Part shown: piece by piece, positions 1-64,000 of the stretch
How the letters are laid out: each line of letters starts with the position of its first letter
Numbering within the stretch: the stretch's first letter is position 1
NCBI GenBank assembly: GCA_021813325.1
Contig: JAKALA010000006.1
Location: 1 to 64,000 of the forward strand
DNA from: a bacterium
Lineage (GTDB): Bacteria; Verrucomicrobiota; Verrucomicrobiia; Limisphaerales; UBA11358
Length of the DNA: 64,000 nucleotides
Direction: 5' to 3'
Made by a program: the position numbers and the translations under genes
The notes under the pieces: model-generated
What the model was told of the DNA's origin: nothing
The model's input: the letters and a program-made list of their open reading frames with translations, nothing else
Databases searched by the model: none

Positions 1-1890
1 CCGATTCAATGGCACGACATCGCGATCCTGTTGCGTTCGCCCGGCGGCAAATCGGAAATCTTCGCGAAAGAATTTGAGCGCGTCGGCGTGCCGCTTGCGG
101 TTGCCCGCGGAAAATTCTATCAAAACGCGGAAATTCTGGACCTGCTCAGCCTCCTGCAACTGCTGGACAATCCCTTGCAAGACGTTCCTTGTATTGCAGT
201 GCTGCGCTCTCCGCTGGTGAGTTTGTCGCTGAACGAACTGGCGGCCATTCGCCTGGCAGGCAAAGGCCATTTCTGGACCGCGCTGATGCAGAGCCACCAC
301 GCGAATGAAAAGTTTCCCGCCGAAACGAACGGAAAAATTTCCCGTTTTCTTGCCAGTTTTTTGCGTTGGCGAAAACTGGCCAAACTCTCTTCGCTTTCTG
401 AATGCCTCGAAACCGTGCTGGCTGAAACGCTCTATGCCGACTGGCTCCGCGCGCAGCCCGGTGGTTCCCAACGCGCCGCCAACGTCGCCAATTTGTTAAG
501 TCTGGCGCAACGCTTTGACCAGTTTCAACGCCAAGGATTGTTTCGCTTTCTCAAATTTGTCGAAGCCCAGCAGGAAGCGGAAACCGAACCGGAAGTTCCG
601 CCGTTGCCACAAAATAACGCCGTGCAATTGATGAGCATTCATCAGAGCAAAGGGCTTGAATTTCCGGTGGTGGTGCTGGCCGATCTGGCCAAATCCTTCA
701 ATGAACAGGACCTCCGTGCCGAAATAATATTTGATGAAGCTTTCGGGCTTTGCCCCAAAATCAAGCCGCCCGGCAGCGGACGCCGCTATCCCAGCCTGCC
801 TCACTGGCTGGCGCAGCGCCGTCAAAAGCAGGAATTGCGGGGCGAAGAATTGCGTTTGCTCTACGTCGCTCTGACGCGCGCCCGGGAACATTTGATTTTG
901 ACCGCCAGCATCACGGCAAAAAAATGGGACGAAGCCTGGCGTCAGCCCCAACCCGTCGGCCCCCGGCAAATTTTGGAAGCCAGCAGCTTTGCCGACTGGC
1001 TGGCGCTATGGTTTGCGGGAAACACCACAGGCGAAAGTTCAACCCCGTGGCTTGGCTGGCGAACCATCGATGACGCCGATTTAAGCAACGAAATAGCCCG
1101 CCATCAAATTCAGTCGCCGTCCGCCGTTTTGAAAACTGCGAGTTCCGCAGATAAGAATTTCGACGAGGCCGCTTTGAAACAGCTCGAAGCGATTCTGGCT
1201 TGGAAATATCCCTTCCAGCCCGCCACGGAGCGAAAGGCCAAAACCACGGTCACCGCGCTCCGACGTGAGGCGCAGGAGTTGGCTGAAGAGGCGGAAAACA
1301 CATTCCCCGTCCGCGCTTTCCGAGTATTAGCCAAACGGCAGGCAGGCACCGACCCCACCAAACTGTCCGCTGCCCAGATTGGCGCCGCCCATCACAAATT
1401 TCTTCAGCACGTCAAATTGGAGACGCCGCGCGACTTGGCCGGTGAAGCCGAACGATTGGTGAAAGAGAATTATCTGTCCGCCGCCGAGGCCGTTGCGCTG
1501 GATTTGGAGGCGCTCAATTCTTTTTGGAATTCAAGCCTTGGCCAGAAGATCTGGAAAAATCCGGCGCAAGTGCGGCGTGAGCTGCCCTTCACAGCCCGGT
1601 TCAGTCCCGCCGAATTGCAGTCACTCACCGGTCGCCACGCGTCGGACGGGCTGGATGGCGAATTTATCGTGGTGCAAGGCGTGGCCGATTTGGTCGTTCA
1701 AATGCCAAGCGAAATTTGGATTGTCGATTTCAAGACGGACGAAGTCGGCTCGCAAGGCGCGGACGAAAAAGTCAAAATCTACGCGCCGCAATTAAAGCTT
1801 TACGCGGCGGCGCTGGAAAAGATTTACACCCGCAAAGTCACGTTGCGGGCGTTGCACTTTTTGGGCGCCGGTAAAACGGTGGAAGTTTAA
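1..1890 (+). CDS. AddA/UvrD-type helicase-nuclease, C-terminal part (5' truncated by window)
   Basis: The reading frame is open from base 1, so the start and the N-terminal ATPase motifs lie outside the window; 629 residues are visible. Superfamily 1 helicase motifs are clear: MSIHQSKGLEFPVV (motif V) near visible residue 211 and LLYVALTRAREHL (motif VI) near 286. The C-terminal third ends in a RecB-like PD-(D/E)XK nuclease, with GVADLVV followed by IVDFKTDE near residue 575. That helicase-then-nuclease order is the AddA arrangement, used to process double-strand breaks for RecA loading. An AddB partner would be expected upstream but cannot be seen. A UvrD-like exonuclease of another subfamily remains possible. 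Confidence 0.85.
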   Translation, partial: PIQWHDIAILLRSPGGKSEIFAKEFERVGVPLAVARGKFYQNAEILDLLSLLQLLDNPLQDVPCIAVLRSPLVSLSLNELAAIRLAGKGHFWTALMQSHHANEKFPAETNGKISRFLASFLRWRKLAKLSSLSECLETVLAETLYADWLRAQPGGSQRAANVANLLSLAQRFDQFQRQGLFRFLKFVEAQQEAETEPEVPPLPQNNAVQLMSIHQSKGLEFPVVVLADLAKSFNEQDLRAEIIFDEAFGLCPKIKPPGSGRRYPSLPHWLAQRRQKQELRGEELRLLYVALTRAREHLILTASITAKKWDEAWRQPQPVGPRQILEASSFADWLALWFAGNTTGESSTPWLGWRTIDDADLSNEIARHQIQSPSAVLKTASSADKNFDEAALKQLEAILAWKYPFQPATERKAKTTVTALRREAQELAEEAENTFPVRAFRVLAKRQAGTDPTKLSAAQIGAAHHKFLQHVKLETPRDLAGEAERLVKENYLSAAEAVALDLEALNSFWNSSLGQKIWKNPAQVRRELPFTARFSPAELQSLTGRHASDGLDGEFIVVQGVADLVVQMPSEIWIVDFKTDEVGSQGADEKVKIYAPQLKLYAAALEKIYTRKVTLRALHFLGAGKTVEV

Positions 1891-2750
1891 TCGGCATCGA
1901 ATGGCAGGTTGTTCGCTCCTGAAATTTCTTCGCCCGGAGCAGTTTCCTGCGGCGGTGTAGCGACCACTTTTTCCTGCAAACGCACCAGCACGGGACGAAT
2001 CAAGCGGCCTTGGAACGTCAAACCCGGCGCCAGCGTTTCCTCGACCACCGCACCAACCGGCGGCTGTTCCACTCCGTGCGCGCGGTGACGTTCGGCATCA
2101 AAAGGCTCCTGCGCATTGGCCGCAAACGCGTTCAAGCCCACCCGCCGCGAAATATCCCGGCAGGCGTTTTGGAAATTGGTTATTTGCTCGGCCAGTTCCG
2201 GCTGGCCGGAGCGGGCGGCGGCATTGTGCAGGGCGAAGATGTGATCCAGAATGCGGGCGAGCACCTGGAGCCATTCGCCCTCGGCCCGATGCAATTTTTC
2301 GGTTTCCAACCGCAAGGCCGCTTTTTCCCCGTCGTTCATCTTGGCTTGAAATTCATTAAATTCGCGCACCTCGTTCGCCATGCGTTCCGCAATTTCTTTC
2401 GCCGCCGTCACCGTTTTTTCCGCGCCGATCTTGGTGGTTTCCTGAACGTGCGCCCATTGTTCGGTGGCGTGGGCAATCTGCGCGGCATACTTGTCCAAAT
2501 CCTGCAGTTGGGCGGCGACCGTGCCCACGGCATCCGCTTCCAGCAATTTGCAGGTGGCGCGATATTCCAGCACAAACGGCAGGCAACCGAGCACCGCAGC
2601 CACGACCACCGTCACCGTGATCGTGATGACTTCGGTGGGCGAAATCGGATGGGCAGCCCGGAAAACCATGACAGAAGCCGCAACCATGAGCAGGAGATAA
2701 GTCGTGAGAAAGGGCCATTTGGGAACTTTCCAGTCGGAAACGGTGTTCAT
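1887..2750 (-). CDS. Membrane-anchored GrpE-like protein with coiled coil
   Basis: The ATG at 2750 starts a 287-residue protein. Two hydrophobic segments (about residues 12-28 and 36-58) are followed by a long charged helical stretch that looks like a coiled coil (about 70-190). The C-terminal part resembles the GrpE beta domain: PFDAERHRAHG corresponds to the FDPxxHEAV region, and GRLIRPVLVRL to the DRVLRPAMVKV end. GrpE is the DnaK nucleotide-exchange factor and is normally soluble, so a membrane-anchored version is unusual. No dnaK or dnaJ is nearby. Its stop codon overlaps the 3' end of the convergent helicase gene by 4 bp. Family assignment is inferred from motif recall. Confidence 0.6.
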   Translation of the reverse strand: MNTVSDWKVPKWPFLTTYLLLMVAASVMVFRAAHPISPTEVITITVTVVVAAVLGCLPFVLEYRATCKLLEADAVGTVAAQLQDLDKYAAQIAHATEQWAHVQETTKIGAEKTVTAAKEIAERMANEVREFNEFQAKMNDGEKAALRLETEKLHRAEGEWLQVLARILDHIFALHNAAARSGQPELAEQITNFQNACRDISRRVGLNAFAANAQEPFDAERHRAHGVEQPPVGAVVEETLAPGLTFQGRLIRPVLVRLQEKVVATPPQETAPGEEISGANNLPFDAD

Positions 2751-2904
2751 GCCTTCAGTGTCCGAAAAATGAGTCCGGAGCGCAAGCCGACGCGTTTTCA
2801 CAGTCAAAATCCAAACGCGAAAATCGCATGGTTGTTGTCCCAAAACTGCGGAAAGAAACCATTAAATCTCCTCGACTAACTCGGCGAATGGAAAATCATT
2901 GGGG

Positions 2905-3795
2905 ATGCGAACTTGCGTCATTTTCAATCCCGTGGCGCGTGGCAACAAGGCCCGGCGTTTCCGCTCTTACATCGCGGAAATGTCGCAACAGTGCGCCCTC
3001 AAAGCCACCACCGCGCCCGGCGACGCCCGGCGTTTCGCGCAGGCGGCGGTGGCCACGGGCTATGACATTATTGTCGCTGCCGGCGGTGACGGCACGGTGA
3101 ACGAGGTTTTGAATGGCATTGGCGACGAACCGGATGGATTTCAAAAGGTTCGCCTGGGCGTTCTGCCGTTGGGCACGGTGAATGTGTTTGCCCGCGAATT
3201 AAAAATTCCCATGCGGCTGGAACGCGCCTGGAAGGTGTTGCGGCGCGCCAACGAAACCACGGTGGATTTGGGCCGGGTGGATTTTTTGGAAAACGGCCAG
3301 CCGCAACAAAGGTATTTCATGCAACTGGCCGGCGCCGGACTGGATGCGCGGGCGATTGAATTAGTCAGTTGGAAATTGAAGAAAAGCGCCGGACCACTCG
3401 CCTATGTGGTCGCCGGACTTCAGGCGCTGGCCGAGAAGCAACCGATTCTCACGGTAACCGCCGATGGACAGACATGCGCAGGCGAACTGGCCTTGATCGG
3501 CAGCGGAAAATTTTACGGCGGATCGTTCGACATTTTTCCAGCTGCCGACCTGCGCGACGGCAAGCTGCACGTTTGCGTATTCCCCAAGGTCAACGTCGGT
3601 TCGCTCATGCAATTGGTTCCGAGTTTTCTGGCGCAGCGCCGGCTTTCGGAAAAACGGATCCGACGGGTCAGCGCTCAAAAATTTGAAATCACCAGCAATG
3701 CGCCCGCCGCCTTTGAACTGGACGGCGAATGGGTTGGCACCTTGCCGGCGACATTTTCCGTGGAACGCCGCAAACTTCGCGTGGTGATTCCGTGA
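2905..3795 (+). CDS. Diacylglycerol kinase-like lipid kinase (YegS/BmrU type)
   Basis: This 296-residue protein has the DAGK catalytic signature: IFNPVARGNKAR at the N terminus and GGDGTVNEV at about residues 60-68. A second region, LPLGTVNVFARE, follows about 30 residues later. The family phosphorylates diacylglycerol, sphingosine-like lipids or undecaprenol-type lipids; the substrate cannot be read from sequence. The ATG at 2905 is preferred over a TTG two codons upstream. The stop codon overlaps a GTG that could start the next gene, so the two may be translationally coupled. Confidence 0.85.
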   Translation: MRTCVIFNPVARGNKARRFRSYIAEMSQQCALKATTAPGDARRFAQAAVATGYDIIVAAGGDGTVNEVLNGIGDEPDGFQKVRLGVLPLGTVNVFARELKIPMRLERAWKVLRRANETTVDLGRVDFLENGQPQQRYFMQLAGAGLDARAIELVSWKLKKSAGPLAYVVAGLQALAEKQPILTVTADGQTCAGELALIGSGKFYGGSFDIFPAADLRDGKLHVCVFPKVNVGSLMQLVPSFLAQRRLSEKRIRRVSAQKFEITSNAPAAFELDGEWVGTLPATFSVERRKLRVVIP

Positions 3796-3812
3796 AGCCG
3801 TTTCACAAATCC

Positions 3813-5105
3813 ATGTCCTGTCTGCCCATTTTGGCGGGCATCGGCTGGGCATTGGCTTGCGGAGGATCCACCGGGCGAGCCGCCTTGGTTGGAACCAATG
3901 TTTCCGCCGAACCCTTGACCGCTTCGCGCGTGGCGGCTTTGCCGGAATGGAAACGTTACTTCGAGCGTTCACTGGCACAGCGACAATTAGATCAGGCCGG
4001 CCTGCTTTCAGAAATGAAAGCCAGCGGACTAACCAATGCGGTTGAACCGCCGCGTTCGGATTCGCCCAAACAAATTCCACTCACTCAACCCGCACATTGG
4101 TATGGCACAGCCGAGGCGGCCCGTATCGCGCGCTGCGTTGTTTCTTTCCAGACACCGTCGGGCGGCTGGGGCAAACACACAGATTTCACCCGGCGCCTGC
4201 GGCGTCCGGGCGAATTGTTCGTCGGCGACCACAATGCACAGCTTGCCCTCACTGGCAAAAAGCAAACGCCAATCGTCGCACATTGGAATTACGTCGGCAC
4301 GATTGACAACGACGCCACGACCACCGAATTGCGCTTTCTCGCCAAAGTCATTTCTGCCGGCCAAACCGACACGGCTGCGCTGCAAACAGCGTTTGAAAAG
4401 GGCATTCGCTATCTTCTCGCCGCGCAGTTTCCCAATGGCGGCTGGCCGCAGGTCTGGCCGTTGCAAGGCGGCTATCACGACACCGTCACGTTGAATGATG
4501 ATGCCATGATCAATGTCATGAAACTTCTGCGTGAGGTGGCGAACGGGCAAAATGAATTCAGCTTCGTGCCAGATGAACTCCGCCGGCAAGCCGGGGAAAG
4601 CTGGAAACGCGGACTCGACTGCTTGCTGGCCGCGCAAATTGTTGCGAACGGACACCGCACGGTTTGGTGCCAGCAACACGACGCCATTACGCTGCAGCCC
4701 GCGCCGGCCCGGAATTTCGAAATGATCGCGCAGGCCTCCGCCGAAAGCGCCAACGTCGTTTTGTTTTTGATGGATTTGCCGAATCCAAATTCAAATATCG
4801 TCGCCGCCGTTCACGCGGCCGCCGCCTGGTTTGAGAAAACCAAAATCGAAGATAAAGCATTTCAGCGAGATGCACCGGATGGATCCAAGCTGGTGAATGC
4901 ACCCGGCCATGAACCCATCTGGGCGCGCTTCTACGAAATCAGCAGCGACCGGCCCCTGTTCGGCGATCGCGACAAAACCATTCACGATGACGTGACCGAT
5001 CTCTCCGCCGAACGGCGCCAGGGTTACGCCTGGTATGGAACTTTTGGCAAAAAGCTGCTGGAAAAATATCCGCAGTGGGCCGCCCAACATCCGCTTAACC
5101 GCTGA
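3813..5105 (+). CDS. Secreted pectate lyase, polysaccharide lyase family 10
   Basis: The protein is about 430 residues from the ATG at 3813. A GTG at 3792, overlapping the previous stop, would add seven residues. A hydrophobic signal-like stretch (LPILAGIGWALACGG) directs export. PL10 hallmarks are present: GGWGKHTDF, TIDNDATTTEL, PNGGWPQVWP followed by VTLNDDAM, then TVWCQQHDAITLQPAPAR and ESANVVLFLM. PL10 enzymes cut polygalacturonate by beta-elimination with calcium. The convergent neighbour is a GH28 polygalacturonase, so the pair probably degrades pectin outside the cytoplasm. Confidence 0.9.
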   Translation: MSCLPILAGIGWALACGGSTGRAALVGTNVSAEPLTASRVAALPEWKRYFERSLAQRQLDQAGLLSEMKASGLTNAVEPPRSDSPKQIPLTQPAHWYGTAEAARIARCVVSFQTPSGGWGKHTDFTRRLRRPGELFVGDHNAQLALTGKKQTPIVAHWNYVGTIDNDATTTELRFLAKVISAGQTDTAALQTAFEKGIRYLLAAQFPNGGWPQVWPLQGGYHDTVTLNDDAMINVMKLLREVANGQNEFSFVPDELRRQAGESWKRGLDCLLAAQIVANGHRTVWCQQHDAITLQPAPARNFEMIAQASAESANVVLFLMDLPNPNSNIVAAVHAAAAWFEKTKIEDKAFQRDAPDGSKLVNAPGHEPIWARFYEISSDRPLFGDRDKTIHDDVTDLSAERRQGYAWYGTFGKKLLEKYPQWAAQHPLNR

Positions 5106-6365
5106 TTACTTGGAGGCGGAAAGCTTCAGTCCCGTGCCTTTGACATTTTCGGTGGAAATCAACGGCCCGCTGAATCCCGTGACGGTGATCCGGGAGAAAT
5201 CCACATTGGTCATGTTGGCCAGCGAAATGGCCCGGGCACACGTGCCCGAAATATCCGCCAGCTTAAAGCCGTCAAGCGGCTGTTCTTTGGGAATATTGGT
5301 GGCCGCCACCAGCTCGCCGACATCCTGAACATGGATGTTGGTGAAGGCGAGATCGCGAACTCGCGCCCATTTTTCAACCGCCCCGGGCACGGGATCACTG
5401 GCTTGAATTCCCTTTTTCAATAGGTCGATGCCAATGAAAGTCGGCGATTTCAGGACGGTCAAATTTTCGCCGGAAATATTCTCCATGTAGCCGCCACGAC
5501 CGTCGCGGCTCTTGATAAAAATGGCGTTTTGCCGTCCGGACAGCACACAGTTTTGAATTTTGATGTTGCGGATCCCGCCTGACATCTCGGTGCCGAAACC
5601 AATGGCGGCAAAAATGGAGCTTTGCAACCGGCAGTCGCGAATCACCACATCTTCCGTGGGGCGCCCCAGTTTTTGGGCGGCAAGCCCGCGCCCGGATTTT
5701 AGCGAGATGGCATCGTCGCCCGTATTGATGTCGCAGTGGTCAATCGTCACGCCCGCGCAGGAGTCCAGATCAATCCCATCGCCATTCCCGTTGACCGTGC
5801 GAATGGTCAGGTTGCGAATGTTCAGACCGCAGCAGAAGAGCACGTGGATGGACCAGAGCTGCTGGTATTGCGTGGTAAAACCGTCGAGCGTGGCGTTGGT
5901 GCAATCGGTCAGTTCAACCAGCACCGGACCGCGCGGATTGCGCAAATGGCTCAGGGAAATGGGCGGACCGAAGATGGTTCCACTGCCGGTAATCGCCACA
6001 TTGGCCACATTGGTGGCGACAATTAACGCGCGATGGCCTTCGCGAAACTCGCCTTCCCACCGAATGTTCATCAACGGATAATCCGCCAGATCGGAACTGC
6101 CGAGCAGGCTGGCGCGCCCGGCCAGATCGAGCGTTGTATTTGGCCCAATTACCAGACTGCCAATGAGATAAATTCCATCCGGCACCGTCACGGTGCCGCC
6201 GCCAGCCGACGCGCAGGCATCCAGCGCTTTTTGAAAGGCGACGGTGTCCTTGACCACGCCATTGCCCGTCGCGCCAAAGTCACGCACGTCCAGCGATGCC
6301 TTCCCCGCCGCGAGCAGGGGGGCGGCCATTTGCAGGATGCAAACCAGGATGACAAAGCGCTTCAT
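5106..6365 (-). CDS. Secreted glycoside hydrolase family 28 (polygalacturonase-like)
   Basis: The ATG at 6365 gives 419 residues with a clear signal peptide (MKRFVILVCILQMAAPLLAA). The N-terminal DVRDFGATGNG is typical of pectin-lyase-fold beta-helix proteins. Catalytic-region signatures of GH28 follow in order: DGIDLDSC, NTGDDAISLKSG (the Asp-Asp pair), GFGTEMSGG and FIKSRDGRGG. It is likely to hydrolyse galacturonan or rhamnogalacturonan chains. It converges on the PL10 gene with a single-base gap, which supports a shared role in pectin use. Confidence 0.9.
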   Translation of the reverse strand: MKRFVILVCILQMAAPLLAAGKASLDVRDFGATGNGVVKDTVAFQKALDACASAGGGTVTVPDGIYLIGSLVIGPNTTLDLAGRASLLGSSDLADYPLMNIRWEGEFREGHRALIVATNVANVAITGSGTIFGPPISLSHLRNPRGPVLVELTDCTNATLDGFTTQYQQLWSIHVLFCCGLNIRNLTIRTVNGNGDGIDLDSCAGVTIDHCDINTGDDAISLKSGRGLAAQKLGRPTEDVVIRDCRLQSSIFAAIGFGTEMSGGIRNIKIQNCVLSGRQNAIFIKSRDGRGGYMENISGENLTVLKSPTFIGIDLLKKGIQASDPVPGAVEKWARVRDLAFTNIHVQDVGELVAATNIPKEQPLDGFKLADISGTCARAISLANMTNVDFSRITVTGFSGPLISTENVKGTGLKLSASK

Positions 6366-6458
6366 GAAAACGCATTCAGAGTGCGACGGGCGGGCAAATG
6401 AGTCAATTTCGCTTCCCCTTGCTGCCATCGCCAAAACTGGTTAGCCTCCGCCGACTGC

Positions 6459-8132
6459 ATGAGTGAAATCCTGGTAATAGGTCATCGCAATCCGGACACG
6501 GACGCCATCTGTTCCGCCATCGGCTACGCGGAATTCAAGCGCCGCACCGGCCTGACGGAAGCCATTGCCGCGCGCTGCGGCGACACGAATGACCGCATTG
6601 ATTTTGTCTTGAACACCTTTGGCGTGCCGGCGCCGAAATTTGTGGCGGACGTTTCGCCTAAAATTTCCGACGTCATGCAACGGCGCATTTTGAGCGTGCG
6701 GCCCGATTCGACCGCCGCCGAAGCCCTGCGCCTAATGGATGAAAAAAATCTCCGCATCCTGCCTGTGCTGGATGAAAACCAAAAATGCCGCGGGCTGCTT
6801 TCACTTTTCAAGCTGAGCAAATTTCTTTTCCCCGCGCCGGGACGGAACCCCGGCCAGCAGAATTCCCGCGAGGTTTTTTCATCGCTGCGCAGCCTTGCGC
6901 ACACCCTCAACGGCGAGCTGCTCGTCGGCGTCGAAGCCGAACGCGAGGAGGAGTTGATCCTGATGATCGGGGCCATGGGCCTGGAATCCTTTGCCGAACG
7001 GTTGGAGCAATTCCCGCCGGAAAAATGCTGCGTCATCGTCGGCGACCGCTGGGACATTCAGAACGTCGCCATTCGCGAAGGCGTGCGCGTGCTCATCGTC
7101 ACCGGCGGCATTCACGTGGATGCGAAAACCGTGGAAGCCGCCCGCCGCAAAAATGTCAGCGTGATCACCTCGCCGCACGACACCTCCACCACCGCCTCGC
7201 TCTGTCGCGCTTCGCTGGCCGTGCGTCACGTGCTTAATGAGGAATTTCTCTGCTTCCGGGAAAACGCACCGCTCGCGGCCGTGCGCGATGAAGCCACCGC
7301 CTCCGGCTATTTTGTTTTCCCCGTGCTCGGCGGCGAGGGCGAGACGGTTGGCATCCTGTCCAAAACCGACTTTTTGAAAACAGTTTCGCGCAAGCTGATT
7401 TTGGTGGATCACAACGAACTTTCCCAGGCGGTGCAAGGCGCGGATGAGGTCGAAATTATTGAAATCATCGATCACCACCGCATCGGCGCGCTGGCCACGC
7501 AGCAGCCCATCTTGTTCCGCAACGAACCGGTTGGATCCACCAGCACCATCGTGGCCGATGGCTTTTTCCGTCATCAAGTCGAACTGCCGCGTTCCATTGC
7601 CGGACTGCTGCTGGCGGGCATCGTCTCCGATACGTTGAATCTGACTTCGCCCACAACCACGGCGCGCGACATGGAAATTTTGAAGAAACTTGAAATGATC
7701 GCCGAGGTCAACGCCCGGGCCTTCACGGAAAAACTGTTCGCTTCTGGTTCGCTGCTCACGCTCAAGCCCGCGCCTCAAGCCATTACCACGGATTGCAAGG
7801 AATACTCCGAGGGCAACGTCAAATTCAGCGTGGCGCAAATCGAAGAAACCGGCTTCGACCAATTCTGGCAGCGCAAGGATGAACTGCTCGATGCCTTGGA
7901 AAAATACCGCGCCAGCCGCGCGTATCTGTTTTCAACGCTCATGGTCACGGACGTCACCACGCAAAATTCATTGCTGCTGGCCGTGGGCGACGAGAAGTTT
8001 ATTGCGCGCATCAATCATCCGCGCCTGGAGCCGGGCATTTACGAAATGCACGATGTCGTTTCGCGTAAAAAACAACTTTTGCCCTATTTAACGCATTGTC
8101 TGCGCGAAAAGGAAAAGGGGATCAAAGGCTGA
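6459..8132 (+). CDS. ppaC: Family II (Mn-dependent) inorganic pyrophosphatase with CBS and DRTGG domains
   Basis: This 557-residue protein has a split DHH-type catalytic core. GHRNPDTDAICSAI near residue 8 provides metal ligands, LVDHNELSQ follows later, and IDHHRIG lies at residues 337-343. The DHHA2 C-terminal half follows. Between the first motif and the rest sits a regulatory insert with two CBS repeats (such as LRILPVLDENQKCRG) around a DRTGG-like domain. This layout is known in nucleotide-regulated family II pyrophosphatases, which hydrolyse PPi to phosphate. AMP/ADP or diadenosine binding by the CBS pair is inferred from the family. Confidence 0.9.
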   Translation: MSEILVIGHRNPDTDAICSAIGYAEFKRRTGLTEAIAARCGDTNDRIDFVLNTFGVPAPKFVADVSPKISDVMQRRILSVRPDSTAAEALRLMDEKNLRILPVLDENQKCRGLLSLFKLSKFLFPAPGRNPGQQNSREVFSSLRSLAHTLNGELLVGVEAEREEELILMIGAMGLESFAERLEQFPPEKCCVIVGDRWDIQNVAIREGVRVLIVTGGIHVDAKTVEAARRKNVSVITSPHDTSTTASLCRASLAVRHVLNEEFLCFRENAPLAAVRDEATASGYFVFPVLGGEGETVGILSKTDFLKTVSRKLILVDHNELSQAVQGADEVEIIEIIDHHRIGALATQQPILFRNEPVGSTSTIVADGFFRHQVELPRSIAGLLLAGIVSDTLNLTSPTTTARDMEILKKLEMIAEVNARAFTEKLFASGSLLTLKPAPQAITTDCKEYSEGNVKFSVAQIEETGFDQFWQRKDELLDALEKYRASRAYLFSTLMVTDVTTQNSLLLAVGDEKFIARINHPRLEPGIYEMHDVVSRKKQLLPYLTHCLREKEKGIKG

Positions 8133-8140
8133 AGCAACTT

Positions 8141-8163
8141 TGCACACCAGCGTTGTGTGCTTA
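8141..8163 (+). terminator. Possible hairpin between convergent genes
   Basis: GCACAC and GTGTGC form a six-base-pair stem with a seven-base loop just after the pyrophosphatase stop codon. There is no strong T run on the plus strand, so this is a weak terminator candidate only. Confidence 0.3.
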
Positions 8164-8583
8164 TCGATTCGTTTTTCGAAATAACTTTGCCGCCTCGGCG
8201 TGAGCCATCACGACCTCGGGATCGCGTTGCAAGGCATCGAAGTAATGGCGCGGAAAACCTTCGCCCGTTTCAGATGCCACCAACAAAGAACGCGTCCGCT
8301 TCACCAAAGCGACAGCCTGCTCCTGCGTCAGCGGCATTTTGGCTTTTGCGTCAAGCGCCTCATCCATCGCCACGATCAACTGGGAAAGCGGATGCAACCA
8401 GGCAAACCACGGATCGTCGGTGAGTAGTTTCAAAAAGTGATTTGCGGACGGGATGGTGCCAATGTTTTGTTCGTAACTGACGCGCTCCGAATCAACCAAG
8501 GCCTTGTGCAAATCCAGCAATGTCCCGCGCAGCCGGGTCAGATGTTCTCGAATATTTTCTGGAATCAAATTGCCTTGGTTCAT
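8161..8583 (-). CDS. Conserved-looking hypothetical protein, 140 residues
   Basis: The ATG at 8583 gives a soluble, mostly alpha-helical protein of 140 residues without a signal peptide. It contains LRGTLLDLHKALVDSE near the start and DDPWFAWLHPLSQLIVAMDE in the middle, a pattern I associate with small uncharacterised bacterial proteins. It runs convergently into the pyrophosphatase gene. No catalytic motif is visible and no function is proposed. Confidence 0.7.
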   Translation of the reverse strand: MNQGNLIPENIREHLTRLRGTLLDLHKALVDSERVSYEQNIGTIPSANHFLKLLTDDPWFAWLHPLSQLIVAMDEALDAKAKMPLTQEQAVALVKRTRSLLVASETGEGFPRHYFDALQRDPEVVMAHAEAAKLFRKTNR

Positions 8584-8683
8584 TTAAAATTCTCCGAAGC
8601 CATCGTTCCACGGCAAGGTGCGCCCGAACGACCACCTCCTTCCGCAAATTTCAACCCGCCGCACCGCCATCTGCCGGGCGAGG

Positions 8684-9097
8684 TCACTTCGTCTGGCTGG
8701 CGAGCATGAAAACGCGCGGGCCGCGGGCGGTGGTCAACGCATGTTGCTTTTCCTCCTCCGTGTGCGGAATCGCCAGGCCATCGGCATGTTTGTCGGCCAC
8801 GGGCCGGTTGTTGACGAGCAGCATATAGCTGTGCGTGCGATTGCCGGGAATTTCCGCCAGCGTTGCCTGCCAGACGCCGGAAATGCGATCCCGTTTCAAT
8901 GGCACGCGCTGCCAGCCGTTGAAGGAACCGGCCACCTCTACCCGCACCGGCATGGGGGCTGTGGGATCTTCCGGCTGCCAGCGAAAAATTTTGGTGAACG
9001 TGGCCGAACGTTTGCCCAAGTCAGCCGCGCGGTGATGCGCATGGCCGCCGGGAGCAGCATGATGTGAATGACTGTGTGAACCTGAATGATGAGACAT
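8684..9097 (-). CDS. Small His-rich protein with CBM48-like (isoamylase N-terminal type) domain
   Basis: The protein has 137 residues. Its first 25 residues are unusually His-rich (SHHSGSHSHSHHAAPGGHAH), which suggests metal binding. The rest resembles the glycogen-binding CBM48/AMPK-beta fold: VRVEVAGSFNGWQRVPLKRD, then GVWQATL and NRTHSYMLLVNNRPVADKHA. Such single-domain proteins are found as small regulators or glycan-binding proteins. No enzymatic domain is attached. It is followed on the same strand by the hypothetical protein at 8161-8583. Confidence 0.7.
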   Translation of the reverse strand: MSHHSGSHSHSHHAAPGGHAHHRAADLGKRSATFTKIFRWQPEDPTAPMPVRVEVAGSFNGWQRVPLKRDRISGVWQATLAEIPGNRTHSYMLLVNNRPVADKHADGLAIPHTEEEKQHALTTARGPRVFMLASQTK

Positions 9098-9153
9098 ACC
9101 GTGGTGATACTTGTTAAAAAATTTATCCGTGAGTCGAAAAGCTGTGGTTAAAC

Positions 9154-9579
9154 TTACAATTCAAATTTGGCGTCCAGCGAGATTTTGGCGTTGAACAGGC
9201 GCGAGATTGGGCAACCTGCCTTGGCGGCGTTGGCAATGGCCAGCACTGTGGCTTGATCAGCACCGGGAATTTTCGCCGTCATTTCGAGGCAAGATTCAGT
9301 CACGGTAAACCCGGCGTCGGTTTTCTCCAGTGTCACCGTCGCGGCGGTGCGGATTTCCGCCGGCGTAATGCCCGCTTTGCCGAGTTCGGCGGCGAAAGCC
9401 ATGGAAAAACAGCCCGCGTGCGCGGCGCCAATCAACTCCTCGGGATTGGTGCCGATGCCATTTTCAAACCGGGTTCCGAAGGAATACTGGGTATCTTTCA
9501 GCACACCGCTTTGGGTGGAAAGGCTGCCTTTGCCATCCTTCAAACCTCCTTGCCAAACTGCCGAAGCTTTACGCTGCAT
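9154..9579 (-). CDS. osmC: OsmC-type peroxiredoxin
   Basis: The ATG at 9579 gives 141 residues, the usual size for OsmC. Family signatures are obvious: GKGSLSTQSGVL, RFENGIGTNPEELIGAAHAG, the reactive-cysteine motif AGCFSMAFA, and the second cysteine in KAGCPISRLFNA. OsmC reduces organic hydroperoxides through the Cys pair. Alignment with Escherichia coli OsmC, recalled from memory, runs over the full length. An in-frame start upstream would add residues unlike the family. Confidence 0.93.
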   Translation of the reverse strand: MQRKASAVWQGGLKDGKGSLSTQSGVLKDTQYSFGTRFENGIGTNPEELIGAAHAGCFSMAFAAELGKAGITPAEIRTAATVTLEKTDAGFTVTESCLEMTAKIPGADQATVLAIANAAKAGCPISRLFNAKISLDAKFEL

Positions 9580-9719
9580 AAAATCTCTTTCTTTCCCGGA
9601 GCGCGAATTCACTGCCGGGCTGAAAAACGTAATGCGGGCGGGACAAAATCTCAAGCGCCCTCAACGGGAAAATGGATTGGGCAGCGCGGGGGGATGAACT
9701 CGCTATCTTGCGCGGCATA

Positions 9720-9920
9720 ATGACCCGCATTTTCAAACCAGACTTGATAAATTCTGGCCGGGCCGCCATCGGCAGACTTCCGCGCCTGACTCTGTGGCTG
9801 GCGCTCGTGTGCCTGTTCACGCGGGCGGACACCGTGTTTGGCTCCGGAATCGGCTGGCCGGATGTTCAATTATTGCCGACGAATGCCCGCCGGTTTTATC
9901 GGATCGAGGCCAGTCAATAA
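9720..9920 (+). CDS. Short exported ORF ending in a Phe-Tyr-Arg tail; possible remnant
   Basis: The ATG at 9720 encodes about 66 residues. A basic N terminus and a hydrophobic stretch (LTLWLALVCLF) look like a signal peptide. This joins directly to PTNARRFYRIEAS, the kind of C-terminal tail seen on much longer secreted proteins in these bacteria, including the one at 36310-38802. The simplest reading is a gene whose middle has been lost. It could also be a genuine small secreted protein, since no other family features can be seen. Confidence 0.4.
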   Translation: MTRIFKPDLINSGRAAIGRLPRLTLWLALVCLFTRADTVFGSGIGWPDVQLLPTNARRFYRIEASQ

Positions 9921-9924
9921 GCAT

Positions 9925-11085
9925 TCATTGCCAGATCAGCGAGCGGCGGTGCAGTTCATGAATCGCCTCCACCAATTTGTCCGGATTTATTTCATGGACA
10001 TCGACGCTTTCGCCGATCGCCTGGAGCAGCGTGATGCATAATTCCCCGCCAAGGTGCTCGCGGAATTCCTCGATGCCGGCCAAGACCGCCAGGCGATCCG
10101 CGTTGTCGGCATTGAGCAGTTCGGCGGCAAACACGCGAAATCCGAGCCGCTCCAAAAGCTTTAAAATGCGTTCAGCAGAAGTGGCATCAAGCAAACCCAA
10201 GTTGCGTGAATATATCACATCAACAGCAATTCCGATGGCCACCGCTTCACCATGCGTGATGACAAATTGCGAAAGCTGCTCCACTTTGTGCGCCGCCCAA
10301 TGGCCAAAATCCAGCGGACGCGACGAGCCTTTTTCAAACGGATCGCCGCCGGTGACGATGTGATCGAGATGCAGTTCCGCGCAACGGCGAATCACCCGCT
10401 TCATGACGACCGGCTCAAAGGCGTTGAGCTTATCGACGTTTTGCTCCAATTCGGCAAAAAACACGGCATCGCGCACACAGGCGATCTTTACCGCCTCGGC
10501 AAAGCCGCTGCGTTTGTCCCGCGGATGGAGCGCCGCGAGCAATTTGAAATCGTTGATCACCGCATACGGCGGGGCAAAAGTGCCGATGAAATTTTTCTGG
10601 CCAAAGGCGTTCAAACCATTCTTCACGCCCACCCCGGAATCCGCCTGACTGAGTGTCGTGGTGGGAATTCGGACCAATCGAATACCCCGATGCGCCGTGG
10701 CCGCCGCGAACCCGGCCACATCCAGCAGCGCGCCGCCGCCAATGGCCAGCAAATACGAATGCCGGTCCAGATGATGCCGGTAAATTTGGGAATGCAGGTT
10801 GCCGATCAGCGTGGAGGAATTTTTCGCGGCTTCACCGCCGGGCACAAACACTGGCGAGCGAACCAACTGAAGTTGAGAGGCGAATTTTGAAAAATAAGCA
10901 GCCAAATCCCGCTCCAACGATGGCAGCGACTGCGCGAGCGAATCTTCCAAAACCACCAGCACCTTGCGGGGCGGCCCATCCGCCAGCGCGTCATGCAGCG
11001 TGGCGTTGTCCGGCGCAAAGACGTTTTCCGTGAAGAAAACGCGCAACTGCCAGCTAACCTGGATGGAACGCTGGATGACGGGCAC
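9925..11085 (-). CDS. 3-dehydroquinate synthase family protein, EboD-like
   Basis: This GTG-start protein of 386 residues belongs to the DHQ synthase superfamily. It has AIGGGALLDVAGFAA (NAD-binding), IPTTTLSQADSGVGVKNGLN, and metal-ligand positions in FAEAVKIA (Glu), FGHWAAHK (His) and THGEAVAIGIA (His). The N-terminal IQVSWQLRVFFTENVFAPDN differs from AroB and resembles EboD of the ebo cluster, which modifies an unknown scaffold in prenyl-lipid or scytonemin-related contexts. No other ebo gene is nearby. A role as the shikimate-pathway AroB is possible but less likely. Confidence 0.75.
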   Translation of the reverse strand: MPVIQRSIQVSWQLRVFFTENVFAPDNATLHDALADGPPRKVLVVLEDSLAQSLPSLERDLAAYFSKFASQLQLVRSPVFVPGGEAAKNSSTLIGNLHSQIYRHHLDRHSYLLAIGGGALLDVAGFAAATAHRGIRLVRIPTTTLSQADSGVGVKNGLNAFGQKNFIGTFAPPYAVINDFKLLAALHPRDKRSGFAEAVKIACVRDAVFFAELEQNVDKLNAFEPVVMKRVIRRCAELHLDHIVTGGDPFEKGSSRPLDFGHWAAHKVEQLSQFVITHGEAVAIGIAVDVIYSRNLGLLDATSAERILKLLERLGFRVFAAELLNADNADRLAVLAGIEEFREHLGGELCITLLQAIGESVDVHEINPDKLVEAIHELHRRSLIWQ

Positions 11086-11287
11086 GGATTAAATCTGAAT
11101 CGGCTCAGTGCATTTGACGAGAATTATTTACACTAAAAAAAACGGCGGATTTGAGTCGCAAACCGCATACACACAAATCCGGCGCCATCAAGCGGACAGG
11201 AGTTTGCGCGTGTCTGCGATCGCTGAATTTGCACACCGTCGCGAATCGCGCTTGCCGGTGCGGATTCGTTTCCGCATCTTTCAGGCG

Positions 11288-12304
11288 ATGTCCGAACGTC
11301 CGGTTGCCACCTTGAACAAACCCGACGCCGCGTTGGAAATGACGCTGCGTCCCTCGCTTTTTTCCGACTTCACCGGCCAGCCCAAGGTAAAGGAACGGCT
11401 GGAAATCTCCGTGGCCGCCGCCAAACAGCGCGGCGAGGCGCTGGATCACATTTTGTTGAGCGGCCCGCCCGGTCTTGGCAAAACCACGCTGGCCAATATT
11501 CTGGCCAAGGCAATGGGGTCCAATCTCAAAGCCACGAGCGGGCCGACCATTGAAAAAGCCAGCGACCTGGCCGGCCTGCTGACTAATCTCGAAGAAGGCG
11601 ATGTGCTGTTCATTGATGAAATTCACCGCCTGCAAAAAACCATTGAGGAATATCTGTATCCCGCAATGGAGGATTACAAACTCGACATCATCATCGACCA
11701 GGGGCCAAACGCCCGCAGTGTGCGGCTGAATCTGCCGCGTTTCACGCTCATCGGCGCCACCACGCGGAGCGGCCTGCTGTCCTCGCCGTTGCTGACGCGC
11801 TTTGGCATGCGCGAGCGGCTGGATTATTACTGCGCCGCCGATTTGGACAAAATTGTTCTGCGCTCGGCCAATTTGCTGGGCGTGGAGATTGAGCCGGCGG
11901 GCGCGCATGAAATTGCCCGGCGCAGTCGCGGCACGCCCCGCATTTCAAATAATTTGCTGCGCCGGGTCCGCGATTACGCGCAAGTCCGGCACGACGGCAA
12001 AATTACAGCGGCCGTGGCCGACAAGGCGCTCGCCATGCTGGAAATTGATGAGAACGGTCTCGATGAAATGGACAAACGCATTCTTGAAGCCATCATTGTG
12101 AAATTTGGCGGCGGTCCGGTGGGCGTGAATTCGCTCGCCGTGGCGGTTGGCGAAGAGCCGGATACGATTGAAGAAGTGTATGAGCCTTATCTCATCATGG
12201 AAGGCTACTTGAACCGCACGCCGCAAGGCCGCGTGGCCACCGAAGCCAGCTTCAAAAAATTGGGTTTGAAACCCGCGCCCGGCGGCCAGGTAAAATTGTT
12301 CTGA
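11288..12304 (+). CDS. ruvB: Holliday junction branch-migration helicase RuvB
   Basis: The ATG at 11288 gives 338 residues, the normal RuvB length; the frame is open further upstream but that part is unlike the family. [18 protein letters not shown] opens the protein. Walker [10 protein letters not shown] lies at about residue 59 and Walker B DEIH at about 110. These are followed by sensor 1 [14 protein letters not shown] and the winged-helix end with [17 protein letters not shown] and [10 protein letters not shown]. RuvB drives branch migration with RuvA; ruvA and ruvC are not in the window. Confidence 0.95.
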
Positions 12305-12322
12305 CAAGCGAACGGCAATTCT

Positions 12323-13036
12323 TCAATCTTGCCGCCGGTGGCAAACCCGGCGAATTCCCTGGTATCCGACGGGCAGCAACGCCAGCGCTCCCGCCAGCCA
12401 GGTTGAAGGCTCCGGCACCGCCGCAGTTTGAATGGGATCGGCGGAAATGGTAAAATCATCCACCCGGGAAGAGCCGCCTGTGCCCACCGTTCCGCCATTA
12501 ATGGCAGTCGTTCCGTCGTCAATTAGTCGAAAATAAACACTCGTTTGATTGTCGAGCGCGGCAACCGTTGAAAGGTCGAAAGGAAAGGAGTATTTGGCCA
12601 CTCCACTTGGTGATAAATTGGAACTCCAGGTTCCCAGCAAGGTATAAGTGTTAAAATCAGTGAAATGTTGTCCATCGGGGCTGTAAGCAAATTTGAAATT
12701 CACCGGCCCGGTGCTGCTGCTGGAGGCTTCAAAACTGATTTGCACGCCGCTGTAACCCAAAGTGCTGGTGGCAAATTGAAAATAATCTCCGATGGCCCAA
12801 TGATCGGCACTGAACGATTCCGCAGATCCAGCGCCTGCTGGATTGCTATACACCGTGGAGGCGCTGGCATGAAACCCAAGCGCTGCGCTGGTTGTGTTAT
12901 AAACGCCATTCTCCGCCGTAAATGGTCCCGCCGTGGAAGGAACGCTGGTTTCAAATGTCCACTGGGCGAGAATCGAAGCCTGCATTGCCCAAGTTCCGGT
13001 GAATAAAACGAAACCCGTCGCCATTAGTTTTTTCAT
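12323..13036 (-). CDS. PEP-CTERM exported protein
   Basis: This 237-residue protein has a signal peptide (MKKLMATGFVLFTGTWAMQAS) and an extracellular beta-sandwich-like body rich in Ser, Thr and Gly. It ends with a PEP-CTERM sorting tag: AAVPEPSTWLAGALALLP followed by a basic end. PEP-CTERM proteins are processed by exosortase and usually placed on the surface or in exopolysaccharide. The body (QWTFETSVPSTAGPF, DDFTISADP) looks like the sugar-binding or adhesive domains common among such substrates. No exosortase gene is in the window. Confidence 0.85.
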   Translation of the reverse strand: MKKLMATGFVLFTGTWAMQASILAQWTFETSVPSTAGPFTAENGVYNTTSAALGFHASASTVYSNPAGAGSAESFSADHWAIGDYFQFATSTLGYSGVQISFEASSSSTGPVNFKFAYSPDGQHFTDFNTYTLLGTWSSNLSPSGVAKYSFPFDLSTVAALDNQTSVYFRLIDDGTTAINGGTVGTGGSSRVDDFTISADPIQTAAVPEPSTWLAGALALLPVGYQGIRRVCHRRQD

Positions 13037-13504
13037 AATTAGATTCCAATTTATATTCCAGTTCTGATTTTAAATTTCCGCTGGCTTGAGGCTCTTAATT
13101 ATATTTATTTTGGCGCCAGACTCTATCCGTTTTTGGGACAACTAATTGCAGTATTCGGACTCGGTTTTTTATGGTCACGGGCGCAACTTCAAAAACTTTC
13201 CCGCAAAAACCCGGCCATTCCGGCGCCGCTGCAACGTCGGCAAATTCCCTTTGTCCCGCCGGTTTTGAAAATCAGAAGGGCCGCGTCGGCAGTTTGAAAA
13301 CAGCGAACTATTATTGCTTTTACGCCCGATAGAAACGCGATTGGAGTTGCAAAGCCCGCGGATGATGGTGTCGCGCCTGTCCAAAATTGATGACGTTGAA
13401 GTTGAGCTCTTGCCAGGTTGGATTTAAAATGTTTCAAGATGAAACGTGGAGGGCCAGCGACATTTCGGGAAATGACTTGCGCGGAATCCGGCAAGCCCCT
13501 CCCC
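13037..13504. other. Intergenic stretch without recognised gene
   Basis: This region separates the divergent PEP-CTERM and pcm genes. The part next to the PEP-CTERM gene is AT-rich and probably holds its promoter, but I could not fix convincing -35 and -10 boxes. Short open frames on either strand show no family signal. Confidence 0.5.
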
Positions 13505-14161
13505 ATGAACCGGTCTGGAGAAATTGATTTTAATGAAGAGCGCCAGCGGATGGTGCGGGAACAGTTGTCGGAATTTCCATCCGTCGTGCGCGCCGCCATG
13601 GAAATTGTGCCCCGGCACGAATTCGTTCCGCCGGAAGATTCGTTCCGCGCCTATGCCGACACGGCCTTGCCCATCGGTCATGGCCAGACCATTTCGCAAC
13701 CCTACATCGTCGCCCTCATGACGACGCGATTGGAGCCAAAACCCACGGATCGCATATTGGAAATTGGCACTGGTTCCGGCTATCAGTCCGCCGTGCTCGC
13801 GCGATTGGCGGCCGAAATTTTCACCCTCGAAATCGTCGGGCCACTGGCGCGTCGAGCCAACGCCCGGCTACAGAGGCTGGGGTGTCGCAACGTGTTGGTG
13901 CGACTGGGCGACGGCTCTGGCGGCTGGCCCGAAGCCGCGCCGTTTGACGCGGTCATCGTGACTTGCGCCCCCGAGCGGATTCCCCCGGCCTTGACCGTTC
14001 AACTAAAAGACGCCGGACGCTTGATCATTCCACTGGGCGGGCTGGGCGACCAGCGATTGCTGGTTTATTCAAAATTCAAAGGCGGCCTCGTTCAGCAGGC
14101 TGAATATCCCGTGCGCTTTGTGCCGATGACCGGCGCTGCCCGCCCGGCCCGCACAAAATAG
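13505..14161 (+). CDS. pcm: Protein-L-isoaspartate O-methyltransferase
   Basis: The ATG at 13505 gives 218 residues, the usual length; upstream in-frame Met codons would add non-conserved residues. PCMT signatures are RHEFVP, LPIGHGQTISQPYIVALM, and the SAM-binding ILEIGTGSGYQSAVLA. VIVTCAPERIPPAL and GRLIIPLGG follow. The enzyme methylates isoaspartyl residues in damaged proteins so they can revert to aspartate. Its 3' end runs into the decayed minus-strand gene. Confidence 0.93.
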   Translation: MNRSGEIDFNEERQRMVREQLSEFPSVVRAAMEIVPRHEFVPPEDSFRAYADTALPIGHGQTISQPYIVALMTTRLEPKPTDRILEIGTGSGYQSAVLARLAAEIFTLEIVGPLARRANARLQRLGCRNVLVRLGDGSGGWPEAAPFDAVIVTCAPERIPPALTVQLKDAGRLIIPLGGLGDQRLLVYSKFKGGLVQQAEYPVRFVPMTGAARPARTK

Positions 14162-14199
14162 TGGTTGCCATGGATCCGTCCGCACCGCAAGTCCTGATC

Positions 14200-14532
14200 G
14201 CATGGCGCCTTTCACCGGCACCGTTGAGGTCAGGTTGGTCAAGGTCAGCCAATTCGTGGCATTCAGACTATCGGTGTATTGAACCGTGTAATGGCGATTC
14301 AAGGGCACGGTCCAAGTCAAGGCAAACCGGGGGGGGGGCGTAGAGCCGCCCTGAAAACTTGCGGTGCGGACAAGGCATTCGGCGCACGCGCGACGCCCCG
14401 GAAAATCTGGGTTGCTCCCCCTGCCGTCAGCGTGGTGGCCGCCGCATCGGCACCCGTGTCCGTGAGCGACACCAGGTGGTTGGCCGGCAAAACCAGCAGC
14501 GCCACAATGACCAGCGCAAATAGGACTTTCAA
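14200..14532 (-). pseudogene. Decayed small secreted protein, frameshifted near a G10/C10 tract
   Basis: A minus-strand start at 14532 encodes a good signal peptide ([18 protein letters not shown]), and the frame ends at 14317. In another frame the protein sense resumes with [16 protein letters not shown] and [14 protein letters not shown], a segment typical of the C-terminal ends of secreted verrucomicrobial proteins. Ten consecutive C residues on the coding strand (plus-strand G10 at 14329-14338) lie where the two frames overlap. A slippage of that tract could join them. The gene is either a pseudogene or phase-variable. Confidence 0.5.
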
Positions 14533-14709
14533 CCTAAACTCCGTGGTGGGGATGAACCGCGAACCACGCCAACCCCGCGAAAACCAAGGTCAAAGCGAGT
14601 CGGTGAGACCGCCAAATCCCTTCACCCACCCGGGGAATGGTTCCGAAACCCTGGCCGGTTCGCGTATTCCGCGTATTTCGCGGTTTCCATGGCGGCATCT
14701 AGGTTCAAG
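14528..14709. repeat. Dispersed inverted-repeat element, copy A (MITE-like)
   Basis: This 182-bp non-coding segment recurs at 54055-54227. The two share an 87-bp core that appears identical (14579-14665 and 54106-54192). The ends form imperfect inverted repeats: TTCAACCTA at the left and TAGGTTCAAG at the right, with inner arms CGCGAACC and GGTTCGCG. No open frame of its own is visible, so it is probably a non-autonomous mobile or folded-RNA element. No target-site duplication is obvious. Confidence 0.7.
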
Positions 14710-14965
14710 AGTTTTAGTTAAGAATTCCCGTTTTGCGCCCCGGCCCCATTCCACAAAATGGGGGCTTCCCCCCCAAGCCGGACGCCGGGTTGAACCGCGC
14801 TGCAATTGCCCCCACTTATTGGGTTGCATCCGGGGTTCCGGGATCAACGGCTTTTTTCTTTTGTTTCAGGTCAAATCCGTGTTCAATCTGTGGCCGTTTG
14901 AGCCTGCGGTTTTGTGGTCCGCGCCACAGCATCGTTATGGGCCAACACAAATCGTTATTTTCCAA

Positions 14966-16471
<1,506 letters not shown>

Positions 16472-16476
16472 CAGCC

Positions 16477-17367
16477 ATGAGCACACCGAAGAAAACTTTT
16501 CAAATGAGCTTCGGCGACTACAGGAGCGACGCCCACAACTGGATCACGCTCGCAAACGGTGAATTTTATCCCGACATTTTGCCAGAAGCCTGTGAGTTGT
16601 ATAAACCAGTGCTGGTCTTGTTTGGTCAGTATGTCCAATCGTCCGAGTCTTCCGCAGCCTTGTTCCGACAAATTTGCGAAGTGTCAGAAGGTTGGATGCG
16701 AGTTCAACTCGCCCGTGTGTTTCGTAAATACGTCAGCCCGAAAACGCCCGTCGAGATGTTGAAGAAGAAAACGTCATGCGAAAAAATCATCGAGCATTTC
16801 GGCGCCGAGTTCCGGCCCATTCACCAAGTTCAAAAAGCTTACAAGACTCGGCCAATTCCTGATGAAGCTTTGTGCGCAGTTCTCTGGGAATACAAAGACA
16901 GAGGCAAAAAGGGCTACGATCTCACCGCCAAACTTTTCAACGCGTTGCGCGAAAAATTTCCGACGTTGACGGTGAAAGGGCCGGAACGCGCGGGCAAAGA
17001 CATTCTCCTCCATGAGGTTTTTGCCGATTATCCGAATCCTTCTCGTCCGGTTGATTTCGTTATTTACAATGCGGACAAAACATCGGTGCTCGCAATTGGT
17101 CTCGCGCGCTACGATTCCGACCGGGGCGGTGCTCAAGAGGACGACCGGACGGGCGGCTATTCCAATTGCGCCAAAGAACTTTTTGCGTTCGCGAAACAGA
17201 AGAAGCTGCGAACCAAACTGATTTTTTTGAACGACGGGCCGGGTCTTTTGCTCGGTTCGATGTGGAATGATTACGCCAAACTTGAGCAGAGCCAGTCGGG
17301 AAAAATTTTAGTTCTGACGCTGCGAATGATTCCAGAGCGGTTGACGCTGGACTGGTTGCGGAGTTGA
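16477..17367 (+). CDS. Putative type II restriction endonuclease of the carB cassette
   Basis: This 296-residue soluble protein starts five bases after the carB stop. I do not recognise a named family. A plausible nuclease core is VDFVIYNADKTSVLAIG followed by ARYDSDRGGAQEDDR, where acidic residues flank a hydrophobic strand as in PD-(D/E)XK folds. A basic, helical region around GKKGYDLTAKLFNALREKF precedes it. The role as endonuclease is inferred mainly from position: it is immediately upstream of and overlapping a DNA methyltransferase. A remnant of a similar start lies at 19731 after the second carB tail. It might instead be another accessory component of the system. Confidence 0.6.
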   Translation: MSTPKKTFQMSFGDYRSDAHNWITLANGEFYPDILPEACELYKPVLVLFGQYVQSSESSAALFRQICEVSEGWMRVQLARVFRKYVSPKTPVEMLKKKTSCEKIIEHFGAEFRPIHQVQKAYKTRPIPDEALCAVLWEYKDRGKKGYDLTAKLFNALREKFPTLTVKGPERAGKDILLHEVFADYPNPSRPVDFVIYNADKTSVLAIGLARYDSDRGGAQEDDRTGGYSNCAKELFAFAKQKKLRTKLIFLNDGPGLLLGSMWNDYAKLEQSQSGKILVLTLRMIPERLTLDWLRS

Positions 17368-18800
17368 AGAATATGGCAACCGGTCTTCCAAAATCCAAAG
17401 CCAACGGTCGTGCGGAACATGTTCACAGATCTTTGCCCGCAGGCGAGACTCATCTGGAATATGAAGGGAAGAAAAGCGTCGCCGGAATACTTGCGAATTG
17501 TCCCAAGGCAAGTCTCACTCTGGCGCAACCGGCCAATCTCGCTCACGGCTGGGCGAACCGTCTCTACTTTGGCGAAAACCTGTCGGTTCTTGGAACGCTC
17601 TTGGACGATCCCTCCGTGCGAGGGAAAGTGTCGCTCGTTTACATTGACCCGCCGTATTCCACGCAGAGCGTTTTCGAGTCGCGCGACCAAAAGTTTGCCT
17701 ATCACGATTTGCTCTCTGGAGCGGCGTTCGTGGAATTTTTGCGCGAACGATTGGTTGTGCTCCGCGAATTGCTTTCCGGGCAAGGTTCAATTTACGTCCA
17801 CCTCGACGAGAACATGGCGTTTCCTATCAAGGTGGTGATGGACGAAATTTTCGGTGCGGAAAATTTCCGCAACTTCATCACACGGAAAAAGTGCAACACC
17901 AAGAACTACACGCGGCATAGCTACGGAAACATTTCTGACTATATTCTTTTTTACTCGAAAGGCGAAGACTACGCTTGGAATCGCCCCGTCGTTGCATGGA
18001 CGGAAGACACAGCCAAGAAGGAATACACCTACGTTGAAGCATCTACTGGACGGCGGTTCAAAAAAGTCCCGGTTCACGCGCCCGGCGTTCGGAATGGCGA
18101 AACCGGCAAACCGTGGCGCGGCAAATTGCCGCCGCCCGGCAAGCACTGGCAATTTTCGCCGAGCACTCTTGATGAAATGGATCGTCGCGGAGAAATCTTC
18201 TGGTCGTCCAACGGCAATCCACGTCGGAAAATCTACCTCGAAGATAGCAACGGAATCCCTGTCCAAGACATCTGGTTGGATTTCAAAGACGCCCACAACC
18301 AGAACATCGAAATCACTGGCTACCCAACAGAAAAAAATCTGGAAATGATGGAGCAAATCATCAGCGCATCGTCCAATCCGGGAGATTTGGTGTTGGATTG
18401 CTTTGCAGGTTCAGGAACAACGCTGGCCGCCGCTGGAAACTTGGGCCGTCACTGGATTGGCATTGATAACAGCAACGAAGCAATTGCCGCGACCGTGAAC
18501 CGCTTGCGCTTTGGCAGCCGTCCGATGGGAGATTACGTCACCAAAACGAGAATGCCCTCAGCGGAAAACCATTTGGAACTTTTTGGTAGCGGGGCGGACG
18601 TTGAGCAAAAAACAGAAACGAATGGATCTGCGGAAGATTTTTCCTTGTATTGCACCGAGTCCGCTGAATTGGAGTTGGAGCGTGATGACGTTTTTGCTTT
18701 GAAAGACAAGCCCACGAAACGGAAGCCGCTTAAACCCGTTCAAAAGGTCGTTTATAAAATTTCGCGGAAGCGTTTAGCCCGGCCGCAAAAGGCAGGTTGA
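17364..18800 (+). CDS. Site-specific DNA methyltransferase, beta-class N6-adenine/N4-cytosine type
   Basis: The 478-residue frame opens with TTG at 17364, overlapping the previous stop as TTGA; an ATG at 17373 is also possible. Motif IV is DPPYSTQSVF at about residue 95. SAM-binding motif I (LDCFAGSGTTLAAA) comes near residue 340, after the catalytic motif, which gives the beta-class order. GRHWIGIDNSNEAI follows. Such enzymes methylate the exocyclic amino group of adenine or cytosine and protect the host from the cognate nuclease. The C-terminal 100 residues are Lys-rich and may bind DNA. Confidence 0.9.
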   Translation: MKNMATGLPKSKANGRAEHVHRSLPAGETHLEYEGKKSVAGILANCPKASLTLAQPANLAHGWANRLYFGENLSVLGTLLDDPSVRGKVSLVYIDPPYSTQSVFESRDQKFAYHDLLSGAAFVEFLRERLVVLRELLSGQGSIYVHLDENMAFPIKVVMDEIFGAENFRNFITRKKCNTKNYTRHSYGNISDYILFYSKGEDYAWNRPVVAWTEDTAKKEYTYVEASTGRRFKKVPVHAPGVRNGETGKPWRGKLPPPGKHWQFSPSTLDEMDRRGEIFWSSNGNPRRKIYLEDSNGIPVQDIWLDFKDAHNQNIEITGYPTEKNLEMMEQIISASSNPGDLVLDCFAGSGTTLAAAGNLGRHWIGIDNSNEAIAATVNRLRFGSRPMGDYVTKTRMPSAENHLELFGSGADVEQKTETNGSAEDFSLYCTESAELELERDDVFALKDKPTKRKPLKPVQKVVYKISRKRLARPQKAG

Positions 18801-19459
18801 GCTTTACCAAGCTTGCTTGCGGCTACGTTGAAGAGCAAGAACTGGCAGGAGATTCATTCGTGAGCGCCGGCCGAACACTTAACACGTTGAGCCAAGAGTG
18901 GGGAACTCCGCACAAATATGTTGACGCGGTGCGGGATTTCTTTGGCGGAACGATTGACCTCGACCCCTGCTCCAATCGCCACTCGATTGTTCACGCGCGA
19001 GTTGAGTATCAACTTCCCAGACAGGACGGACTTCGCGAAAGCTGGGACTTCCAAAACATTTACGTCAATCCGCCTTACGGAATTGACAAAGAACGCGGCA
19101 CATCCATCAAGAAGTGGCTGCATCGCTGTGCTACCGCGAACAAAGAACATAACTCCGAAGTTTTGGCGCTCGTGCCCGTGGCAACCAACACGGGGCACTG
19201 GAAAAAATATGTTTTCGGCGCCGCGACGGCGGTTTGTTTCCTCTACGATACGCGTTTGAAATTCTTGGTTGATGGAAAAAATGGCGGCAAGGGCGCGCCC
19301 ATGTCCTGCGCAATGATTTATTGGGGGGAAGATTTTGAAAAATTTCTTTCTGTTTTCAGCAAATTTGGCGCGGTCGTTGATCTTCGTCCGCTACAGGGCA
19401 AAAAATTTGGCGAGTGTTCCAAGAACGGCCAACTTGACTTGATTGAACAAGAAAGTTGA
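18797..19459 (+). CDS. Phage-type DNA N-6-adenine methyltransferase (Dam family)
   Basis: TTG at 18797 overlaps the preceding stop in the same TTGA manner; GTG at 18860 is an alternative start. EWGTPHKYVDAVRDFFGG and IDLDPCSN at the N-terminal side and YVNPPYGIDK in the middle match the DNA_N-6-adenine-methyltransferase family common on phages. The 220-residue length is normal. Two methyltransferases with one nuclease suggest an asymmetric recognition sequence in which each strand is modified by its own enzyme. The stop codon is exactly where the second carB tail begins. Confidence 0.87.
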   Translation: MSFTKLACGYVEEQELAGDSFVSAGRTLNTLSQEWGTPHKYVDAVRDFFGGTIDLDPCSNRHSIVHARVEYQLPRQDGLRESWDFQNIYVNPPYGIDKERGTSIKKWLHRCATANKEHNSEVLALVPVATNTGHWKKYVFGAATAVCFLYDTRLKFLVDGKNGGKGAPMSCAMIYWGEDFEKFLSVFSKFGAVVDLRPLQGKKFGECSKNGQLDLIEQES

Positions 19460-19725
19460 TTGGCCGCAGCGGCCTGGGCGGCGACGGCAAGCCGTGGCGC
19501 ATCGGCACCGAAGTTTATGGCGACCGCGACATCCTGCCGCGCGACGTCATCAGCCGCAAACTGAGCGTGCCCAACGCCGAGCGCATCTTCTTCATCCGTC
19601 ACGCCCTCCGCGCCGGCTTCACCATCGAGGAAATCTTCAACCTCACGAAAATTGACCGCTGGTTTCTGGTGCAGATCAAAGAGATTGTGGATTTTGAGGA
19701 GGAGTTGGCTGGCATTACAGCGTAG
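19459..19725 (+). pseudogene. Displaced carB 3' end, copy B
   Basis: This fragment encodes the last 88 residues of the truncated CarB without any amino-acid change. Its codons end mostly in G or C, like the body of carB upstream of 16205 and unlike copy A. That makes this copy the likely original host 3' end. It has no start or upstream carB sequence, so it is not expressed as CarB. Confidence 0.85.
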
Positions 19726-19771
19726 CAGCCATGAGCACACCGAAGAGAACTTCTCAAATAAACTTCGGCGA
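19459..19771 (+). repeat. Direct repeat, copy B
   Basis: This is the partner of 16205-16517. After the carB stop it contains an ATG at 19731 reading MSTPKRTSQINFGE, parallel to the start of the cassette nuclease gene. That frame loses similarity after about 15 codons; a frame change then gives DWISLN, which resembles NWITLAN of the intact gene. It is therefore the stub of a related but different nuclease gene. Confidence 0.85.
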
Positions 19772-19789
19772 ACCATCTGCAGGACTGGA

Positions 19790-20956
19790 TCAGCCTAAAC
19801 TTGAAACCAAATCCTGCACGGCCCGGACCAGCACCGCCGCTTCCGCCTGGGTGCCGATCGTGATGCGCAGATAATCGCTAACCTCAGGTGCGCTGAACCA
19901 GCGCACCAGGATTTTACGATCCCGCAACGCTTGCAGCCACGCCTTGGCCGGCAACAGCGGCGGGCGGACCAGAATGAAATTTGTCTGGCTGGGCAAAACC
20001 CGGAATCCGCGCTTTGTCAGTTCGCGGCTCAACCAGGCGCGCGTGGCGATGATTTTTTTGAAACAGGTGCGATAGTATTTCAAATCGCCCAAAGTGGCTT
20101 CCGCCGCAATCTGCCCCAGCCCGTTGACGTTGTAGCTGTCGCGAATTTTGTCCAGCGCGCTGATGAGATCCGCATGCCCGACGAAATAGCCGACGCGCTG
20201 GAAGCACAGCGAGTAAGCCTTGGAAAATGTCCGGGCCACCAGCACATGCGGAAACTTCAGCGCCAGCTTCAGGGCATTTTCTTTGGCGAAATCCACATAG
20301 GCTTCATCCAGCACCAGGACGCCGCGCTGCGCCCGGCAAAGTTTTTCCAGATCAGCCGTCGCGTAGCCGCGTCCGCCCGGCGCATTCGGTGTGGTGACGA
20401 AGGTCAGCGCGGCATCGAAATTCCAGGCTTGGCCGCGTTTGAGTGCGGCGACGTCCGGCATGGAGAAATCCGGCTCCAACGCGACGGCGTTTTTTCCTGC
20501 GCCGTGAATGTCTGCCAGCACCGGATACAATGAATAGCTCGGCGTGAAATATTGGACGATGGCTTTTGCCGAACGGCGATTCTTCGAGCCGGATTTTGGC
20601 TCAACAAACGCGCGCGTGGCGAGCGCCAGCACTTCATCGGAGCCATTGCCGATGAATACGTTTTCCGGCTGGCATCCGTGCAGCCTGGCCAGCTTTTCGC
20701 GGAGCGGTTGCGAGGTGGGATTTGGATACAGCCGCAGCCGGCCATCGACCGCCGCCTTTACGGCCGAAAGGACGCGCGGCGATGGCGGGTAAGGATTTTC
20801 GTTGGTGTTGAGCTTGATCAGCCCTTTGATTTTTGGCTGCTCACCCGGCACGTAAGCGTGCAGGTCGTGAACGAGCGGGCGGATCAGTTGATTTGGTCGG
20901 GGCGTAGCCACAGATTTATTAGAACCAAAAAACGCACCAAAGTCGAGCTTGCGCAT
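19790..20956 (-). CDS. hisC: Histidinol-phosphate aminotransferase
   Basis: This 388-residue fold-type I PLP enzyme has KLNTNENPYPPSP, IGNGSDEVLALATRAF, FVTTPNAPGG, LVLDEAYVDF and the PLP-lysine motif ARTFSKAYSL. The C-terminal LRITIGT is also typical. HisC converts imidazole-acetol phosphate to histidinol phosphate in histidine synthesis. It is last in the hisD-sugE-FAD oxidoreductase-hisC run, 22 bp after the previous gene. The N-terminal 20 residues are longer than usual. Confidence 0.93.
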   Translation of the reverse strand: MRKLDFGAFFGSNKSVATPRPNQLIRPLVHDLHAYVPGEQPKIKGLIKLNTNENPYPPSPRVLSAVKAAVDGRLRLYPNPTSQPLREKLARLHGCQPENVFIGNGSDEVLALATRAFVEPKSGSKNRRSAKAIVQYFTPSYSLYPVLADIHGAGKNAVALEPDFSMPDVAALKRGQAWNFDAALTFVTTPNAPGGRGYATADLEKLCRAQRGVLVLDEAYVDFAKENALKLALKFPHVLVARTFSKAYSLCFQRVGYFVGHADLISALDKIRDSYNVNGLGQIAAEATLGDLKYYRTCFKKIIATRAWLSRELTKRGFRVLPSQTNFILVRPPLLPAKAWLQALRDRKILVRWFSAPEVSDYLRITIGTQAEAAVLVRAVQDLVSSLG

Positions 20957-20978
20957 ACCGGCGCGAGCGAGGCGCGGG

Positions 20979-22574
20979 TCACTTCTTTTGGGAGTCCGGC
21001 GGCGGCCACGCCAGGATTTGGTGGTCGGCCAAAAGCTGTTTTTGAAGTTCCTGGTAAGCCACTTTTTGAACTGGCTCCGAATGATTGATCGCCATCACGG
21101 CCGCCGTTGCCGCCGATTGACCGAGCAACATGAACACCGGTTCCATCCGAATGGAACCGTAAGCGATGTGGGATGCGGATAAACAAACCGGCACCAGCAA
21201 ATTGTCACACTCGCCGGCCCGGGGCACGATGGCGCGGTAGGAAATGGGATAAGGACTCATCGGTGCGACCTGCACATCGCCTTCATTTTCCACATGGCCG
21301 TATCGCACCAGCCGCCGGCAATTGTGCGAATCCATGTTATATGCGGCGAGGCCGATGGAATCCGCCGCCACGATTTTTCCCCGGCAATTATTTTCGGTCA
21401 TGACATAGCTGGACACCATGCGCCGCGCTTCGCGCACATACAACTGGCTTGGCCAGCCGCCGGTGTCGGTAAACTCATCTTTGCACAACCCCCATTGCCG
21501 CATTTCCCGGCGAATTGTGTCAGGGACCTGCGGGCTGGTGGCGAGATACGTCAGCAATCCTTTGGTGTAGTCCAGAATTTCGCGTTCGATCTGCCCGCGT
21601 TCGGCGTAACTTGCATTCGGATAATCATAGTTCATGCCAATGGCATCGGTGGAAAACGGACCATTGTTGTTCACATCGGTTTTTTCCGGCGTCACCATGT
21701 CGATCTTGAGAAAATTTCCCAAGTTTGGTTTCCGGTGCGCCGCTGTCAGCGCGTCGAAATACCGGCCCAGCAATTCATATTTTTGCGGGTTGTAATTTTC
21801 CGGCGGCTCAATGGGAATTTGGTTGGTTGGATTCTTGGTCAGACACAGGCGGAGGTTGTAAGTCTGCACAGACGCATCGCCATCGCCCGGAATGCCGAAT
21901 GCCGCGGGTTGAACAAACGGCAAAAGGCCGCTGGCCGGATCGCCCGGCATCACATAGGGATCAACCGGCACGATAAATTGATGTTTGGGTGTTTTGGCGC
22001 GGATGCCATCCAAGGTTTCGCCGTAAACGTAGTTGGCTTCGCGACCGACAAAAAAACTCACTCCGGCCTTTGCCATCAAATCACCTTCGTAAGTGGCGTC
22101 GATGAACACCCGCGCCTGAAAAATATTCCCGGCTTGTGAAGTAATCGTTTCTATCTTCGCGCTTCGCTTTTGAACCGACGCCAGTTGCTGGTGCAGAAAC
22201 ACCGGAATGTTTTGCATGTCCAGCATTTGTTTGAATTCCCTTTCAGCCACGCTTGGTTCGAAGGTCCACGCCTCCGGCTTGCCGTAATATTTTCCCAGCC
22301 GGCGATAGAAATCGCGCGCCAGCCCGCCAATCGCGGCTTTGTTGCCGATGTCCGTCCAGCCGAGTCCGCCGGCGGTCAAACCACCGAGATGACCGGACGG
22401 TTCGACCACCACCACGGTCTTGCCCATCCGGGCGGCCTGGACGGCGGCAATGACGCCCGCCGACGTGCCGCCAAAAACACAAACATCCGATTTCACCACG
22501 CCGGCCAGGGCGGACTGCAGAGCGAGCGCCAGCATACCCGCCAGCACAGTGAAAGTTTTGCAGCCAATCTTCAT
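20979..22574 (-). CDS. Exported FAD-dependent oxidoreductase
   Basis: This 531-residue protein has a signal peptide (MKIGCKTFTVLAGMLALALQ). The FAD-binding Rossmann motif VCVFGGTSAGVIAAVQAARMG is followed by VVVVEPSGHLGGLTAGGLG and later FIDATYEGDLMAKAGV. The C-terminal SASHIAYGSIRMEPVFMLLG and QSAATAAVMAI fit the FAD_oxidored family, which is abundant in Planctomycetes and Verrucomicrobia and often linked to glycan use. The substrate is unknown. It sits inside a his-gene run without an obvious link to histidine synthesis. Confidence 0.85.
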   Translation of the reverse strand: MKIGCKTFTVLAGMLALALQSALAGVVKSDVCVFGGTSAGVIAAVQAARMGKTVVVVEPSGHLGGLTAGGLGWTDIGNKAAIGGLARDFYRRLGKYYGKPEAWTFEPSVAEREFKQMLDMQNIPVFLHQQLASVQKRSAKIETITSQAGNIFQARVFIDATYEGDLMAKAGVSFFVGREANYVYGETLDGIRAKTPKHQFIVPVDPYVMPGDPASGLLPFVQPAAFGIPGDGDASVQTYNLRLCLTKNPTNQIPIEPPENYNPQKYELLGRYFDALTAAHRKPNLGNFLKIDMVTPEKTDVNNNGPFSTDAIGMNYDYPNASYAERGQIEREILDYTKGLLTYLATSPQVPDTIRREMRQWGLCKDEFTDTGGWPSQLYVREARRMVSSYVMTENNCRGKIVAADSIGLAAYNMDSHNCRRLVRYGHVENEGDVQVAPMSPYPISYRAIVPRAGECDNLLVPVCLSASHIAYGSIRMEPVFMLLGQSAATAAVMAINHSEPVQKVAYQELQKQLLADHQILAWPPPDSQKK

Positions 22575-22583
22575 GACAAAATT

Positions 22584-22910
22584 TTAACCAGCGCGGCCGG
22601 AAAAGAGTTTTAGTCCGACGGTTCCCGCGACAATCATCACCAGACAAACAATCCGCGCCACTTCCCGCGGCTCATTGAAAAGGATCATGCCCAACGCGGC
22701 TGTGCCGGCGGCGCCAATGCCCGTCCACACGGCATAAACCGTGCCCAGCGGAATCATTTTCAGCGCCAGCGACATGAAGTAAAAGCTGACCGCCATCATG
22801 GCCACCGTGGCGACCGTGGGCCAAAGCCGGGTAAAGCCGTGGGTGTATTTCAAGCCGACGGCCCAGCCGATTTCCATGATGCCCGCCAGAACGAGGTAAA
22901 CCCAATGCAT
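22584..22910 (-). CDS. sugE: SMR-family guanidinium exporter (Gdx/SugE)
   Basis: This 108-residue protein has four transmembrane segments. The signature AGIMEIGWAVGLKYTHGFTR, with the essential Glu in the first helix, and GTVYAVWTGIGAAGTAALG match SugE/Gdx of the small multidrug resistance family. Gdx proteins export guanidinium, with protons as counter-ion. It begins three bases after the hisD stop, so it is co-transcribed. No guanidine riboswitch could be found in this position. Confidence 0.9.
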   Translation of the reverse strand: MHWVYLVLAGIMEIGWAVGLKYTHGFTRLWPTVATVAMMAVSFYFMSLALKMIPLGTVYAVWTGIGAAGTAALGMILFNEPREVARIVCLVMIVAGTVGLKLFSGRAG

Positions 22911-22913
22911 GGC

Positions 22914-24206
22914 TTATTTAAAACGCGCTTCCGCGCTTTTGCCGTGGGCGCCAAGTCCTTCGAGCGCGGCGAATTTGCCCACGGATTTCAGCGCTTTTTT
23001 CAACGCGGCGCGGTTGTATTCCACCACGCTGGTGCGGCGCTGGAATTGATCCACGGTAAGGCCGGCGAACGAAGCGCCCGCGCCGTCCGTGGGCAAAACG
23101 TGACTTGGCCCGGCAACGTAATCGCCCAAAACGGTGGGCGACCAGTTGCCCAGGAAAATGGCGCCGGCGGTGACGATGCCGTGGCTGACGTTGGCGGCGT
23201 CGCGGGTGATCACTTCGCAGTGTTCGGGAGCCAGATCGTTCGCCAGCTCCACGCCTTCCACAATGCTCGGCACCTGGATCAGCCATGTGTTGCGGTCGAG
23301 CACGCGCCGGATGAAAGCGCGCCGCGCCAGCTTGGGCAGTTGTTTGGAAATTTCCTTTTCAACCGCCTGGAGAATTTTGGCGGACGAGGTGACGAGCCAG
23401 ACGCGTTCATGGCCGGAGCCGTGTTCCGCCTGGGCGAGCATGTCGGCGGCGATGAATTTGGGGTTGGCGGTGTCGTCCGCCAGCACCAGTAAATCGCTGG
23501 GACCGGCCAGCAAATCCACCGCCACGCGGCCAAAGACGAGCCGTTTGGCCATGGAGACGTAGGCGTTGCCGGGGCCGAAAATTTTCTGCACGCGGCCAAT
23601 CGTCTTGGTGCCGTATGCCAGCGCCGCGATGGCCTGCGCGCCGCCCACACGGTAAATTTCCGTGGCGCCCGCCGCCCGCGCGGCGAAGATGATGGCGGGA
23701 TTGATGGAGCCATCCTTGCCGCATGGCGTGGCGACGACAATTTGCCGGCAGCCGGCCACCTTCGCGAGGGTGATGGTCATCAGCGCCGTGGAGACGAGCG
23801 GCGCCGTGCCGCCCGGGATGTAAACGCCCACGCGCTGAAACGCATCGAATTTTTCCCCGACGCTGGCCCCGTGGGAATTTTTGCCGCACCAGGGTTTGCG
23901 TTTGGATTTTTTGGCAAAGGCGGCAATGTTCGCCTCCGCTTCTTCCACGGCGTTGCGCAACGAATCATCCGCCACGAGCGAGGCGTTGAAGAGTTCCGCT
24001 TGGGTGACGGCGAGTTGATCGGCCGTAAGTTTGGCCCCGTCGAATTTGGCGGTAAATTCCAGAACGGCGTCATTACCGCGCGCCTGCACCGCCTCCAAAA
24101 TGGCGCGGGTGCGCCGTTCAATGTCGGCATCAAAAAGACTGGGGCTGGCCGTGGCTTCACGGAGCCGGGCCGGGAAATTTTTGTCGGTGTGGCGGACGGT
24201 TTTCAT
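22914..24206 (-). CDS. hisD: Histidinol dehydrogenase
   Basis: This 430-residue enzyme has family motifs in order: RVGVYIPGGTAPLVSTALM, VATPCGKDGSINPA, YRVGGAQAIAALAYGT, KIFGPGNAYVSMAKR and GPSDLLVLAD. AQAEHGSGHERVWLV and LAPEHCEVI follow. HisD oxidises L-histidinol to histidine in two NAD-dependent steps with zinc. It opens the minus-strand run hisD-sugE-FAD oxidoreductase-hisC. The ATG at 24206 matches the usual start. Confidence 0.95.
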   Translation of the reverse strand: MKTVRHTDKNFPARLREATASPSLFDADIERRTRAILEAVQARGNDAVLEFTAKFDGAKLTADQLAVTQAELFNASLVADDSLRNAVEEAEANIAAFAKKSKRKPWCGKNSHGASVGEKFDAFQRVGVYIPGGTAPLVSTALMTITLAKVAGCRQIVVATPCGKDGSINPAIIFAARAAGATEIYRVGGAQAIAALAYGTKTIGRVQKIFGPGNAYVSMAKRLVFGRVAVDLLAGPSDLLVLADDTANPKFIAADMLAQAEHGSGHERVWLVTSSAKILQAVEKEISKQLPKLARRAFIRRVLDRNTWLIQVPSIVEGVELANDLAPEHCEVITRDAANVSHGIVTAGAIFLGNWSPTVLGDYVAGPSHVLPTDGAGASFAGLTVDQFQRRTSVVEYNRAALKKALKSVGKFAALEGLGAHGKSAEARFK

Positions 24207-24264
24207 GCGTGCAGGCTAGTGGAAGGACTGGGGAAAGTCAAAGCACGCACCGGCCGCAAGTGAT

Positions 24265-25143
24265 TCAGCGTTTCCGAAAATTGAAGCCAAATCCGAGCGC
24301 CACGCCCGCGCCGGCCAGCAACGCAAAGGGGGATGGTTCGGGCACGGTGGCGGAAATCCACGGAGCGAAAGTCGATACGCGGCCAAACCCGCTGAGATCG
24401 CCGTAATCTGAGTTCGCCGTGCCATCAGCATTTGCGCTGAAGGAGATGACGCCGGCAAGATAGGTTTGCGAGTTGACGGTGATGAACACGCCGCCGCCGC
24501 TGTCGCCGGGCGCCACGCAACCTTCCAACGGCAGGGGCGTGGCGCTTCCAAAGCCGTTGTCGGCGGTGGAATGCGGATTGTCAAAATCGCTGACGAGTAT
24601 CAAATACGCCGCGCCCAGATCGCCATCGATGACGTTTTGAAAGGCGCGCTTTTGGCCATCCAGCGTAGTCCAGCCGGTCAGTCCGGTGCCGGTATAGCCG
24701 TAACCGACGTAGGTGCCGACCTGTCCCATTTCCGCTGATCCCGTATAAATCGTCGCCGGCGTCACGCCCGCCACGGGAGAACCCAGATGCACCAGGCCGA
24801 AATCCGAGCCGTTGTAGGAACTGCCTGTCCACCCCGGATTTTTCAGAATTTCCGTGGAGGCGTAGGAATTGCCGTTGATGGTGAACGTGCCCGACGTGGC
24901 GGCATCCAGCATGTGCGCGGCGGTCAGCACCCAATCCGGCGCAATCAACGTGCCGCAACCGGTGTAACCCCAACTGTTGACGAATAATCCCACGCTCGCG
25001 TAAGCCGCCTGAGCCGCCAGATCCAAATAATTGCTGTCGGGCACATCATCCCGAATCGTGGCGCATTGGACCGTATTCGGCATGAGTGCCATCGAAGCGA
25101 CCAGCCCAAGCCCTAAAATCACGCCGTTTTTTACCAAAGTCAT
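24265..25143 (-). CDS. PEP-CTERM trypsin-like serine protease
   Basis: The protein has about 292 residues from ATG 25143; ATG 25164 would add seven. It carries a signal peptide and an S1-family domain with LTAAHMLDA (His), GSDFGLVHL (Asp) and GDSGGGVF (Ser). The C terminus is an exosortase tag, VPEPSPFALLAGAGVALG, followed by FRKR. It is predicted to be an exported, surface-sorted protease. The upstream gene pyrF is divergent. Confidence 0.87.
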   Translation of the reverse strand: MTLVKNGVILGLGLVASMALMPNTVQCATIRDDVPDSNYLDLAAQAAYASVGLFVNSWGYTGCGTLIAPDWVLTAAHMLDAATSGTFTINGNSYASTEILKNPGWTGSSYNGSDFGLVHLGSPVAGVTPATIYTGSAEMGQVGTYVGYGYTGTGLTGWTTLDGQKRAFQNVIDGDLGAAYLILVSDFDNPHSTADNGFGSATPLPLEGCVAPGDSGGGVFITVNSQTYLAGVISFSANADGTANSDYGDLSGFGRVSTFAPWISATVPEPSPFALLAGAGVALGFGFNFRKR

Positions 25144-25265
25144 GGGAATAGACTCCACAGCCATGCGTCACCGTCAAGGCTTATCGGCGGCACTTTCGCG
25201 CCATCGCCACGACATCATCATTTTAGTTTTTTGCCTGGGACGTGTGGCTTTGCTAGGCTGACGTC

Positions 25266-25970
25266 GTGCGTAATCCAATCATCGTGGCGCTCGACGTGCC
25301 GTCGGCGGACCAAGCTTTGAAACTGGCGGAACAGGTCGCCCCGGCGGTGGGGGCTTTTAAAATCGGCAAGGAACTTTTTGTCGCCGCCGGACCGGACATC
25401 GTGAAACGCGTTCGCGCCACGGGAGCCAGCGTGTTTTTGGACCTGAAATTTCATGACATTCCCAACACGGTGGCCAAGGCGGTGGCTTCCGCCGCGCGGC
25501 TGGACGTGCAAATGCTTACCATCCACACCAGCGGCGGCAGTGAAATGATGCGCGCCGCGGAAAAGTCCGCCAACGAAACGGCCAAGGCGCTGGGAACGGA
25601 AGCGCCACTGGTTCTGGGTGTGACGGTTTTGACGAGCATGGACAGCCCTGCGTTGAGTGAAATTGGCTGTTTGCCCAACGTGGGGCACCAAGTGGAACGG
25701 CTGGCCGCGCTGGCGGTGCAATCGGGTTTGCGTGGTCTGGTTTGTTCCCCGCTGGAAATCATGGCGCTGCGACAGATTTTGCCGGCTCATATTCAATTGG
25801 TCACGCCCGGCATCCGCACCGGCGCGGAAAAAGCCGACGACCAGAAACGCACCTTGTCGCCGCGCGAAGCCATGCAGGCGGGCGCCAGTTGGCTGGTGGT
25901 GGGGCGTCCGATTTACGCGGCGGAAAATCCGCGCGCCGCCGCCGAGAGCATTTTGCAATCGCTCGCCTGA
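25266..25970 (+). CDS. pyrF: Orotidine 5'-phosphate decarboxylase
   Basis: This 234-residue protein has a GTG start at 25266. IIVALDVPSADQALKLAEQV opens the TIM barrel, and the catalytic motif DLKFHDIPNTVAKA lies at about residues 59-72. The phosphate-binding end TPGIRTGAEKADDQKR and WLVVGRPIYAA completes the family pattern. PyrF makes UMP in the last step of pyrimidine synthesis. The upstream protease gene is divergent. Confidence 0.95.
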   Translation: MRNPIIVALDVPSADQALKLAEQVAPAVGAFKIGKELFVAAGPDIVKRVRATGASVFLDLKFHDIPNTVAKAVASAARLDVQMLTIHTSGGSEMMRAAEKSANETAKALGTEAPLVLGVTVLTSMDSPALSEIGCLPNVGHQVERLAALAVQSGLRGLVCSPLEIMALRQILPAHIQLVTPGIRTGAEKADDQKRTLSPREAMQAGASWLVVGRPIYAAENPRAAAESILQSLA

Positions 25971-26234
25971 GACGCCCGCGAGAGCCGGCTTGAAAAAGGA
26001 AAAACGCACACAACGCTTGATTTGACTGGTTTTTCTGTGGGCCATTCTTCGTGGTAGCGCCGTTGAGGCGATGAAAATCACTATTTACGACACGGACCTC
26101 ACCCACGACCCATGGCGCCTGATCCGCCGTTTCCTGCCCAAATCTTTTCCCAAGTGCAGACCGTCGATCACCAACCATTCCCCGCAGTGGCCCCGCAACG
26201 GCCTGCTGGCCCGGCTCGTTTTCAGACAGGCACC

Positions 26235-26266
26235 AAAAAAGCCCGCGGCTTGCGCCGCGGGCTTTG
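26235..26266 (-). terminator. Rho-independent terminator of argG
   Basis: GCCCGCGGC and GCCGCGGGC form a nine-base-pair GC stem with a TTGC loop at 26241-26262. Six A on the plus strand (26235-26240) give a U run after the stem for minus-strand transcription. It lies just downstream of argG. Confidence 0.9.
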
Positions 26267-26289
26267 AATTTTACCGGGCGTCGCGGCAA

Positions 26290-27519
<1,230 letters not shown>

Positions 27520-27611
27520 AGTATTTGCTTTAAACCGCGGCGAAATCATCGCTGAACGCCGCGCGGAACGCAAAGTGGAAATGGAGCAGGCCATTCTCGC
27601 CCGGGCGGCTT

Positions 27612-28916
27612 TTATGGCATGGCTTCGGAGGTCGTTTCGCCGCGCATCAATTTGGTCCCGGCGGCCACCATTTTCAGGTAGAAATCGCTGGGCAATCCCT
27701 CGTAAGAAATGAATTTGGACTGGGTGCCGACCGGGACTTTGTTGGTGCATTTGAAAATCGCGGTGCCTTCGTCCATTTCATCAAACATGGCCACGTAAAC
27801 CATGGAAACACCCGCGTGCCTGGCGTTGAGGAATTGGGTCCAAAGAAATTTGCCGCTCTGACGGGGAATCAGGTTGTAGGCCCGGCCATACATGTTGAAC
27901 CAACTGAAGCCGGGAAAAACGACCGGCAGATAATCGATGCCCGCCTTTTGGCACCAAGCGAGATCGGGCTTGAGCAAGGTTTGGGCGTAATCCGCGGCTT
28001 CCTCCTGATTTTTATACCGTCCCACCGTCCAGGGACTGATCACATCCGCCAGCCTGGCAATTTCCAATAATTGAGGATCGTTCACGGCATCTTGCCGTAA
28101 TTCGCGCCAATGGGCGGGCAACCCCAGCATCACGGCGCAACCGCCTGCCGCGGGATCGTTCTTGAAAAATTCCACGAGGCGGCGGCACTCCGCCAGGGTG
28201 TATTGCCGGTCGTCGCTAAACCCAATGCCCCAAATCGCCACCAACGGTTTTCCGCGGTGATGCAGGTAAGCCGGATCTTCCGTGATGGCCATTTCCTGAC
28301 GCAGGACTTTCCAGTCGTTCATGACAGTATCGATCTGGCCGGCGGATAATCCGCTGAGATCATACATCACCGCGTAGGCGCGGCCGTGACGATTCGCGCC
28401 TTCACGACAATTGGCGAGCACCGTGTTGCAAAAGGCCCGGCTGTGCGGGGAACGGACGCTCACGGCAAAGCGCTGCACAAAAACCCCGTCCAAGCCGTAT
28501 TCTTCCATCCATTTGAAGTGACGAAGGACGGTGGCCTTATTATACGAGCTGAACACTTCCGCCGGGCTGCCATCGGGCAATTTGAAACCGGTGGCGTGGC
28601 GTTCTTCGGGAGACAGTTCGGACACATCCGGCCACAAGTCCACCTTGGCATTTCCATCCACCAGATCGCCGCGTTGTTTGGTCCAGTGCTGCCAGCCGGC
28701 CCGCAGGCTGCCATCGTCCGGCGTGCCAAACCAGCCCTGATAACCGCACATCACTTTTCCGGTAAGGGTGGAAGTGTCCACCCCTTTGACCACCAGGCCA
28801 TGGTAAAAACCATTGGTCTCCATGGCTTGGCCGTGCGCCCCGGTTGCGCCGCTGGCAAGCAATCCGAGAACACCGGCCATGATGGCGCAAACGTGATGCT
28901 TGATCGCGTCCAACAT
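27612..28916 (-). CDS. Exported GH99/GH71-like glycoside hydrolase family protein
   Basis: The ATG at 28916 is preferred, and a signal-like hydrophobic stretch ([17 protein letters not shown]) follows. [15 protein letters not shown] near the N-terminal side of the mature domain, [10 protein letters not shown], and [16 protein letters not shown] near the end are features I associate with GH71/99-like proteins of Bacteroidetes and Verrucomicrobia. The last motif holds likely acidic catalytic residues. Endo-alpha-mannanase activity is known for GH99, but the substrate here is unknown. Confidence 0.75.
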
Positions 28917-29315
28917 GAGGTGGGCGTAGTTATGGGCTGACAATTTCGATGCCTGAAACACCCGCAGGCTACCTCAAGTTGGAAAATTCGCCATCCCCGA
29001 AATCGGGTAGTAGGAAAAACGCCCGTTTTGCGCTTTGATGATGAAACCGTCGCATTGCCGGCTCGCCGGTTGCGCCTCCAACTCGCTTTGGGCGGCGGCA
29101 TCGGTAACGTTGCGTTTGGGGTATGGTTGAAGCCGATGTCGCCGCTTCCATTCGATTTCGGGCTTGATCAAAGCGGGCCCACAATCCATCGGGAAGAACT
29201 CGCACCAGGTTTGCTGGCGGTTTCCCAACCGTCCATTCAATCGGGCTTCTGTAGTTTTCTGAAAACAGATGTTTTCGTCCGGTGGATTCGATGTAAAATA
29301 GCGTCAGGTAACATT
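28917..29315. other. Intergenic stretch without recognised gene
   Basis: This region separates the divergent GH99-like and engB genes. Open frames on both strands lack recognisable features. It should contain promoters for both genes, but no convincing boxes were found. Confidence 0.45.
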
Positions 29316-30023
29316 GTGCATATTTCATCAGCCACATTTCTTTGCAGCGCGCCAAACCTGGAGGCCTGTCCGGACGAGTCCCTTCCGGAATTTGCCTTCA
29401 TCGGCCGCTCCAACGTCGGCAAGTCATCGTTGTTGAACGTGCTGGCCGGCGAACAAGGTCTGGCGCGGGTTTCGCCCACGCCCGGATTTACCAAGCTGAT
29501 TAATATTTTCACGATCAACCAATGCTGGCGGCTGGTGGATCTGCCGGGCTACGGCTTCGCCGCCGGCTCGCGCAAGGACAGCAACCGCTTTAATCGCTCC
29601 GTGGCCCAGTATCTCAAAGGCCGGACCAATTTGAGTCTCGTTTTTGCGCTGATCGAATCGGCCCTGCCGCCACAGCCCATTGATATTGAATTCATCGAGT
29701 GGCTGACGCTGAATGAAGTGCCGTTTGTGCTGGTGTTTACCAAGATGGACAAGGCGCCCAAACCACAAGTGGACGCCAATATCGCCGCGTTCATGGAACG
29801 CATCTCCCAATGGTATGCGCAGCCGCCGGCGCATTTTCAATGTTCCGCCCAAACCGGAGCCGGGCGACAGGATTTGCTCGGCGTGGTCGATGAAATTTTA
29901 GACGCCATTCACGCGCAGACCGAGGCGGCACGCGAGATTCCCGCGGCACCGTGGGATGTAAACCCGCAAGCCAGGCCGGCGAAAACCCGCAAGCGCGGCC
30001 CGGACCTCCACCGCCCCTGGTGA
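29316..30023 (+). CDS. engB: Ribosome biogenesis GTPase EngB (YihA/YsxC)
   Basis: GTG at 29316 gives 235 residues starting VHISSATFLCSAPN, which fits the family start; the frame is open further upstream without similarity. GTPase motifs are G1 GRSNVGKSSLLN, G2 TPGFTKLIN, G3 DLPGYGFA, G4 TKMDK and G5 SAQTG. EngB assists assembly of the large ribosomal subunit. The last 25 residues are basic and Pro-rich. The neighbouring PaaK-like gene begins shortly afterwards on the same strand. Confidence 0.94.
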   Translation: MHISSATFLCSAPNLEACPDESLPEFAFIGRSNVGKSSLLNVLAGEQGLARVSPTPGFTKLINIFTINQCWRLVDLPGYGFAAGSRKDSNRFNRSVAQYLKGRTNLSLVFALIESALPPQPIDIEFIEWLTLNEVPFVLVFTKMDKAPKPQVDANIAAFMERISQWYAQPPAHFQCSAQTGAGRQDLLGVVDEILDAIHAQTEAAREIPAAPWDVNPQARPAKTRKRGPDLHRPW

Positions 30024-30080
30024 GCCGGAAACTTTTTGAACGGCGCCCTTGCAATTTTTAAAATCCGCGTATATTGCCCC

Positions 30081-31346
30081 GTGCTCGCGACCACTGAATT
30101 GATCCACGAAACCGGCCAGCTAAATTTGCTGGCCAAGCTCCTGCCGCGCTGGCGTCAATTGCCGCTCTACCGCGATGCCCTGGCCGGGTGTGTCCAGGCC
30201 GATTGGAATTGTTTCCAGCGCCTGCCCTTGCTGGCCAAACGCGCGATGCGCGAAAACTTTCCGCATAATTTTTTCCCGGATGCAAAAGCCTTCGCCTCGC
30301 TGGTGGAACAAAATCTCATCGAGCGTGAGCACACGTCCGGCACCTCCGAGGAACGCTTGCCGGTCATTTTTCCCATGGGCTGGTGGGATGAGCAGGAACG
30401 GCGGGCGCTGCGGCTGAATCGTTATATCGCCGACGTGATCGAGCAATACCCCTCCGCGCGCCGGGCCACGATCACTTCGCCGGCCTGCAACGGACTCACC
30501 TGCCCAACCGTCTGGATGTCGCGCGAACAGCGCATCATTGGCCATTCCCTCTTCGTGAATCTGGCGCGCATTCCGTTTCTGCTGAGTGAAGCCGACCTGG
30601 CGCGGATGGCGGCGGAAGTTGCCGGGTGGGCGCCGCAGTTTCTGGATTTGGACCCGGTGCAGGGCGTTTGGTTTGCGCTGTATTGCGAACGCAAAGGCAT
30701 CCAATTTCCGTCGCTGAAATTCGCGCTGTGCAGCTACGAATTTGTTAGCGTGGTGCATCGCAAAATCTTGTCGCGCGTGTTCGGCGTGCCCATTTGCAAC
30801 CTTTATGGCTCGACCGAGACCGGCCATTTGCTGATGGAAAATGAGCACGGCGAAATGAAACCCAGCCATGAAACCGCCTTGCTCGAACTCACAGAAATGG
30901 CGCCCAACGGCGTGGGCGATCTGGTCGTAACCACGTTGAGCAACGATTACATGCCGCTGTTGCGGTATCGCATCGGCGATCTGGCGGAGCGGCGCGCACA
31001 ACCCGATGGCAATGTCTTCATCATTCACGGCCGCGCCCGGGACGCTTTGGTGGCCGGCGATGGTTCGCGAATTACGACCTGGCAGGTGGACCAATGTTTT
31101 GCGGACATCTCCGGCATCGCCCACTACGAGCTGCGCCAGTCGGAATCGAACGAATGTATTTTGCGCTATGTGCCGGATGTGGCAGCCCCCACGGCGGCGG
31201 ATTTGCTCAAAGTCACGTCCCGCCTGAAGGCGTTGTTGAAACTCGCTGCGCCAATCAAAACGGAAGCCATGACTACGCTGGTGCCGGCGGCATCGGGAAA
31301 ATTTCGTCTGACCTGTCGCGTGACGGAAGCGGCGCGGACCGGTTAA
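30081..31346 (+). CDS. PaaK-like adenylate-forming enzyme
   Basis: About 421 residues from GTG at 30081; a TTG at 30036 is an alternative. The ATP-binding loop HTSGTSEERLPVIF, the acyl-adenylate motif NLYGSTETGHLL and LLRYRIGDLAERR follow the order seen in phenylacetate-CoA ligase-like proteins. The N-terminal LPRWRQLPLYRDAL also fits that family. The protein probably activates a carboxylate as an adenylate, possibly for CoA transfer. The substrate is unknown and no thiolation partner is adjacent. Confidence 0.75.
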   Translation: MLATTELIHETGQLNLLAKLLPRWRQLPLYRDALAGCVQADWNCFQRLPLLAKRAMRENFPHNFFPDAKAFASLVEQNLIEREHTSGTSEERLPVIFPMGWWDEQERRALRLNRYIADVIEQYPSARRATITSPACNGLTCPTVWMSREQRIIGHSLFVNLARIPFLLSEADLARMAAEVAGWAPQFLDLDPVQGVWFALYCERKGIQFPSLKFALCSYEFVSVVHRKILSRVFGVPICNLYGSTETGHLLMENEHGEMKPSHETALLELTEMAPNGVGDLVVTTLSNDYMPLLRYRIGDLAERRAQPDGNVFIIHGRARDALVAGDGSRITTWQVDQCFADISGIAHYELRQSESNECILRYVPDVAAPTAADLLKVTSRLKALLKLAAPIKTEAMTTLVPAASGKFRLTCRVTEAARTG

Positions 31347-31415
31347 TTCAAAACGTTTCAGCGCCGACAGATCCATTCTTGCGCTGGCGGCCAAACCCAT
31401 TTATCTAGTCGTTTT

Positions 31416-32501
31416 ATGGAAAAAGTATTCAGCACATCACCGCACTTGTTTTCGCCCTTGAGCCTTCGCTCCGTCACGTTGCGCAACCGCGTGGGCGTTT
31501 CGCCCATGTGCCAATATTCCGCCACCGACGGCCTGGCCAACGACTGGCATTTTGTGCATCTCGCCTCCCGGGCCGTGGGCGGTGCCGGCTTGGTCATCGT
31601 CGAGGCCACGGCGGTGGCGCCCGAGGGCCGGATCACGCCGGGCTGTCTGGGCATCTGGTCGGATCAGCACGCGGAGCCGCTGGCGCGCATTGCCGGTGTG
31701 ATCAAGCACCATGGCGCGGTGGCCGGCATTCAAATTGCCCATGCCGGACGCAAGGCGTCTTCGGATTTGCCCTGGAAAGGCGGCGCGCATTTGAGCGATG
31801 CGCAAGGGGGCTGGCCGACGATTGCGCCCAGCGCCATTCCGTTTGGCGGCGCCTGGCCGAAAGTTCCCCGCGCCATGACCGAGGCGGATATTTCGCGGGT
31901 GCAATCCGATTTTGTGGCCGCCGCGAAACGCGTGTTGGCGGCCGGGTTCAATTTTTTGGAACTGCACGCGGCCCACGGTTACTTGTTCAGCGAATTTCTT
32001 TCGCCGCTCACAAACCAGCGCACGGATCAATACGGCGGCAGTTTTGCCAACCGCGTCCGCCTGCTGGTGGACACCACCCGCGCCGTGCGGGCGGTCTGGC
32101 CGGATCATCTGCCCCTGGCGGTGCGCATTTCCGCCGTGGACTGGAAGGAAGGCGGCTGGGACAGCGAGCAAAGCGTCGCACTGGCCAAGCTGCTCAAAGC
32201 GGAGGGCGTGGATTTGCTGGATTGCAGTTCGGGCGGCGTGGTGCTGGACGCCAAGATTCCGGTGGCGCCCGGATACCAAGTGCCGTTTGCCGAGAAAATC
32301 CGACGGGGCGCGGAGATGCCCACGGCCACGGTCGGTTTTATCACCGAACCCAAACAGGCTGATGAAATCGTGCGCAGCGGTCAGGCGGATGTGGTTTTGC
32401 TCGGGCGGCAATTTCTGGTGAACCCTTACTGGCCCGCGCATGCGGCCAAGGCGCTGGGGCACAAGTTGCCGCCGCCGCCGCAATATGCCCGCGCGTGGTA
32501 A
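31416..32501 (+). CDS. NADH:flavin oxidoreductase, Old Yellow Enzyme family (YqjM/NamA type)
   Basis: This 361-residue TIM-barrel flavoprotein has LFSPLSLRSVTLRNRVGVSP and MCQYSATDGLANDWHFVHL at the N terminus, the QIAHAGRKAS region, ELHAAHGYLFSEFLSPLTNQ and TDQYGGS. It ends with PPQYARAW, a YqjM-like C terminus that reaches the neighbouring subunit. Such enzymes reduce activated C=C bonds with NAD(P)H and FMN. The physiological substrate is not evident from neighbours. Confidence 0.9.
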   Translation: MEKVFSTSPHLFSPLSLRSVTLRNRVGVSPMCQYSATDGLANDWHFVHLASRAVGGAGLVIVEATAVAPEGRITPGCLGIWSDQHAEPLARIAGVIKHHGAVAGIQIAHAGRKASSDLPWKGGAHLSDAQGGWPTIAPSAIPFGGAWPKVPRAMTEADISRVQSDFVAAAKRVLAAGFNFLELHAAHGYLFSEFLSPLTNQRTDQYGGSFANRVRLLVDTTRAVRAVWPDHLPLAVRISAVDWKEGGWDSEQSVALAKLLKAEGVDLLDCSSGGVVLDAKIPVAPGYQVPFAEKIRRGAEMPTATVGFITEPKQADEIVRSGQADVVLLGRQFLVNPYWPAHAAKALGHKLPPPPQYARAW

Positions 32502-32554
32502 AGTTGACATTTTCTTTGCGTGGATTTGGGGCGTTCACTAGCATCCGAAGATTT

Positions 32555-34138
32555 ATGGGATTTCACTATTTTCGTTTTGGCTCCAGTTTTGCCCGGATTA
32601 CAGTCGTGGTTTCATGCGTGGCCTGCCTGTCGGTTCGCGCGGCGGATTCGGCGGCTCCGGCGGATGGCGCGGGCGCTTCAGCCAATGTTTCCGGCCCCGG
32701 CACGGTGGAAAATTCGGTGGTGAAAATATTTTCCACCGCCCGTTATCCTGATGTGTATCAGCCTTGGACCAAGCAAGCGCCCGAAGAAGCGACTGGCAGC
32801 GGCGTGGTGATCAAAGGCAAGCGGATTTTGACCAACGCCCACGTGGTCGGCTATGCCAATCAGGTGCAGGTGCAGGCGAATCAGGCGGGCGATAAAATTT
32901 CCGCCACGGTGGAATTTATCGCGCCAGGAATCGATCTGGCGGTTTTAAAACTGGATGACGAGAAGTTTTTCGACACGCATCCGCCGCTGGCCGAGGCCAA
33001 GACGCTGCCCGGCATCAAGGACACGGTGCTGGCCTACGGTTTTCCCGAAGGCGGCAACAGCCTTTCCATCACCAAAGGCATCGTTTCGCGTGTGGAATTT
33101 ACGCCTTACAACTTTCCGGTTTTCGGTTTGCGGGTGCAGATTGACGCGGCCATCAATCCGGGAAACAGCGGCGGCCCCGCGGTGGTCGGCGACAAAATGG
33201 TCGGGCTGACCTTCAGCCGCCTGAACGATGCCGACAATATCGGCTACATCATTCCCAATGAGGAAATTGATTTGTTCCTGCAAGACATTGCGGATGGGCA
33301 TTACGATGGCAAGCCGGCGATGTATGATTTATTGCAGACTCTGGAGAATCCCGCGTTGCGCGCTTTTCTGAAATTGCCTTCGGGCGCGGATGGCATGGTG
33401 GTGCATCATCCCTACAAAGATGATGCCAATTATCCGCTCAAGGAATGGGATGTTATTACCCAGATCGGCGGCACCTCCATCGATGATCAGGGCATGGTAA
33501 AGCTGGGCCGCGACTTGCGCGTAAATTTCCAATACCTCATCCAGCACGCGGCCACCAATGGCACGGTGCCGCTGACCATCGTTCGCGCTGGCAAGGAAAT
33601 GCAGGTGAAGCTGCCGGTGTCCAGCCATTATCCCCGGCTGATTCCGGGTTTGGATGGCGCGTATCCCTCCTATTTTATTTACGGTCCGCTGGTGTTTTCC
33701 GCCGCCACCTCGGATTATCTCGGCGGTTATTTGCGGACGAAATATGCCGCATCCGTTCTGACGCATCTGAGTTCCGCCGCCAATCCGCTGATCACGCGCA
33801 TGGCGGATCAGCCGGCGTTTCCGGGCGAAGGGCTGGTGCTGATTGCCTCGCCCTTTTTTCCGCACAAACTGGCGCAGGGCTATTCGAACCCGCGGGCGCA
33901 AGTGGTCAAGTCCATCAACGGCATTCGCGTTAAAAACCTCAACCATCTGGTGGAAATCCTGCGTGACGCCAAAAGCGAATTCATTACGGTCGAATGCGAC
34001 ACCCAATACGGCGAAACCATGATTTTTCCGCGAGCGCAAATGGTCGCCGCCACCGAGGATATTCTTACGGACAATGGCGTTCGCTCCCAGGGTTCGCCGG
34101 ATACCATGGCCATTTGGAACGCCCCGCCCGCGAAATAG
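32555..34138 (+). CDS. Exported HtrA/Deg-like serine protease with PDZ domains
   Basis: The ATG at 32555 yields 527 residues with a signal peptide (residues 1-29). The trypsin-like domain has LTNAHVVGYA (His), IDLAVLKLDD (Asp) and NPGNSGGPAVVGDKMVGL (Ser). The C-terminal half carries two PDZ-like regions, one around KEWDVITQIGGTSIDDQG and one around VVKSINGIRVKNLNHLVEIL. The long PDZ tandem resembles Deg proteases of plants and Planctomycetes. It is expected to act in periplasmic protein quality control. Confidence 0.9.
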   Translation: MGFHYFRFGSSFARITVVVSCVACLSVRAADSAAPADGAGASANVSGPGTVENSVVKIFSTARYPDVYQPWTKQAPEEATGSGVVIKGKRILTNAHVVGYANQVQVQANQAGDKISATVEFIAPGIDLAVLKLDDEKFFDTHPPLAEAKTLPGIKDTVLAYGFPEGGNSLSITKGIVSRVEFTPYNFPVFGLRVQIDAAINPGNSGGPAVVGDKMVGLTFSRLNDADNIGYIIPNEEIDLFLQDIADGHYDGKPAMYDLLQTLENPALRAFLKLPSGADGMVVHHPYKDDANYPLKEWDVITQIGGTSIDDQGMVKLGRDLRVNFQYLIQHAATNGTVPLTIVRAGKEMQVKLPVSSHYPRLIPGLDGAYPSYFIYGPLVFSAATSDYLGGYLRTKYAASVLTHLSSAANPLITRMADQPAFPGEGLVLIASPFFPHKLAQGYSNPRAQVVKSINGIRVKNLNHLVEILRDAKSEFITVECDTQYGETMIFPRAQMVAATEDILTDNGVRSQGSPDTMAIWNAPPAK

Positions 34139-34220
34139 GCCGCCGGGCGCGGTCCACTGAAGTTTATTTTCTGAACACTTTTCATTGTTCTTAACCTGGC
34201 TGGCGGGTATTTTTTGGCCC

Positions 34221-34961
34221 ATGAAAATCACCCCCCTGCTGGCACTTGCTGGTGCTGTTCTCATCGCTGGTTCAACCGTTTCGTGCAAAAGCGTTGGTTG
34301 CAAGGCCGCCGCCCCCAACACACTCACCAAGGCCGAAAAGGCGGAGGGCTGGCAGTTGTTGTTTGACGGCACCGATCTCAAGGGCTGGCATAATTTCAAA
34401 TCATCCGGCGTGCGCCCTGGCTGGCAGGTGGAAGACGGCGTGCTTGTGTGCGCCGACCCGCATAACGCCGGCGACATTGTGACCTCAAATGAATTTGGCT
34501 CGTTTGAATTGCAGCTTGATTACAACATTTCTCCCGGCGGCAACAGCGGCATCATTTTCCACGTCACCAATGAAGGCGGCGCCGTCTGGGCCACCGGTCC
34601 GGAATTTCAACTGGAAGACAATGTTCTTGCCGCCGATCCGCAACGCTGCGGCTGGCTCTATGCCTTGTATCAGCCGCCGGTGGATCCCGCGACCGGCAAA
34701 ATCCTGGACGCCACCAAGCCGGCGGGTCAATGGAATCATGTCCGGTTGCTCGTCACCCCGCAAAAGTGCGTGCATGAAATCAATGGCGTGAAATATTTTG
34801 AATACGTCATCGGCAGCGATGATTTCAACGCGCGGGTGGCCCGGAGCAAGTTCAGCCGGATGCCAGGCTTTGCCAAATCGCCCACCGGCTTCATTGCCTT
34901 GCAGGGCGACCACGGCAAAGTCTCCTTCCGCAACATCAAGATTCGCAGTCTGCCGAACTAA
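34221..34961 (+). CDS. DUF1080 lipoprotein (3-keto-disaccharide hydrolase-like)
   Basis: The ATG at 34221 encodes 246 residues. A lipoprotein signal with a lipobox-like end, LIAGSTVSC, precedes the domain. WQLLFDGTDLKGWHNF, LDYNISPGGNSGIIFHV, GPEFQLEDN and GFIALQGDHGKVSFRNIKI are the DUF1080 pattern. Members are beta-jelly-roll proteins, several of which act as 3-keto-glycoside hydrolases in Bacteroides and Verrucomicrobia. Membrane anchoring through Cys is inferred. Confidence 0.88.
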   Translation: MKITPLLALAGAVLIAGSTVSCKSVGCKAAAPNTLTKAEKAEGWQLLFDGTDLKGWHNFKSSGVRPGWQVEDGVLVCADPHNAGDIVTSNEFGSFELQLDYNISPGGNSGIIFHVTNEGGAVWATGPEFQLEDNVLAADPQRCGWLYALYQPPVDPATGKILDATKPAGQWNHVRLLVTPQKCVHEINGVKYFEYVIGSDDFNARVARSKFSRMPGFAKSPTGFIALQGDHGKVSFRNIKIRSLPN

Positions 34962-34992
34962 AAAAATCGGGACATCGCCCGCGATGTCCCGA
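34961..34992 (-). terminator. Terminator between convergent DUF1080 and MscS genes
   Basis: CGGGACATCG and CGATGTCCCG form a ten-base-pair stem with a CCCG loop at 34968-34991. The A run at 34961-34966 gives a U tract for minus-strand transcription, so it best serves the MscS gene; it may work both ways. Confidence 0.85.
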
Positions 34993-35017
34993 ACAACTGT
35001 TTTACCAAGCCGTCTTT

Positions 35018-35914
35018 TCAGGCGGCTTTTTCCATTTCCACGTTCAGCGCGGGCGATTGGCCGGCCTTGTCCTTGCCGAAATAAATCGTCTGGTGCGGGA
35101 ACGGGATTTCGATGTTCAATTCGTCAAATTTCAATTTGATGCGGCGGTTGTATTCTCGCCCGATGCGCCACTGCTGAATGGGCTTGGTTTTCACCCGGGC
35201 CTTGATGACGACGGCGGAATTTCCGAAGGAATCCAACCCGGCCACTTCGAGCGGTTCCAAAATGTCGTTCTTGAACTCACTGTCACGACGGATTTCTTCA
35301 TCGATGCTTTTCAGCACCTTGATGACGTCGTCCACATTTTCGCGGTAGGCGATGCCAATGTCGAAAACGTAATGCGAATAATCCTTGGTCATGTTGGAAA
35401 CCACGTCGATCTTGCCGTTGCGGATGAAATGCACCGTGCCGGAAAAATCGCGCAGGATGACCATGCGCAAGGTGACCTTTTCCACGAGTCCGCCCTTGTC
35501 GCCGATTTGCACCACGTCGCCCACGCGCACCTGATCTTCCAGCAACAGGAAAAATCCACTGATGAAATCCTGCACCAGATTCTGGGCCCCGAAGCCGACC
35601 GCCAGGCCGACGACGCCCGCCGCGGCCAGCACCGGCCCCAGGTTGACCCCGAATTCGCCCAGCAACATGAAGGTCGCCACCGCGAGAATGGCCACGCGCA
35701 AGATCCAGTGGACCACGCCGCTCAAGGTGCCGGAGCGTTTCTCAAATTCCGCGTCGCTTTCTTTCTTGCCAATCACGCTGCGAAGCTTGGTGGTGACGAG
35801 CGTGGCAACTTTCAACAAGATCAAAGTCGCCACAATAATCAGGGCGATGCGCACGCCGCTGGTGAGCAGCCAGAGATACAGCTTGTCGAGAAGTGTTTGC
35901 AGGTCGAACTTCAT
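35018..35914 (-). CDS. Small-conductance mechanosensitive channel (MscS family)
   Basis: ATG at 35914 gives 298 residues. Three transmembrane segments occupy the first 125 residues: VRIALIIVATLILLKVATLV, WILRVAILAVATFMLLGEFG, and the pore helix VLAAAGVVGLAVGFGAQNLV. QDFISGFFLLLEDQVRVGDV and the beta-domain GLVEKVTLRMVILRDFSG follow. The channel opens on membrane tension to release solutes during osmotic downshock. The C-terminal tail is ordinary for the family. Confidence 0.92.
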   Translation of the reverse strand: MKFDLQTLLDKLYLWLLTSGVRIALIIVATLILLKVATLVTTKLRSVIGKKESDAEFEKRSGTLSGVVHWILRVAILAVATFMLLGEFGVNLGPVLAAAGVVGLAVGFGAQNLVQDFISGFFLLLEDQVRVGDVVQIGDKGGLVEKVTLRMVILRDFSGTVHFIRNGKIDVVSNMTKDYSHYVFDIGIAYRENVDDVIKVLKSIDEEIRRDSEFKNDILEPLEVAGLDSFGNSAVVIKARVKTKPIQQWRIGREYNRRIKLKFDELNIEIPFPHQTIYFGKDKAGQSPALNVEMEKAA

Positions 35915-35959
35915 GTTTTTCCATTCAAGTTGTGCCGGGACCGTCTGCACTACAACCAA

Positions 35960-36309
35960 TCCGGCGGGTTAATTTTGGCACACTCCTTTCGGCGCGGTGC
36001 AAGGCTATTTAGGCAAAAGTAGATGGCGACTGCGACAAAAAAATTTGCTTGGCAAAGTTTGTTGGTGGGCTTAAAAACAGCCCGTCAGTTAAAATAATGT
36101 AACAACATAAAACACAATAAATTTGCGGCTTTGGCCGCTGTCTCCTACGAAACTGGTAATTTCACTCCAAAGACAGCGTTTGAAGCACGCCCAGTGCTGG
36201 GCGTGCCGAAAGCGTTCTTTGGAAGGCATACCAGTGCCTGTAGGAGGGCGCGAGTAAGTGCGCCCTCTTGGTTGAGGGAGCGGTTTAAAGGCGAGAAAAT
36301 AGGGATATT
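35960..36309. other. Intergenic stretch with REPIN-like doublet
   Basis: The part 35990-36120 is AT-rich and holds no recognisable gene. The rest is occupied by two inverted GTAG-headed hairpins and a large nested stem between them, described as a repeat feature. The start of the 830-residue protein follows. Confidence 0.6.
36125..36267. repeat. REPIN-like inverted REP doublet with nested hairpin
   Basis: REP 1, on the minus strand, has GTAG at 36145-36148 followed by an arm with GCGGC/GCCGC. REP 2, on the plus strand, starts with GTAG at 36240 and folds as GAGGGCGC/GCGCCCTC. Between them are nested stems CTCCTAC/GTAGGAG, ACTGGTA/TACCAGT, CCAAAGA/TCTTTGG and GCACGCCCA/TGGGCGTGC. GTAG-headed palindromes in inverted pairs are the hallmark of REPINs moved by RAYT transposases. 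No RAYT gene is in the window. Confidence 0.6.
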
Positions 36310-38802
36310 ATGAAACAAAAAATTGGAGAAGAAAATCATGTGGTTCGCTGTGGTGTTAGTTGGGTGGCGGGAGCATCGGGAGTCATGGCCTGTTTGATTG
36401 CAACAACACTCTTGTTTTCGTTTTTTTCAGCAGAGGCCCAAGCACCCGGCTCAATTGCCGGCAAAACATTCGGAGTAGGAATTACGGACGGGGACAATTC
36501 AATCTTTGCTGGCAGTGGATTCTATCTTTTTGTGCCAGCAAATTCAGGTAACGGCTATCAGGTGTTCAATGACGACGGCACAACAGAAACGGGCACCTAC
36601 GCCTCTTATTCAGCATCAGGTTCAACAGCGACAGCCACTTTGTCGGATTCTGCTTATCCTGGATTGCCAATTTATGGAAAATTTTTCTTTTCAGCACCAT
36701 TGTGGGGCACCAATTCATTAACGGCTGACTACTTGGGATATTCCGCCTACCAGCACGGCAATTTTATCATGTTCACGAATCCTGTTCCCAGCTCGATCTC
36801 TGGCCAGAACTTTTATGTAGATGTGCAAAGTGGCAATGGCCCGTATGCACCCAGTGGCGGTTTTGTATTTGCTACCGCCAATTCAGGGACTGCATACACA
36901 ATTACTGCTCTAAGTGCTGGAAGCACAAACAGCAGCGGCTCATACTCCTATTCAAGACCCAACACCACCTGCGGTGCGTTGCAATTGACCGACACGGTAG
37001 CTGGTCGCAGCAAAGTTTATATGGCATTCACTAATTCGACTTCCGGTGGTTATTACTTGACCTCGTCCAACGGCTATCAGTCCGGCTATATAACGCTGTT
37101 AAATTCACAAGCACCTTCAAGCATTGCTGGCAGCACGTTTATTGCCGCTGTGTCCACCGGAACATCGCCGTTTGCTTCCGGCGGTTATTTTCTTTTTCTC
37201 CCGGCAAGCTCCGGAAATAACTACCAACTCATTGGGATTGGCAATGTCGCGGGCAGCAGTGGCACCTACTCTTATTCATGCTCGGGTTCTGCCGGAACGG
37301 TAAGTTGGGCCGACAGTCTCAACGGTTCGGTTAAAGGAAATTTTTTTTATTTCAGCCCGCTGGATGGAAGCTATGCCTTGTCAGCAGGTTCTTCAGGTCA
37401 ATATACGCAGGCGGGAGATTTTGCAGTGCTCACCAATCCGGCTCCGAGTTCTATATCTGGGCAAAGCTTTTACATGGTAATAACAAATGGCGCTTACCCC
37501 TATGCCGACAATGGCAGATTTATTTTTTCTACGAAACTTTCAGGTAACGGTTACTCCATAACATCCCTTAGCGACAGTGCTTTGAATAGCACTGGCACCT
37601 ATTCTTATTCAAGGCTTAACACAACCTGCGGCGGCATCCAATTGACCGATTATGTCGCTGGCGCCAGCTCCGTATATGTTGCATTTTCAAACTCAATTTA
37701 TGGTGGCTATGTGTTAACTCAGCCTTCCTCTGGCGGCTTTCAAGTTGGATCGGTAACTCCTTTGAATACTGAGATAACAATTACTTCGCCGACCAGTTCA
37801 TCCAGCTACCAGGCTACTTCTGGAAATTTAAATGTGAGTGGCACTGCCAGCGATACTCTTGGAATCGCTAAAATCACTTGGAGCAATAACCGAGGCGGAA
37901 ACGGCATCGCCACTGGAACAACATCGTGGATAGTGAATGGCATCAGTTTGCAAGCAGGCACCAATGTAATTACGCTTACGGCTTACGACACTGTAAGCAA
38001 TGCGGTTCTAGCTATTCTCACAGTTACCTACAATCCGCCAGACGCAATTCCCCCCAATCTCACTATTACTTCACCAACAACCGGCCTAACTTATGTCACC
38101 AACGTCAGCAATGTTTATCTTGGTGGCTCAGCCAGCGACAATGTTGGCGTTAGCCAAATAACTTGGAGCAATAATCGCGGCGGTAGCGGTGTCGCAACTG
38201 GCACATCCACATGGAATATTGCTGACGTTATCCTGCAAACGGGAACAAATATTATCTCTGTTACCGCGCACGATGCCGCTGGTAACAGCAGCTATTCGGC
38301 TTTGACAATAATTTATGAGGTCAAACCACCAACAATAACGATCACATCACCAACGACCTCTTCTGTTTACACCAATTATTCAGCAAACATTAGTCTTGGC
38401 GGCACGACAGCGGATAATGTTGGTGTTGTCCAAGTAAGTTGGAGCAACAGTCGAGGTGGTAGTGGCACAGCGATTGGCACTGCTGCTTGGAATATTACAG
38501 GTATTCCTCTTCAACCTGGAGTAAACCTAATTGTCCTTGTGGCCCGGGACCAAGCAGGGAATACGAGTCAAGCTACCATAACGGTCATAAATGGGTCGCC
38601 GACTCTTGATTTCAAATATGCTGGAAATCAAATTCTGCTTATGTGGCCGACCAACGCATCTGATTATGCATTGCAATATTCGTCGGCGTTGTCGGCGACA
38701 GCCGTATGGTCGTCATCCTTTTCGCCAACAATTATTGGAAACAATTACGTTGTGACAAATTCAATTTTAAATGGGGCAAAGTTTTACCGCTTGAAGAAAT
38801 AG
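36310..38802 (+). CDS. Large exported repeat protein with Ig-like domains
   Basis: The 830 residues begin with a signal-like segment (GVMACLIATTLLFSFFSAEA). Four repeats of about 110 residues follow, each starting near PSSISGQSF or APGSIAGKTF and containing a GTYSYS-like strand. Three Ig-like repeats then occur with TITSPTTSSVY, GGTASDNVGV-like and ITWSNNRGGSGVATGTSTWN segments. The end is LLMWPTNASDYALQYSSALS and KFYRLKK. The gene is clearly AT-richer than its neighbours. It is probably a surface or secreted adhesin-like protein; no enzyme signature is seen. Confidence 0.85.
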   Translation: MKQKIGEENHVVRCGVSWVAGASGVMACLIATTLLFSFFSAEAQAPGSIAGKTFGVGITDGDNSIFAGSGFYLFVPANSGNGYQVFNDDGTTETGTYASYSASGSTATATLSDSAYPGLPIYGKFFFSAPLWGTNSLTADYLGYSAYQHGNFIMFTNPVPSSISGQNFYVDVQSGNGPYAPSGGFVFATANSGTAYTITALSAGSTNSSGSYSYSRPNTTCGALQLTDTVAGRSKVYMAFTNSTSGGYYLTSSNGYQSGYITLLNSQAPSSIAGSTFIAAVSTGTSPFASGGYFLFLPASSGNNYQLIGIGNVAGSSGTYSYSCSGSAGTVSWADSLNGSVKGNFFYFSPLDGSYALSAGSSGQYTQAGDFAVLTNPAPSSISGQSFYMVITNGAYPYADNGRFIFSTKLSGNGYSITSLSDSALNSTGTYSYSRLNTTCGGIQLTDYVAGASSVYVAFSNSIYGGYVLTQPSSGGFQVGSVTPLNTEITITSPTSSSSYQATSGNLNVSGTASDTLGIAKITWSNNRGGNGIATGTTSWIVNGISLQAGTNVITLTAYDTVSNAVLAILTVTYNPPDAIPPNLTITSPTTGLTYVTNVSNVYLGGSASDNVGVSQITWSNNRGGSGVATGTSTWNIADVILQTGTNIISVTAHDAAGNSSYSALTIIYEVKPPTITITSPTTSSVYTNYSANISLGGTTADNVGVVQVSWSNSRGGSGTAIGTAAWNITGIPLQPGVNLIVLVARDQAGNTSQATITVINGSPTLDFKYAGNQILLMWPTNASDYALQYSSALSATAVWSSSFSPTIIGNNYVVTNSILNGAKFYRLKK

Positions 38803-38853
38803 CCCCTCAATGTCCGGGTAGGCACTGGGCCTTGAGATAGCAGTTAGCGTCTG

Positions 38854-38879
38854 ATTTCGACGTTAAATTATCGTCGAAA
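38854..38879. other. Short perfect hairpin after the repeat-protein gene
   Basis: TTTCGACG at 38854 pairs with CGTCGAAA at 38872, leaving a ten-base AT-rich loop. There is no T tract, so termination is uncertain. Confidence 0.35.
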
Positions 38880-38899
38880 CGGATACGTTGGCCATTGCA

Positions 38900-39011
38900 G
38901 CTAGTGTGCTGTAACAGTCCCAGCTTTACAATGGCTGGCGGACCGAATGCGGATGCCGAAAGCCCAATAAAATTACGAACTGTAAAGATTTAACTGTTAC
39001 ATAACACTAGC
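38900..39011. repeat. MITE-like element with 19-bp terminal inverted repeats
   Basis: GCTAGTGTGCTGTAACAGT at 38900-38918 matches the reverse complement of 38993-39011 at 17 of 19 positions. Inside, CTTTACA and TGTAAAG are a second inverted pair. TA dinucleotides at both ends (38902 and 39008) fit the TA target of IS630/Tc1-type elements. The 110-bp body has no open frame. Confidence 0.65.
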
Positions 39012-39023
39012 TAACTCCTTTAC

Positions 39024-41204
39024 TCAAGTTAAGGAGGAAAGACTTGTTGGCTTGTCGGTAATTATTTCGCTGGTGGGGCTGACCTTCAAGACGGCCAGGC
39101 AAGCTTTGGCCGTGGCCGGATCGTTCAGGCAAATCGCGCCGCTGCGTATTCGTGGATTTGGCCGGCCTTCCATTTGCAACGGCCATCGCTGGCTCAACGA
39201 ACCGGCGTAGGCGGAAAAATCTTCCAAGCCTCCGGCGCGCAACTGGGCAACATTCACCAACTGAAACGCTCCATAACTGTTCTGGCTAACCTGCCGCATC
39301 AGCTCCACCAGCACGCGGCCCATCGTGTAGCGTGGATTGATCTCGACGACCGGTTTTAATTTCGGCGTGCCATCGGTGTCGCGATAGACAAACGCATCAA
39401 TCCCCAACGGACCTGTGAAGTCAACTGCTTGAAGTTCGGTTTCGAGCCGGGCAAAGAGCCGGTGATAAAATTTCAGCAAGAGGCCGGAGACATCTGCCTG
39501 CATTTTGAAAAGGGAGATAATTTTTGCGGGAATACGTTTGTGGTGATGCGGTTCCGCAAAATTGGCCACAAATTGCCCGCGCGAATCTGCCATCAAACCC
39601 GTAAAGCCGCACAGCTTCAGCCCGCGTTCCGACATTTCCAACTGAACGGAAAAATCGGCCAGCCGTTCCAGCCAGGGTTCCACCACAAGTTCACGCCGGT
39701 TGAAAAAAGCATTTTCCATCCAGCGAAGTTGATTTGGCAAAATCTCCGGCTCAAACAACCGCAACGCATTACTGCCCGCCACGCCGAACGATTCTTTGAC
39801 TACAATCGGATGATGCCCGCGTGAACGGATTTTGGCGACGGCCGCCAGCGCCTCGCTCAGTGAATGAACTGCGGCGCCAACTTCGTTTTCACCGCAAAGG
39901 TATGGAGCGCAGCCCTTTCCGCGCCATTCCGTGATAGAAGTGGCGGCGGCGGGCAGAGGACTGCCGGCCCTACCCGCCAAAATCCGCCGCAAAAAATCAG
40001 CGCTCCACGCCTTGGAATAGAGCTGGGCGATCTTCTGGTTGAAGCGGCTTTTATCGGCGCGCTGCTCGCCATTGACGCTGGCGAACAGGGGTTTGAGCAA
40101 ATCGAAACTGTCCGGCCCCCAGGCCCACGGGCGCAATGCGCCGAGTTTGCGGGTTTGCAAGCGTGTCAGATCCGAGGCGTCGGCAAATTCCGGAAGAGGA
40201 AAACCGGCCTGCTTGATGCCGCTGAGAAATTCCATGCCCGGTTTGTGATTCACCAGCACAATGTCATCCTGACGGCAGAGAAATTGCGGCAGATTTTCCA
40301 GGTCGTGCGCCAGTTGGGCTTGATGTTTGGTGGGGTTGAACTTTTTCCCCTCGCCAATGCGCCCTTCCGAAAAGGCATTGAAAACAAAAACACTCGGCGT
40401 GCGGCCCTTGGATTGCGAATAGACGTTGAGTTGCGAGATGAAATGTTCATCCAGTCCGGCAGCCTTGCGTCCGGCAATATTGAGCGTAAATCCCTTGGCG
40501 CGCTGCGGCGAGAGCGGAAACTTCAAGGTGCGACAAAACGCGTCCCAGTCCGATTCACCGGGGTTCTTCCAGCGGCGAAACCATTTCAAACCGTAGGCCA
40601 CATGCCCGATTTCATCGCGATAAATTTTTTGCAGCAGGCTGGCTGAATCGGTGTCGCCCACCGTGGCAAAGCGGTTGCCGTAGTGACCGGCGAAATCCAG
40701 GTTGGCCTGCTCGAAGGTCAGGCAAAGCCCGGCGACGTAGTCGATGGGATGTTCCATCGGCGACACGCAACGCCAGAAATAGCCGCTGACCGGAAAATCA
40801 CCGAGTTGCACGCCACAAACGGCCATGCGTTGCATGTAAAGCCGCGTATGTTCCTGTTCATCCTTGAGCGTTTCGAAGACGCCTTTGCGGAACGCGGGCG
40901 GGGCCCCGGGAAATTTGAGCAGCACCAGCGCCATCAGTTCCGTGGCGAGCAGTTCATGGTTGCCAAAAAAGTGAAGGAGTTTGCCGCGCTCGGTCGTTTC
41001 TTCCAGACGATGTAATCCGGGAAATACGCTTTTGCCGGTGGCGTGTGGCTTAAACTGCAAGTTGGCCGGCCGACCCGGAGCCGCCGGCGCGATCAGCGCC
41101 GGGCCGGGATGCTCATCGGTAAGGGCATCCGGCGTCCGAAGTTTTTCCTCCAGCGTCGTGGCAAACAAAACTTGCTCGGCAAATTCGCGCAGTTCCATTT
41201 TCAT
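39024..41204 (-). CDS. DUF455 ferritin-like protein fused to an ATP-grasp domain
   Basis: From the Met at 41204 (another at 41198) the protein has about 726 residues. The N-terminal 300 residues match the DUF455 ferritin-like fold: NHELLATELMALVLLKF, LKDEQEHTRLYMQRM, FEQANLDFAGHYG and IYRDEIGHVAYGLKWFRRW provide regularly spaced Glu/His ligands for a di-metal site. The C-terminal third is ATP-grasp-like, with VVKESFGVAGSNALRLFEPE, then LVVEPWLERLADF and LKPVVEINPRYTMGR. The middle part is less clear. The combination suggests a metal-dependent oxidation linked to ATP-dependent ligation. Its substrate is unknown. Confidence 0.8.
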   Translation of the reverse strand: MKMELREFAEQVLFATTLEEKLRTPDALTDEHPGPALIAPAAPGRPANLQFKPHATGKSVFPGLHRLEETTERGKLLHFFGNHELLATELMALVLLKFPGAPPAFRKGVFETLKDEQEHTRLYMQRMAVCGVQLGDFPVSGYFWRCVSPMEHPIDYVAGLCLTFEQANLDFAGHYGNRFATVGDTDSASLLQKIYRDEIGHVAYGLKWFRRWKNPGESDWDAFCRTLKFPLSPQRAKGFTLNIAGRKAAGLDEHFISQLNVYSQSKGRTPSVFVFNAFSEGRIGEGKKFNPTKHQAQLAHDLENLPQFLCRQDDIVLVNHKPGMEFLSGIKQAGFPLPEFADASDLTRLQTRKLGALRPWAWGPDSFDLLKPLFASVNGEQRADKSRFNQKIAQLYSKAWSADFLRRILAGRAGSPLPAAATSITEWRGKGCAPYLCGENEVGAAVHSLSEALAAVAKIRSRGHHPIVVKESFGVAGSNALRLFEPEILPNQLRWMENAFFNRRELVVEPWLERLADFSVQLEMSERGLKLCGFTGLMADSRGQFVANFAEPHHHKRIPAKIISLFKMQADVSGLLLKFYHRLFARLETELQAVDFTGPLGIDAFVYRDTDGTPKLKPVVEINPRYTMGRVLVELMRQVSQNSYGAFQLVNVAQLRAGGLEDFSAYAGSLSQRWPLQMEGRPNPRIRSGAICLNDPATAKACLAVLKVSPTSEIITDKPTSLSSLT

Positions 41205-41285
41205 CCAGCTTGGCACCGGCGGCGGATTTTGGCGAGGCTGGAGCGGCCTGGAAGAAATCGCGAGGTGGTTTTCGCGGCATTCAGC

Positions 41286-41325
41286 CAAAAAAATTTGCCC
41301 GGCCAGGAATTTTCCCGACCGGGCG
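41286..41325 (-). terminator. Terminator of the DAHP synthase gene
   Basis: GCCCGG at 41297 and CCGGGC at 41319 enclose an inner GGAA/TTCC pair. The A-rich run at 41287-41293 becomes a U tract on the minus strand, downstream of aroF and upstream of the DUF455 fusion gene. Confidence 0.75.
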
Positions 41326-41399
41326 ATTATTTTTATATTTTAAAAATTCGCTCAACCCGCCATGCCGCGTTCAACGTGGCGCGGTTCGCGCCATCCGCA

Positions 41400-42455
41400 T
41401 CACGCCGCCTTCTTCTTCAGCATCTCATGGCCCCAGCGCAGCATCCGTTCCGTGGCTTCCCAGCCGACGCAGGAATCCGTGATGCTGACGCCGTAACGCA
41501 AATCCGCCTTGGTTTTCGGGATGGGCTGGCTGCCTTCGTTCAGATGGCTTTCCACCATCAGGCCGACCAGCGATTTGGTGCCGCCCACCCGCTGTTCGAT
41601 CACGCTGCGCCACACTTCTTCCTGCTTGGCGAATTTCTTCTCCGAATTCGCGTGGCTGCAATCCACCATCAACACCGGCGCAAGTTTTTCGGATATCAAC
41701 TTGTCTTCCGCCGCCTTGATGCTGGCGGCGTCGTAATTCGTCATGGCGCGGCCGCCGCGCAACACCACATGTGCATGCGGATTCCCGGAGGTGCGGACAA
41801 TGCTGGTCACGCCGTCCTCGTTCATGCCCAGAAAACTGTGCGGATGCCGTGTGGCGCCCATGGCGTCAATGGCCACTTGCAGGCTGCCGTCGGTGGCGTT
41901 CTTCAAGCCCACCGGCATGGACAGGCCGCTGGCCATTTCGCGATGGGTCTGGGATTCCGTGGTGCGCGCGCCAATGGCCGCCCAGGTCACCAGATTGGCG
42001 ATGTATTGCGGCACGATGGGGTCCAGAAATTCCGTGGCCGCCGGCAGGCCCAGGCCGTTGATTTGCTGCAATAATTTGCGCGCGATGATCAAGCCCGTTT
42101 CAATATCCTGCGAGCCGTCCAGGTGCGGATCATTGATCAGCCCTTTCCAGCCAATGGTGGTGCGCGGCTTCTCGAAATATACCCGCATCACAATCTCCAT
42201 CTGATCGGCCAGTTCCCGCTGCAATTTGCCCAGCCGTTCGGCGTATTCCAACGCGCTCTTTTCGTCGTGGATGGAACAGGGGCCGATCACCACCAGCATC
42301 CGCGAATCCTCCTGGTTGAGGATGCGGATGACGCGTTCCCGCGCCAGCGCCACCGTGTCATTCACCGATTCTGGCGTGGGCGATAACGCCTTCAACGCGC
42401 TCGGCGAAAGCAACGGCACAATTTCTTTAACATGTAAGTCCTGCGTGCGATACAT
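41400..42455 (-). CDS. aroF: 3-deoxy-7-phosphoheptulonate synthase, class I
   Basis: This 351-residue enzyme has the class I pattern: LVVIGPCSIHDEKSALEYA, RVYFEKPRTTIGWKGLINDP, GLPAATEFLDPI, WAAIGARTTESQTHREMASG, VLMVDCSHANSEKK and SITDSCVGWE. It condenses phosphoenolpyruvate with erythrose 4-phosphate to open the shikimate pathway. Which aromatic amino acid inhibits it cannot be read. A 16-bp palindrome lies 88 bp upstream of the start codon. Confidence 0.95.
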   Translation of the reverse strand: MYRTQDLHVKEIVPLLSPSALKALSPTPESVNDTVALARERVIRILNQEDSRMLVVIGPCSIHDEKSALEYAERLGKLQRELADQMEIVMRVYFEKPRTTIGWKGLINDPHLDGSQDIETGLIIARKLLQQINGLGLPAATEFLDPIVPQYIANLVTWAAIGARTTESQTHREMASGLSMPVGLKNATDGSLQVAIDAMGATRHPHSFLGMNEDGVTSIVRTSGNPHAHVVLRGGRAMTNYDAASIKAAEDKLISEKLAPVLMVDCSHANSEKKFAKQEEVWRSVIEQRVGGTKSLVGLMVESHLNEGSQPIPKTKADLRYGVSITDSCVGWEATERMLRWGHEMLKKKAA

Positions 42456-42542
42456 GGGATTAGTATACCGTATCCGCGAAATGCGGAAAGCCGAAACCCG
42501 CCGGCGTCAAAGAGGTTCTCCCGCCCCGCAGCCGATGCGTAT

Positions 42543-42558
42543 TGCCATAATTATGGCA
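42543..42558. promoter_or_regulatory. 16-bp perfect palindrome upstream of aroF
   Basis: TGCCATAATTATGGCA is a perfect inverted repeat. It lies 88 bp before the aroF ATG on the minus strand, where a repressor could bind. The binding protein is unknown. Confidence 0.45.
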
Positions 42559-42586
42559 CTTCAAATCAATTTTGGCCCATGGCCCT

Positions 42587-42650
42587 GAGGCCCAAAGTCA
42601 TTCGGTGGGGTGAGAGTCCTCGCAAGCCGTCTTAAGAGAAAATGGGCCTC
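42587..42650. other. 64-base inverted-repeat segment, possible structured leader
   Basis: GAGGCCCA at 42587 pairs with TGGGCCTC at 42643 around a 48-base loop. It lies between argH and aroF on their common strand. It could be a leader, a terminator relic or a small RNA; no known riboswitch motif was recognised. The remaining intergenic sequence to 42781 shows nothing clear. Confidence 0.3.
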
Positions 42651-42781
42651 GGACAAACCACACCGCAACCGGTCCAGTTAGATTTTTCAATGATTTGAGT
42701 CCATCTGGCTGCCCATCGGCCAAGAATATCCTAATCGAAAAACTGCGGCGTTTGTCGGTTTTCATATCATAGTCTTTCCTC

Positions 42782-44188
42782 TCACGAAAGCTGCTGACGC
42801 CATCGTGCCAGTTGCCTGGCCACTTCCCTGGTTCCCGGCGCGCCGGGGAGGTTGCGTTTGTTCATGGCGGTTTTCAGATCGAACACGCTCAGAGCATCGT
42901 TGCCAAAGGTTTGGTCGATGTCCTGCAGTTCGGCGAGCGTGAGTTGGTGGAGCGGCTTGCCGGTTTTTTCGGACAACGCCACGACCGCGCCCACGATGTG
43001 ATGCGCGTGACGGAAGGGCATGCCTTTCTTCACGAGATAATCCGCCAGGTCGGTGGCAAGCAGCATTGAATCGGCGGCGGCAGCGGCGCAGACGGCGGTT
43101 TTGACATAAGTTTCCTTGTGCGCCAGCATCGCGGCCAGCAGGCGCGTGGTGGCGCGCACGGTATCGGCCGTGTCAAACAAGCGCTCCTTGTCCTCCTGCA
43201 AATCGCGATTGTAGGTCATGGGCAGTCCCTTGAGCAGCGTGAGCAGCGCCATGAGATTGCCGACGACGCGTCCGGTCTTGCCGCGCGCCAGTTCGGCGAT
43301 GTCGGGGTTTTTCTTCTGCGGCATCAGCGACGAACCGGTGGTGTAGGCGTCGGCGATGTGGAGAAAATTGAATTCGCTGCTGGCCCAGAGAATGATGTCT
43401 TCGGCCAGCCGCGAAAAATGAATGGTGAGCAGCGCGGCGGCGGCACTGAATTCAATGATAAAATCGCGGTCGCTCACGCCATCCATGGAATTTTGCGTGA
43501 GCTGGACTTCGCCGGCGTCATTTACGAATCCAAGCAGTTCGGCAACGAGTTTGCGATCCAACGGCAAGGTGCTGCCGGCGATGGCCCCGCTGCCCAGCGG
43601 ACAGACGTTCACGCGCGAATGGCAGTCCCAAAGCCGTTCGCAATCGCGTTCCAGCATCTCGACGTAGGCGAGCAGATGATGCGCGAGATAGACGGGTTGG
43701 GCGCGTTGCAGATGGGTGTAGCCAGGAATGATGACATCGGCATGCTGCTCGCCCAGTCGCACAAGGGCGCGTTGCAGATCGGCGATTTCCTTGAGCAAGG
43801 ATTTGATTTCATCGCGCAGCCAGAGGCGAACGTCGAGCGCGACCTGATCATTGCGCGAACGCGAGGTGTGGAGCTTGGCGCCGGCAGGCACGCGTTTCGT
43901 CAGCTCGGATTCGATATTCATATGCACGTCTTCAAGCTCAGCCTTCCAAGTGAATTTGCCGACGGCAATTTCCTTGGCGATCTGCGTGAGCCCTTTGACG
44001 ATGGTTTCCAGTTCGTTTTTGGTGAGCACGCCGATTTTCTGGAGCATGGTGGCGTGGGCGATGGAACCTTGAATGTCGTGCTGCCACAAACGCCAGTCGA
44101 AGGAGATGGATTCGGTAAATTCGGCGACATCGGCGGCGGGGCCGACAGTGAAGCGGCCGCTGCGGGAAACGGGCGATTTTTTGCTCAT
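42782..44188 (-). CDS. argH: Argininosuccinate lyase
   Basis: ATG at 44188 gives 468 residues. ESISFDWRLWQHDIQGSIAH, DVHMNIESELTKR, KLHTSRSRNDQVALDVRLWL, IPGYTHLQRAQPV and the fumarase/aspartase superfamily signature GSSLMPQKKNPD are all in order. ArgH splits argininosuccinate into arginine and fumarate. The frame upstream of 44188 is open but not family-like and overlaps the divergent zinc-ribbon gene region. Confidence 0.96.
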   Translation of the reverse strand: MSKKSPVSRSGRFTVGPAADVAEFTESISFDWRLWQHDIQGSIAHATMLQKIGVLTKNELETIVKGLTQIAKEIAVGKFTWKAELEDVHMNIESELTKRVPAGAKLHTSRSRNDQVALDVRLWLRDEIKSLLKEIADLQRALVRLGEQHADVIIPGYTHLQRAQPVYLAHHLLAYVEMLERDCERLWDCHSRVNVCPLGSGAIAGSTLPLDRKLVAELLGFVNDAGEVQLTQNSMDGVSDRDFIIEFSAAAALLTIHFSRLAEDIILWASSEFNFLHIADAYTTGSSLMPQKKNPDIAELARGKTGRVVGNLMALLTLLKGLPMTYNRDLQEDKERLFDTADTVRATTRLLAAMLAHKETYVKTAVCAAAAADSMLLATDLADYLVKKGMPFRHAHHIVGAVVALSEKTGKPLHQLTLAELQDIDQTFGNDALSVFDLKTAMNKRNLPGAPGTREVARQLARWRQQLS

Positions 44189-44300
44189 AAATTCTGGCTT
44201 ATTAAAACCACAGTTGTCCGGAGAAAGACATAGAATTTTTCCGGCCGGCAAAATACCGCATTGCCGCTGCGCCCCGAATATGGAATGTTTTGGCCCGGCC

Positions 44301-45197
44301 ATGAGCGAATTTAAATATGCCTGCCCGGTGTGTGGGCAGCACATGATGTGTGACTCCTCACAGGGCGGCTCAGTGATGGAATGTCCGACGTGTTTTCAAA
44401 AGATTGTGGCGCCGCAGGCACCGGCGCCGGATTCCAAGTTCATTTTGACCGGCAGCAAATACGTTGAGAAGAAAATCACCGCCTCGGCGACCGAGGCCGG
44501 CGCGCTGCCCAAACCTTCCGGCGGACAACACCTTCCCATCTGGATGTTTTTGCTTATCCTGTCGTTGCTGGTCGGGGCCGGGCTTTATGTTTTTGACCGA
44601 AACCTGTTTGACTCGGCGGCGGATCGCGCCTGGAAGGCCATTGATGTCGGACCGGTGGGCGCATCCGGAGCTTACAATCGAACCGGTCATCGCTTTGACG
44701 TTTCAGGTTCCGGCGCGGACACCTGGCGGACGGCGGACGGATTTTACTACATTCACCAGCCCGTCACGGGCAATGCCACCATGACTGCTCACGTGCTGGC
44801 CATGGAGGACACCGACCTGTGGGCGAAAGCCGGAGTGATGTTCCGGGAATCCACGAACGCCGACTCCATTTTTGCCCTGGCGGCCATGCGTCCGGATGGG
44901 CAGGTGCAATTTGTCTGGCGCAAAACCACCGGCGGCGAAGCGGCTTCATCCGAGCTGGCCGGTGGCTTGGGACATCCCAAATGGGTAAAACTGGTGCGCA
45001 ATGGCGATGCCTTCACGGCGTATTGCAAGGTGAAGGCCGGCGATCCGTGGATGCAGGTCAGCGGGCCGCAAACCATCAAAATGGCCCGTCAGGTCCAAGT
45101 CGGAATCATCGTTTGTGCGCACAAGGCTGGAACACTTTGCCAGGCGCAATTCGACAGCGTTGCCTTGCAGGTCGGCAAAATCGGGGGAAATCCATAA
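44301..45197 (+). CDS. Zinc-ribbon membrane protein with extracellular lectin-like domain
   Basis: The ATG at 44301 gives 298 residues. Four Cys in CPVCGQ and CPTCFQ form an N-terminal zinc ribbon. A single transmembrane segment, LPIWMFLLILSLLVGAGLYV, is followed by a concanavalin-like beta-sandwich (DLWAKAGVMFRESTNADS, VQFVWRKTTGG, WVKLVRNGDAFTAYC), similar to DUF1349-type domains. With this topology the zinc ribbon is inside the cell and the lectin-like part outside. It may be a sensor or anchoring protein; no further function can be assigned. Confidence 0.75.
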   Translation: MSEFKYACPVCGQHMMCDSSQGGSVMECPTCFQKIVAPQAPAPDSKFILTGSKYVEKKITASATEAGALPKPSGGQHLPIWMFLLILSLLVGAGLYVFDRNLFDSAADRAWKAIDVGPVGASGAYNRTGHRFDVSGSGADTWRTADGFYYIHQPVTGNATMTAHVLAMEDTDLWAKAGVMFRESTNADSIFALAAMRPDGQVQFVWRKTTGGEAASSELAGGLGHPKWVKLVRNGDAFTAYCKVKAGDPWMQVSGPQTIKMARQVQVGIIVCAHKAGTLCQAQFDSVALQVGKIGGNP

Positions 45198-45377
45198 TTT
45201 CGGCGTCCGACAGTGGACCCGGGACGCCGGCCAACCTTCAAAGCGAGCGCGCCAAGCTGGCGAACTCACACGCTGGGTTTCGGTCCGGCGGTGAAATGGC
45301 CCGCCCATCGGGCGATTTTTTATTATTGCCCAAAAGCCGGCATCGGGTATTATGCCCCGCTCGACTAGAGACCAAAA

Positions 45378-45632
45378 ATGAACGCTGAACTTTGCAAAAA
45401 AGCCAACGAAAAGGTGGGAAATCCCAACGTCTTGGTGAACATCGTATCCCGCCGCGTGCGCCAGCTCAACGCCGGCGGCGGCGGCATGGGACGCCCGCTC
45501 GTGGAAGTGCCGGCCTCCATGGGCCTCGCGGACATTGCTTTGACCGAAATCTTGGAGGACAAGATCGGATGGGATTTGCCGGAACAAACCGTCGCGGAAC
45601 ATTTGCTGCCGAAGAAGCGCAAAAAGCATTAA
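45378..45632 (+). CDS. rpoZ: RNA polymerase omega subunit
   Basis: This 84-residue protein has NPNVLVNIVSRRVRQL at the N-terminal side, GRPLVEVPASMGLADIALTE and EILEDKIGWDL, matching the omega fold. Omega helps assemble RNA polymerase by holding beta-prime. The conserved helix begins unusually close to the N terminus and the C terminus is short and basic. smpB follows about 90 bp downstream after a terminator. Confidence 0.87.
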   Translation: MNAELCKKANEKVGNPNVLVNIVSRRVRQLNAGGGGMGRPLVEVPASMGLADIALTEILEDKIGWDLPEQTVAEHLLPKKRKKH

Positions 45633-45655
45633 GCCAGTTTTACTTCAGATTTCCG

Positions 45656-45686
45656 AAGCCGGAGGAATTTTCTTCCGGCTTTTTTA
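45656..45686 (+). terminator. Terminator after rpoZ
   Basis: AAGCCGGA pairs with TCCGGCTT around a ten-base loop, followed by a run of T on the plus strand. It lies 24 bp after the rpoZ stop. Confidence 0.85.
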
Positions 45687-45722
45687 TTTGTTGCGATTCG
45701 CATACATTGAGCGACACGACCT

Positions 45723-46178
45723 ATGGCCGACATCGTGACCAATCACAAAGCCCGGCGCGATTACCACGTCCTCGAAACCTTCGAGGCAGGCATCGTGCTG
45801 CACGGCACCGAGGTCAAGGCGTTGCGCGCTGGTAAAGGCCAGATTGCCGATGCTTTTGCCCGCGTGGAAAACGATGAGGTCTGGTTGTATAACGCGCACA
45901 TCGACGAGTATTCGCACGGCAACATCCATAATCATGCGCTCAAGGCCCCGCGCAAATTGCTGTTGCACCGGGCTGAAATTCGCAAACTGTTCGGGTTGGC
46001 GGCCGTCAAAGGCAATGCGCTGTTTCCACTGTCGTTTTATTGGAAAGGCAACAAAGTAAAAGTCGCTCTGGGCGTGGGCAAAGGCAAACAATCCTTCGAC
46101 AAACGTGAGGATCTCAAGCAGCGGGACTCCGAACGGGAAATGAAGCAGGCCACAATGAAGTGGGCCAAAGGCAAATAA
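45723..46178 (+). CDS. smpB: SsrA-binding protein SmpB
   Basis: This 151-residue protein has TNHKARRDYHVLETFEAGIV, LHGTEVKALRAGKGQIADAF, RVENDEVWLYNAHI and the basic tail KQSFDKREDLKQRDSEREMK. SmpB delivers tmRNA to stalled ribosomes for trans-translation. No ssrA gene was recognised in the window. The gene is convergent with rpmB. Confidence 0.95.
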   Translation: MADIVTNHKARRDYHVLETFEAGIVLHGTEVKALRAGKGQIADAFARVENDEVWLYNAHIDEYSHGNIHNHALKAPRKLLLHRAEIRKLFGLAAVKGNALFPLSFYWKGNKVKVALGVGKGKQSFDKREDLKQRDSEREMKQATMKWAKGK

Positions 46179-46205
46179 AAAAGCGAGGCCGGTTGACCTC
46201 GCTTT
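46177..46205 (-). terminator. Terminator between smpB and rpmB
   Basis: AAGCGAGG and CCTCGCTT form an eight-base-pair stem at 46181-46204 with an eight-base loop. A residues before it on the plus strand give U for minus-strand transcripts, so it mainly ends rpmB and may act in both directions. Confidence 0.85.
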
Positions 46206-46224
46206 GAAATGGGCTGGGAAAAAC

Positions 46225-46494
46225 TTAAGCCTTCTTGGCTTCGTCCTTTTTCCAAGTGCGCTTGGGCGCCTTGGTGACAAGACCCTTCTTGAGGGCGCTG
46301 GCGGCCACGCGAACATAGCGGACTTCGCCGTTGGGCATCACGGCCTTCACGCGCTGCAAATTCACGCGGAACTTGCGCTTGGTGATGGCGGTGACGTGCG
46401 TGCCGATACCACCGGCTTTCTTGGCTTTACCAGAGCGCCAAATGATGCTGCCCTTCATCGGGCGTTTGCCGGTCAATTCACAAATGCGTGCCAT
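46225..46494 (-). CDS. rpmB: Ribosomal protein L28
   Basis: ATG at 46494 gives 89 residues: MARICELTGKRPMKG, SGKAKKAGGIGTH, KRKFRVNLQRVKAV and EVRYVRVAASALKKG are the bL28 pattern. It belongs to the large ribosomal subunit. The protein carries a slightly longer Lys-rich tail. The gene is monocistronic between a promoter at 46523-46550 and the terminator at 46177-46205. Confidence 0.95.
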   Translation of the reverse strand: MARICELTGKRPMKGSIIWRSGKAKKAGGIGTHVTAITKRKFRVNLQRVKAVMPNGEVRYVRVAASALKKGLVTKAPKRTWKKDEAKKA

Positions 46495-46522
46495 AAAATT
46501 GTCTTTCGTTAAAGAGTTTTGA

Positions 46523-46550
46523 AGAATATCAGCGAATCGGCTGCTGACAA
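46523..46550 (-). promoter_or_regulatory. Candidate promoter of rpmB
   Basis: On the minus strand TTGTCA (46550-46545) is followed after 16 bases by TATTCT (46528-46523). That would start transcription about 20 bases before the rpmB ATG. This is a sequence match to the sigma-70 consensus only. Confidence 0.4.
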
Positions 46551-46615
46551 GCCCTTTTTCAGGAAATTCTGCGTGCCTTTGGCGGCGCGTAAACGTATCT
46601 TTTCCCCTCATTTTT

Positions 46616-47857
46616 ATGGCTACGTTGAAACCTTTTGCCGCCCTGCGCCCGAAACCCGAGCTCGCTTCGCAAATCTGCGAACTGCCCTACGATGTGATGT
46701 CGTCCGGGGAAGCCCGCGAAATGGCCGCCGGCAATCCGCTGAGTTTTCTGCACGTCAGCAAACCGGAAATTGACCTGCCAGCCGGCACCGATCTGTATTC
46801 GCCCGAAGTTTATGCCAAGGGCAAAGAAAACTTTGGCAAGCTCATGGCCCAAGGGGCGCTGAAGCAGGACGCAAAGCCCAATTTTTATCTCTATCGCCAG
46901 ATCATGGGCCAGCACGCACAGGTCGGTCTCGTCGCCGCCGCAAGTTGCGAGGAATACCTGGCCAACACCATCAAGAAACACGAGTTCACCCGCCCGGACA
47001 AAGAAGACGATCGCGTTCGCCACATTGAAACGCTGAATTCGCAGACGGGGCCAGTGTTTCTCACCTATAAAGCCGTGGCTGCCTTCGACGCGTTTGTGGC
47101 AAAAAAGATTTCCGAAGCACCCGCTGTGGATTTTACCGCCAAGGATGGCGTGCGGCATACGTCGTGGACAATTTCCAGCGCCGACGAAATCAAATTTATT
47201 GAATCCCAATTTGCACAGATTCCATTCCTTTACATCGCCGATGGGCATCATCGCAGCGCGGCAGCAGGGCGGGTTTTTAAGTCACGCAATGGCGCGGGAC
47301 ACAGCGGACAATTTCTGGCCGTGATTTTCCCGCACAACCAGATGCAGATATTGCCTTACAACCGCGTGCTGAAAGATTTGAATGGCCTGTCCGCCGAACA
47401 ATTGCTGGCCAAGCTGGCTGCGGTGTTTGATATCAAACCCGGCGGAGCGCCCAAGCCCACGGGCAAGCACGAACTCGGCTTCTATTTTCAGGGCCAATGG
47501 AGCACGCTCACCTTCAAACCACAATTCACATCGTCCAGCGATCCGATTGAGCGGCTCGATGTGACCATTTTGCAGAAGCAAATTCTCGCGCCGGTTTTTG
47601 GAATCGACGATCCGCGCACCAGCAAACGCATCAATTTCGTCGGTGGCATTCGGGGCACGGCGGAGTTGGAAAAGCTGGTGAACAGCGGCGAATACGCCTG
47701 CGCGTTCAGCCTGTTTCCGACGAGCATCGAGGACTTGATGAGCATCGCCGACGCCGGCGGCATCATGCCACCCAAGAGCACTTGGTTTGAACCCAAGCTC
47801 CGCGACGCGATGTTTTGTCACATGATTTCACTGTCATCCGGTTTAGAGCGTGTCTGA
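46616..47857 (+). CDS. DUF1015 family protein (SerK-like)
   Basis: The protein has 413 residues with KPFAALRPKPELASQICELP, CELPYDVMSSGEAREMAAGN, NPLSFLHVSKPEID, ADGHHRSAAAGRVF and PPKSTWFEPKLRDAM, the full DUF1015 pattern. Relatives include the archaeal ADP-dependent serine kinase SerK; activity here is unproven. The family usually ends soon after FEPKLRDG, whereas this one continues with nine residues that run into the inverted repeat of an IS5 remnant. The IS has probably replaced the native stop codon. Confidence 0.87.
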   Translation: MATLKPFAALRPKPELASQICELPYDVMSSGEAREMAAGNPLSFLHVSKPEIDLPAGTDLYSPEVYAKGKENFGKLMAQGALKQDAKPNFYLYRQIMGQHAQVGLVAAASCEEYLANTIKKHEFTRPDKEDDRVRHIETLNSQTGPVFLTYKAVAAFDAFVAKKISEAPAVDFTAKDGVRHTSWTISSADEIKFIESQFAQIPFLYIADGHHRSAAAGRVFKSRNGAGHSGQFLAVIFPHNQMQILPYNRVLKDLNGLSAEQLLAKLAAVFDIKPGGAPKPTGKHELGFYFQGQWSTLTFKPQFTSSSDPIERLDVTILQKQILAPVFGIDDPRTSKRINFVGGIRGTAELEKLVNSGEYACAFSLFPTSIEDLMSIADAGGIMPPKSTWFEPKLRDAMFCHMISLSSGLERV

Positions 47858-48282
47858 AAAATCTGAATGACGTGGAAGCAAGCGAGTCGGCGGAGTTGAA
47901 TGCGGATCATCGCGATGCGAATCCAAGCTTCGGCACTGGCTTCAGTGGTTTCGTAATCGCGAACCAGCCGGGGGGTGGCGCAGCCGCCAGCCAGAAGTGC
48001 GTTCCCCTCCAACGGCGCGGCAGCACCTTGAATCCCTTGATGCCGTCGGCGCGTTTGACCACTGCGATGTCCAGCTTGGGACGCCGTCCCTTGACCCATT
48101 GGGCAAACGCCTCGCCGGTGTAGCCGCCGTCCACCCACAGGAGGCGCAGTCAGGTGAACCAACCCAGCCCGCGTGCCAACCGCCATTGCGCGACGTCGCG
48201 TTTGGTGACGTTGGCCCGGGTGACGGCCCCGCCGAGGATCAACTCCCAAGGGTTCACCAGCAGATGGCGTTTGCGGCCTTTG
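47845..48282 (-). mobile_element. IS5-family insertion sequence remnant
   Basis: Minus-strand sequence encodes the C-terminal half of an IS5-family transposase: IKGRKRHLLVN, VTRANVTKRDVAQWRLARG, LLWVDGGYTGEAFAQWVKGR, VVKRADGIKGFKVLPRRW, then DYETTEASAEAWIRIAMIRI. It is interrupted by one in-frame stop and at least one frameshift, and the N-terminal half is absent. The right end shows AGCGTGTCTGAAAAAT, preceded by TTAG, which fits the YTAR target of IS5. It cannot transpose by itself. Confidence 0.85.
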
Positions 48283-48485
48283 ATTTATTTGGCGGCGGCA
48301 TAACCCGCCGCGCCACCGTGACCGCCGGAGATCTGGCGCGTTTCAGCGTTCAAGTCAGTTCCGCCTTGGCCGATGGGCATCCGCTTAACGAAGCTCTGCG
48401 TCTCGACGCGGGCGCGCTGGTGATCGTTGACAGCCACACCACCAATCAACCCAACCGTTTCTATCGCGTGGTGGAAACCCCATAA
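48283..48485 (+). pseudogene. C-terminal fragment of a secreted protein
   Basis: An open frame reads RRATVTAGDLARFSVQVSS and then TTNQPNRFYRVVETP before a stop. The RFYRV end is the C-terminal signature of secreted verrucomicrobial proteins. Its upstream part is missing because the fragment begins where the IS5 remnant ends. It was probably cut off by the insertion and a later deletion. Confidence 0.55.
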
Positions 48486-48645
48486 AATTGCTGGCCGGAG
48501 CCGATGATTCAATCGCCATCATCGGATCAGCAAAACCGTTCAAAATGTCCGCATCACCAGTTGTGTGGATTGCCAGAAACCCGCATTTCTGCGAATAGTG
48601 AAATATATGTCACCCGCAAATTTGGTCTTTTCGCCCATTCGCACG

Positions 48646-49497
48646 ATGAGAACACTTATTTTATGTCTGCTTGCCACCCTGGCTTGGTCCAGTCAAGCCG
48701 CCGCGCCGCTTTCTCCCAACAGCTCGGCCAATCTCGACGCCAAACGCGATGGCGCCACGAAGGCAAAATTTCTGGTCGATACCAACCGCAGTTTTCCCAT
48801 GCTCTTCATCGTCGGCGATTCCACGGTTCACAATCCGGGACACGGCGAACGCGGCTGGGGCGACGTCATCGGCAGTTATTTTGAAACCAATAAAATCCGC
48901 GTGGAAAACCACGCCCTGGGCGGACGCAGCAGCCGCACCTTCATCACCCAAGGCTGGTGGGATGTGGTGTTGAAAGCTTCCAAACCCGGCGATTTCGTCT
49001 TGCTCCAAATGGGCCACAACGACGGCGGCCCGCTGGATGACCCCAATCGCGCGCGCGGCACCATCCGCAGCCTCGGCGAGGAGACGAAGGACATTTACAA
49101 TCCGCTCATGAAAAAACCGGAAACCGTTCACACCTACGGCTGGTATTTGCGCAAATATATTTCCGACGCCCACGCGCACGGCATGACACTCATTCTTTGC
49201 ACGCCCATTCCGCATTGTCCCCAAGCCCAAGTCAAAGCCGGTGACGTGGAAAAAAGCATCTATGTGGAAATGTCCACCGCTGTCGCCAAGGACCAAAAGG
49301 TGCCCTTCATCAATTTGAATCAAATTACCATGAGCAATTACGCGCACATGACGCCGCAGGAAATCAAAGAAAAATATTTCACCGCCGCCGACAACACCCA
49401 CACCAGTCCTGCGGGCGCGGAAGTCAATGCCCAATCCGTCGTGGCCGGATTGCGGCGGTTAACCAACTGTCCCCTGGCCGGCTATCTGAAGCCATAG
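48646..49497 (+). CDS. Exported rhamnogalacturonan acetylesterase-like SGNH hydrolase (CE12 type)
   Basis: ATG at 48646 (another at 48607) gives 283 residues with a signal peptide, MRTLILCLLATLAWSSQAAA. SGNH blocks are IVGDSTVHNPG (Ser), NHALGGRSSRTF (Gly), LLQMGHNDGG (Asn) and DNTHTSPAGAEV (Asp-His). This matches rhamnogalacturonan acetylesterase rather than a lipase. It would remove acetyl groups from pectin and so assist the PL10 and GH28 enzymes at 4-6 kb. Confidence 0.87.
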   Translation: MRTLILCLLATLAWSSQAAAPLSPNSSANLDAKRDGATKAKFLVDTNRSFPMLFIVGDSTVHNPGHGERGWGDVIGSYFETNKIRVENHALGGRSSRTFITQGWWDVVLKASKPGDFVLLQMGHNDGGPLDDPNRARGTIRSLGEETKDIYNPLMKKPETVHTYGWYLRKYISDAHAHGMTLILCTPIPHCPQAQVKAGDVEKSIYVEMSTAVAKDQKVPFINLNQITMSNYAHMTPQEIKEKYFTAADNTHTSPAGAEVNAQSVVAGLRRLTNCPLAGYLKP

Positions 49498-49651
49498 ACG
49501 GCGCTTCCCGGACAAATCGGGCCAGCAGATCAGCCTCGGCTGTATCGTTCATTCACCCATGATCCGTGCGCCCGATCCAAAACCTGACAAAGAATTTTGT
49601 TCCCCCGTGCCGGGGCGCCGTTCAAGCGCGGCGGCCCAGGAAGTCAACAAG

Positions 49652-50356
49652 TCAAACCCATTGCAGCCGGTCATGGTGGTGCCGATATAACAGGCCGAAG
49701 CCGCGCATCAAAACCATCAAGAAATAAAGGCAAACAAACCAACCCAGCAAACGGGGCAGGACCGGAACGCGGTTCATGGTGTTTGCCAGCCCGTGAAGCG
49801 CTGTGCCCGAACCGATCAACAGGCCGCCAAACAGGCTTGCCTGGCAATAATCGGGAAAGGTCAGCCAGACCGCGCGCGCCAAGGGGATGGGGTTGACGAT
49901 TGCCCGGATGGAATCCATCATGGCGACGGCCAGAAACAGGATTGGAAACGTCAAACAGCCCCAAAGCCCGCCCGCGAACCAGAAAATTTTACCGTCAATC
50001 GTCGGCCCCGGAGGTTTGAAGGATAGATAGATCAGCGGGCCAAATGCGATGGCCATCACGGCCAAAAATTCAATCGCGGGCGCCAGCAAGTCCGCCCACG
50101 CCCCGGAAAAATCCAACCAACCCGGCGGCATCTCTTCGCCCAGCGCGCTCGTCCGCACAATGTCTTTGGCAAAAGCCGCCAGATAGCCGGTGGTCGCGAT
50201 CTGAATCAAAATTCCCCAAATGCTTGCGCAGGCCGAAAGGTAATCGCCAACCGTAAACACCACGCCGCCAGCAAGCAGCGCATACGCGCCGTCGCCATGA
50301 ACCGGATAGCGAAACGCCGCGCACAACCGCCGGAGAAAATTGCGCCGCACGTTCAT
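49652..50356 (-). CDS. Multi-spanning membrane protein of unknown function
   Basis: The 234 residues include about six hydrophobic segments, for example YALLAGGVVFTVGDYLSACA, FLAVMAIAFGPLIYLSF, FWFAGGLWGCLTFPILFLAV and LLGWFVCLYFLMVLM. It resembles DUF4013-type membrane proteins but no family is certain. It begins 18 bp after the ECF sigma gene on the same strand, so it is probably its co-transcribed partner, perhaps a signal receiver. Confidence 0.7.
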   Translation of the reverse strand: MNVRRNFLRRLCAAFRYPVHGDGAYALLAGGVVFTVGDYLSACASIWGILIQIATTGYLAAFAKDIVRTSALGEEMPPGWLDFSGAWADLLAPAIEFLAVMAIAFGPLIYLSFKPPGPTIDGKIFWFAGGLWGCLTFPILFLAVAMMDSIRAIVNPIPLARAVWLTFPDYCQASLFGGLLIGSGTALHGLANTMNRVPVLPRLLGWFVCLYFLMVLMRGFGLLYRHHHDRLQWV

Positions 50357-50374
50357 GTCGTTGGCTGCGGATGG

Positions 50375-51601
50375 TTACTTCAGCTTTGATGTTTCCGAAT
50401 CGGCCATTTTTTCAAACGCCTTGCCCACCAGTCGCACCATCAGCATGCAGTCCGTGCTTTCCAAATCCGTGCCGCACTGCTTCAAGGCTGCAAAAAAGCG
50501 CCGCGCCTGATCACCGTCGCCCTTTGCCGCCGTGTCACGCCCCGCTTGCGAAACCGCCGCGGCCAGTTGTTTCAGAACGGCCAGCCGGGAAAGCATTTCT
50601 TCCGACTTTGCCTTTCGCGCAGAATCATTCAGGGCTTTGAATTGGTTTTCAGACAGACTCAATGCCGAGTTCCCGGCGAACAACGGACGCGCCCGCCAGT
50701 CCGCGGCAACAAACCGGCTGATTGCATCCGCTTGGTTTCCCTGTTCCCACGCCTGTATGATCGGCTCGAAAACGGGTGTTTGCTTTGCCGCCGGCTGTGG
50801 GGGTTCTGTCTTCGCACGACTCTGCACCACCGCCGTCATGGCGCCAAACACCAGGAACACACCCGCGCTGATCACGACGGCCGTTTTTATTTTTGTCCAA
50901 GCCATGAGTTTCAAAGCTCCTTTCACGAGGGTTAGGGTCGAAGTTGAAACCGCCGCGCCCTTCGCCATCGCGACGGCAGAAATGGTTTTCGCCAGCCCCG
51001 CCGGAGCCGCCCGCACCGAGTTGGCGGATACAGCGCCGGCAATCGCGGTGGCCGTCAGGGTCACATCGCGCTTGGCGAAGAATTTTCTCAGCTTTTCCAA
51101 CGCGCGATTCACACGCATTTTGGCGGCACTTTCGCTGCCGCCCAGCGCCGCGCCGACTTCGCCGAAGCTTTTGCCATCGAAGAAGCGCAAGACCACGGCC
51201 TGGCGATCCTTTTCGCCCAGCCCCGCCAGCGCATCATCCAGCAATGGAGCAATGCTTGGCCACTCGTCCGATTCGTTTTCATTGGGGAACGATTGCATGA
51301 GCGCCTCCTGTTCGCGCCGGGCGCGGCGGATTTCAGTCCGGAGAAATGTTTGCGATGCCAGCCTCGCCGTTTGATAAAGCCAGCCGGCCAAAATAACTTT
51401 GCCCCCAAGTTTGCCTGCTTTTTGCGACAGGATTACGAATACCGCCTGGGTAATCTCCTCGGCATGATGCGGATTTCGCACATGGCGTAGTGCCGTCGAA
51501 TAGATTTTATCAACGTGCCGGGAAACCAGCTCGGCGAAAGCCGGAGCCGAAGCGTGTTCAGCGTATTCGCGCAGCAGCGTGTTGTCGTCCAAATCGTGCA
51601 T
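50375..51601 (-). CDS. ECF sigma factor with a C-terminal membrane-anchored extension
   Basis: The 408 residues start with sigma region 2 (DDNTLLREYAEHASAPAFAE, NPHHAEEITQAVFVILSQKA). Region 4 follows (LGEKDRQAVVLRFFDGKSFG, GSESAAKMRVNRALEKLRKF) and ends near residue 190. A transmembrane segment at about 240-258 (IKTAVVISAGVFLVFGAMTA) then precedes about 150 residues that would lie outside the cytoplasm. The membrane anchor may serve as built-in control in place of a separate anti-sigma factor. This layout is frequent in Verrucomicrobia. Confidence 0.87.
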   Translation of the reverse strand: MHDLDDNTLLREYAEHASAPAFAELVSRHVDKIYSTALRHVRNPHHAEEITQAVFVILSQKAGKLGGKVILAGWLYQTARLASQTFLRTEIRRARREQEALMQSFPNENESDEWPSIAPLLDDALAGLGEKDRQAVVLRFFDGKSFGEVGAALGGSESAAKMRVNRALEKLRKFFAKRDVTLTATAIAGAVSANSVRAAPAGLAKTISAVAMAKGAAVSTSTLTLVKGALKLMAWTKIKTAVVISAGVFLVFGAMTAVVQSRAKTEPPQPAAKQTPVFEPIIQAWEQGNQADAISRFVAADWRARPLFAGNSALSLSENQFKALNDSARKAKSEEMLSRLAVLKQLAAAVSQAGRDTAAKGDGDQARRFFAALKQCGTDLESTDCMLMVRLVGKAFEKMADSETSKLK

Positions 51602-51835
51602 TTACCTATAAATGCCGCCAAATCGGAAAAGGTAACAGAAATTTTTTCCGCCGCCGCCACAACTATCGCCTAATCGCCTTGTAACATCGGTGATTAACAA
51701 CTTTAAGTTGTCGCGCCGCAATTTTGCATGGACAATCGGCGGTTGCCTCGCGAAAGTGCCGAGGGCGAAACATCTCGTAACAACACCGGTGGGAGATAAA
51801 CTTTTCGTCCGGAACCTTGCAGCAATCGATTGAAT

Positions 51836-52435
51836 ATGGATGTCAACTTTTGGAACGACCGTTACTCGGCCGCGCACCACGTTTACGGCGAAGCAGCCAA
51901 CGAATTCGTGGCGAAAGTCGCGCCGCAAATTCCCGCCGGCCCCGTCTTGTGCCTGGCTGAAGGTGAATGCCGGAACGCCGTGCATCTGGCCACAAGCGGC
52001 CACCGGGTCACCGCGGTTGACCAGTCGGAAATCGGCTTGGCCAAAGGCCGGCGGCTGGCGGCTGCGCGCGGGATCGAGATCGAAACCGTGCTTGCCAACC
52101 TGGAGAATTATTCCATCCAGCCGGACTCGTGGGCGGGCATCGTCGCCACCTTTGCGCATTTGCCGCCGACGCTCCGGCGCCGGCTTCATCGCGAGGTTGC
52201 GGCCGGCCTGAGGCCCGGCGGGGTTTTTATTTTGGAGGCTTACACGCCCGCGCAACTGGCCTTCGACACCGGCGGACCGCGGAATCCCGAATTACTGATG
52301 ACTGCGGCCATCCTTCGCACGGAGTTGGCCGGGTTGGAATTTCTCGTCGCGCAGGAAATCGAGCGCGATGTGACCGAGGGCACCGGGCATACGGGCCGCG
52401 CCGCCGTCGTGCAAATTCTCGCGCGCCGGCTTTGA
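51836..52435 (+). CDS. Class I SAM-dependent methyltransferase (TehB-like)
   Basis: The ATG at 51836 gives 199 residues. WNDRYSAAHHVYGEAANEFV, the SAM-binding LCLAEGECRNAVHLA, GHRVTAVDQSEIGLAKGRRL and LRPGGVFILEAYTPAQL match small thiol or tellurite-type methyltransferases of the TehB group. The thiM gene follows 31 bp later on the same strand; a link with thiamine metabolism is not established. The substrate is unknown. Confidence 0.85.
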   Translation: MDVNFWNDRYSAAHHVYGEAANEFVAKVAPQIPAGPVLCLAEGECRNAVHLATSGHRVTAVDQSEIGLAKGRRLAAARGIEIETVLANLENYSIQPDSWAGIVATFAHLPPTLRRRLHREVAAGLRPGGVFILEAYTPAQLAFDTGGPRNPELLMTAAILRTELAGLEFLVAQEIERDVTEGTGHTGRAAVVQILARRL

Positions 52436-52466
52436 AGTGCGCGCCGCCAGCGCGTAATCTGACCCG

Positions 52467-53279
52467 GTGAAATCGAACCAGAAATCTTCATTCGAACCTT
52501 TCGACCTGCTGCAAAAAGTGCGGCGGCAAGCGCCCCTGGTGCATCATCTGACCAACTGGGTGACCATTTATGATTGCGCCCAAATTGTCAAAACCCTCGG
52601 CGCGTCGCCCGTCATGGCCCACGCGCCGGAAGAAGCCGCCGACATGACGCAAATCGCCGCCGCTCTGGTCCTGAACATTGGCACGCTGACGGAAAGTTTG
52701 GTGAAGGCCATGAAACTGGCGGCCGCCGCCGCCAATCGGAAAGGCATTCCCGTGATTCTGGACGTGTGCGGCGCCGGGGCGACGCCTTTGCGCGACCGCA
52801 CAGTTTTGGCGCTGCTGGACGAGGTCAAAATCAACGTCATCAAGGGAAACGCCTCGGAAATTGCGCGCGTCGCCGGACAAAATATCCAGACCAAAGGTGT
52901 GGACGCCGGCGAGGTTTCCGCGGATTTGGAAACGCTGGCAAAAACGCTCGCCGCCCGGCGTCAAGCCACGGTGGTCATCACCGGCGCAACGGACATCGTC
53001 GCGAGCGAAAAGCAGCTTTACCGTGTCAAGAACGGTCACGACTTGATGACCCGCGTCGTGGGCACCGGCTGCATGGCAACCTCCGTCATTGGCGCGTTCG
53101 CGGCCGTCGAGGCGGATTATGGCCGGGCGGCGGCGGGCGCGCTGGCTTGTTATGAAATCGCGGCGGAGCTGGCGGCGGAAAAGTCCCAAGGCCCGGCGTC
53201 ATTTAAAGCCGGACTGTTTGACTGCCTTTATCAGCTCGATGCCGCGACCGTTGCAAACAGGCAACGCCTCGAAACGTGA
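52467..53279 (+). CDS. thiM: Hydroxyethylthiazole kinase
   Basis: This 270-residue protein starts with GTG. APLVHHLTNWVTIYDCAQIV, ALGASPVMAH-like LGASPVMAHAPEEAADM, LVLNIGTL, VILDVCGAGATPLRDRT, VIKGNASEIARVAGQ and VVGTGCMATSVIGAFAA are ThiM hallmarks; the Gly-Thr-Gly-Cys region holds the active site. It phosphorylates the thiazole moiety for thiamine salvage. The gene overlaps thiE by 4 bp (GTGA). No TPP riboswitch was found upstream. Confidence 0.94.
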   Translation: MKSNQKSSFEPFDLLQKVRRQAPLVHHLTNWVTIYDCAQIVKTLGASPVMAHAPEEAADMTQIAAALVLNIGTLTESLVKAMKLAAAAANRKGIPVILDVCGAGATPLRDRTVLALLDEVKINVIKGNASEIARVAGQNIQTKGVDAGEVSADLETLAKTLAARRQATVVITGATDIVASEKQLYRVKNGHDLMTRVVGTGCMATSVIGAFAAVEADYGRAAAGALACYEIAAELAAEKSQGPASFKAGLFDCLYQLDAATVANRQRLET

Positions 53280-53878
53280 AAGGCTATTACTTCATCACGG
53301 ATTCACAATTGAGCCGCGCCGGCAATGTCAGTGACGTTCAACAAGCGGTAGCCGCCGGTGTCGCAGTGGTGCAATACCGTCGCCCCAAAGCCTCCACTGC
53401 GGCGCTGTTCGCGGAGGCCTTGGTTTTACGCCGGCTTTGCCGGGGAGCGCTTTTTCTGGTTAATGACCGGGTGGATATTGCGCTGGCCGTCGAGGCCGAT
53501 GGTGTGCATCTCGGTCAAAGCGACCTCCCGATCGCCGCCGCCCGGCTATTGCTGGGTCGTGGAAAAACCATCGGACTGACCGTTCATTCCGTCAAGGAGG
53601 CTGCCGAAGCAGCCGCGGCGGGAGCGGATTATCTGGGCGTTTCTCCCATCTACACCACGCAAACTAAAGCTGATGCCGGCCCACCGGCAGGCATCGCATT
53701 GATCCGACAAATCAAGCAGTTGGTGAAGCTTCCGCTTGTGGCCATCGGCGGCATCAATCTGGCCAATGCGCCGGCAGTCATCCATGCTGGCGCGGATGGA
53801 ATTTGCGCGATTTCCGCCGTGCTAACGCAGGCAGATGTCCGGGCGGAAATTGGAAAATTTCAACGGCTTTTCCAATGA
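53276..53878 (+). CDS. thiE: Thiamine-phosphate synthase
   Basis: The 200-residue TIM barrel has YYFITDSQLS, AVVQYRRPKA, LFLVNDRVDIALAVEADGVH, LGQSDLPIAAAR, GADYLGVSPIYTTQTKADAG and PLVAIGGINLANAPAVI. It joins HMP pyrophosphate and thiazole phosphate. It starts with GTG overlapping the thiM stop, which suggests coupled translation. Confidence 0.94.
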   Translation: MKGYYFITDSQLSRAGNVSDVQQAVAAGVAVVQYRRPKASTAALFAEALVLRRLCRGALFLVNDRVDIALAVEADGVHLGQSDLPIAAARLLLGRGKTIGLTVHSVKEAAEAAAAGADYLGVSPIYTTQTKADAGPPAGIALIRQIKQLVKLPLVAIGGINLANAPAVIHAGADGICAISAVLTQADVRAEIGKFQRLFQ

Positions 53879-54054
53879 TCGCAAACCGCATTGAACGGCA
53901 AAGGTTTTGAGGGCCGCCATCCGCGTCCGCCAGATGCTGTGCACCATCCAATTCAACAACCCGCCGGGCCTCGGCGCAAAAAAATCCGCCTCCCTCCCCG
54001 GTTGTCGAGCGGGATGGGCGATTCTGCGTAGAGTCGGAACTTGCCGGCAGTCGC

Positions 54055-54227
54055 TTCAACCTAAACTCCGCGGTTGGGATAAACCGCGAACCCCGCGAAC
54101 CTCTTGAAAACCAAGGTCAAAGCGAGTCGGTGAGACCGCCAAATCCCTTCACCCACCCGGGGAATGGTTCCGAAACCCTGGCCGGTTCGCGTGTTTTGCG
54201 GTTTCCCTGGCGGCATCTAGGTTCAAG
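54055..54227. repeat. Dispersed inverted-repeat element, copy B (MITE-like)
   Basis: This copy is 173 bp and shares the 87-bp core with 14528-14709. The inverted ends are clearer here: CGCTTCAACCT at the left (54052-54062) and AGGTTCAAGCG at the right (54219-54229) are complementary at all but one position. A short deletion relative to copy A removes one of two tandem CGCGTATT-like units. Confidence 0.72.
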
Positions 54228-54624
54228 CGTCTGAAGCCGCCGATAAAGAAACGCCTCGCTCGCACTCCGTGCGCGGGACGCGCTTCGGCATCCGGCATGG
54301 GCTGGCGCGCTGCGTGAACCAAGAGGTTGGCCAGCGGAACGTCAACGCCGGCGCGAATCAACCGGCGCGCGTTGGCAGCATGGTCCTGTTTTCACTCGGG
54401 CTCAATTGGCAGAGGCACTTCGACGGACCAGCCCGGCAATGCGCTGGCCGGGAGAAAAACGGTGTAACCCGGCGATTCGCAGCCGCGGCACCGCCGGTCG
54501 AACATATTCGCGAAGATCTTCACGTTAGGTCCCCGTAATCAAACACTCGCGCCTCGCGCCCGCCTTCGCGCCGCGTCCCGAAACCGGCAGCGTGAATAAC
54601 AAAGTGGCCAACCGCGGTTCAGCC
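54228..54624. other. Gene-poor region with a possible decayed coding stretch
   Basis: No intact gene is visible. On the minus strand around 54400-54520 a frame reads NMFDRRCRGCESPGYTVFLP and ends WSVEVPLPIEPE before a stop. This looks protein-like but lacks a start and family match. It may be the end of a lost gene. Confidence 0.35.
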
Positions 54625-55413
54625 TCAAAGGTTATTCCGGGCAGCGCGTTCGCCGGCCAGCACGGCGGCTCCCAAGGCACCGGTGAATTGCGGTTGAGAA
54701 ACCACGCCTACTGGACACGCCAAAACTTCTTCCAAGGCCCGCGCCATGCCGGGCTGCAACGCCACCCCACCCGTGAAATAAACCGGGCTGGCCACGGATC
54801 TTCCGGCTAACGCGGCCACGCGTGTCGCGATGGCTTTTTGCACCCCGGCCACGACGTCGGCCAGCGGCTTGCCCTCGGCGAGCAGACCGATGATTTCCGT
54901 CTCGGCAAAAACCACACACATATTGCTGATGAGCGCGGGTTTTTGACTTTGATGGGCCAGTTCGGAAAGCGTGCTCCAATTCATGTTCAGCCGCGTGGCG
55001 ACCATTTCCAAAAAACGTCCGGTGCCCGCCGCGCAGCGGTCGTTCATGGCAAAATCGCGCACGCGCCCGCCGTTTTCCAGGCTGATGACTTTGCTGTCCT
55101 GCCCGCCGATCTCGATGATGGTGCGCGTTTCGGGCGCCAACTGGTGGACGCCGCGGGCGTGACAGGTGATCTCGGTGATGGTCGTGTCGGCAAACCGGAT
55201 GGCGTTGCGTCCGTAGCCCGTGGCGATGACGCCGGAAATCTGCGCGCGTTCCAGACCTGCCTCAAACAGGATTTTATCAAATAGCTCCGTGGCCAGGCGC
55301 TCCTGTTCCACACCCTGATCGCTGACACCCGCCGCGAGAATTTTGCCCGTGTCGGTGTCAAGTAACACCGCTTTAATCGAGCGCGATCCCGCATCTATTC
55401 CGGCGCAAAGCAT
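54625..55413 (-). CDS. Acyl-CoA dehydratase activase (BadF/HgdC-type ATPase)
   Basis: The 262-residue ASKHA ATPase has GIDAGSRSIKAVLLD, ATGYGRNAIRFAD, IIEIGGQDSKVI and NDRCAAGTGRFLEM, then NMCVVFAETEIIG. The Cys in the last two motifs bind a shared [4Fe-4S] cluster between two subunits. Such activases use ATP to inject low-potential electrons into dehydratases of the HgdB/BcrC group. It is the last gene of the five-gene operon and the only energy source in it. Confidence 0.93.
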   Translation of the reverse strand: MLCAGIDAGSRSIKAVLLDTDTGKILAAGVSDQGVEQERLATELFDKILFEAGLERAQISGVIATGYGRNAIRFADTTITEITCHARGVHQLAPETRTIIEIGGQDSKVISLENGGRVRDFAMNDRCAAGTGRFLEMVATRLNMNWSTLSELAHQSQKPALISNMCVVFAETEIIGLLAEGKPLADVVAGVQKAIATRVAALAGRSVASPVYFTGGVALQPGMARALEEVLACPVGVVSQPQFTGALGAAVLAGERAARNNL

Positions 55414-55415
55414 GA

Positions 55416-55475
55416 AAAAGGCTAAGGGCTAAAGGCTGAAGGCTAAAGTGAATTCGGTTTTAAGCCTTTAGCCTT
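55416..55475. repeat. Heptamer inverted-repeat cluster 1
   Basis: GGCTAAG, GGCTAAA and GGCTGAA units at 55419-55448 face AAGCCTTTAGCCTT at 55462-55475. The stop codon and last codons of the HgdB-like gene fall inside it. Confidence 0.8.
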
Positions 55476-56846
55476 GTTTCTTGCGGTTTCCACCAAGGCT
55501 TCCAGACGCGAGGTCATTGTTGGCAGCATGGCATCGCAAACCGGTGGTATTTCCATTTCCACCACGGGAATGCCAAGTTCCTGCCGGACCATTTCGCGGA
55601 TGCTTTCGCCTTCGCGCGCGCAATGGCTGGCGCCAGGAATGCGCGATATGACCACGGCCTCCGCATCATAAGTCTGGCATTCGCGAATGATGCGTTTCGC
55701 GCGATCACTGGCCGGGCCAACCATCGGGTCGGCCAGGGCCGTCCGCGCCAAAGCTTCCAAGGGCGGCAGGCTTTCGGGGATCAAGTCCAGCGCATGGGAA
55801 AACATAAAATCTGTGCCGCAAAGACGGCCGCCAACATCTTCCAGCAAATTCATGGCGCGCAGGTCAGCAACGGGATTTACCCAAAAAATCCGCACGGCAT
55901 CTGGCGGGAGCACGAATTGGTTTTGCTGCATCCGCCGTTGCGCTTCGGCCAACAATTCACCGAGCACCAATCCCGCCTCTGGACGGTCGGAACAGAAATG
56001 GATTGCCAGCATTTCCGCGATAAGCATTTCCAGCGCTGGCAGCGGGGCGGCGGGCGCGGAGTAAACGGCTTGCCGAAGATCGGCGAGAATTTGGCGGATG
56101 TGATTGGCGGCACGGATACCGTCAGTTAGCGCCGAGTCACCCAGACTTTTTCCGGCAAGCTGGCCCAGTGCGTCCGCCACGCGCTGCAATTCCGCCCGCA
56201 CCGCCTCCACCTGGCTTCGTGGCGCCAGCAGTTTTCCCGGCAGTTCACAGGAGGTTTCGCCAACGGCCGGCGCGCGCCGGCGCGGGATTTCCCACCAGAA
56301 CACCGGATGCCCGCGATGCTCGAGCCGTTGTGCGATGGCCGAAAAATCGTCGCAAACTGCGCCGGTGCTGCAGATGATCAGTTCGGGTTTCGGGAAGTGT
56401 TCGCCGTTCTCAAACGCCGGCAGCATGGCGCGCACCGGACAAAACGAAGCATCAACGCCCATCGCCGCGGCCTGCTGCAACAACTTGTCGCTGCATTCCA
56501 TGAGGCATGGCGTCCACCATGCGCCGTCGGGATAAAACGCCCGCACGCCAGGCAACGCGTAAGCCATCACCGGCACAGTGCCGAGGTCTTTCATGGTGCC
56601 GACGATTTTGTCACCCGCCGTTCTGGCCTGATGGAGCCGCGAATTTTCGGTGAGAAAAAAATTCCAAAGACGCAGCGCGGCGGGCGAGTTGTCGAATTGC
56701 AACTGTTCGAGGCGAAAATCCTTTTCCAACTCCACATGCCGCCGAAGCGGTCCGCCGTAAAAAGGTTCGCGCCGGCCGGCCTGCTGAAGCTGAAGATGGC
56801 GCTCCCCCCAGTCGGCGAGGCTCAGTTTGCGGGGCGCGGCGAACAT
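55443..56846 (-). CDS. 2-hydroxyacyl-CoA dehydratase-type subunit (HgdB/BcrC family)
   Basis: The 467-residue protein carries Cys-containing segments TPCLMECSDKLLQQAAAMG, FCPVRAMLPAFENGEHFP, and LIICSTGAVCDDFSAIAQRL, with GASHCAREGESIREMVRQEL near the end. These resemble the iron-sulphur subunits of 2-hydroxyacyl-CoA dehydratase or benzoyl-CoA reductase families. It has probably a [4Fe-4S] site fed by the activase downstream. The last residues (KAKGLKPNSL) are encoded in the heptamer repeat. The substrate is unknown. Confidence 0.8.
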   Translation of the reverse strand: MFAAPRKLSLADWGERHLQLQQAGRREPFYGGPLRRHVELEKDFRLEQLQFDNSPAALRLWNFFLTENSRLHQARTAGDKIVGTMKDLGTVPVMAYALPGVRAFYPDGAWWTPCLMECSDKLLQQAAAMGVDASFCPVRAMLPAFENGEHFPKPELIICSTGAVCDDFSAIAQRLEHRGHPVFWWEIPRRRAPAVGETSCELPGKLLAPRSQVEAVRAELQRVADALGQLAGKSLGDSALTDGIRAANHIRQILADLRQAVYSAPAAPLPALEMLIAEMLAIHFCSDRPEAGLVLGELLAEAQRRMQQNQFVLPPDAVRIFWVNPVADLRAMNLLEDVGGRLCGTDFMFSHALDLIPESLPPLEALARTALADPMVGPASDRAKRIIRECQTYDAEAVVISRIPGASHCAREGESIREMVRQELGIPVVEMEIPPVCDAMLPTMTSRLEALVETARNKAKGLKPNSL

Positions 56847-56850
56847 GGGA

Positions 56851-56923
56851 AAAAGCTAAAAGCAAAAGTTGATACGCTAAACACAATTTTGCTTTCAGCC
56901 TTTAGCCTTCAGCTTTTAGCATT
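56851..56923. repeat. Heptamer inverted-repeat cluster 2
   Basis: AGCTAAA and AGCAAAA units at 56854-56867 face GCTTTCAGCCTTTAGCCTTC and AGCTTTTAGC at 56891-56920. The neighbouring gene ends within it with LKAEG and TAA. Confidence 0.8.
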
Positions 56924-57867
56924 TCAATAAATGCCTGAAGGCGGGTTTGGTCGCGGGGCGAGCGGCCGGTGGCTTCGCCGGCTTCCAGCAATAGCACCGG
57001 CAGGCCGAACGCTTCGCGCAAGCTTTGCGCCTCGGCACGCCAGAGGTCGCAGCCCGTGAAATGCCAGAGCACCAGCCCGCGCACGCCGCGCGCTGGCAGA
57101 CGCGGTTTCAGCCAGTCATAGAGCCGCGTGTTGGGCCGCTGAAATGCGTCGGTAATGTGATCGAAATATCCGCTAGCCAGCGCTTCAAAAGGATCGCCCG
57201 CATCGACACCTTCCGGGCAAAGGCTGCGCTCGCCAGACTTGGTGGCATTGAGGGTCACGCGTCCTCCCGCTTGTTCCACGCTTTTGAACAGAGTCCAATC
57301 TGATTTAGGGAAAGCGCCGCCGATCAGCGCCAGCGAAATGCGGTCGTCTGACGGGCAGGTTGAAATTTCAGAGCAGGTGCCGTCGCAATGATACGCGGCA
57401 ACGGCTTCGGCCAAAGAACGCGCGTTGGCACTGGGCGCAATCGCACGCAGATTTCGCCGGGCTTCACCTGCGCGGCGAATTTCCTGCCAAAGCGATTTGG
57501 TGTCGGGCGCCGCACCACCCATTTCCTGAAGGAATCGGCCCAGCCGCCTCAGTTCATCGCAATATATTTGCCTCGCCGCCGGTGTCGGCGTGGCGGGCAG
57601 GTTGAACAAAAATACCCGCGACTGGCCGCGAAATTTGCCTTCATCATAACCACGCCGCATTTGATCGCAGGCGGAGGTGAAGACGACTGCATCGGCAGGG
57701 TGGGTTTCGGCAAAACGGACGGTGGTTTCGGCAACCGCGCAAACGCCGGCGGAGAGCGCTACGGGCGCATTGCTCAATCTTTCCTCCAACCAGAGCGGCC
57801 GCGATGTCAGTCCATGAGCCCGAATCCATTCGGCGGGAATCCACGGGCTGGTCAGGAAGACGTTCAT
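56902..57867 (-). CDS. Second 2-hydroxyacyl-CoA dehydratase-type subunit
   Basis: The 321 residues start with FLTSPWIPAEWIRAHGLTSR, the entry motif of HgdB/BcrB-like proteins (approach to the substrate pocket). GVCAVAETTVRF and VVFTSACDQMRRGYDEG carry candidate cluster Cys, and HFTGCDLWRAEAQSLREAFG lies near the end. It pairs with the HgdB-like protein next to it, as alpha and beta subunits do in this family. Its C-terminal LKAEG comes from the heptamer repeat. Confidence 0.8.
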   Translation of the reverse strand: MNVFLTSPWIPAEWIRAHGLTSRPLWLEERLSNAPVALSAGVCAVAETTVRFAETHPADAVVFTSACDQMRRGYDEGKFRGQSRVFLFNLPATPTPAARQIYCDELRRLGRFLQEMGGAAPDTKSLWQEIRRAGEARRNLRAIAPSANARSLAEAVAAYHCDGTCSEISTCPSDDRISLALIGGAFPKSDWTLFKSVEQAGGRVTLNATKSGERSLCPEGVDAGDPFEALASGYFDHITDAFQRPNTRLYDWLKPRLPARGVRGLVLWHFTGCDLWRAEAQSLREAFGLPVLLLEAGEATGRSPRDQTRLQAFIEMLKAEG

Positions 57868-57872
57868 TTATC

Positions 57873-57973
57873 AAGGCTGAAGGCTAAATGCTAAAGGCTG
57901 AAGGTCAAATCGGCTGTGTCCGGCCTGGGCGCTGAATGGTGTTTTTAGCATTCAGCTTTTAGCCTTTAGCATT
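57873..57973. repeat. Heptamer inverted-repeat cluster 3
   Basis: GGCTGAAGGCTAAATGCTAA and AGGCTGAAGG at 57875-57904 face TTAGCATTCAGCTTTTAGCC and TTTAGCATTT at 57945-57974. It is the longest spacing of the four clusters. Confidence 0.8.
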
Positions 57974-58769
57974 TTTCCGCAACGATCAGCCCTTGGATGA
58001 CTTTGCCGGCTTGCGCGAGGGATTGGATGAATTTCATTTCGCCAACCAGTTCGGCCGCCAGGGCAGTGTCAAAACCGATGATTTTCAGCGCGTCGTAAGT
58101 GAGTTGCTTTTCGAGCATGTCGAGATACAGCGGCATTTGGCTGGCAAAGCGTCCGGTGTCTTGCGCCAGTTGCGCGCTACAGCCGCTGGCCTCCAGATGC
58201 GAGCGGTATTCGGCCTGTGAAAGCACGTTGGGAAATTTCATGAACGTGAGATAGCGCGCCGCCTCGGTGTCCGTCATGTCGGTCGGGCCAAGCATCCAAT
58301 CGGTGAAGGCGATTTTGCCGCCGGCTTTGACGATGCGCGCCGCTTCAGTGATCATGGCCCGCTTGTCTTCGACGTAGCACCAGGCGTCCTCGCCCCAGAC
58401 AAAATCAAATTGGCCCGGCGGCAGGCCGCAATCGCTGACGTTGGCTTCGACGAACGTGATTTTATCCGCCAAGCCTTCGGCGGCGACGCGCTGGCGGCCG
58501 AGCTGAATCATGGCGGGCGTGGCATCCACGCCGGTCATGTGCGCCACTTTTTGAAACTGCACCAGAAACTTCAGGCCCGCCCCGGCGCAGCAACAGAAAT
58601 CCACGCCGCGCGAACCTTCAGCGATACCGGCGCAGCGCGCGAGTTCCAGGGAGGATTGCAAACCGCCGAGGTGGATTTGTTCGCCCATGAGGAGCTCCCA
58701 AAGTTTTCCTTCGGCACCGGAATAAACCGCTTGAACATTGGACAGATGAATTTGTGGGGCGGATTTCAT
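57966..58769 (-). CDS. Class I SAM-dependent methyltransferase of the dehydratase operon
   Basis: The 267-residue protein has VDFCCCAGAGLKFLVQF as SAM motif I, with three consecutive Cys where one usually sees Gly-containing residues. It continues with MTGVDATPAMIQLGRQRV, FDFVWGEDAWCYVEDKRAMI and AGGKIAFTDWMLG, similar to glycine/sarcosine- or ubiquinone-type methyltransferases. The gene lies between iron-sulphur subunit genes and probably modifies the same substrate or product. Its stop codon lies in the heptamer repeat. Confidence 0.85.
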   Translation of the reverse strand: MKSAPQIHLSNVQAVYSGAEGKLWELLMGEQIHLGGLQSSLELARCAGIAEGSRGVDFCCCAGAGLKFLVQFQKVAHMTGVDATPAMIQLGRQRVAAEGLADKITFVEANVSDCGLPPGQFDFVWGEDAWCYVEDKRAMITEAARIVKAGGKIAFTDWMLGPTDMTDTEAARYLTFMKFPNVLSQAEYRSHLEASGCSAQLAQDTGRFASQMPLYLDMLEKQLTYDALKIIGFDTALAAELVGEMKFIQSLAQAGKVIQGLIVAEKC

Positions 58770-58770
58770 A

Positions 58771-58866
58771 AAAGGCTAAATTCTAAAGGCTGAAGGCTGA
58801 AACAAGTTTGTCGCAAGAACGCGTGCATATGCTTTGGCATTTAGTTTTCAGCCTTTAGCCTTTGCT
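58771..58866. repeat. Heptamer inverted-repeat cluster 4
   Basis: AAAGGCTAAATTCTAAAGGC and TGAAGGCTGAAA at 58771-58802 face TTTAGTTTTCAGCCTTTAGC and CTTTGCTTTG at 58840-58869. The end of the double-cubane-type gene (KAKAKG and TGA) is formed by it. Confidence 0.8.
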
Positions 58867-60068
58867 TTGATGGTTTCAAATAACGCCTCTACCCGCGCTG
58901 AAATGCGGGCCGAATCCGACGGCGAATAGTCGGTGGTGATTTTCAGATAGGGCAGCTTCAATTCCTCTTCCGCCAGCTTGCGGACTTGGATGGACTCAAT
59001 GTCGTAAGTCAGGCACGCCTGCCAGATGATTTCGATGACGCAATCCGGCCGGAACTTGGCGGACAAGGAGCGGAGCGTGTCGAAACGGCCGGAATTCGGC
59101 GTCAGCACTGAGCAGGGCAGATGATAGTATTTTTTGGCGATGGCGCGGATAGGGGCCGGGTCAGCCGCGTCCACGTCTTCGAGAATCGGCTTGAGGCCGG
59201 TGCAGTTTTCCATGGCCACGACCACCGCGCCGGCGTTTTCGATTAATTCCAGCACGCGTTCCGCGCCATGCACGATCGGCACGCCGGTAAGCAGCACGCG
59301 AATTTCTCGTGGCAGCGACGCCTTCGTCGCAGTCACATTCGGCGACGAGGCGTCGCCGCCACTGGCCGACAAAGATTTCAGCCCGTTTTCATATTGCTGC
59401 AAATCAGCTTCGATGCCCGAGATGATGCTCTTGAATTCGATCAACTGCCGTCCGGTCAATGGCGGCTGGTCCTGCGTCATCAAGTCGGCCAGTTGCCGAC
59501 GCAAGCCGCGCTCGCGATTCATCAACTGAATGGCGGCGCGAAGTTTTTCTTCCGTAATCTGCGTGTTAAATCGTTCTTCGAGATGCGCCTTGAACTTGTG
59601 GAGTTCCTGGGTCCAATGCTCCAGCGCGGCGGCGTTTTCAGCTTTGTGCGGCAGTTCGAGCACATACATGGGCTTGGCAGCGCCCATTAGCTCGAACATT
59701 TTCTTTTTGCCATCGCAGGTGGTCTCGGCCACGACCAGATCAGCCCAGTTCAGGAATGGATTTTTACCGGTGACTTGATAGCCGAACGTGGACTTGATGA
59801 GCGGACAGAGATTGGCCGGAAGGAATTGTTCTGCCGGGGGAATGGTCGCCGCCGAACCGCCGCACAGGCAAACCGGCACGGCGCCGGCGGCCAGAATGAT
59901 TTCGCGCGGGGTGAATTCACACATGATGCCCACCACCGGACGACCCTGCGCCCTGGCCGCCTCGGCGTAGTCGTAGCAATGATCAATCATGTCCTCAAAC
60001 CAACGCAACGCAGCGCCGGCGCTGGCATTGCTGACGCTCGGTTGCGGCCCCGAAGAGCGACATTCCAT
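58848..60068 (-). CDS. Double-cubane-cluster-type reductase, HgdB/BcrC family
   Basis: ATG at 60068 gives 406 residues; TTG at 60128 is another possible start. VVGIMCEFTPREIILAAGAV, PVCLCGGSAATIPP, FLPANLCPLIKSTFGYQ, VVAETTCDGKKKMFELM, AMENCTGLKPILED and IIWQACLTYDIESIQV correspond to the Cys set of double-cubane anaerobic reductases. Those proteins hold an [8Fe-9S] cluster and reduce small substrates with ATP-driven electrons from an activase. It opens the operon, so it is likely the main catalytic component. Confidence 0.87.
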   Translation of the reverse strand: MECRSSGPQPSVSNASAGAALRWFEDMIDHCYDYAEAARAQGRPVVGIMCEFTPREIILAAGAVPVCLCGGSAATIPPAEQFLPANLCPLIKSTFGYQVTGKNPFLNWADLVVAETTCDGKKKMFELMGAAKPMYVLELPHKAENAAALEHWTQELHKFKAHLEERFNTQITEEKLRAAIQLMNRERGLRRQLADLMTQDQPPLTGRQLIEFKSIISGIEADLQQYENGLKSLSASGGDASSPNVTATKASLPREIRVLLTGVPIVHGAERVLELIENAGAVVVAMENCTGLKPILEDVDAADPAPIRAIAKKYYHLPCSVLTPNSGRFDTLRSLSAKFRPDCVIEIIWQACLTYDIESIQVRKLAEEELKLPYLKITTDYSPSDSARISARVEALFETIKAKAKG

Positions 60069-60242
60069 AATGGTGATTGGCTTCAGCGGTTTTGGGATTG
60101 GCGAGGTCAGGAAATACTTCACAAGCAACGGAAAGTCAATGTCCTTGGACGTGCCGCGCAGGCGGGCGACAGTGCTTGACCGGCGGGTAACCTTTCACTT
60201 TCAACCCGTCAGGTAGTTGTGGCATAGTTCATCCCAATTCTG

Positions 60243-60995
60243 ATGGTTGCTGATTTCACACAACACCCGCCTTGCCTGTCGGAACCTAAAACACCGGGAG
60301 AAGATTTTTGCACGACACGTTGGACCCAGGTCTGTCGGGCGAAATCGCATTCACCGGAGGGGCGCCAGGCGTTGGCGGAACTCTGCAACGCCTATTACGA
60401 GCCGGTGGCGGCGTTCCTTCGTTGCAAATTACGGGATGCCGACGCCGCCCGGGAACTGACCCATGATTTCTTTGCCCGCATTTTGAACGGCGGGGCCATT
60501 GCCGGCGCTGAACCGGAGCGCGGGCGCTTCCGGTTTTACTTGCTGGGCGCGGTGAAGCATTTTCTTTCGCATCAGCGCGAGGCGGCGCGCCGGCTGAAAC
60601 GCGGCAGCGGAGTGGATAACGTTTCGCTTGAGGAAAACGAAGCGTGGGGGGTGCCGGATGCGGGGGTGCTGATGCCGGACGCGGCTTTTGACCGGCAATG
60701 GGCGTTGACAGTGGTTGCGCGCGCGCTCGCCGCGCTTCGGCGAGAATGTGCCACCGAGGGACGGGGAGATTTTTTTGAGCAGGTCAAACCGTGGCTTACC
60801 GGCGAGGCTGCCCGCGGCGATCAATTGGCCCTGGCGGCCAGTTGTGGCCTGAATCTCAACGCGCTGAAGGTGGCGGTGCATCGGTTGAAGCGGCGCTTCC
60901 GCCAGTTGGTCAAGGCAGAAGTGGCCGGCACGCTAAACGATCCGCGCCTGATCGAGGGGGAAATGCAGGCTTTGTTTGCCGCCCTGAGCGGTTAA
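60243..60995 (+). CDS. ECF-type RNA polymerase sigma factor
   Basis: The 250 residues show sigma region 2 (RQALAELCNAYYEPVAAFLR, DADAARELTHDFFARIL) and region 4 (GDQLALAASCGLNLNALKVA and HRLKRRFRQLVKAEV). The family is common in Planctomycetes and Verrucomicrobia, often next to a Pkn-type kinase. Here the kinase gene starts 44 bp downstream, so the two are probably linked in one signalling pathway. No membrane extension is present, unlike the sigma factor at 50375-51601. Confidence 0.87.
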   Translation: MVADFTQHPPCLSEPKTPGEDFCTTRWTQVCRAKSHSPEGRQALAELCNAYYEPVAAFLRCKLRDADAARELTHDFFARILNGGAIAGAEPERGRFRFYLLGAVKHFLSHQREAARRLKRGSGVDNVSLEENEAWGVPDAGVLMPDAAFDRQWALTVVARALAALRRECATEGRGDFFEQVKPWLTGEAARGDQLALAASCGLNLNALKVAVHRLKRRFRQLVKAEVAGTLNDPRLIEGEMQALFAALSG

Positions 60996-61039
60996 AAAAA
61001 TTGGGTAACCAAACCGCGCCGTCGTGTCAGAACATTAGT

Positions 61040-63586
61040 ATGAACGAGTCATCTGCCAAAACCTGCCCCAATTGCGGGGCGGCGCTGCCGGTGGCGGGCA
61101 CGGAGGATTTGTGTCCGCGCTGTTTGATGGCGGAAGCGATGGTGGCGACCCAGGCGGGGGAAAAAGCGGACGCCACGCGCCCGGCGTGGTCGCCTGCGGA
61201 GCTGACTGCCTTCTTTCCCCAATTGGAAATTCTCGAACTGATCGGCAAAGGCGGCATGGGGGCGGTTTACAAGGTGAGGCAAAAACAGCTCGACCGCATG
61301 GTTGCGCTCAAAATTCTGCCCTCCGCGATGGACGAGGATTCCGCGTTTGCCGAACGCTTCGCCCGCGAAGCCCGCGCGCTGGCCCGCCTCAACCACCCTG
61401 GCATTGTTACGCTTTATGAATTTGGCAACGTGCAAAGCCAAAACGGGGTGCCGCTCTATTACTTTCTGATGGAATATGTGGACGGCGTGAATTTGCGGCA
61501 ACTTTTGCGCCATGGCCGGATTTCGCCGCGGGAGGCGCTGGCCATTGTGCCGCAGATTTGTGACGCGTTGCAGTGCGCGCACGACCAGGGCATTGTGCAT
61601 CGCGACATCAAGCCGGAAAATATTTTGATGGACCGCCGCGGGCGCGTGAAGGTGGCGGATTTTGGGCTGGCGAAGATTGTGGGGCATCAAAGCGGAGCAG
61701 ACCAACCGGCCACTTCGTTGAGCACAACCGCACAGCGATCCGCGCCGACCAGCGAGATGACCGACGCAACCAAGGTGATGGGCACGCCGCAATACATGTC
61801 ACCCGAGCAATTTCAGGCGCCGGGTGAGGTGGATCATCGGGCGGACATCTATGCGCTGGGCGTGGTTTTTTATCAGATGCTGACAGGCGAATTGCCGGGG
61901 CAACCACTCGTGCCACCTTCGCGTGCCGGCAGCCGGATGCAAATAGATGTGCGGCTGGACGCAGTTGTGTTACGGGCTTTGGAAAAGGAGCCAGAACGCC
62001 GCTACCAGCAGGCCAGCGCGCTCAAAACTCAGGTGGAAACCATTGCCACCAATCTAGGCAACGCGCCCGGTGCGAAATCAGCCGCCGGTGCTGATAACCG
62101 CGGACAGAAGACCGGATCAGCTTCTCCGGCCGCCCGGGAAAAAGGCTGTCCCTACTCATTCATTGTGGTCAGCGTGCTGTTCATTTTCCTGGGTCTCGTT
62201 TCCATCTGGGACATGGTTTGGCACACCCGGTTGGGTGAACAGAAATTGGATTTGGCATTGGTCGGTCTGCCGGTGGGGATGGCATTGTTGCGCGGACGCT
62301 GGTGGTGGCGGCGCGGCGCGCTGGCCGGAGTGTGGTTGGGTTGTTTCATACTGCTGGGCTTTCTCGGGCTTGCGCTTGCCAAAGCCAACGTTCTCAAAGT
62401 GGCGGCCGGCTCGGGCGCAAAAGGTTTTGTCTGGTGGGGCTGGCAACCCAACGTGGCTTCGGGCGTCTGGCTGGGGTTTGGCCTTATCCTGAGTTTGGCT
62501 ATTCTGCTGGTTTGGCTGCAGTGGGAATTGCACCGCGCCGGTGTCAAAGCCCGTTTTGATCAGCGACGTGGAAAGGGTGCCGGTTGGCCGGAGTGGTTGA
62601 TGATAATTGCGCTGGCGTGGTTGGCGGTGGGTTGGATGCCCGACGCCGCGCGGCGGACGCAGCGTTTCACCGGCGCAGCGGCTGAAACATGGGCACCCGC
62701 CTTGGTGCCTGGGCAACTGCCTGATTTGACCATGATCCGGGACGAGGCCAATCGCTTGATGAGCCAGACCCATTACGAAGAAGCTTTGCAGCGACAGATT
62801 TGGTATTTCAATCATGCGCTGGATTACGATCCTTCCCTGGCGGGGGTTCGCCTATCCTTCACGCTTTCGGATTGGGTTGAATTGGGCCGCCGCTATCCCA
62901 AAGCCCGGCAGGCGATGGAAGCCATTCGGGATCACGACTGGAATATATTCAAGGAAGGGTTGCGTTATCCCCGCTGGGTTCGGGAAGTTTTCGATGGTTT
63001 CCCCGGCTTTTCGCAGGTGGAAAAGCGGGATCGGTCCGCTCTGTTTCAGGATATTTACAGTCTCAATTCGTATTTGGGAACCGATGAATCCAATCAGCTG
63101 CTCGTAAAAACGCTCGTGGCCAGAGACCCACAACTGGCACAACACTTGGGCTACCGCGTGCATGAGGATGCTTTTGATGCCTTGGTAAAGAAAAGTGCGC
63201 ATGGTGTCGGCCCGGCGGATTTGGGCGATGGCCAGCCGGCCTTTGGCGCGATCTGCCAGCAATGGATGGCGCTCAAAAAGGAGGAGGTTCGTCTCGGCAA
63301 AATTAATACGCACGTCCAGGCGAAAATGAATGACTCCTGGGCGCAGCGAGGACTGGCAGCGCCCGCCGCCCTTTCCGCAATGTCGCCGCCCAAGGCTGCT
63401 GACCGGATTTTCGTGGATAAGACCCGACAGTTGATTGAAATCCTGGTGGCCAACGGTCATATCGCCGATGCCGAAAATATCCGGGACCAGGCTCTGGCAC
63501 TGCTGGATGACGCCTGGCTTAAATCGGCGGTGAGTGACGCTGAGAAGAAAACTCAACCATCGTCCACCGCCGCCGGCAAACCTTGA
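61040..63586 (+). CDS. Membrane Ser/Thr protein kinase (PknB-like) with N-terminal zinc ribbon
   Basis: ATG at 61040 gives 848 residues. C9, C12, C25 and C28 form a zinc ribbon. The kinase domain has the glycine loop GKGGMGAVYKV near 69, the lysine in VALKILP at 91, HRDIKPEN at 187-194, DFGLAK from 207 and GTPQYMSPEQ after that. Four to five hydrophobic segments follow (about 370-540), then a C-terminal domain of about 290 residues. The frame upstream of 61040 is open but not conserved. It is predicted to sense an extracellular or membrane signal. Confidence 0.92.
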   Translation: MNESSAKTCPNCGAALPVAGTEDLCPRCLMAEAMVATQAGEKADATRPAWSPAELTAFFPQLEILELIGKGGMGAVYKVRQKQLDRMVALKILPSAMDEDSAFAERFAREARALARLNHPGIVTLYEFGNVQSQNGVPLYYFLMEYVDGVNLRQLLRHGRISPREALAIVPQICDALQCAHDQGIVHRDIKPENILMDRRGRVKVADFGLAKIVGHQSGADQPATSLSTTAQRSAPTSEMTDATKVMGTPQYMSPEQFQAPGEVDHRADIYALGVVFYQMLTGELPGQPLVPPSRAGSRMQIDVRLDAVVLRALEKEPERRYQQASALKTQVETIATNLGNAPGAKSAAGADNRGQKTGSASPAAREKGCPYSFIVVSVLFIFLGLVSIWDMVWHTRLGEQKLDLALVGLPVGMALLRGRWWWRRGALAGVWLGCFILLGFLGLALAKANVLKVAAGSGAKGFVWWGWQPNVASGVWLGFGLILSLAILLVWLQWELHRAGVKARFDQRRGKGAGWPEWLMIIALAWLAVGWMPDAARRTQRFTGAAAETWAPALVPGQLPDLTMIRDEANRLMSQTHYEEALQRQIWYFNHALDYDPSLAGVRLSFTLSDWVELGRRYPKARQAMEAIRDHDWNIFKEGLRYPRWVREVFDGFPGFSQVEKRDRSALFQDIYSLNSYLGTDESNQLLVKTLVARDPQLAQHLGYRVHEDAFDALVKKSAHGVGPADLGDGQPAFGAICQQWMALKKEEVRLGKINTHVQAKMNDSWAQRGLAAPAALSAMSPPKAADRIFVDKTRQLIEILVANGHIADAENIRDQALALLDDAWLKSAVSDAEKKTQPSSTAAGKP

Positions 63587-63591
63587 AGCCT

Positions 63592-64000
63592 ATGAAAATT
63601 CATTCTGCATCCTTGCATCTTGCGCTGTTGCTGACAGCCGCCGTCGGGTTCGGCCAACCGGCCGGCGCCCAACCCGCCACGACTTCCGCCGGCGCCCGGA
63701 TTGATCCCCGGACGGGCCTGCCGGTCGGCGTGAATTCCGCGCGCATCGATCCGCTGTCCGGGCTGCCGCAGAATTCCGGCAATGGCCTGCCCGCCGAGGA
63801 GCAACGTCGCAACCAGGCGGAACGCGAACGGCTGGCAGACCACAGTGTCGCCGCCGCCAGTGCGCCGGATTGGGCGCCTTTGCTGCAAGCTCAGGCTTAC
63901 TGTCAAGCCGGCGAGTATGAATCGGCGCTGCAATGTTACCAACGGGCCTGCACCCAGGCGGAAGCGACGCGGAACGCTTCGCAACTGCAAGTCATCTTCG
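63592..64000 (+). CDS. Exported protein with Pro/Gly-rich N terminus and TPR-like start (3' truncated by window)
   Basis: ATG at 63592 opens 136 codons to the last complete triplet. A signal peptide (MKIHSASLHLALLLTAAVGF) is followed by a short duplicated motif, RIDPRTGLPVGV and RIDPLSGLPQNS. LLQAQAYCQAGEYESALQCY looks like the first helix pair of a TPR domain. It lies five bases after the kinase gene, so it is probably co-transcribed and could be an extracellular partner. The rest is outside the window. Confidence 0.75.
   Translation, partial: MKIHSASLHLALLLTAAVGFGQPAGAQPATTSAGARIDPRTGLPVGVNSARIDPLSGLPQNSGNGLPAEEQRRNQAERERLADHSVAAASAPDWAPLLQAQAYCQAGEYESALQCYQRACTQAEATRNASQLQVIF

Follow-up and report, generated by a model that had tools for sequence, protein, structure and literature searches.

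A single-chain fusion of a DUF455 domain with a predicted ATP-grasp ligase, conserved in Verrucomicrobiota

Introduction

In the first 64,000 nucleotides of the Limisphaerales contig JAKALA010000006.1 (the whole stretch that was analyzed, hereafter the window), one long ORF appears to join a domain of the DUF455 family (PF04305, presumably equivalent to COG2833) to an ATP-grasp ligase. Is this fusion genuine, and what reaction could a protein of this kind carry out? Ferritin-like proteins whose di-iron site has the E/ExxH/E/ExxH pattern serve either in the O2-dependent oxidation of substrates or in the handling of iron and peroxide, and ATP-grasp enzymes form acyl phosphates and couple them to amines or thiols. 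A search of the open-licence literature revealed no published function for DUF455 and no description of a ferritin-like or DUF455 domain fused to an ATP-grasp domain. The family is also tabulated in sea anemones (PMC6214176).

Results

Organization of the Fusion Gene

The gene lies on the minus strand, with an ATG at 41,204 and a stop codon at 39,024–39,026, and its features are summarized in Table 1. An alternative ATG at 41,198 (residue 3) corresponds to the start favoured by most relatives of the fusion, and frame 1 of the plus strand of the same interval is interrupted by stop codons. A total of 84 distinct loci were compared (from 92, after removal of 8 that hit a gene a second time); one open frame spans both domains at 77 of them and the remaining 7 reach a contig end, so the fusion is no assembly accident. 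The full protein was modeled by AlphaFold2 using 45 aligned relatives, with a mean pLDDT of 89.3 and a pTM of 0.81. The first-pass annotation of the window had described DUF455 joined to a C-terminal ATP-grasp domain in one chain, and this description was upheld, since both folds were predicted with high confidence.

Table 1. Features of the fusion gene and their positions in the window.
Feature	Position	Strand	Basis or remark
Complete DUF455/ATP-grasp fusion gene	39024..41204	(-)	726 aa plus stop
N-terminal ferritin-like DUF455 module (predicted), residues 1–268	40401..41204	(-)	Pfam match and model
Stretch with six candidate di-metal ligands, E84, E116, H119, E165, E198, H201	40602..40955	(-)	Invariance and helices
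Pre-ATP-grasp domain (predicted), approximately residues 270–385	40050..40397	(-)	PGM1 alignment from residue 270; boundary approximate
Low-confidence loop, residues 413–430, within the variable stretch 386–442	39915..39968	(-)	pLDDT, low identity
ATP-grasp catalytic domain (predicted), approximately residues 443–723	39036..39878	(-)	Predicted structure and invariant residues
VEINPR, residues 620–625, candidate Mg-binding E-x-N	39330..39347	(-)	Invariance and analogy

The N-Terminal DUF455 Half

The Pfam model of DUF455 matches residues 38–256 with 149.6 bits against a cut-off of 34.3 (E 1.5e-43), and a match at E ≤ 0.01 was found in all 54 aligned fused rows. Residues 1–268 modeled alone gave a pLDDT of 92.9 and a pTM of 0.91, with four long helices. 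The candidate ligands E84, E116xxH119, E165 and E198xxH201 sit on four successive helices (70–97, 103–129, 153–181 and 185–212) and are invariant in 54/54 fused rows, the window included, as well as in 58/58 rows of a separate N-terminal alignment. They are also invariant in a nine-row alignment in which three rows are stand-alone DUF455 proteins from alphaproteobacteria. Their order, E / ExxH / E / ExxH, is that of ferritins, and the intervals between them (32, 3, 49, 33 and 3) are, as we assume, close to those of bacterioferritin. E89 was considered as the first ligand and rejected because it is Asp in the three stand-alone proteins, whereas E84 is invariant and, by reasoning from the helices, fits the hairpin register. 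The first-pass annotation had proposed a di-metal-type domain, and a missing ligand set would have counted against it; at the sequence level, all six residues are present and invariant, and the fold was predicted with high confidence.

In structural comparisons of this half, a Dps-like protein tops the VIA list (Z 14.9, rmsd 2.7, 144 residues aligned), followed by aldehyde-deformylating oxygenases up to Z 14.7 (rmsd 3.3, 185 aligned), and bacterioferritins and rubrerythrin are listed as well, but a Z of about 14 for a helical bundle may reflect a common arrangement or chance, and families absent from the VIA lists stay possible. The Foldseek search gave no significant match (best E 0.1); its weak rows include UndA and other haem-oxygenase-like chains, and the Pfam assignment is DUF455. 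The EncFtn-like and TIGR04535 encapsulated-ferritin families matched weakly, below their cut-offs. Since the Foldseek result is not significant and the VIA scores may be due to chance, the predicted assignment to the ferritin-like four-helix bundles leans on DUF455 membership and the ligand pattern.

Compared with the DUF455 family, the fusion scores far over the cut-off and carries the same six ligands as stand-alone members. The three stand-alone alphaproteobacterial proteins, of 274, 284 and 275 aa, agree with the size of about 270 residues anticipated for free-standing DUF455 and have no ligase, whereas the fusion carries an additional ligase part of about 450 residues.

The C-Terminal ATP-Grasp Half

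In the C-terminal part of the window protein, no Pfam model exceeded its cut-off, the ATP-grasp-like ones included. DUF3182 (PF11379) reached 15.6 bits against a cut-off of 26 and was found at E ≤ 0.01 in 6 of the 54 aligned rows. A phmmer search of the fusion protein against PDB sequences gave no match at E ≤ 10, and the profile of the 54 rows had 7r8p/7r8q as its sole PDB match (E 0.012). The ATP-grasp identity is therefore based on the predicted structure. Residues 270–723 aligned in VIA with 3wvr_A, the peptide ligase PGM1 (Z 26.6, rmsd 3.1, 372 aligned), 8ynd_H, titled 'ATP-grasp peptide ligase' (Z 24.7, rmsd 3.2, 358 aligned), BesA 8yi6 (Z 23.2, rmsd 3.6, 373 aligned) and SAOUHSC_02373 7r8p (Z 22.6, rmsd 3.6, 331 aligned). 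These top ligases (3wvr, 8ynd, 8yi6 and 7r8p/q), which include a Streptomyces peptide ligase, span Z 22.0–26.6, and PurK and lower rows have Z ≤ 19.4. In addition, Foldseek matched the half to 8ynd_D with an E of 6.9e-14. Residues 270–723 are thus predicted to adopt an ATP-grasp ligase fold; the absence of such a fold, which would have contradicted the first-pass annotation, was not seen.

The pheganomycin peptide ligase PGM1 (3WVQ/3WVR) is the best structural match of the C-terminal half and is aligned from its first residue to its end, which suggests a PGM1-type pre-ATP-grasp plus ATP-grasp fold in the fusion, despite an identity of 13–17% and a non-significant profile match (E 0.76). PGM1 presumably has no ferritin-like domain, because nearly all of its 447-residue chain is aligned to the ligase half. 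BesA (8YI6) and SAOUHSC_02373 (7R8P/7R8Q), presumably both amino-acid ligases, appear to have the same ATP-grasp fold (Z 22.0–23.2); they are separate chains of 364–458 residues with 11–14% identity to the fusion. We take SAOUHSC_02373 to be LdmS, an Asp-Met ligase. The nearest structural relatives of this half can be read as peptide or amino-acid ligases. PGM1 itself joins a peptide to an unusual amino acid (PMC8939145).

The segment between the two domains, which had been singled out for structure prediction, turned out to consist of the predicted pre-ATP-grasp domain of the ligase and a short unreliable loop. The Pfam PreAtp-grasp model matched weakly in 2/54 rows. The pLDDT falls below 50 at residues 413–416, 418–420 and 422–430, and identity is low across residues 386–442.

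In the catalytic domain, K470, E509, D517, D603, E621, N623, R625 and R630 are invariant in 54/54 rows and in the 45-row alignment, and K470, D517, D603, E621, N623 and R625 are invariant in all 16 ATP-grasp rows that include the Parabacteroides, Prevotella and Streptomyces relatives. K470 as the ATP lysine and D603 with E-x-N as the Mg binders are candidate roles, which we assume for K470, D603, E621 and N623 by analogy with the ATP-grasp superfamily. A second candidate ATP lysine, K398, is invariant in the 54 rows, nearly invariant in the 45 rows and not kept in the Bacteroidota relatives. The VEINPR stretch had been called a metal motif. Its conservation was confirmed, since E621, N623 and R625 do not vary either when three free-standing relatives of two further phyla are added; the metal role is proposed by analogy. 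Judging by these residues and the N-terminal ligands, both active sites are apparently complete, and nothing points to a dead domain.

Free-standing relatives of the ATP-grasp half were found in Parabacteroides, Prevotella, Bacteroides and Phocaeicola, presumably all anaerobes. The Parabacteroides distasonis protein WP_122246558.1 (402 aa, 'hypothetical protein') matches residues 297–693 of the fusion with an E of 5e-10 and has the same K, D and E-x-N-x-R but no DUF455 half. Two Bacteroidota loci (L094:7914-9122 and L095:7953-9068) encode the ATP-grasp half alone as a 'hypothetical protein' of about 370–400 aa without a Pfam family over the cut-off, and an incomplete annotation table lists no DUF455 gene within about 8 kb of either. 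A distant relative, annotated as hypothetical and with a PreAtp-grasp match below the cut-off, was found in a Streptomyces plasmid cluster (L096:7620-8816) that also contains radical SAM, acyl carrier protein, Gfo/Idh oxidoreductase and condensation-domain genes.

Comparison of the Two Halves

The 54-row alignment covers 54 of the 84 distinct loci and leaves out 7 contig-end fragments (L075, L082, L086, L087, L089, L090 and L091) and 23 near relatives, most of which are present in the 45-row or 58-row alignments. In this alignment, the mean identity to the window protein is 66% for the DUF455 half and 46% for the catalytic domain. Trees of the two halves have 14/51 splits in common and a patristic correlation (r) of 0.755; 21 pairs of splits conflict at SH-aLRT 90 and 4 pairs at 95. 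Groups f40, f2 and f2+f5, which for loci of the GTDB scan are our own lumping and not taxonomy, were recovered by both trees with SH-aLRT 84–100. Groups f5 and f3 and the large group of the window were recovered by the C-terminal tree only (f3 at 58). Judged from these sequences, swapping of halves between close relatives is neither proven nor excluded by the trees.

Distribution and Co-Occurrence with COX1

The first-pass annotation had suggested a search for the same fusion. The whole protein matched in 22 of the 387 sampled Verrucomicrobiota genomes, always as one fused ORF. DUF455 alone as the query scored above 100 bits in 22/387 genomes, in all cases in ORFs of 648–776 aa, and the ATP-grasp module as a separate query returned the same 22 ORFs in these genomes. 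Neither half was found apart in the 387 genomes (DUF455 at more than 100 bits, and the ATP-grasp module) among the best initial candidates scored per genome, which numbered 2 for the whole protein, 6 for DUF455 and 4 for the ATP-grasp module. The two-domain fusion is thus a protein conserved within one phylum, as far as searched. A GTDB scan limited to close relatives gave 62 loci, most of them titled Verrucomicrobia-type or Limisphaerales, and no match to the fusion was found in phages by tblastn.

DUF455 exceeded the Pfam cut-off in 40/387 genomes, with all matches beyond the fusions below 60 bits. These weak matches were considered as possible stand-alone halves and set aside, since a different protein, of about 440–480 aa and apparently with two ferritin-like segments, was read in 7 of the 8 loci (L118–L125). 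Such proteins are encoded, for example, at L118:628-2052 (plus strand) and L124:1408-2793 (minus strand), mostly in genomes of group f5, and none is among the longest ORFs listed for L122. Judging by eye, their neighbours include Gfo/Idh-like oxidoreductase and phytanoyl-dioxygenase-like genes (L124) and symporter-like genes (L118 and L123). One fusion genome (G235) contains an extra 36.8-bit DUF455 match in a 216-aa frame, which could be a weak stand-alone DUF455.

DUF455-like proteins are also present in alpha- and betaproteobacterial records. In two of the three alphaproteobacterial records, the stand-alone gene is located directly downstream of a peroxiredoxin gene (L126:5342-6618 and L128:5183-6495), and in Azospirillum it adjoins cysQ.

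A COX1-family gene was found in 22/22 fusion genomes against 140/387 overall, or in 11/11 fusion genera against 81/197, and no fusion was found among the 247 genomes that gave no COX1 match. The hypergeometric p values, 6e-11 by genome and 4e-5 by genus, ignore relatedness. Such a pattern is consistent with a reaction that requires O2, but shared ancestry confounds it, aerobic lineages have much else in common, and NO reductases also fall within the COX1 family.

Gene Neighbourhood

ORFs of at least 80 aa were compared all-against-all at 81 loci (62 from the GTDB scan, 18 further loci and positions 30,001–52,000 of the window), the target being found in 80. No family lies consistently beside the fusion gene, and the counts are slightly inflated because L057, L146 (and L002) are, judging by length, the same contig. 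The commonest neighbour, an ABC-F-like ATPase named by eye, was rejected as a partner because it occurs at only 16/80 loci, at varying distance and on varying sides. No redox partner consistently adjoins the gene at the 80 loci. A search for a precursor peptide among small ORFs of at least 18 aa within 600 bases on each side revealed none that is widely conserved at these loci: the best are common to 6 other loci upstream and 5 downstream, and these resemble fragments of helicase-like and ABC-F-like neighbours; the 24 listed resemble fragments or other frames of adjacent genes. PGM1-type systems differ in this respect, since the fusion has no adjoining precursor-like small ORF or cluster at the 80 loci. 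Rfam at gathering thresholds found no RNA element at positions 38,700–42,700 of the window.

Without a conserved neighbour or small ORF at these loci, there is no sign of a gene cluster. The first-pass annotation had envisaged a multi-gene pathway; its check for conserved neighbours was negative and this part of its proposal was not borne out. Because such a pathway leaves no genomic trace, the fusion would act by itself or together with partners encoded elsewhere.

Judging by eye, the fusion gene of the window has a DAHP-synthase-like gene upstream of it in the same orientation (41,400–42,455) and a gene for a repeat-rich protein next to it on the opposite strand (36,310–38,802). Elsewhere, positions 54,625–60,128 (minus strand) contain genes read by eye as an acyl-CoA dehydratase activator, three proteins of the 2-hydroxyacyl-CoA dehydratase / benzoyl-CoA reductase kind and a methyltransferase. 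A restriction-modification-type pair, with a DPPY-motif DNA methyltransferase behind a gene of another kind, was noted by eye at 16,477–18,800 (plus strand).

Discussion

These characteristics allow us to propose, with roughly even confidence, that the fusion is a putative self-contained bifunctional ligase-oxidase that depends on O2 and acts on amino acids or peptides. The ATP-grasp half would activate a carboxylate as an acyl phosphate using ATP and Mg and would couple the activated group to an amine, for which an amino acid or a short peptide is the likeliest candidate. The DUF455 half, with a di-metal and probably di-iron site, would use O2 to oxidize (hydroxylate, desaturate or cleave) the substrate or the product of the ligase, both halves acting sequentially on one small molecule. 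The metal identity, the oxidase activity, the ligase substrates and the joint action on one molecule are what we infer for this protein. Since both halves share a chain and conserved partner genes are missing from the neighbourhood, the fusion probably makes its product alone, and it may do so from common metabolites. One point against this reading is that the halves differ in conservation and that their trees conflict locally.

The coupling of diiron oxidases with ATP-grasp enzymes provides a strong precedent by analogy. One report counts 1447 HDO diiron oxidases with an ATP-grasp ligase nearby and at least 25 types of cluster; MboA, whose cluster has two such ligases, makes an alkyne on a peptide (PMC13185094). 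An older survey predicted operons that combine ATP-grasp ligases with a diiron oxygenase from the haem-oxygenase superfamily (PMC2922099). In clusters of the mangotoxin mboABCDEF type, a diiron oxidase and ATP-grasp amino-acid ligases serve one peptide product, as proposed for the fusion; there, the oxidase has a haem-oxygenase-like fold and separate proteins are encoded in a cluster, whereas the fusion has a predicted DUF455/ferritin-like domain, one chain and no cluster (PMC13185094). Thus, the combination of an oxidase with an ATP-grasp enzyme is a known theme, from which the fusion departs in the predicted fold of its putative oxidase, in its single chain and in the lack of a cluster.

Among other explanations, the ferritin-like half could serve to handle or sense iron or peroxide, protecting the ligase or switching it in response to the oxygen or iron state; we regard this as unlikely, although it is the most probable of the alternatives. 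The peroxiredoxin genes beside two of the three alphaproteobacterial stand-alone DUF455 genes and the Dps-like protein at the top of a VIA list that includes bacterioferritins speak for such a role. However, the Azospirillum copy adjoins cysQ instead, and within the fusion conservation is highest in the DUF455 half, as expected for the binding of a specific substrate.

It is somewhat less probable again that a macromolecule, a tRNA or a protein end, is modified, with an amino acid that the ligase attaches and the di-metal domain hydroxylates. Analogies exist in MiaE, which hydroxylates tRNA, and RimK, which tags a ribosomal protein, and the lack of a consistent neighbour is common for free-standing modifying enzymes. 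Nevertheless, occurrence in just 22 of 387 genomes of the phylum is a thin distribution for a core modification of RNA or the ribosome, and the closest structural matches of the ATP-grasp half, PGM1 among them, are ligases that we read as small-peptide ligases. Least probable, and in our view improbable, is that the halves catalyze unrelated reactions and the fusion merely fixes their co-expression: each does occur alone elsewhere, DUF455 in alphaproteobacteria and the ATP-grasp module in Bacteroidota, but neither was found apart (DUF455 at more than 100 bits) among the best candidates in the 387 genomes and three groups are recovered by both trees.

For the DUF455 family, the bifunctional ligase-oxidase would be a first predicted role, namely that of an O2-dependent oxidase within an ATP-grasp ligase, which in aerobic Verrucomicrobiota would form a one-protein, cluster-free pathway to an oxidized amino-acid or dipeptide conjugate; in this specific form, we put it forward as a tentative prediction. 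The conserved fusion with an ATP-grasp domain narrows the likely chemistry of DUF455 to amino-acid or peptide-like substrates and gives the family a testable partner in the form of a single protein for assay. If the prediction is true, mining based on neighbourhood, as in the screen of PMC13185094 for oxidases encoded close to ATP-grasp genes, would be expected to miss the fusion, and an oxidase-plus-ligase pathway would be contained in one gene, without a cluster.

Follow-up and report, generated by a model that had tools for sequence, protein, structure and literature searches.

Double-cubane and related enzymes carry out oxygen-sensitive, ATP-driven reduction, and ATP-driven electron transfer by an activase is the established mechanism of the family. 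Among the described systems closest to the operon analysed here is DCCP:DCCP-R (PDB 6eno, 7yyl and 7yzm), which shares with it the equivalog family of the first gene, the six cluster cysteines and an activase of the same family. The operon differs in that the activase is common to two more HGD-D subunits and that a methyltransferase and, often, SelD are added. The biological function of the double-cubane protein has been stated to be unknown (PMC11971306), and for type 1 mlp clusters, many of which contain a 'dicubane cluster protein', a tie of that protein to selenium has provisionally been drawn; the proposed task of these clusters is the release of selenide from methylated selenium, and 87% of their hosts make selenocysteine (Sec) (PMC10418091). 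The hosts of our operon are likewise anaerobes with Sec machinery; among the recurrent flank families of its loci, however, we found no corrinoid protein, Mlp corrinoid methyltransferase or Ram/RACE activase, and a SAM methyltransferase and the HgdS-HgdL pair occur instead. Dehydratase subunits and an activase have also been listed among the genes associated with the Sec region of Slackia (PMC5322559). Finally, the class I benzoyl-CoA reductases BzdNO and MbdNO and the 2-hydroxyacyl-CoA dehydratase HadBC resemble the operon in combining two unequal HGD-D subunits with an activase.

The window (the whole stretch of 64,000 nucleotides analysed) carries five open reading frames arranged head to tail on the minus strand, from 60068 down to 54625. 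They are, from 5' to 3', DCC, MT, HgdS, HgdL and ACT, separated by 78, 98, 55 and 29 bp. Pfam assigns three of the proteins to HGD-D (PF06050; cut-off 28 bits), one to Methyltransf_11 and one to BcrAD_BadFG. The five-gene order, the methyltransferase and the single activase of the original prediction were therefore all recovered. Three HGD-D proteins were found in the genome from which the window derives, and all three are encoded by the operon.

The first gene, DCC (58848..60068, minus strand; start ATG at 60068, with an in-frame TTG at 60128), had been predicted to encode a double-cubane-type reductase. This assignment holds, as the protein scores 412 bits against the equivalog model NF040772 ('double-cubane-cluster-containing anaerobic reductase'; cut-off 350). 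It also matches PF06050 (320 bits) and the PDB sequences of DCCP (7yyl/6eno; E 3e-60), and it stays far below the cut-off of the bzdN model (65 bits against 453.8). In the alignment from whose first row the cysteine numbering is taken, C68, C87, C117, C288, C318 and C351 are the equivalents of the six DCCP cluster cysteines, and these positions are kept in 61 to 62 of the 62 homologues. DCC is thus a predicted [8Fe-9S] double-cubane reductase. Many relatives of DCC carry an additional Cys-Cys N-terminal tail, unlike DCCP. The last gene, ACT (54625..55413, minus strand; PF01869, 196 bits), encodes the ATP-dependent activase. The protein belongs to the acyl-CoA dehydratase activases (TIGR00241, 241.9 bits; cut-off 125.4), matches the PDB activators 4eht, 1hux and 9gai and falls short of the bzdQ model (150.7 bits; cut-off 380.2). 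Its two cluster cysteines, C127 and C166, are invariant in 65 homologues.

MT (57966..58769, minus strand) is a SAM-dependent methyltransferase (Methyltransf_11, 61 bits) with the motif-I variant DFCCCAGAG. The Cys-Cys-Cys SAM motif noted from the sequence at the outset is a conserved trait: C59 and C60, as well as C131, are invariant in 65 homologues, and C61 is a cysteine in 60 of the 65. MT is weakly similar to the DVU_1556-type model NF045667, scoring 57 bits, which is below the cut-off of 155 and leaves it outside that family. It is also weakly similar to arsenite methyltransferase models, and it resembles phosphoethanolamine and sarcosine N-methyltransferases. An ArsM-like reading was dropped, as the invariant cysteines do not coincide with what we take to be the cysteine positions of ArsM.

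The two remaining proteins, HgdS (56902..57867, minus strand) and HgdL (55443..56846, minus strand), correspond to the two further HgdB/BcrC-like subunits that had been proposed. They match PF06050 with 123 and 108 bits, respectively, and their predicted folds agree with this assignment. The HgdS model (pLDDT 90.8) aligns over most of its length with BzdN and DCCP at Z 30, and that of HgdL (pLDDT 83.7) with BzdN and HadC at Z 35; overall, the predicted folds match BzdNO and HadBC at Z 28-35. When the alignment is read at the six double-cubane cysteine positions, three cysteines are present in HgdS and five in HgdL. HgdS has exactly three invariant cysteines (C43, C67 and C273, in 75/75 homologues), a set like that of BzdO, on what is predicted to be a fold of the HadBC/HgdAB type, in which three cysteines hold a [4Fe-4S] site. 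HgdL differs from BzdNO and HadBC by its five double-cubane positions and a methionine at the sixth. Its residues C114, C136, C165, C285, D373 and H408 are invariant in 81 homologues, in which C343 (77/81) and C409 (79/81) are nearly so. Neither protein belongs to the NF040772 family (66 bits for HgdS and 46 for HgdL; cut-off 350), and neither matched any NCBIfam Bzd/Bcr equivalog model or reached the HadC equivalog model. A classification of HgdS-HgdL as benzoyl-CoA reductase or dehydratase was therefore rejected on the NCBIfam scores, these enzymes being retained as analogies. In the structure comparison, the start of the HgdS model aligns with residue 30 of BzdN; HgdS thus lacks the N-terminal helix that contributes to CoA binding in BzdNO (PMC11971306).

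Relatives of the gene set were found at 80 loci, which are spread over at least seven phyla, including Verrucomicrobiota, Planctomycetota, Armatimonadota, Sumerlaeota, Omnitrophota, Myxococcota and Riflebacteria. All five genes are present at 52 of these loci, and the median intergenic distance is -4 bp. The order is thus not unique to one strain, and the cluster-binding cysteines are retained in relatives. From these two features of the sequences, it is well supported that the five genes act together in a low-potential, ATP-driven reduction, as first proposed. We found no in-frame UGA at a cysteine position in the five genes or their relatives, and the idea that the five products are selenoproteins was rejected for this reason; of the stray in-frame TGA codons, one replaces a Phe/Tyr position in HgdS of locus L035, and the C-terminus of ACT has two.

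The families most commonly flanking the operon are SelA, SelB and SelD. At least one of selA, selB and selD is present at 29 of the 49 loci with sufficient flank (8 kb or more), SelD is the gene directly following ACT in 20 of 51 loci, overlapping it or lying within 30 bp of it in several, and tRNA-Sec was found in several flanks. The operon hence belongs to a Sec gene island. The genome of the window carries selA, selB and selD as well, though not on the contig of the window: selAB occupies a second contig and selD a third. The SelD concerned consists of three parts: (i) a Cys-rich N-terminus, (ii) the SelD domain and (iii) a C-terminal AhpD/CMD domain with a CxxC motif. The N-terminus had no match in Pfam or among PDB sequences, so that its likeness to ferredoxin-thioredoxin reductase is one of motif (CPC-x8-CxC) alone. 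The Ndh-SelD and NifS-SelD proteins are comparable in that selenophosphate synthetase is fused to a redox or selenium-donor domain; however, the reported fusions are N-terminal only (PMC4561486), whereas the three-part SelD combines its Cys-rich N-terminus with a C-terminal domain.

Co-occurrence was quantified twice, with independent samples of 245 genomes from the order and 198 genomes from the class of genome G252. In the order, three-part SelD is present in 13 of 16 operon genomes against 3 of 229 others (Fisher, 2e-16), and 14 of the 16 have SelA. In the class, it is present in all 16 operon genomes against 10 of 182 others (Fisher, 4e-17). The class distribution is nested, HgdL occurring within DCC and DCC within three-part SelD: every genome with DCC also has three-part SelD (hypergeometric, 2e-22), and HgdL is absent from 10 of the 26 three-part-SelD genomes, over a third, which indicates that Sec does not depend on the module. 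Among operon genomes from other groups, 33 of 36 encode three-part SelD and 45 of 49 SelA. Three-part SelD is a closer partner of the operon than SelA at large.

That the Sec machinery and this special selenophosphate synthetase constantly accompany the operon is the strongest clue to function, and it shifts the reading of the operon. The shared function of the original prediction stands, through the conserved order and cysteines; its generic substrate reduction gives way to selenium metabolism, and the methylated substrate that it named may or may not apply. Adjacency and co-occurrence indicate a process shared with the Sec machinery, the reaction itself being a proposal. Judged from these genomic patterns, the five genes very probably form one module of selenium metabolism. 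The chance that this role includes selenide supply, whatever the exact substrate, appears evenly balanced, and release of selenide by reductive cleavage is a guess that we rate somewhat lower. In the proposed mechanism, ACT would hydrolyse ATP and drive low-potential electrons into DCC and the HgdS-HgdL pair, as the conserved cysteines and fold suggest. The substrate of the reduced clusters would be a compound of selenium, most likely organic or methylated, and the selenide released would be taken by three-part SelD and converted to selenophosphate, for use by SelA and tRNA-Sec. MT, whose SAM site bears conserved thiols, probably processes a selenol or thiol in this pathway, its substrate being again a guess. 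As free selenide forms easily in anoxic cells, the need for an ATP-driven reductase hinges on the putative organic selenium source. The full version is put forward tentatively: carbon-selenium bonds would be cleaved reductively by the double-cubane and HgdB-type enzymes, as a selenium counterpart of methylthio-alkane reductase, and selenide would pass to a dedicated, redox-armed SelD. If true, it would represent a hitherto unrecognised pathway of ATP-driven selenium assimilation and give the double-cubane family its first physiological role.

Alternatively, although this is unlikely, the operon might belong to an anaerobic carbon pathway, of dehydratase or reductase type, needing a selenoprotein encoded elsewhere, with the Sec machinery as supplier and not as target. 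Sec genes commonly lie near their main client, HGD-D enzymes whose carbon substrate is known use CoA esters, and the frequent presence of SelA in operon genomes from other groups would fit. However, the flanks held no conserved selenoprotein gene save one Sec-containing SelD, in locus L043, their UGA-containing open reading frames being mostly antisense shadows of the operon. Coupling closer to one SelD form than to SelA, the frequent position of SelD next after ACT and the missing CoA-binding helix of HgdS also argue against such a client.

A less probable reading is that the module protects the cell, by reduction and methylation of selenium (or arsenic-like) compounds, instead of supplying SelD. 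The three invariant cysteines of MT, of which the SAM motif holds two, its weak likeness to DVU_1556 and arsenite methyltransferase models and the Cys-Cys tails of many DCC proteins are compatible with detoxification. SelD, SelA, SelB and tRNA-Sec would not be required for it, however, MT resembles N-methyltransferases too, and in the three genomes lacking HgdL in which DCC is kept beside selA/selB/selD, no MT was seen next to DCC.

These HgdL-less islands also speak against mere co-transfer, without joint work, of two systems typical of anaerobes in these phyla. The distribution is patchy and the 16 genus siblings of the window's genome all lack HgdL, DCC, SelA and SelD, which suggests gain or loss as a block. 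Nevertheless, the closeness of SelD to ACT, conservation in at least seven phyla and the nesting in the class sample already disfavour this quite improbable explanation. Selenium-dependent molybdenum hydroxylases provide the analogy for a last reading. That selenophosphate made by SelD places selenium in the DCC or HgdS-HgdL cluster, for instance as a bridging atom, is the most improbable, since the descriptions of double-cubane clusters known so far have sulfur in them (PMC11971306) and a cofactor trait would not require the SelA found in most operon genomes, even though SelD often lies directly 3' of ACT, DCC is confined to three-part-SelD genomes in the class and a SelD-dependent cofactor trait has a precedent (PMC2432076, PMC2276186).

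Returning to the role in selenium metabolism, retention of the operon with selenium genes in many phyla points to a selenium-processing job for this enzyme type. A link between DCCP and selenium had been suggested earlier; this operon and this SelD form were not found in the literature searched. The set adds two members to the family, together with a methyltransferase and an architecture of SelD undescribed in that literature, and it suggests that bacteria of the PVC group and other uncultured ones have a selenium route. With the operon beside SelD in many phyla and a nested distribution, the question of double-cubane function becomes a short list of testable substrates. By analogy only, the methylthio-alkane reductase MarHDK (PMC12552129) also cleaves carbon-chalcogen bonds with a low-potential metallocluster; it differs in being a nitrogenase-like enzyme with nitrogenase-like clusters and in acting on sulfur, not selenium.

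All four spacers of the operon in the window contain heptad repeats of the AAAGGCT/TTTAGCC type (55414..58860, no strand assigned), often as facing inverted arms; TRF places them at 55417-55448, 56892-56924, 57873-57904, 57944-57974 and 58786-58801.

Gene calling confirmed that five genes lie head to tail on the minus strand of the window (60068 to 54625), and Pfam and NCBIfam assigned them to the same families, in the same order, as in the original prediction. The first encodes a double-cubane-cluster reductase (DCC; 412 bits against an NCBIfam cut-off of 350). It is followed by genes for a class I methyltransferase (MT), for the short and long HgdB-type subunits HgdS (321 aa) and HgdL (467 aa), which are also HGD-D proteins, and for a single activase (ACT). 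DCC, HgdS and HgdL are the sole HGD-D proteins found in the window's genome, and AlphaFold models of HgdL (Z 35) and HgdS (Z 30) match BzdN, HadC and DCCP over most of their length. The activase of such systems is a reductant-fed dimer, which spends ATP to push electrons into the cluster of its partner. The related clusters of BzdNO and HAD act on CoA esters (PMC11971306). The operon is best regarded as a double-cubane/HAD-type variant whose selenium context is strong and whose reaction is putative. The adjacent thiamine genes convergent with its end (hydroxyethylthiazole kinase and thiamine phosphate synthase, 52467-53878, plus strand) are ordinary neighbours.

A profile scan of GTDB contigs yielded at least 80 loci. 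Judged by record title, the matches listed span Verrucomicrobiota, Planctomycetota, Armatimonadota, Sumerlaeota, Hydrogenedentes, Lentisphaerae, Omnitrophota, Myxococcota and Riflebacteria; 52 of the 80 loci listed have the complete set of five, and many of the incomplete ones are cut by contig ends; the commonest order is MT-DCC-HgdS-HgdL-ACT (39 loci), the window's own order, DCC-MT-HgdS-HgdL-ACT, occurs in 11, and the median intergenic distance is -4 bp, with 84% at or below 30 bp. As the five-gene operon is found in many phyla, its being unique to this strain, named beforehand as evidence against a joint pathway, is not borne out. Within the order, HgdL was detected in 16 of 245 genomes, in scattered families and with the same neighbours. 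One HgdS copy (L035, G004:C11) carries an in-frame TGA at a Phe/Tyr position; SelA was not found in this 91%-complete, operon-bearing genome, and the copy is possibly decaying.

Loss of the cluster-binding cysteines in relatives had likewise been named beforehand as evidence against a joint pathway. Alignments showed instead that the six DCCP cysteine positions are kept in 61-62 of 62 DCC relatives. HgdS retains exactly three cysteines (C43, C67 and C273; 75/75), a set resembling in number and spread the [4Fe-4S] site of BzdO (C95, C128 and C380; PMC11971306). In HgdL, C114, C136 and C165 are kept in all 81 relatives, C343 in 77 and C409 in 79; C285, H408 and D373 are also invariant, and Met occupies the position equivalent to the sixth double-cubane ligand in all but one of the 81. 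Our reading of individual HgdL and HgdS positions as putative cluster ligands comes from sequence spacing and profile alignments. ACT keeps C127 and C166, and MT keeps C59, C60 and C131, each in 65/65 relatives. Many DCC relatives (e.g., L059, L064 and L079) start with a short Cys-Cys tail (M-A/G-K-C-C-G...); 35 of the 62 have such a pair close to their N-terminus, and the window's DCC lacks one.

An unsupervised tally of families recurring in the flanks, identified with Pfam and NCBIfam, placed SelD, SelA and SelB at the top. Among the matches listed, at least one of the three lies in 29 of the 49 loci with at least 8 kb of flank, compared to about 1% expected, by our rough estimate, for a random 8-16 kb stretch; in 20 of the 51 loci with room, SelD comes straight after ACT on the same strand (gaps of -17 to 229 bp), and many relatives therefore have a six-gene operon. 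ARAGORN detected a flanking tRNA-Sec in six relatives (L039, L055, L069, L073, L101 and L115). DCC also lies beside selA, selB or selD in three genomes devoid of HgdL (L195, L196 and L203), once with ACT; the basic unit therefore seems to be a DCC-activase pair linked to the selenocysteine (Sec) island, HgdS-HgdL-MT being an added layer. A Fer4_5 (NapH-like) membrane protein recurs near the island (L039:17568-18479 and similar) and might carry electrons. In planctomycete islands, a secreted or lipoprotein-like family of ∼450 aa with no match in Pfam recurs upstream of MT (15 loci; L065:175-1536 and similar).

The SelD of operon relatives (∼530 aa) has three parts: an N-terminal segment with invariant cysteines (CxC-x5-CPC-x8-CxC), a SelD part (TIGR00476, 327 bits), and a Cys-Cys motif followed by a C-terminal CMD/AhpD domain with CxxC. 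The libraries used hold no model for this fusion family. In the window's genome it is encoded at G000:C21:38086-39669 (L153:10087-11673; N-terminus CxC-x5-CPC-x8-CPC, C-terminal AhpD/CMD), and selB-selA lie on a third contig, apart from both the operon and SelD. A SelD near the operon in L043 (VHCO01000099.1, minus strand) has Sec, encoded by TGA, at the catalytic position (CAGUASK), whereas 35 relatives have Cys.

Three-part SelD is present in 13 of the 16 HgdL genomes of the order versus 3 of 229 others (Fisher 2e-16), and SelA in 14 of 16 versus ∼73 of 229 (1e-5). Of the three HgdL genomes without three-part SelD, one is 57% complete, one has a Sec-type SelD, and in one no SelD of any kind was found. 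Within the order, SelA accompanies DCC in 16 of 17 genomes, the remaining one having three-part SelD. HgdL, DCC, SelA and SelD were found in 0 of 16 siblings of the window's genus. In an independent sample of 198 genomes from the class of a planctomycete (G252), three-part SelD, sometimes in pieces or partly matched, occurs in 16/16 HgdL genomes versus 10/182 others (4e-17), and the 20 genomes with DCC, one a weaker match (G323, 289 bits), all fall within the 26 with three-part SelD (2e-22). Fisher values overstate independence because the genomes are related; two distant samples and the physical linkage compensate for this kinship. Operon genomes from other groups have three-part SelD in 33 of 36 cases, and SelA is present in 45 of the 49 operon genomes checked.

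Given the SelD link, our best guess is that the DCC and HgdS-HgdL enzymes would supply selenium in the form of selenide, the most plausible route being cleavage of a carbon-selenium bond in an organic or methylated substrate; the conserved thiols of MT would, we guess, suit a soft atom. Two analogies point this way. One is the type 1 mlp cluster, which is proposed to serve methylselenide recycling and in which a dicubane protein is often present; the mlp preprint describes this protein as "provisionally linked to selenium metabolism" (PMC10418091). The other is methylthio-alkane reductase, which uses nitrogenase-type clusters to break carbon-sulfur bonds (PMC12552129). The predicted joint pathway is partly right, its reaction being putative. 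Genes listed as tied to a Slackia Sec region include dehydratase subunits and an activase (Lin et al. 2015; PMC5322559, Table 1). Published SelD fusions, Ndh-SelD and NifS-SelD, are N-terminal only (PMC2398784, PMC4561486), in contrast to the three-part SelD with its C-terminal domain. No description of the operon or of this SelD was found in the open literature searched, some key papers lying outside it.

All four operon spacers contain heptad repeats of the AAAGGCT/TTTAGCC type (55417-55448, 56892-56924, 57873-57904, 57944-57974 and 58786-58801), in many cases forming inverted arms that face each other. A regular-expression scan placed nearly all heptad matches of the window in these spacers, where relatives mostly have overlapping genes. 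The heptads look like mobile or expanding intergenic repeats.
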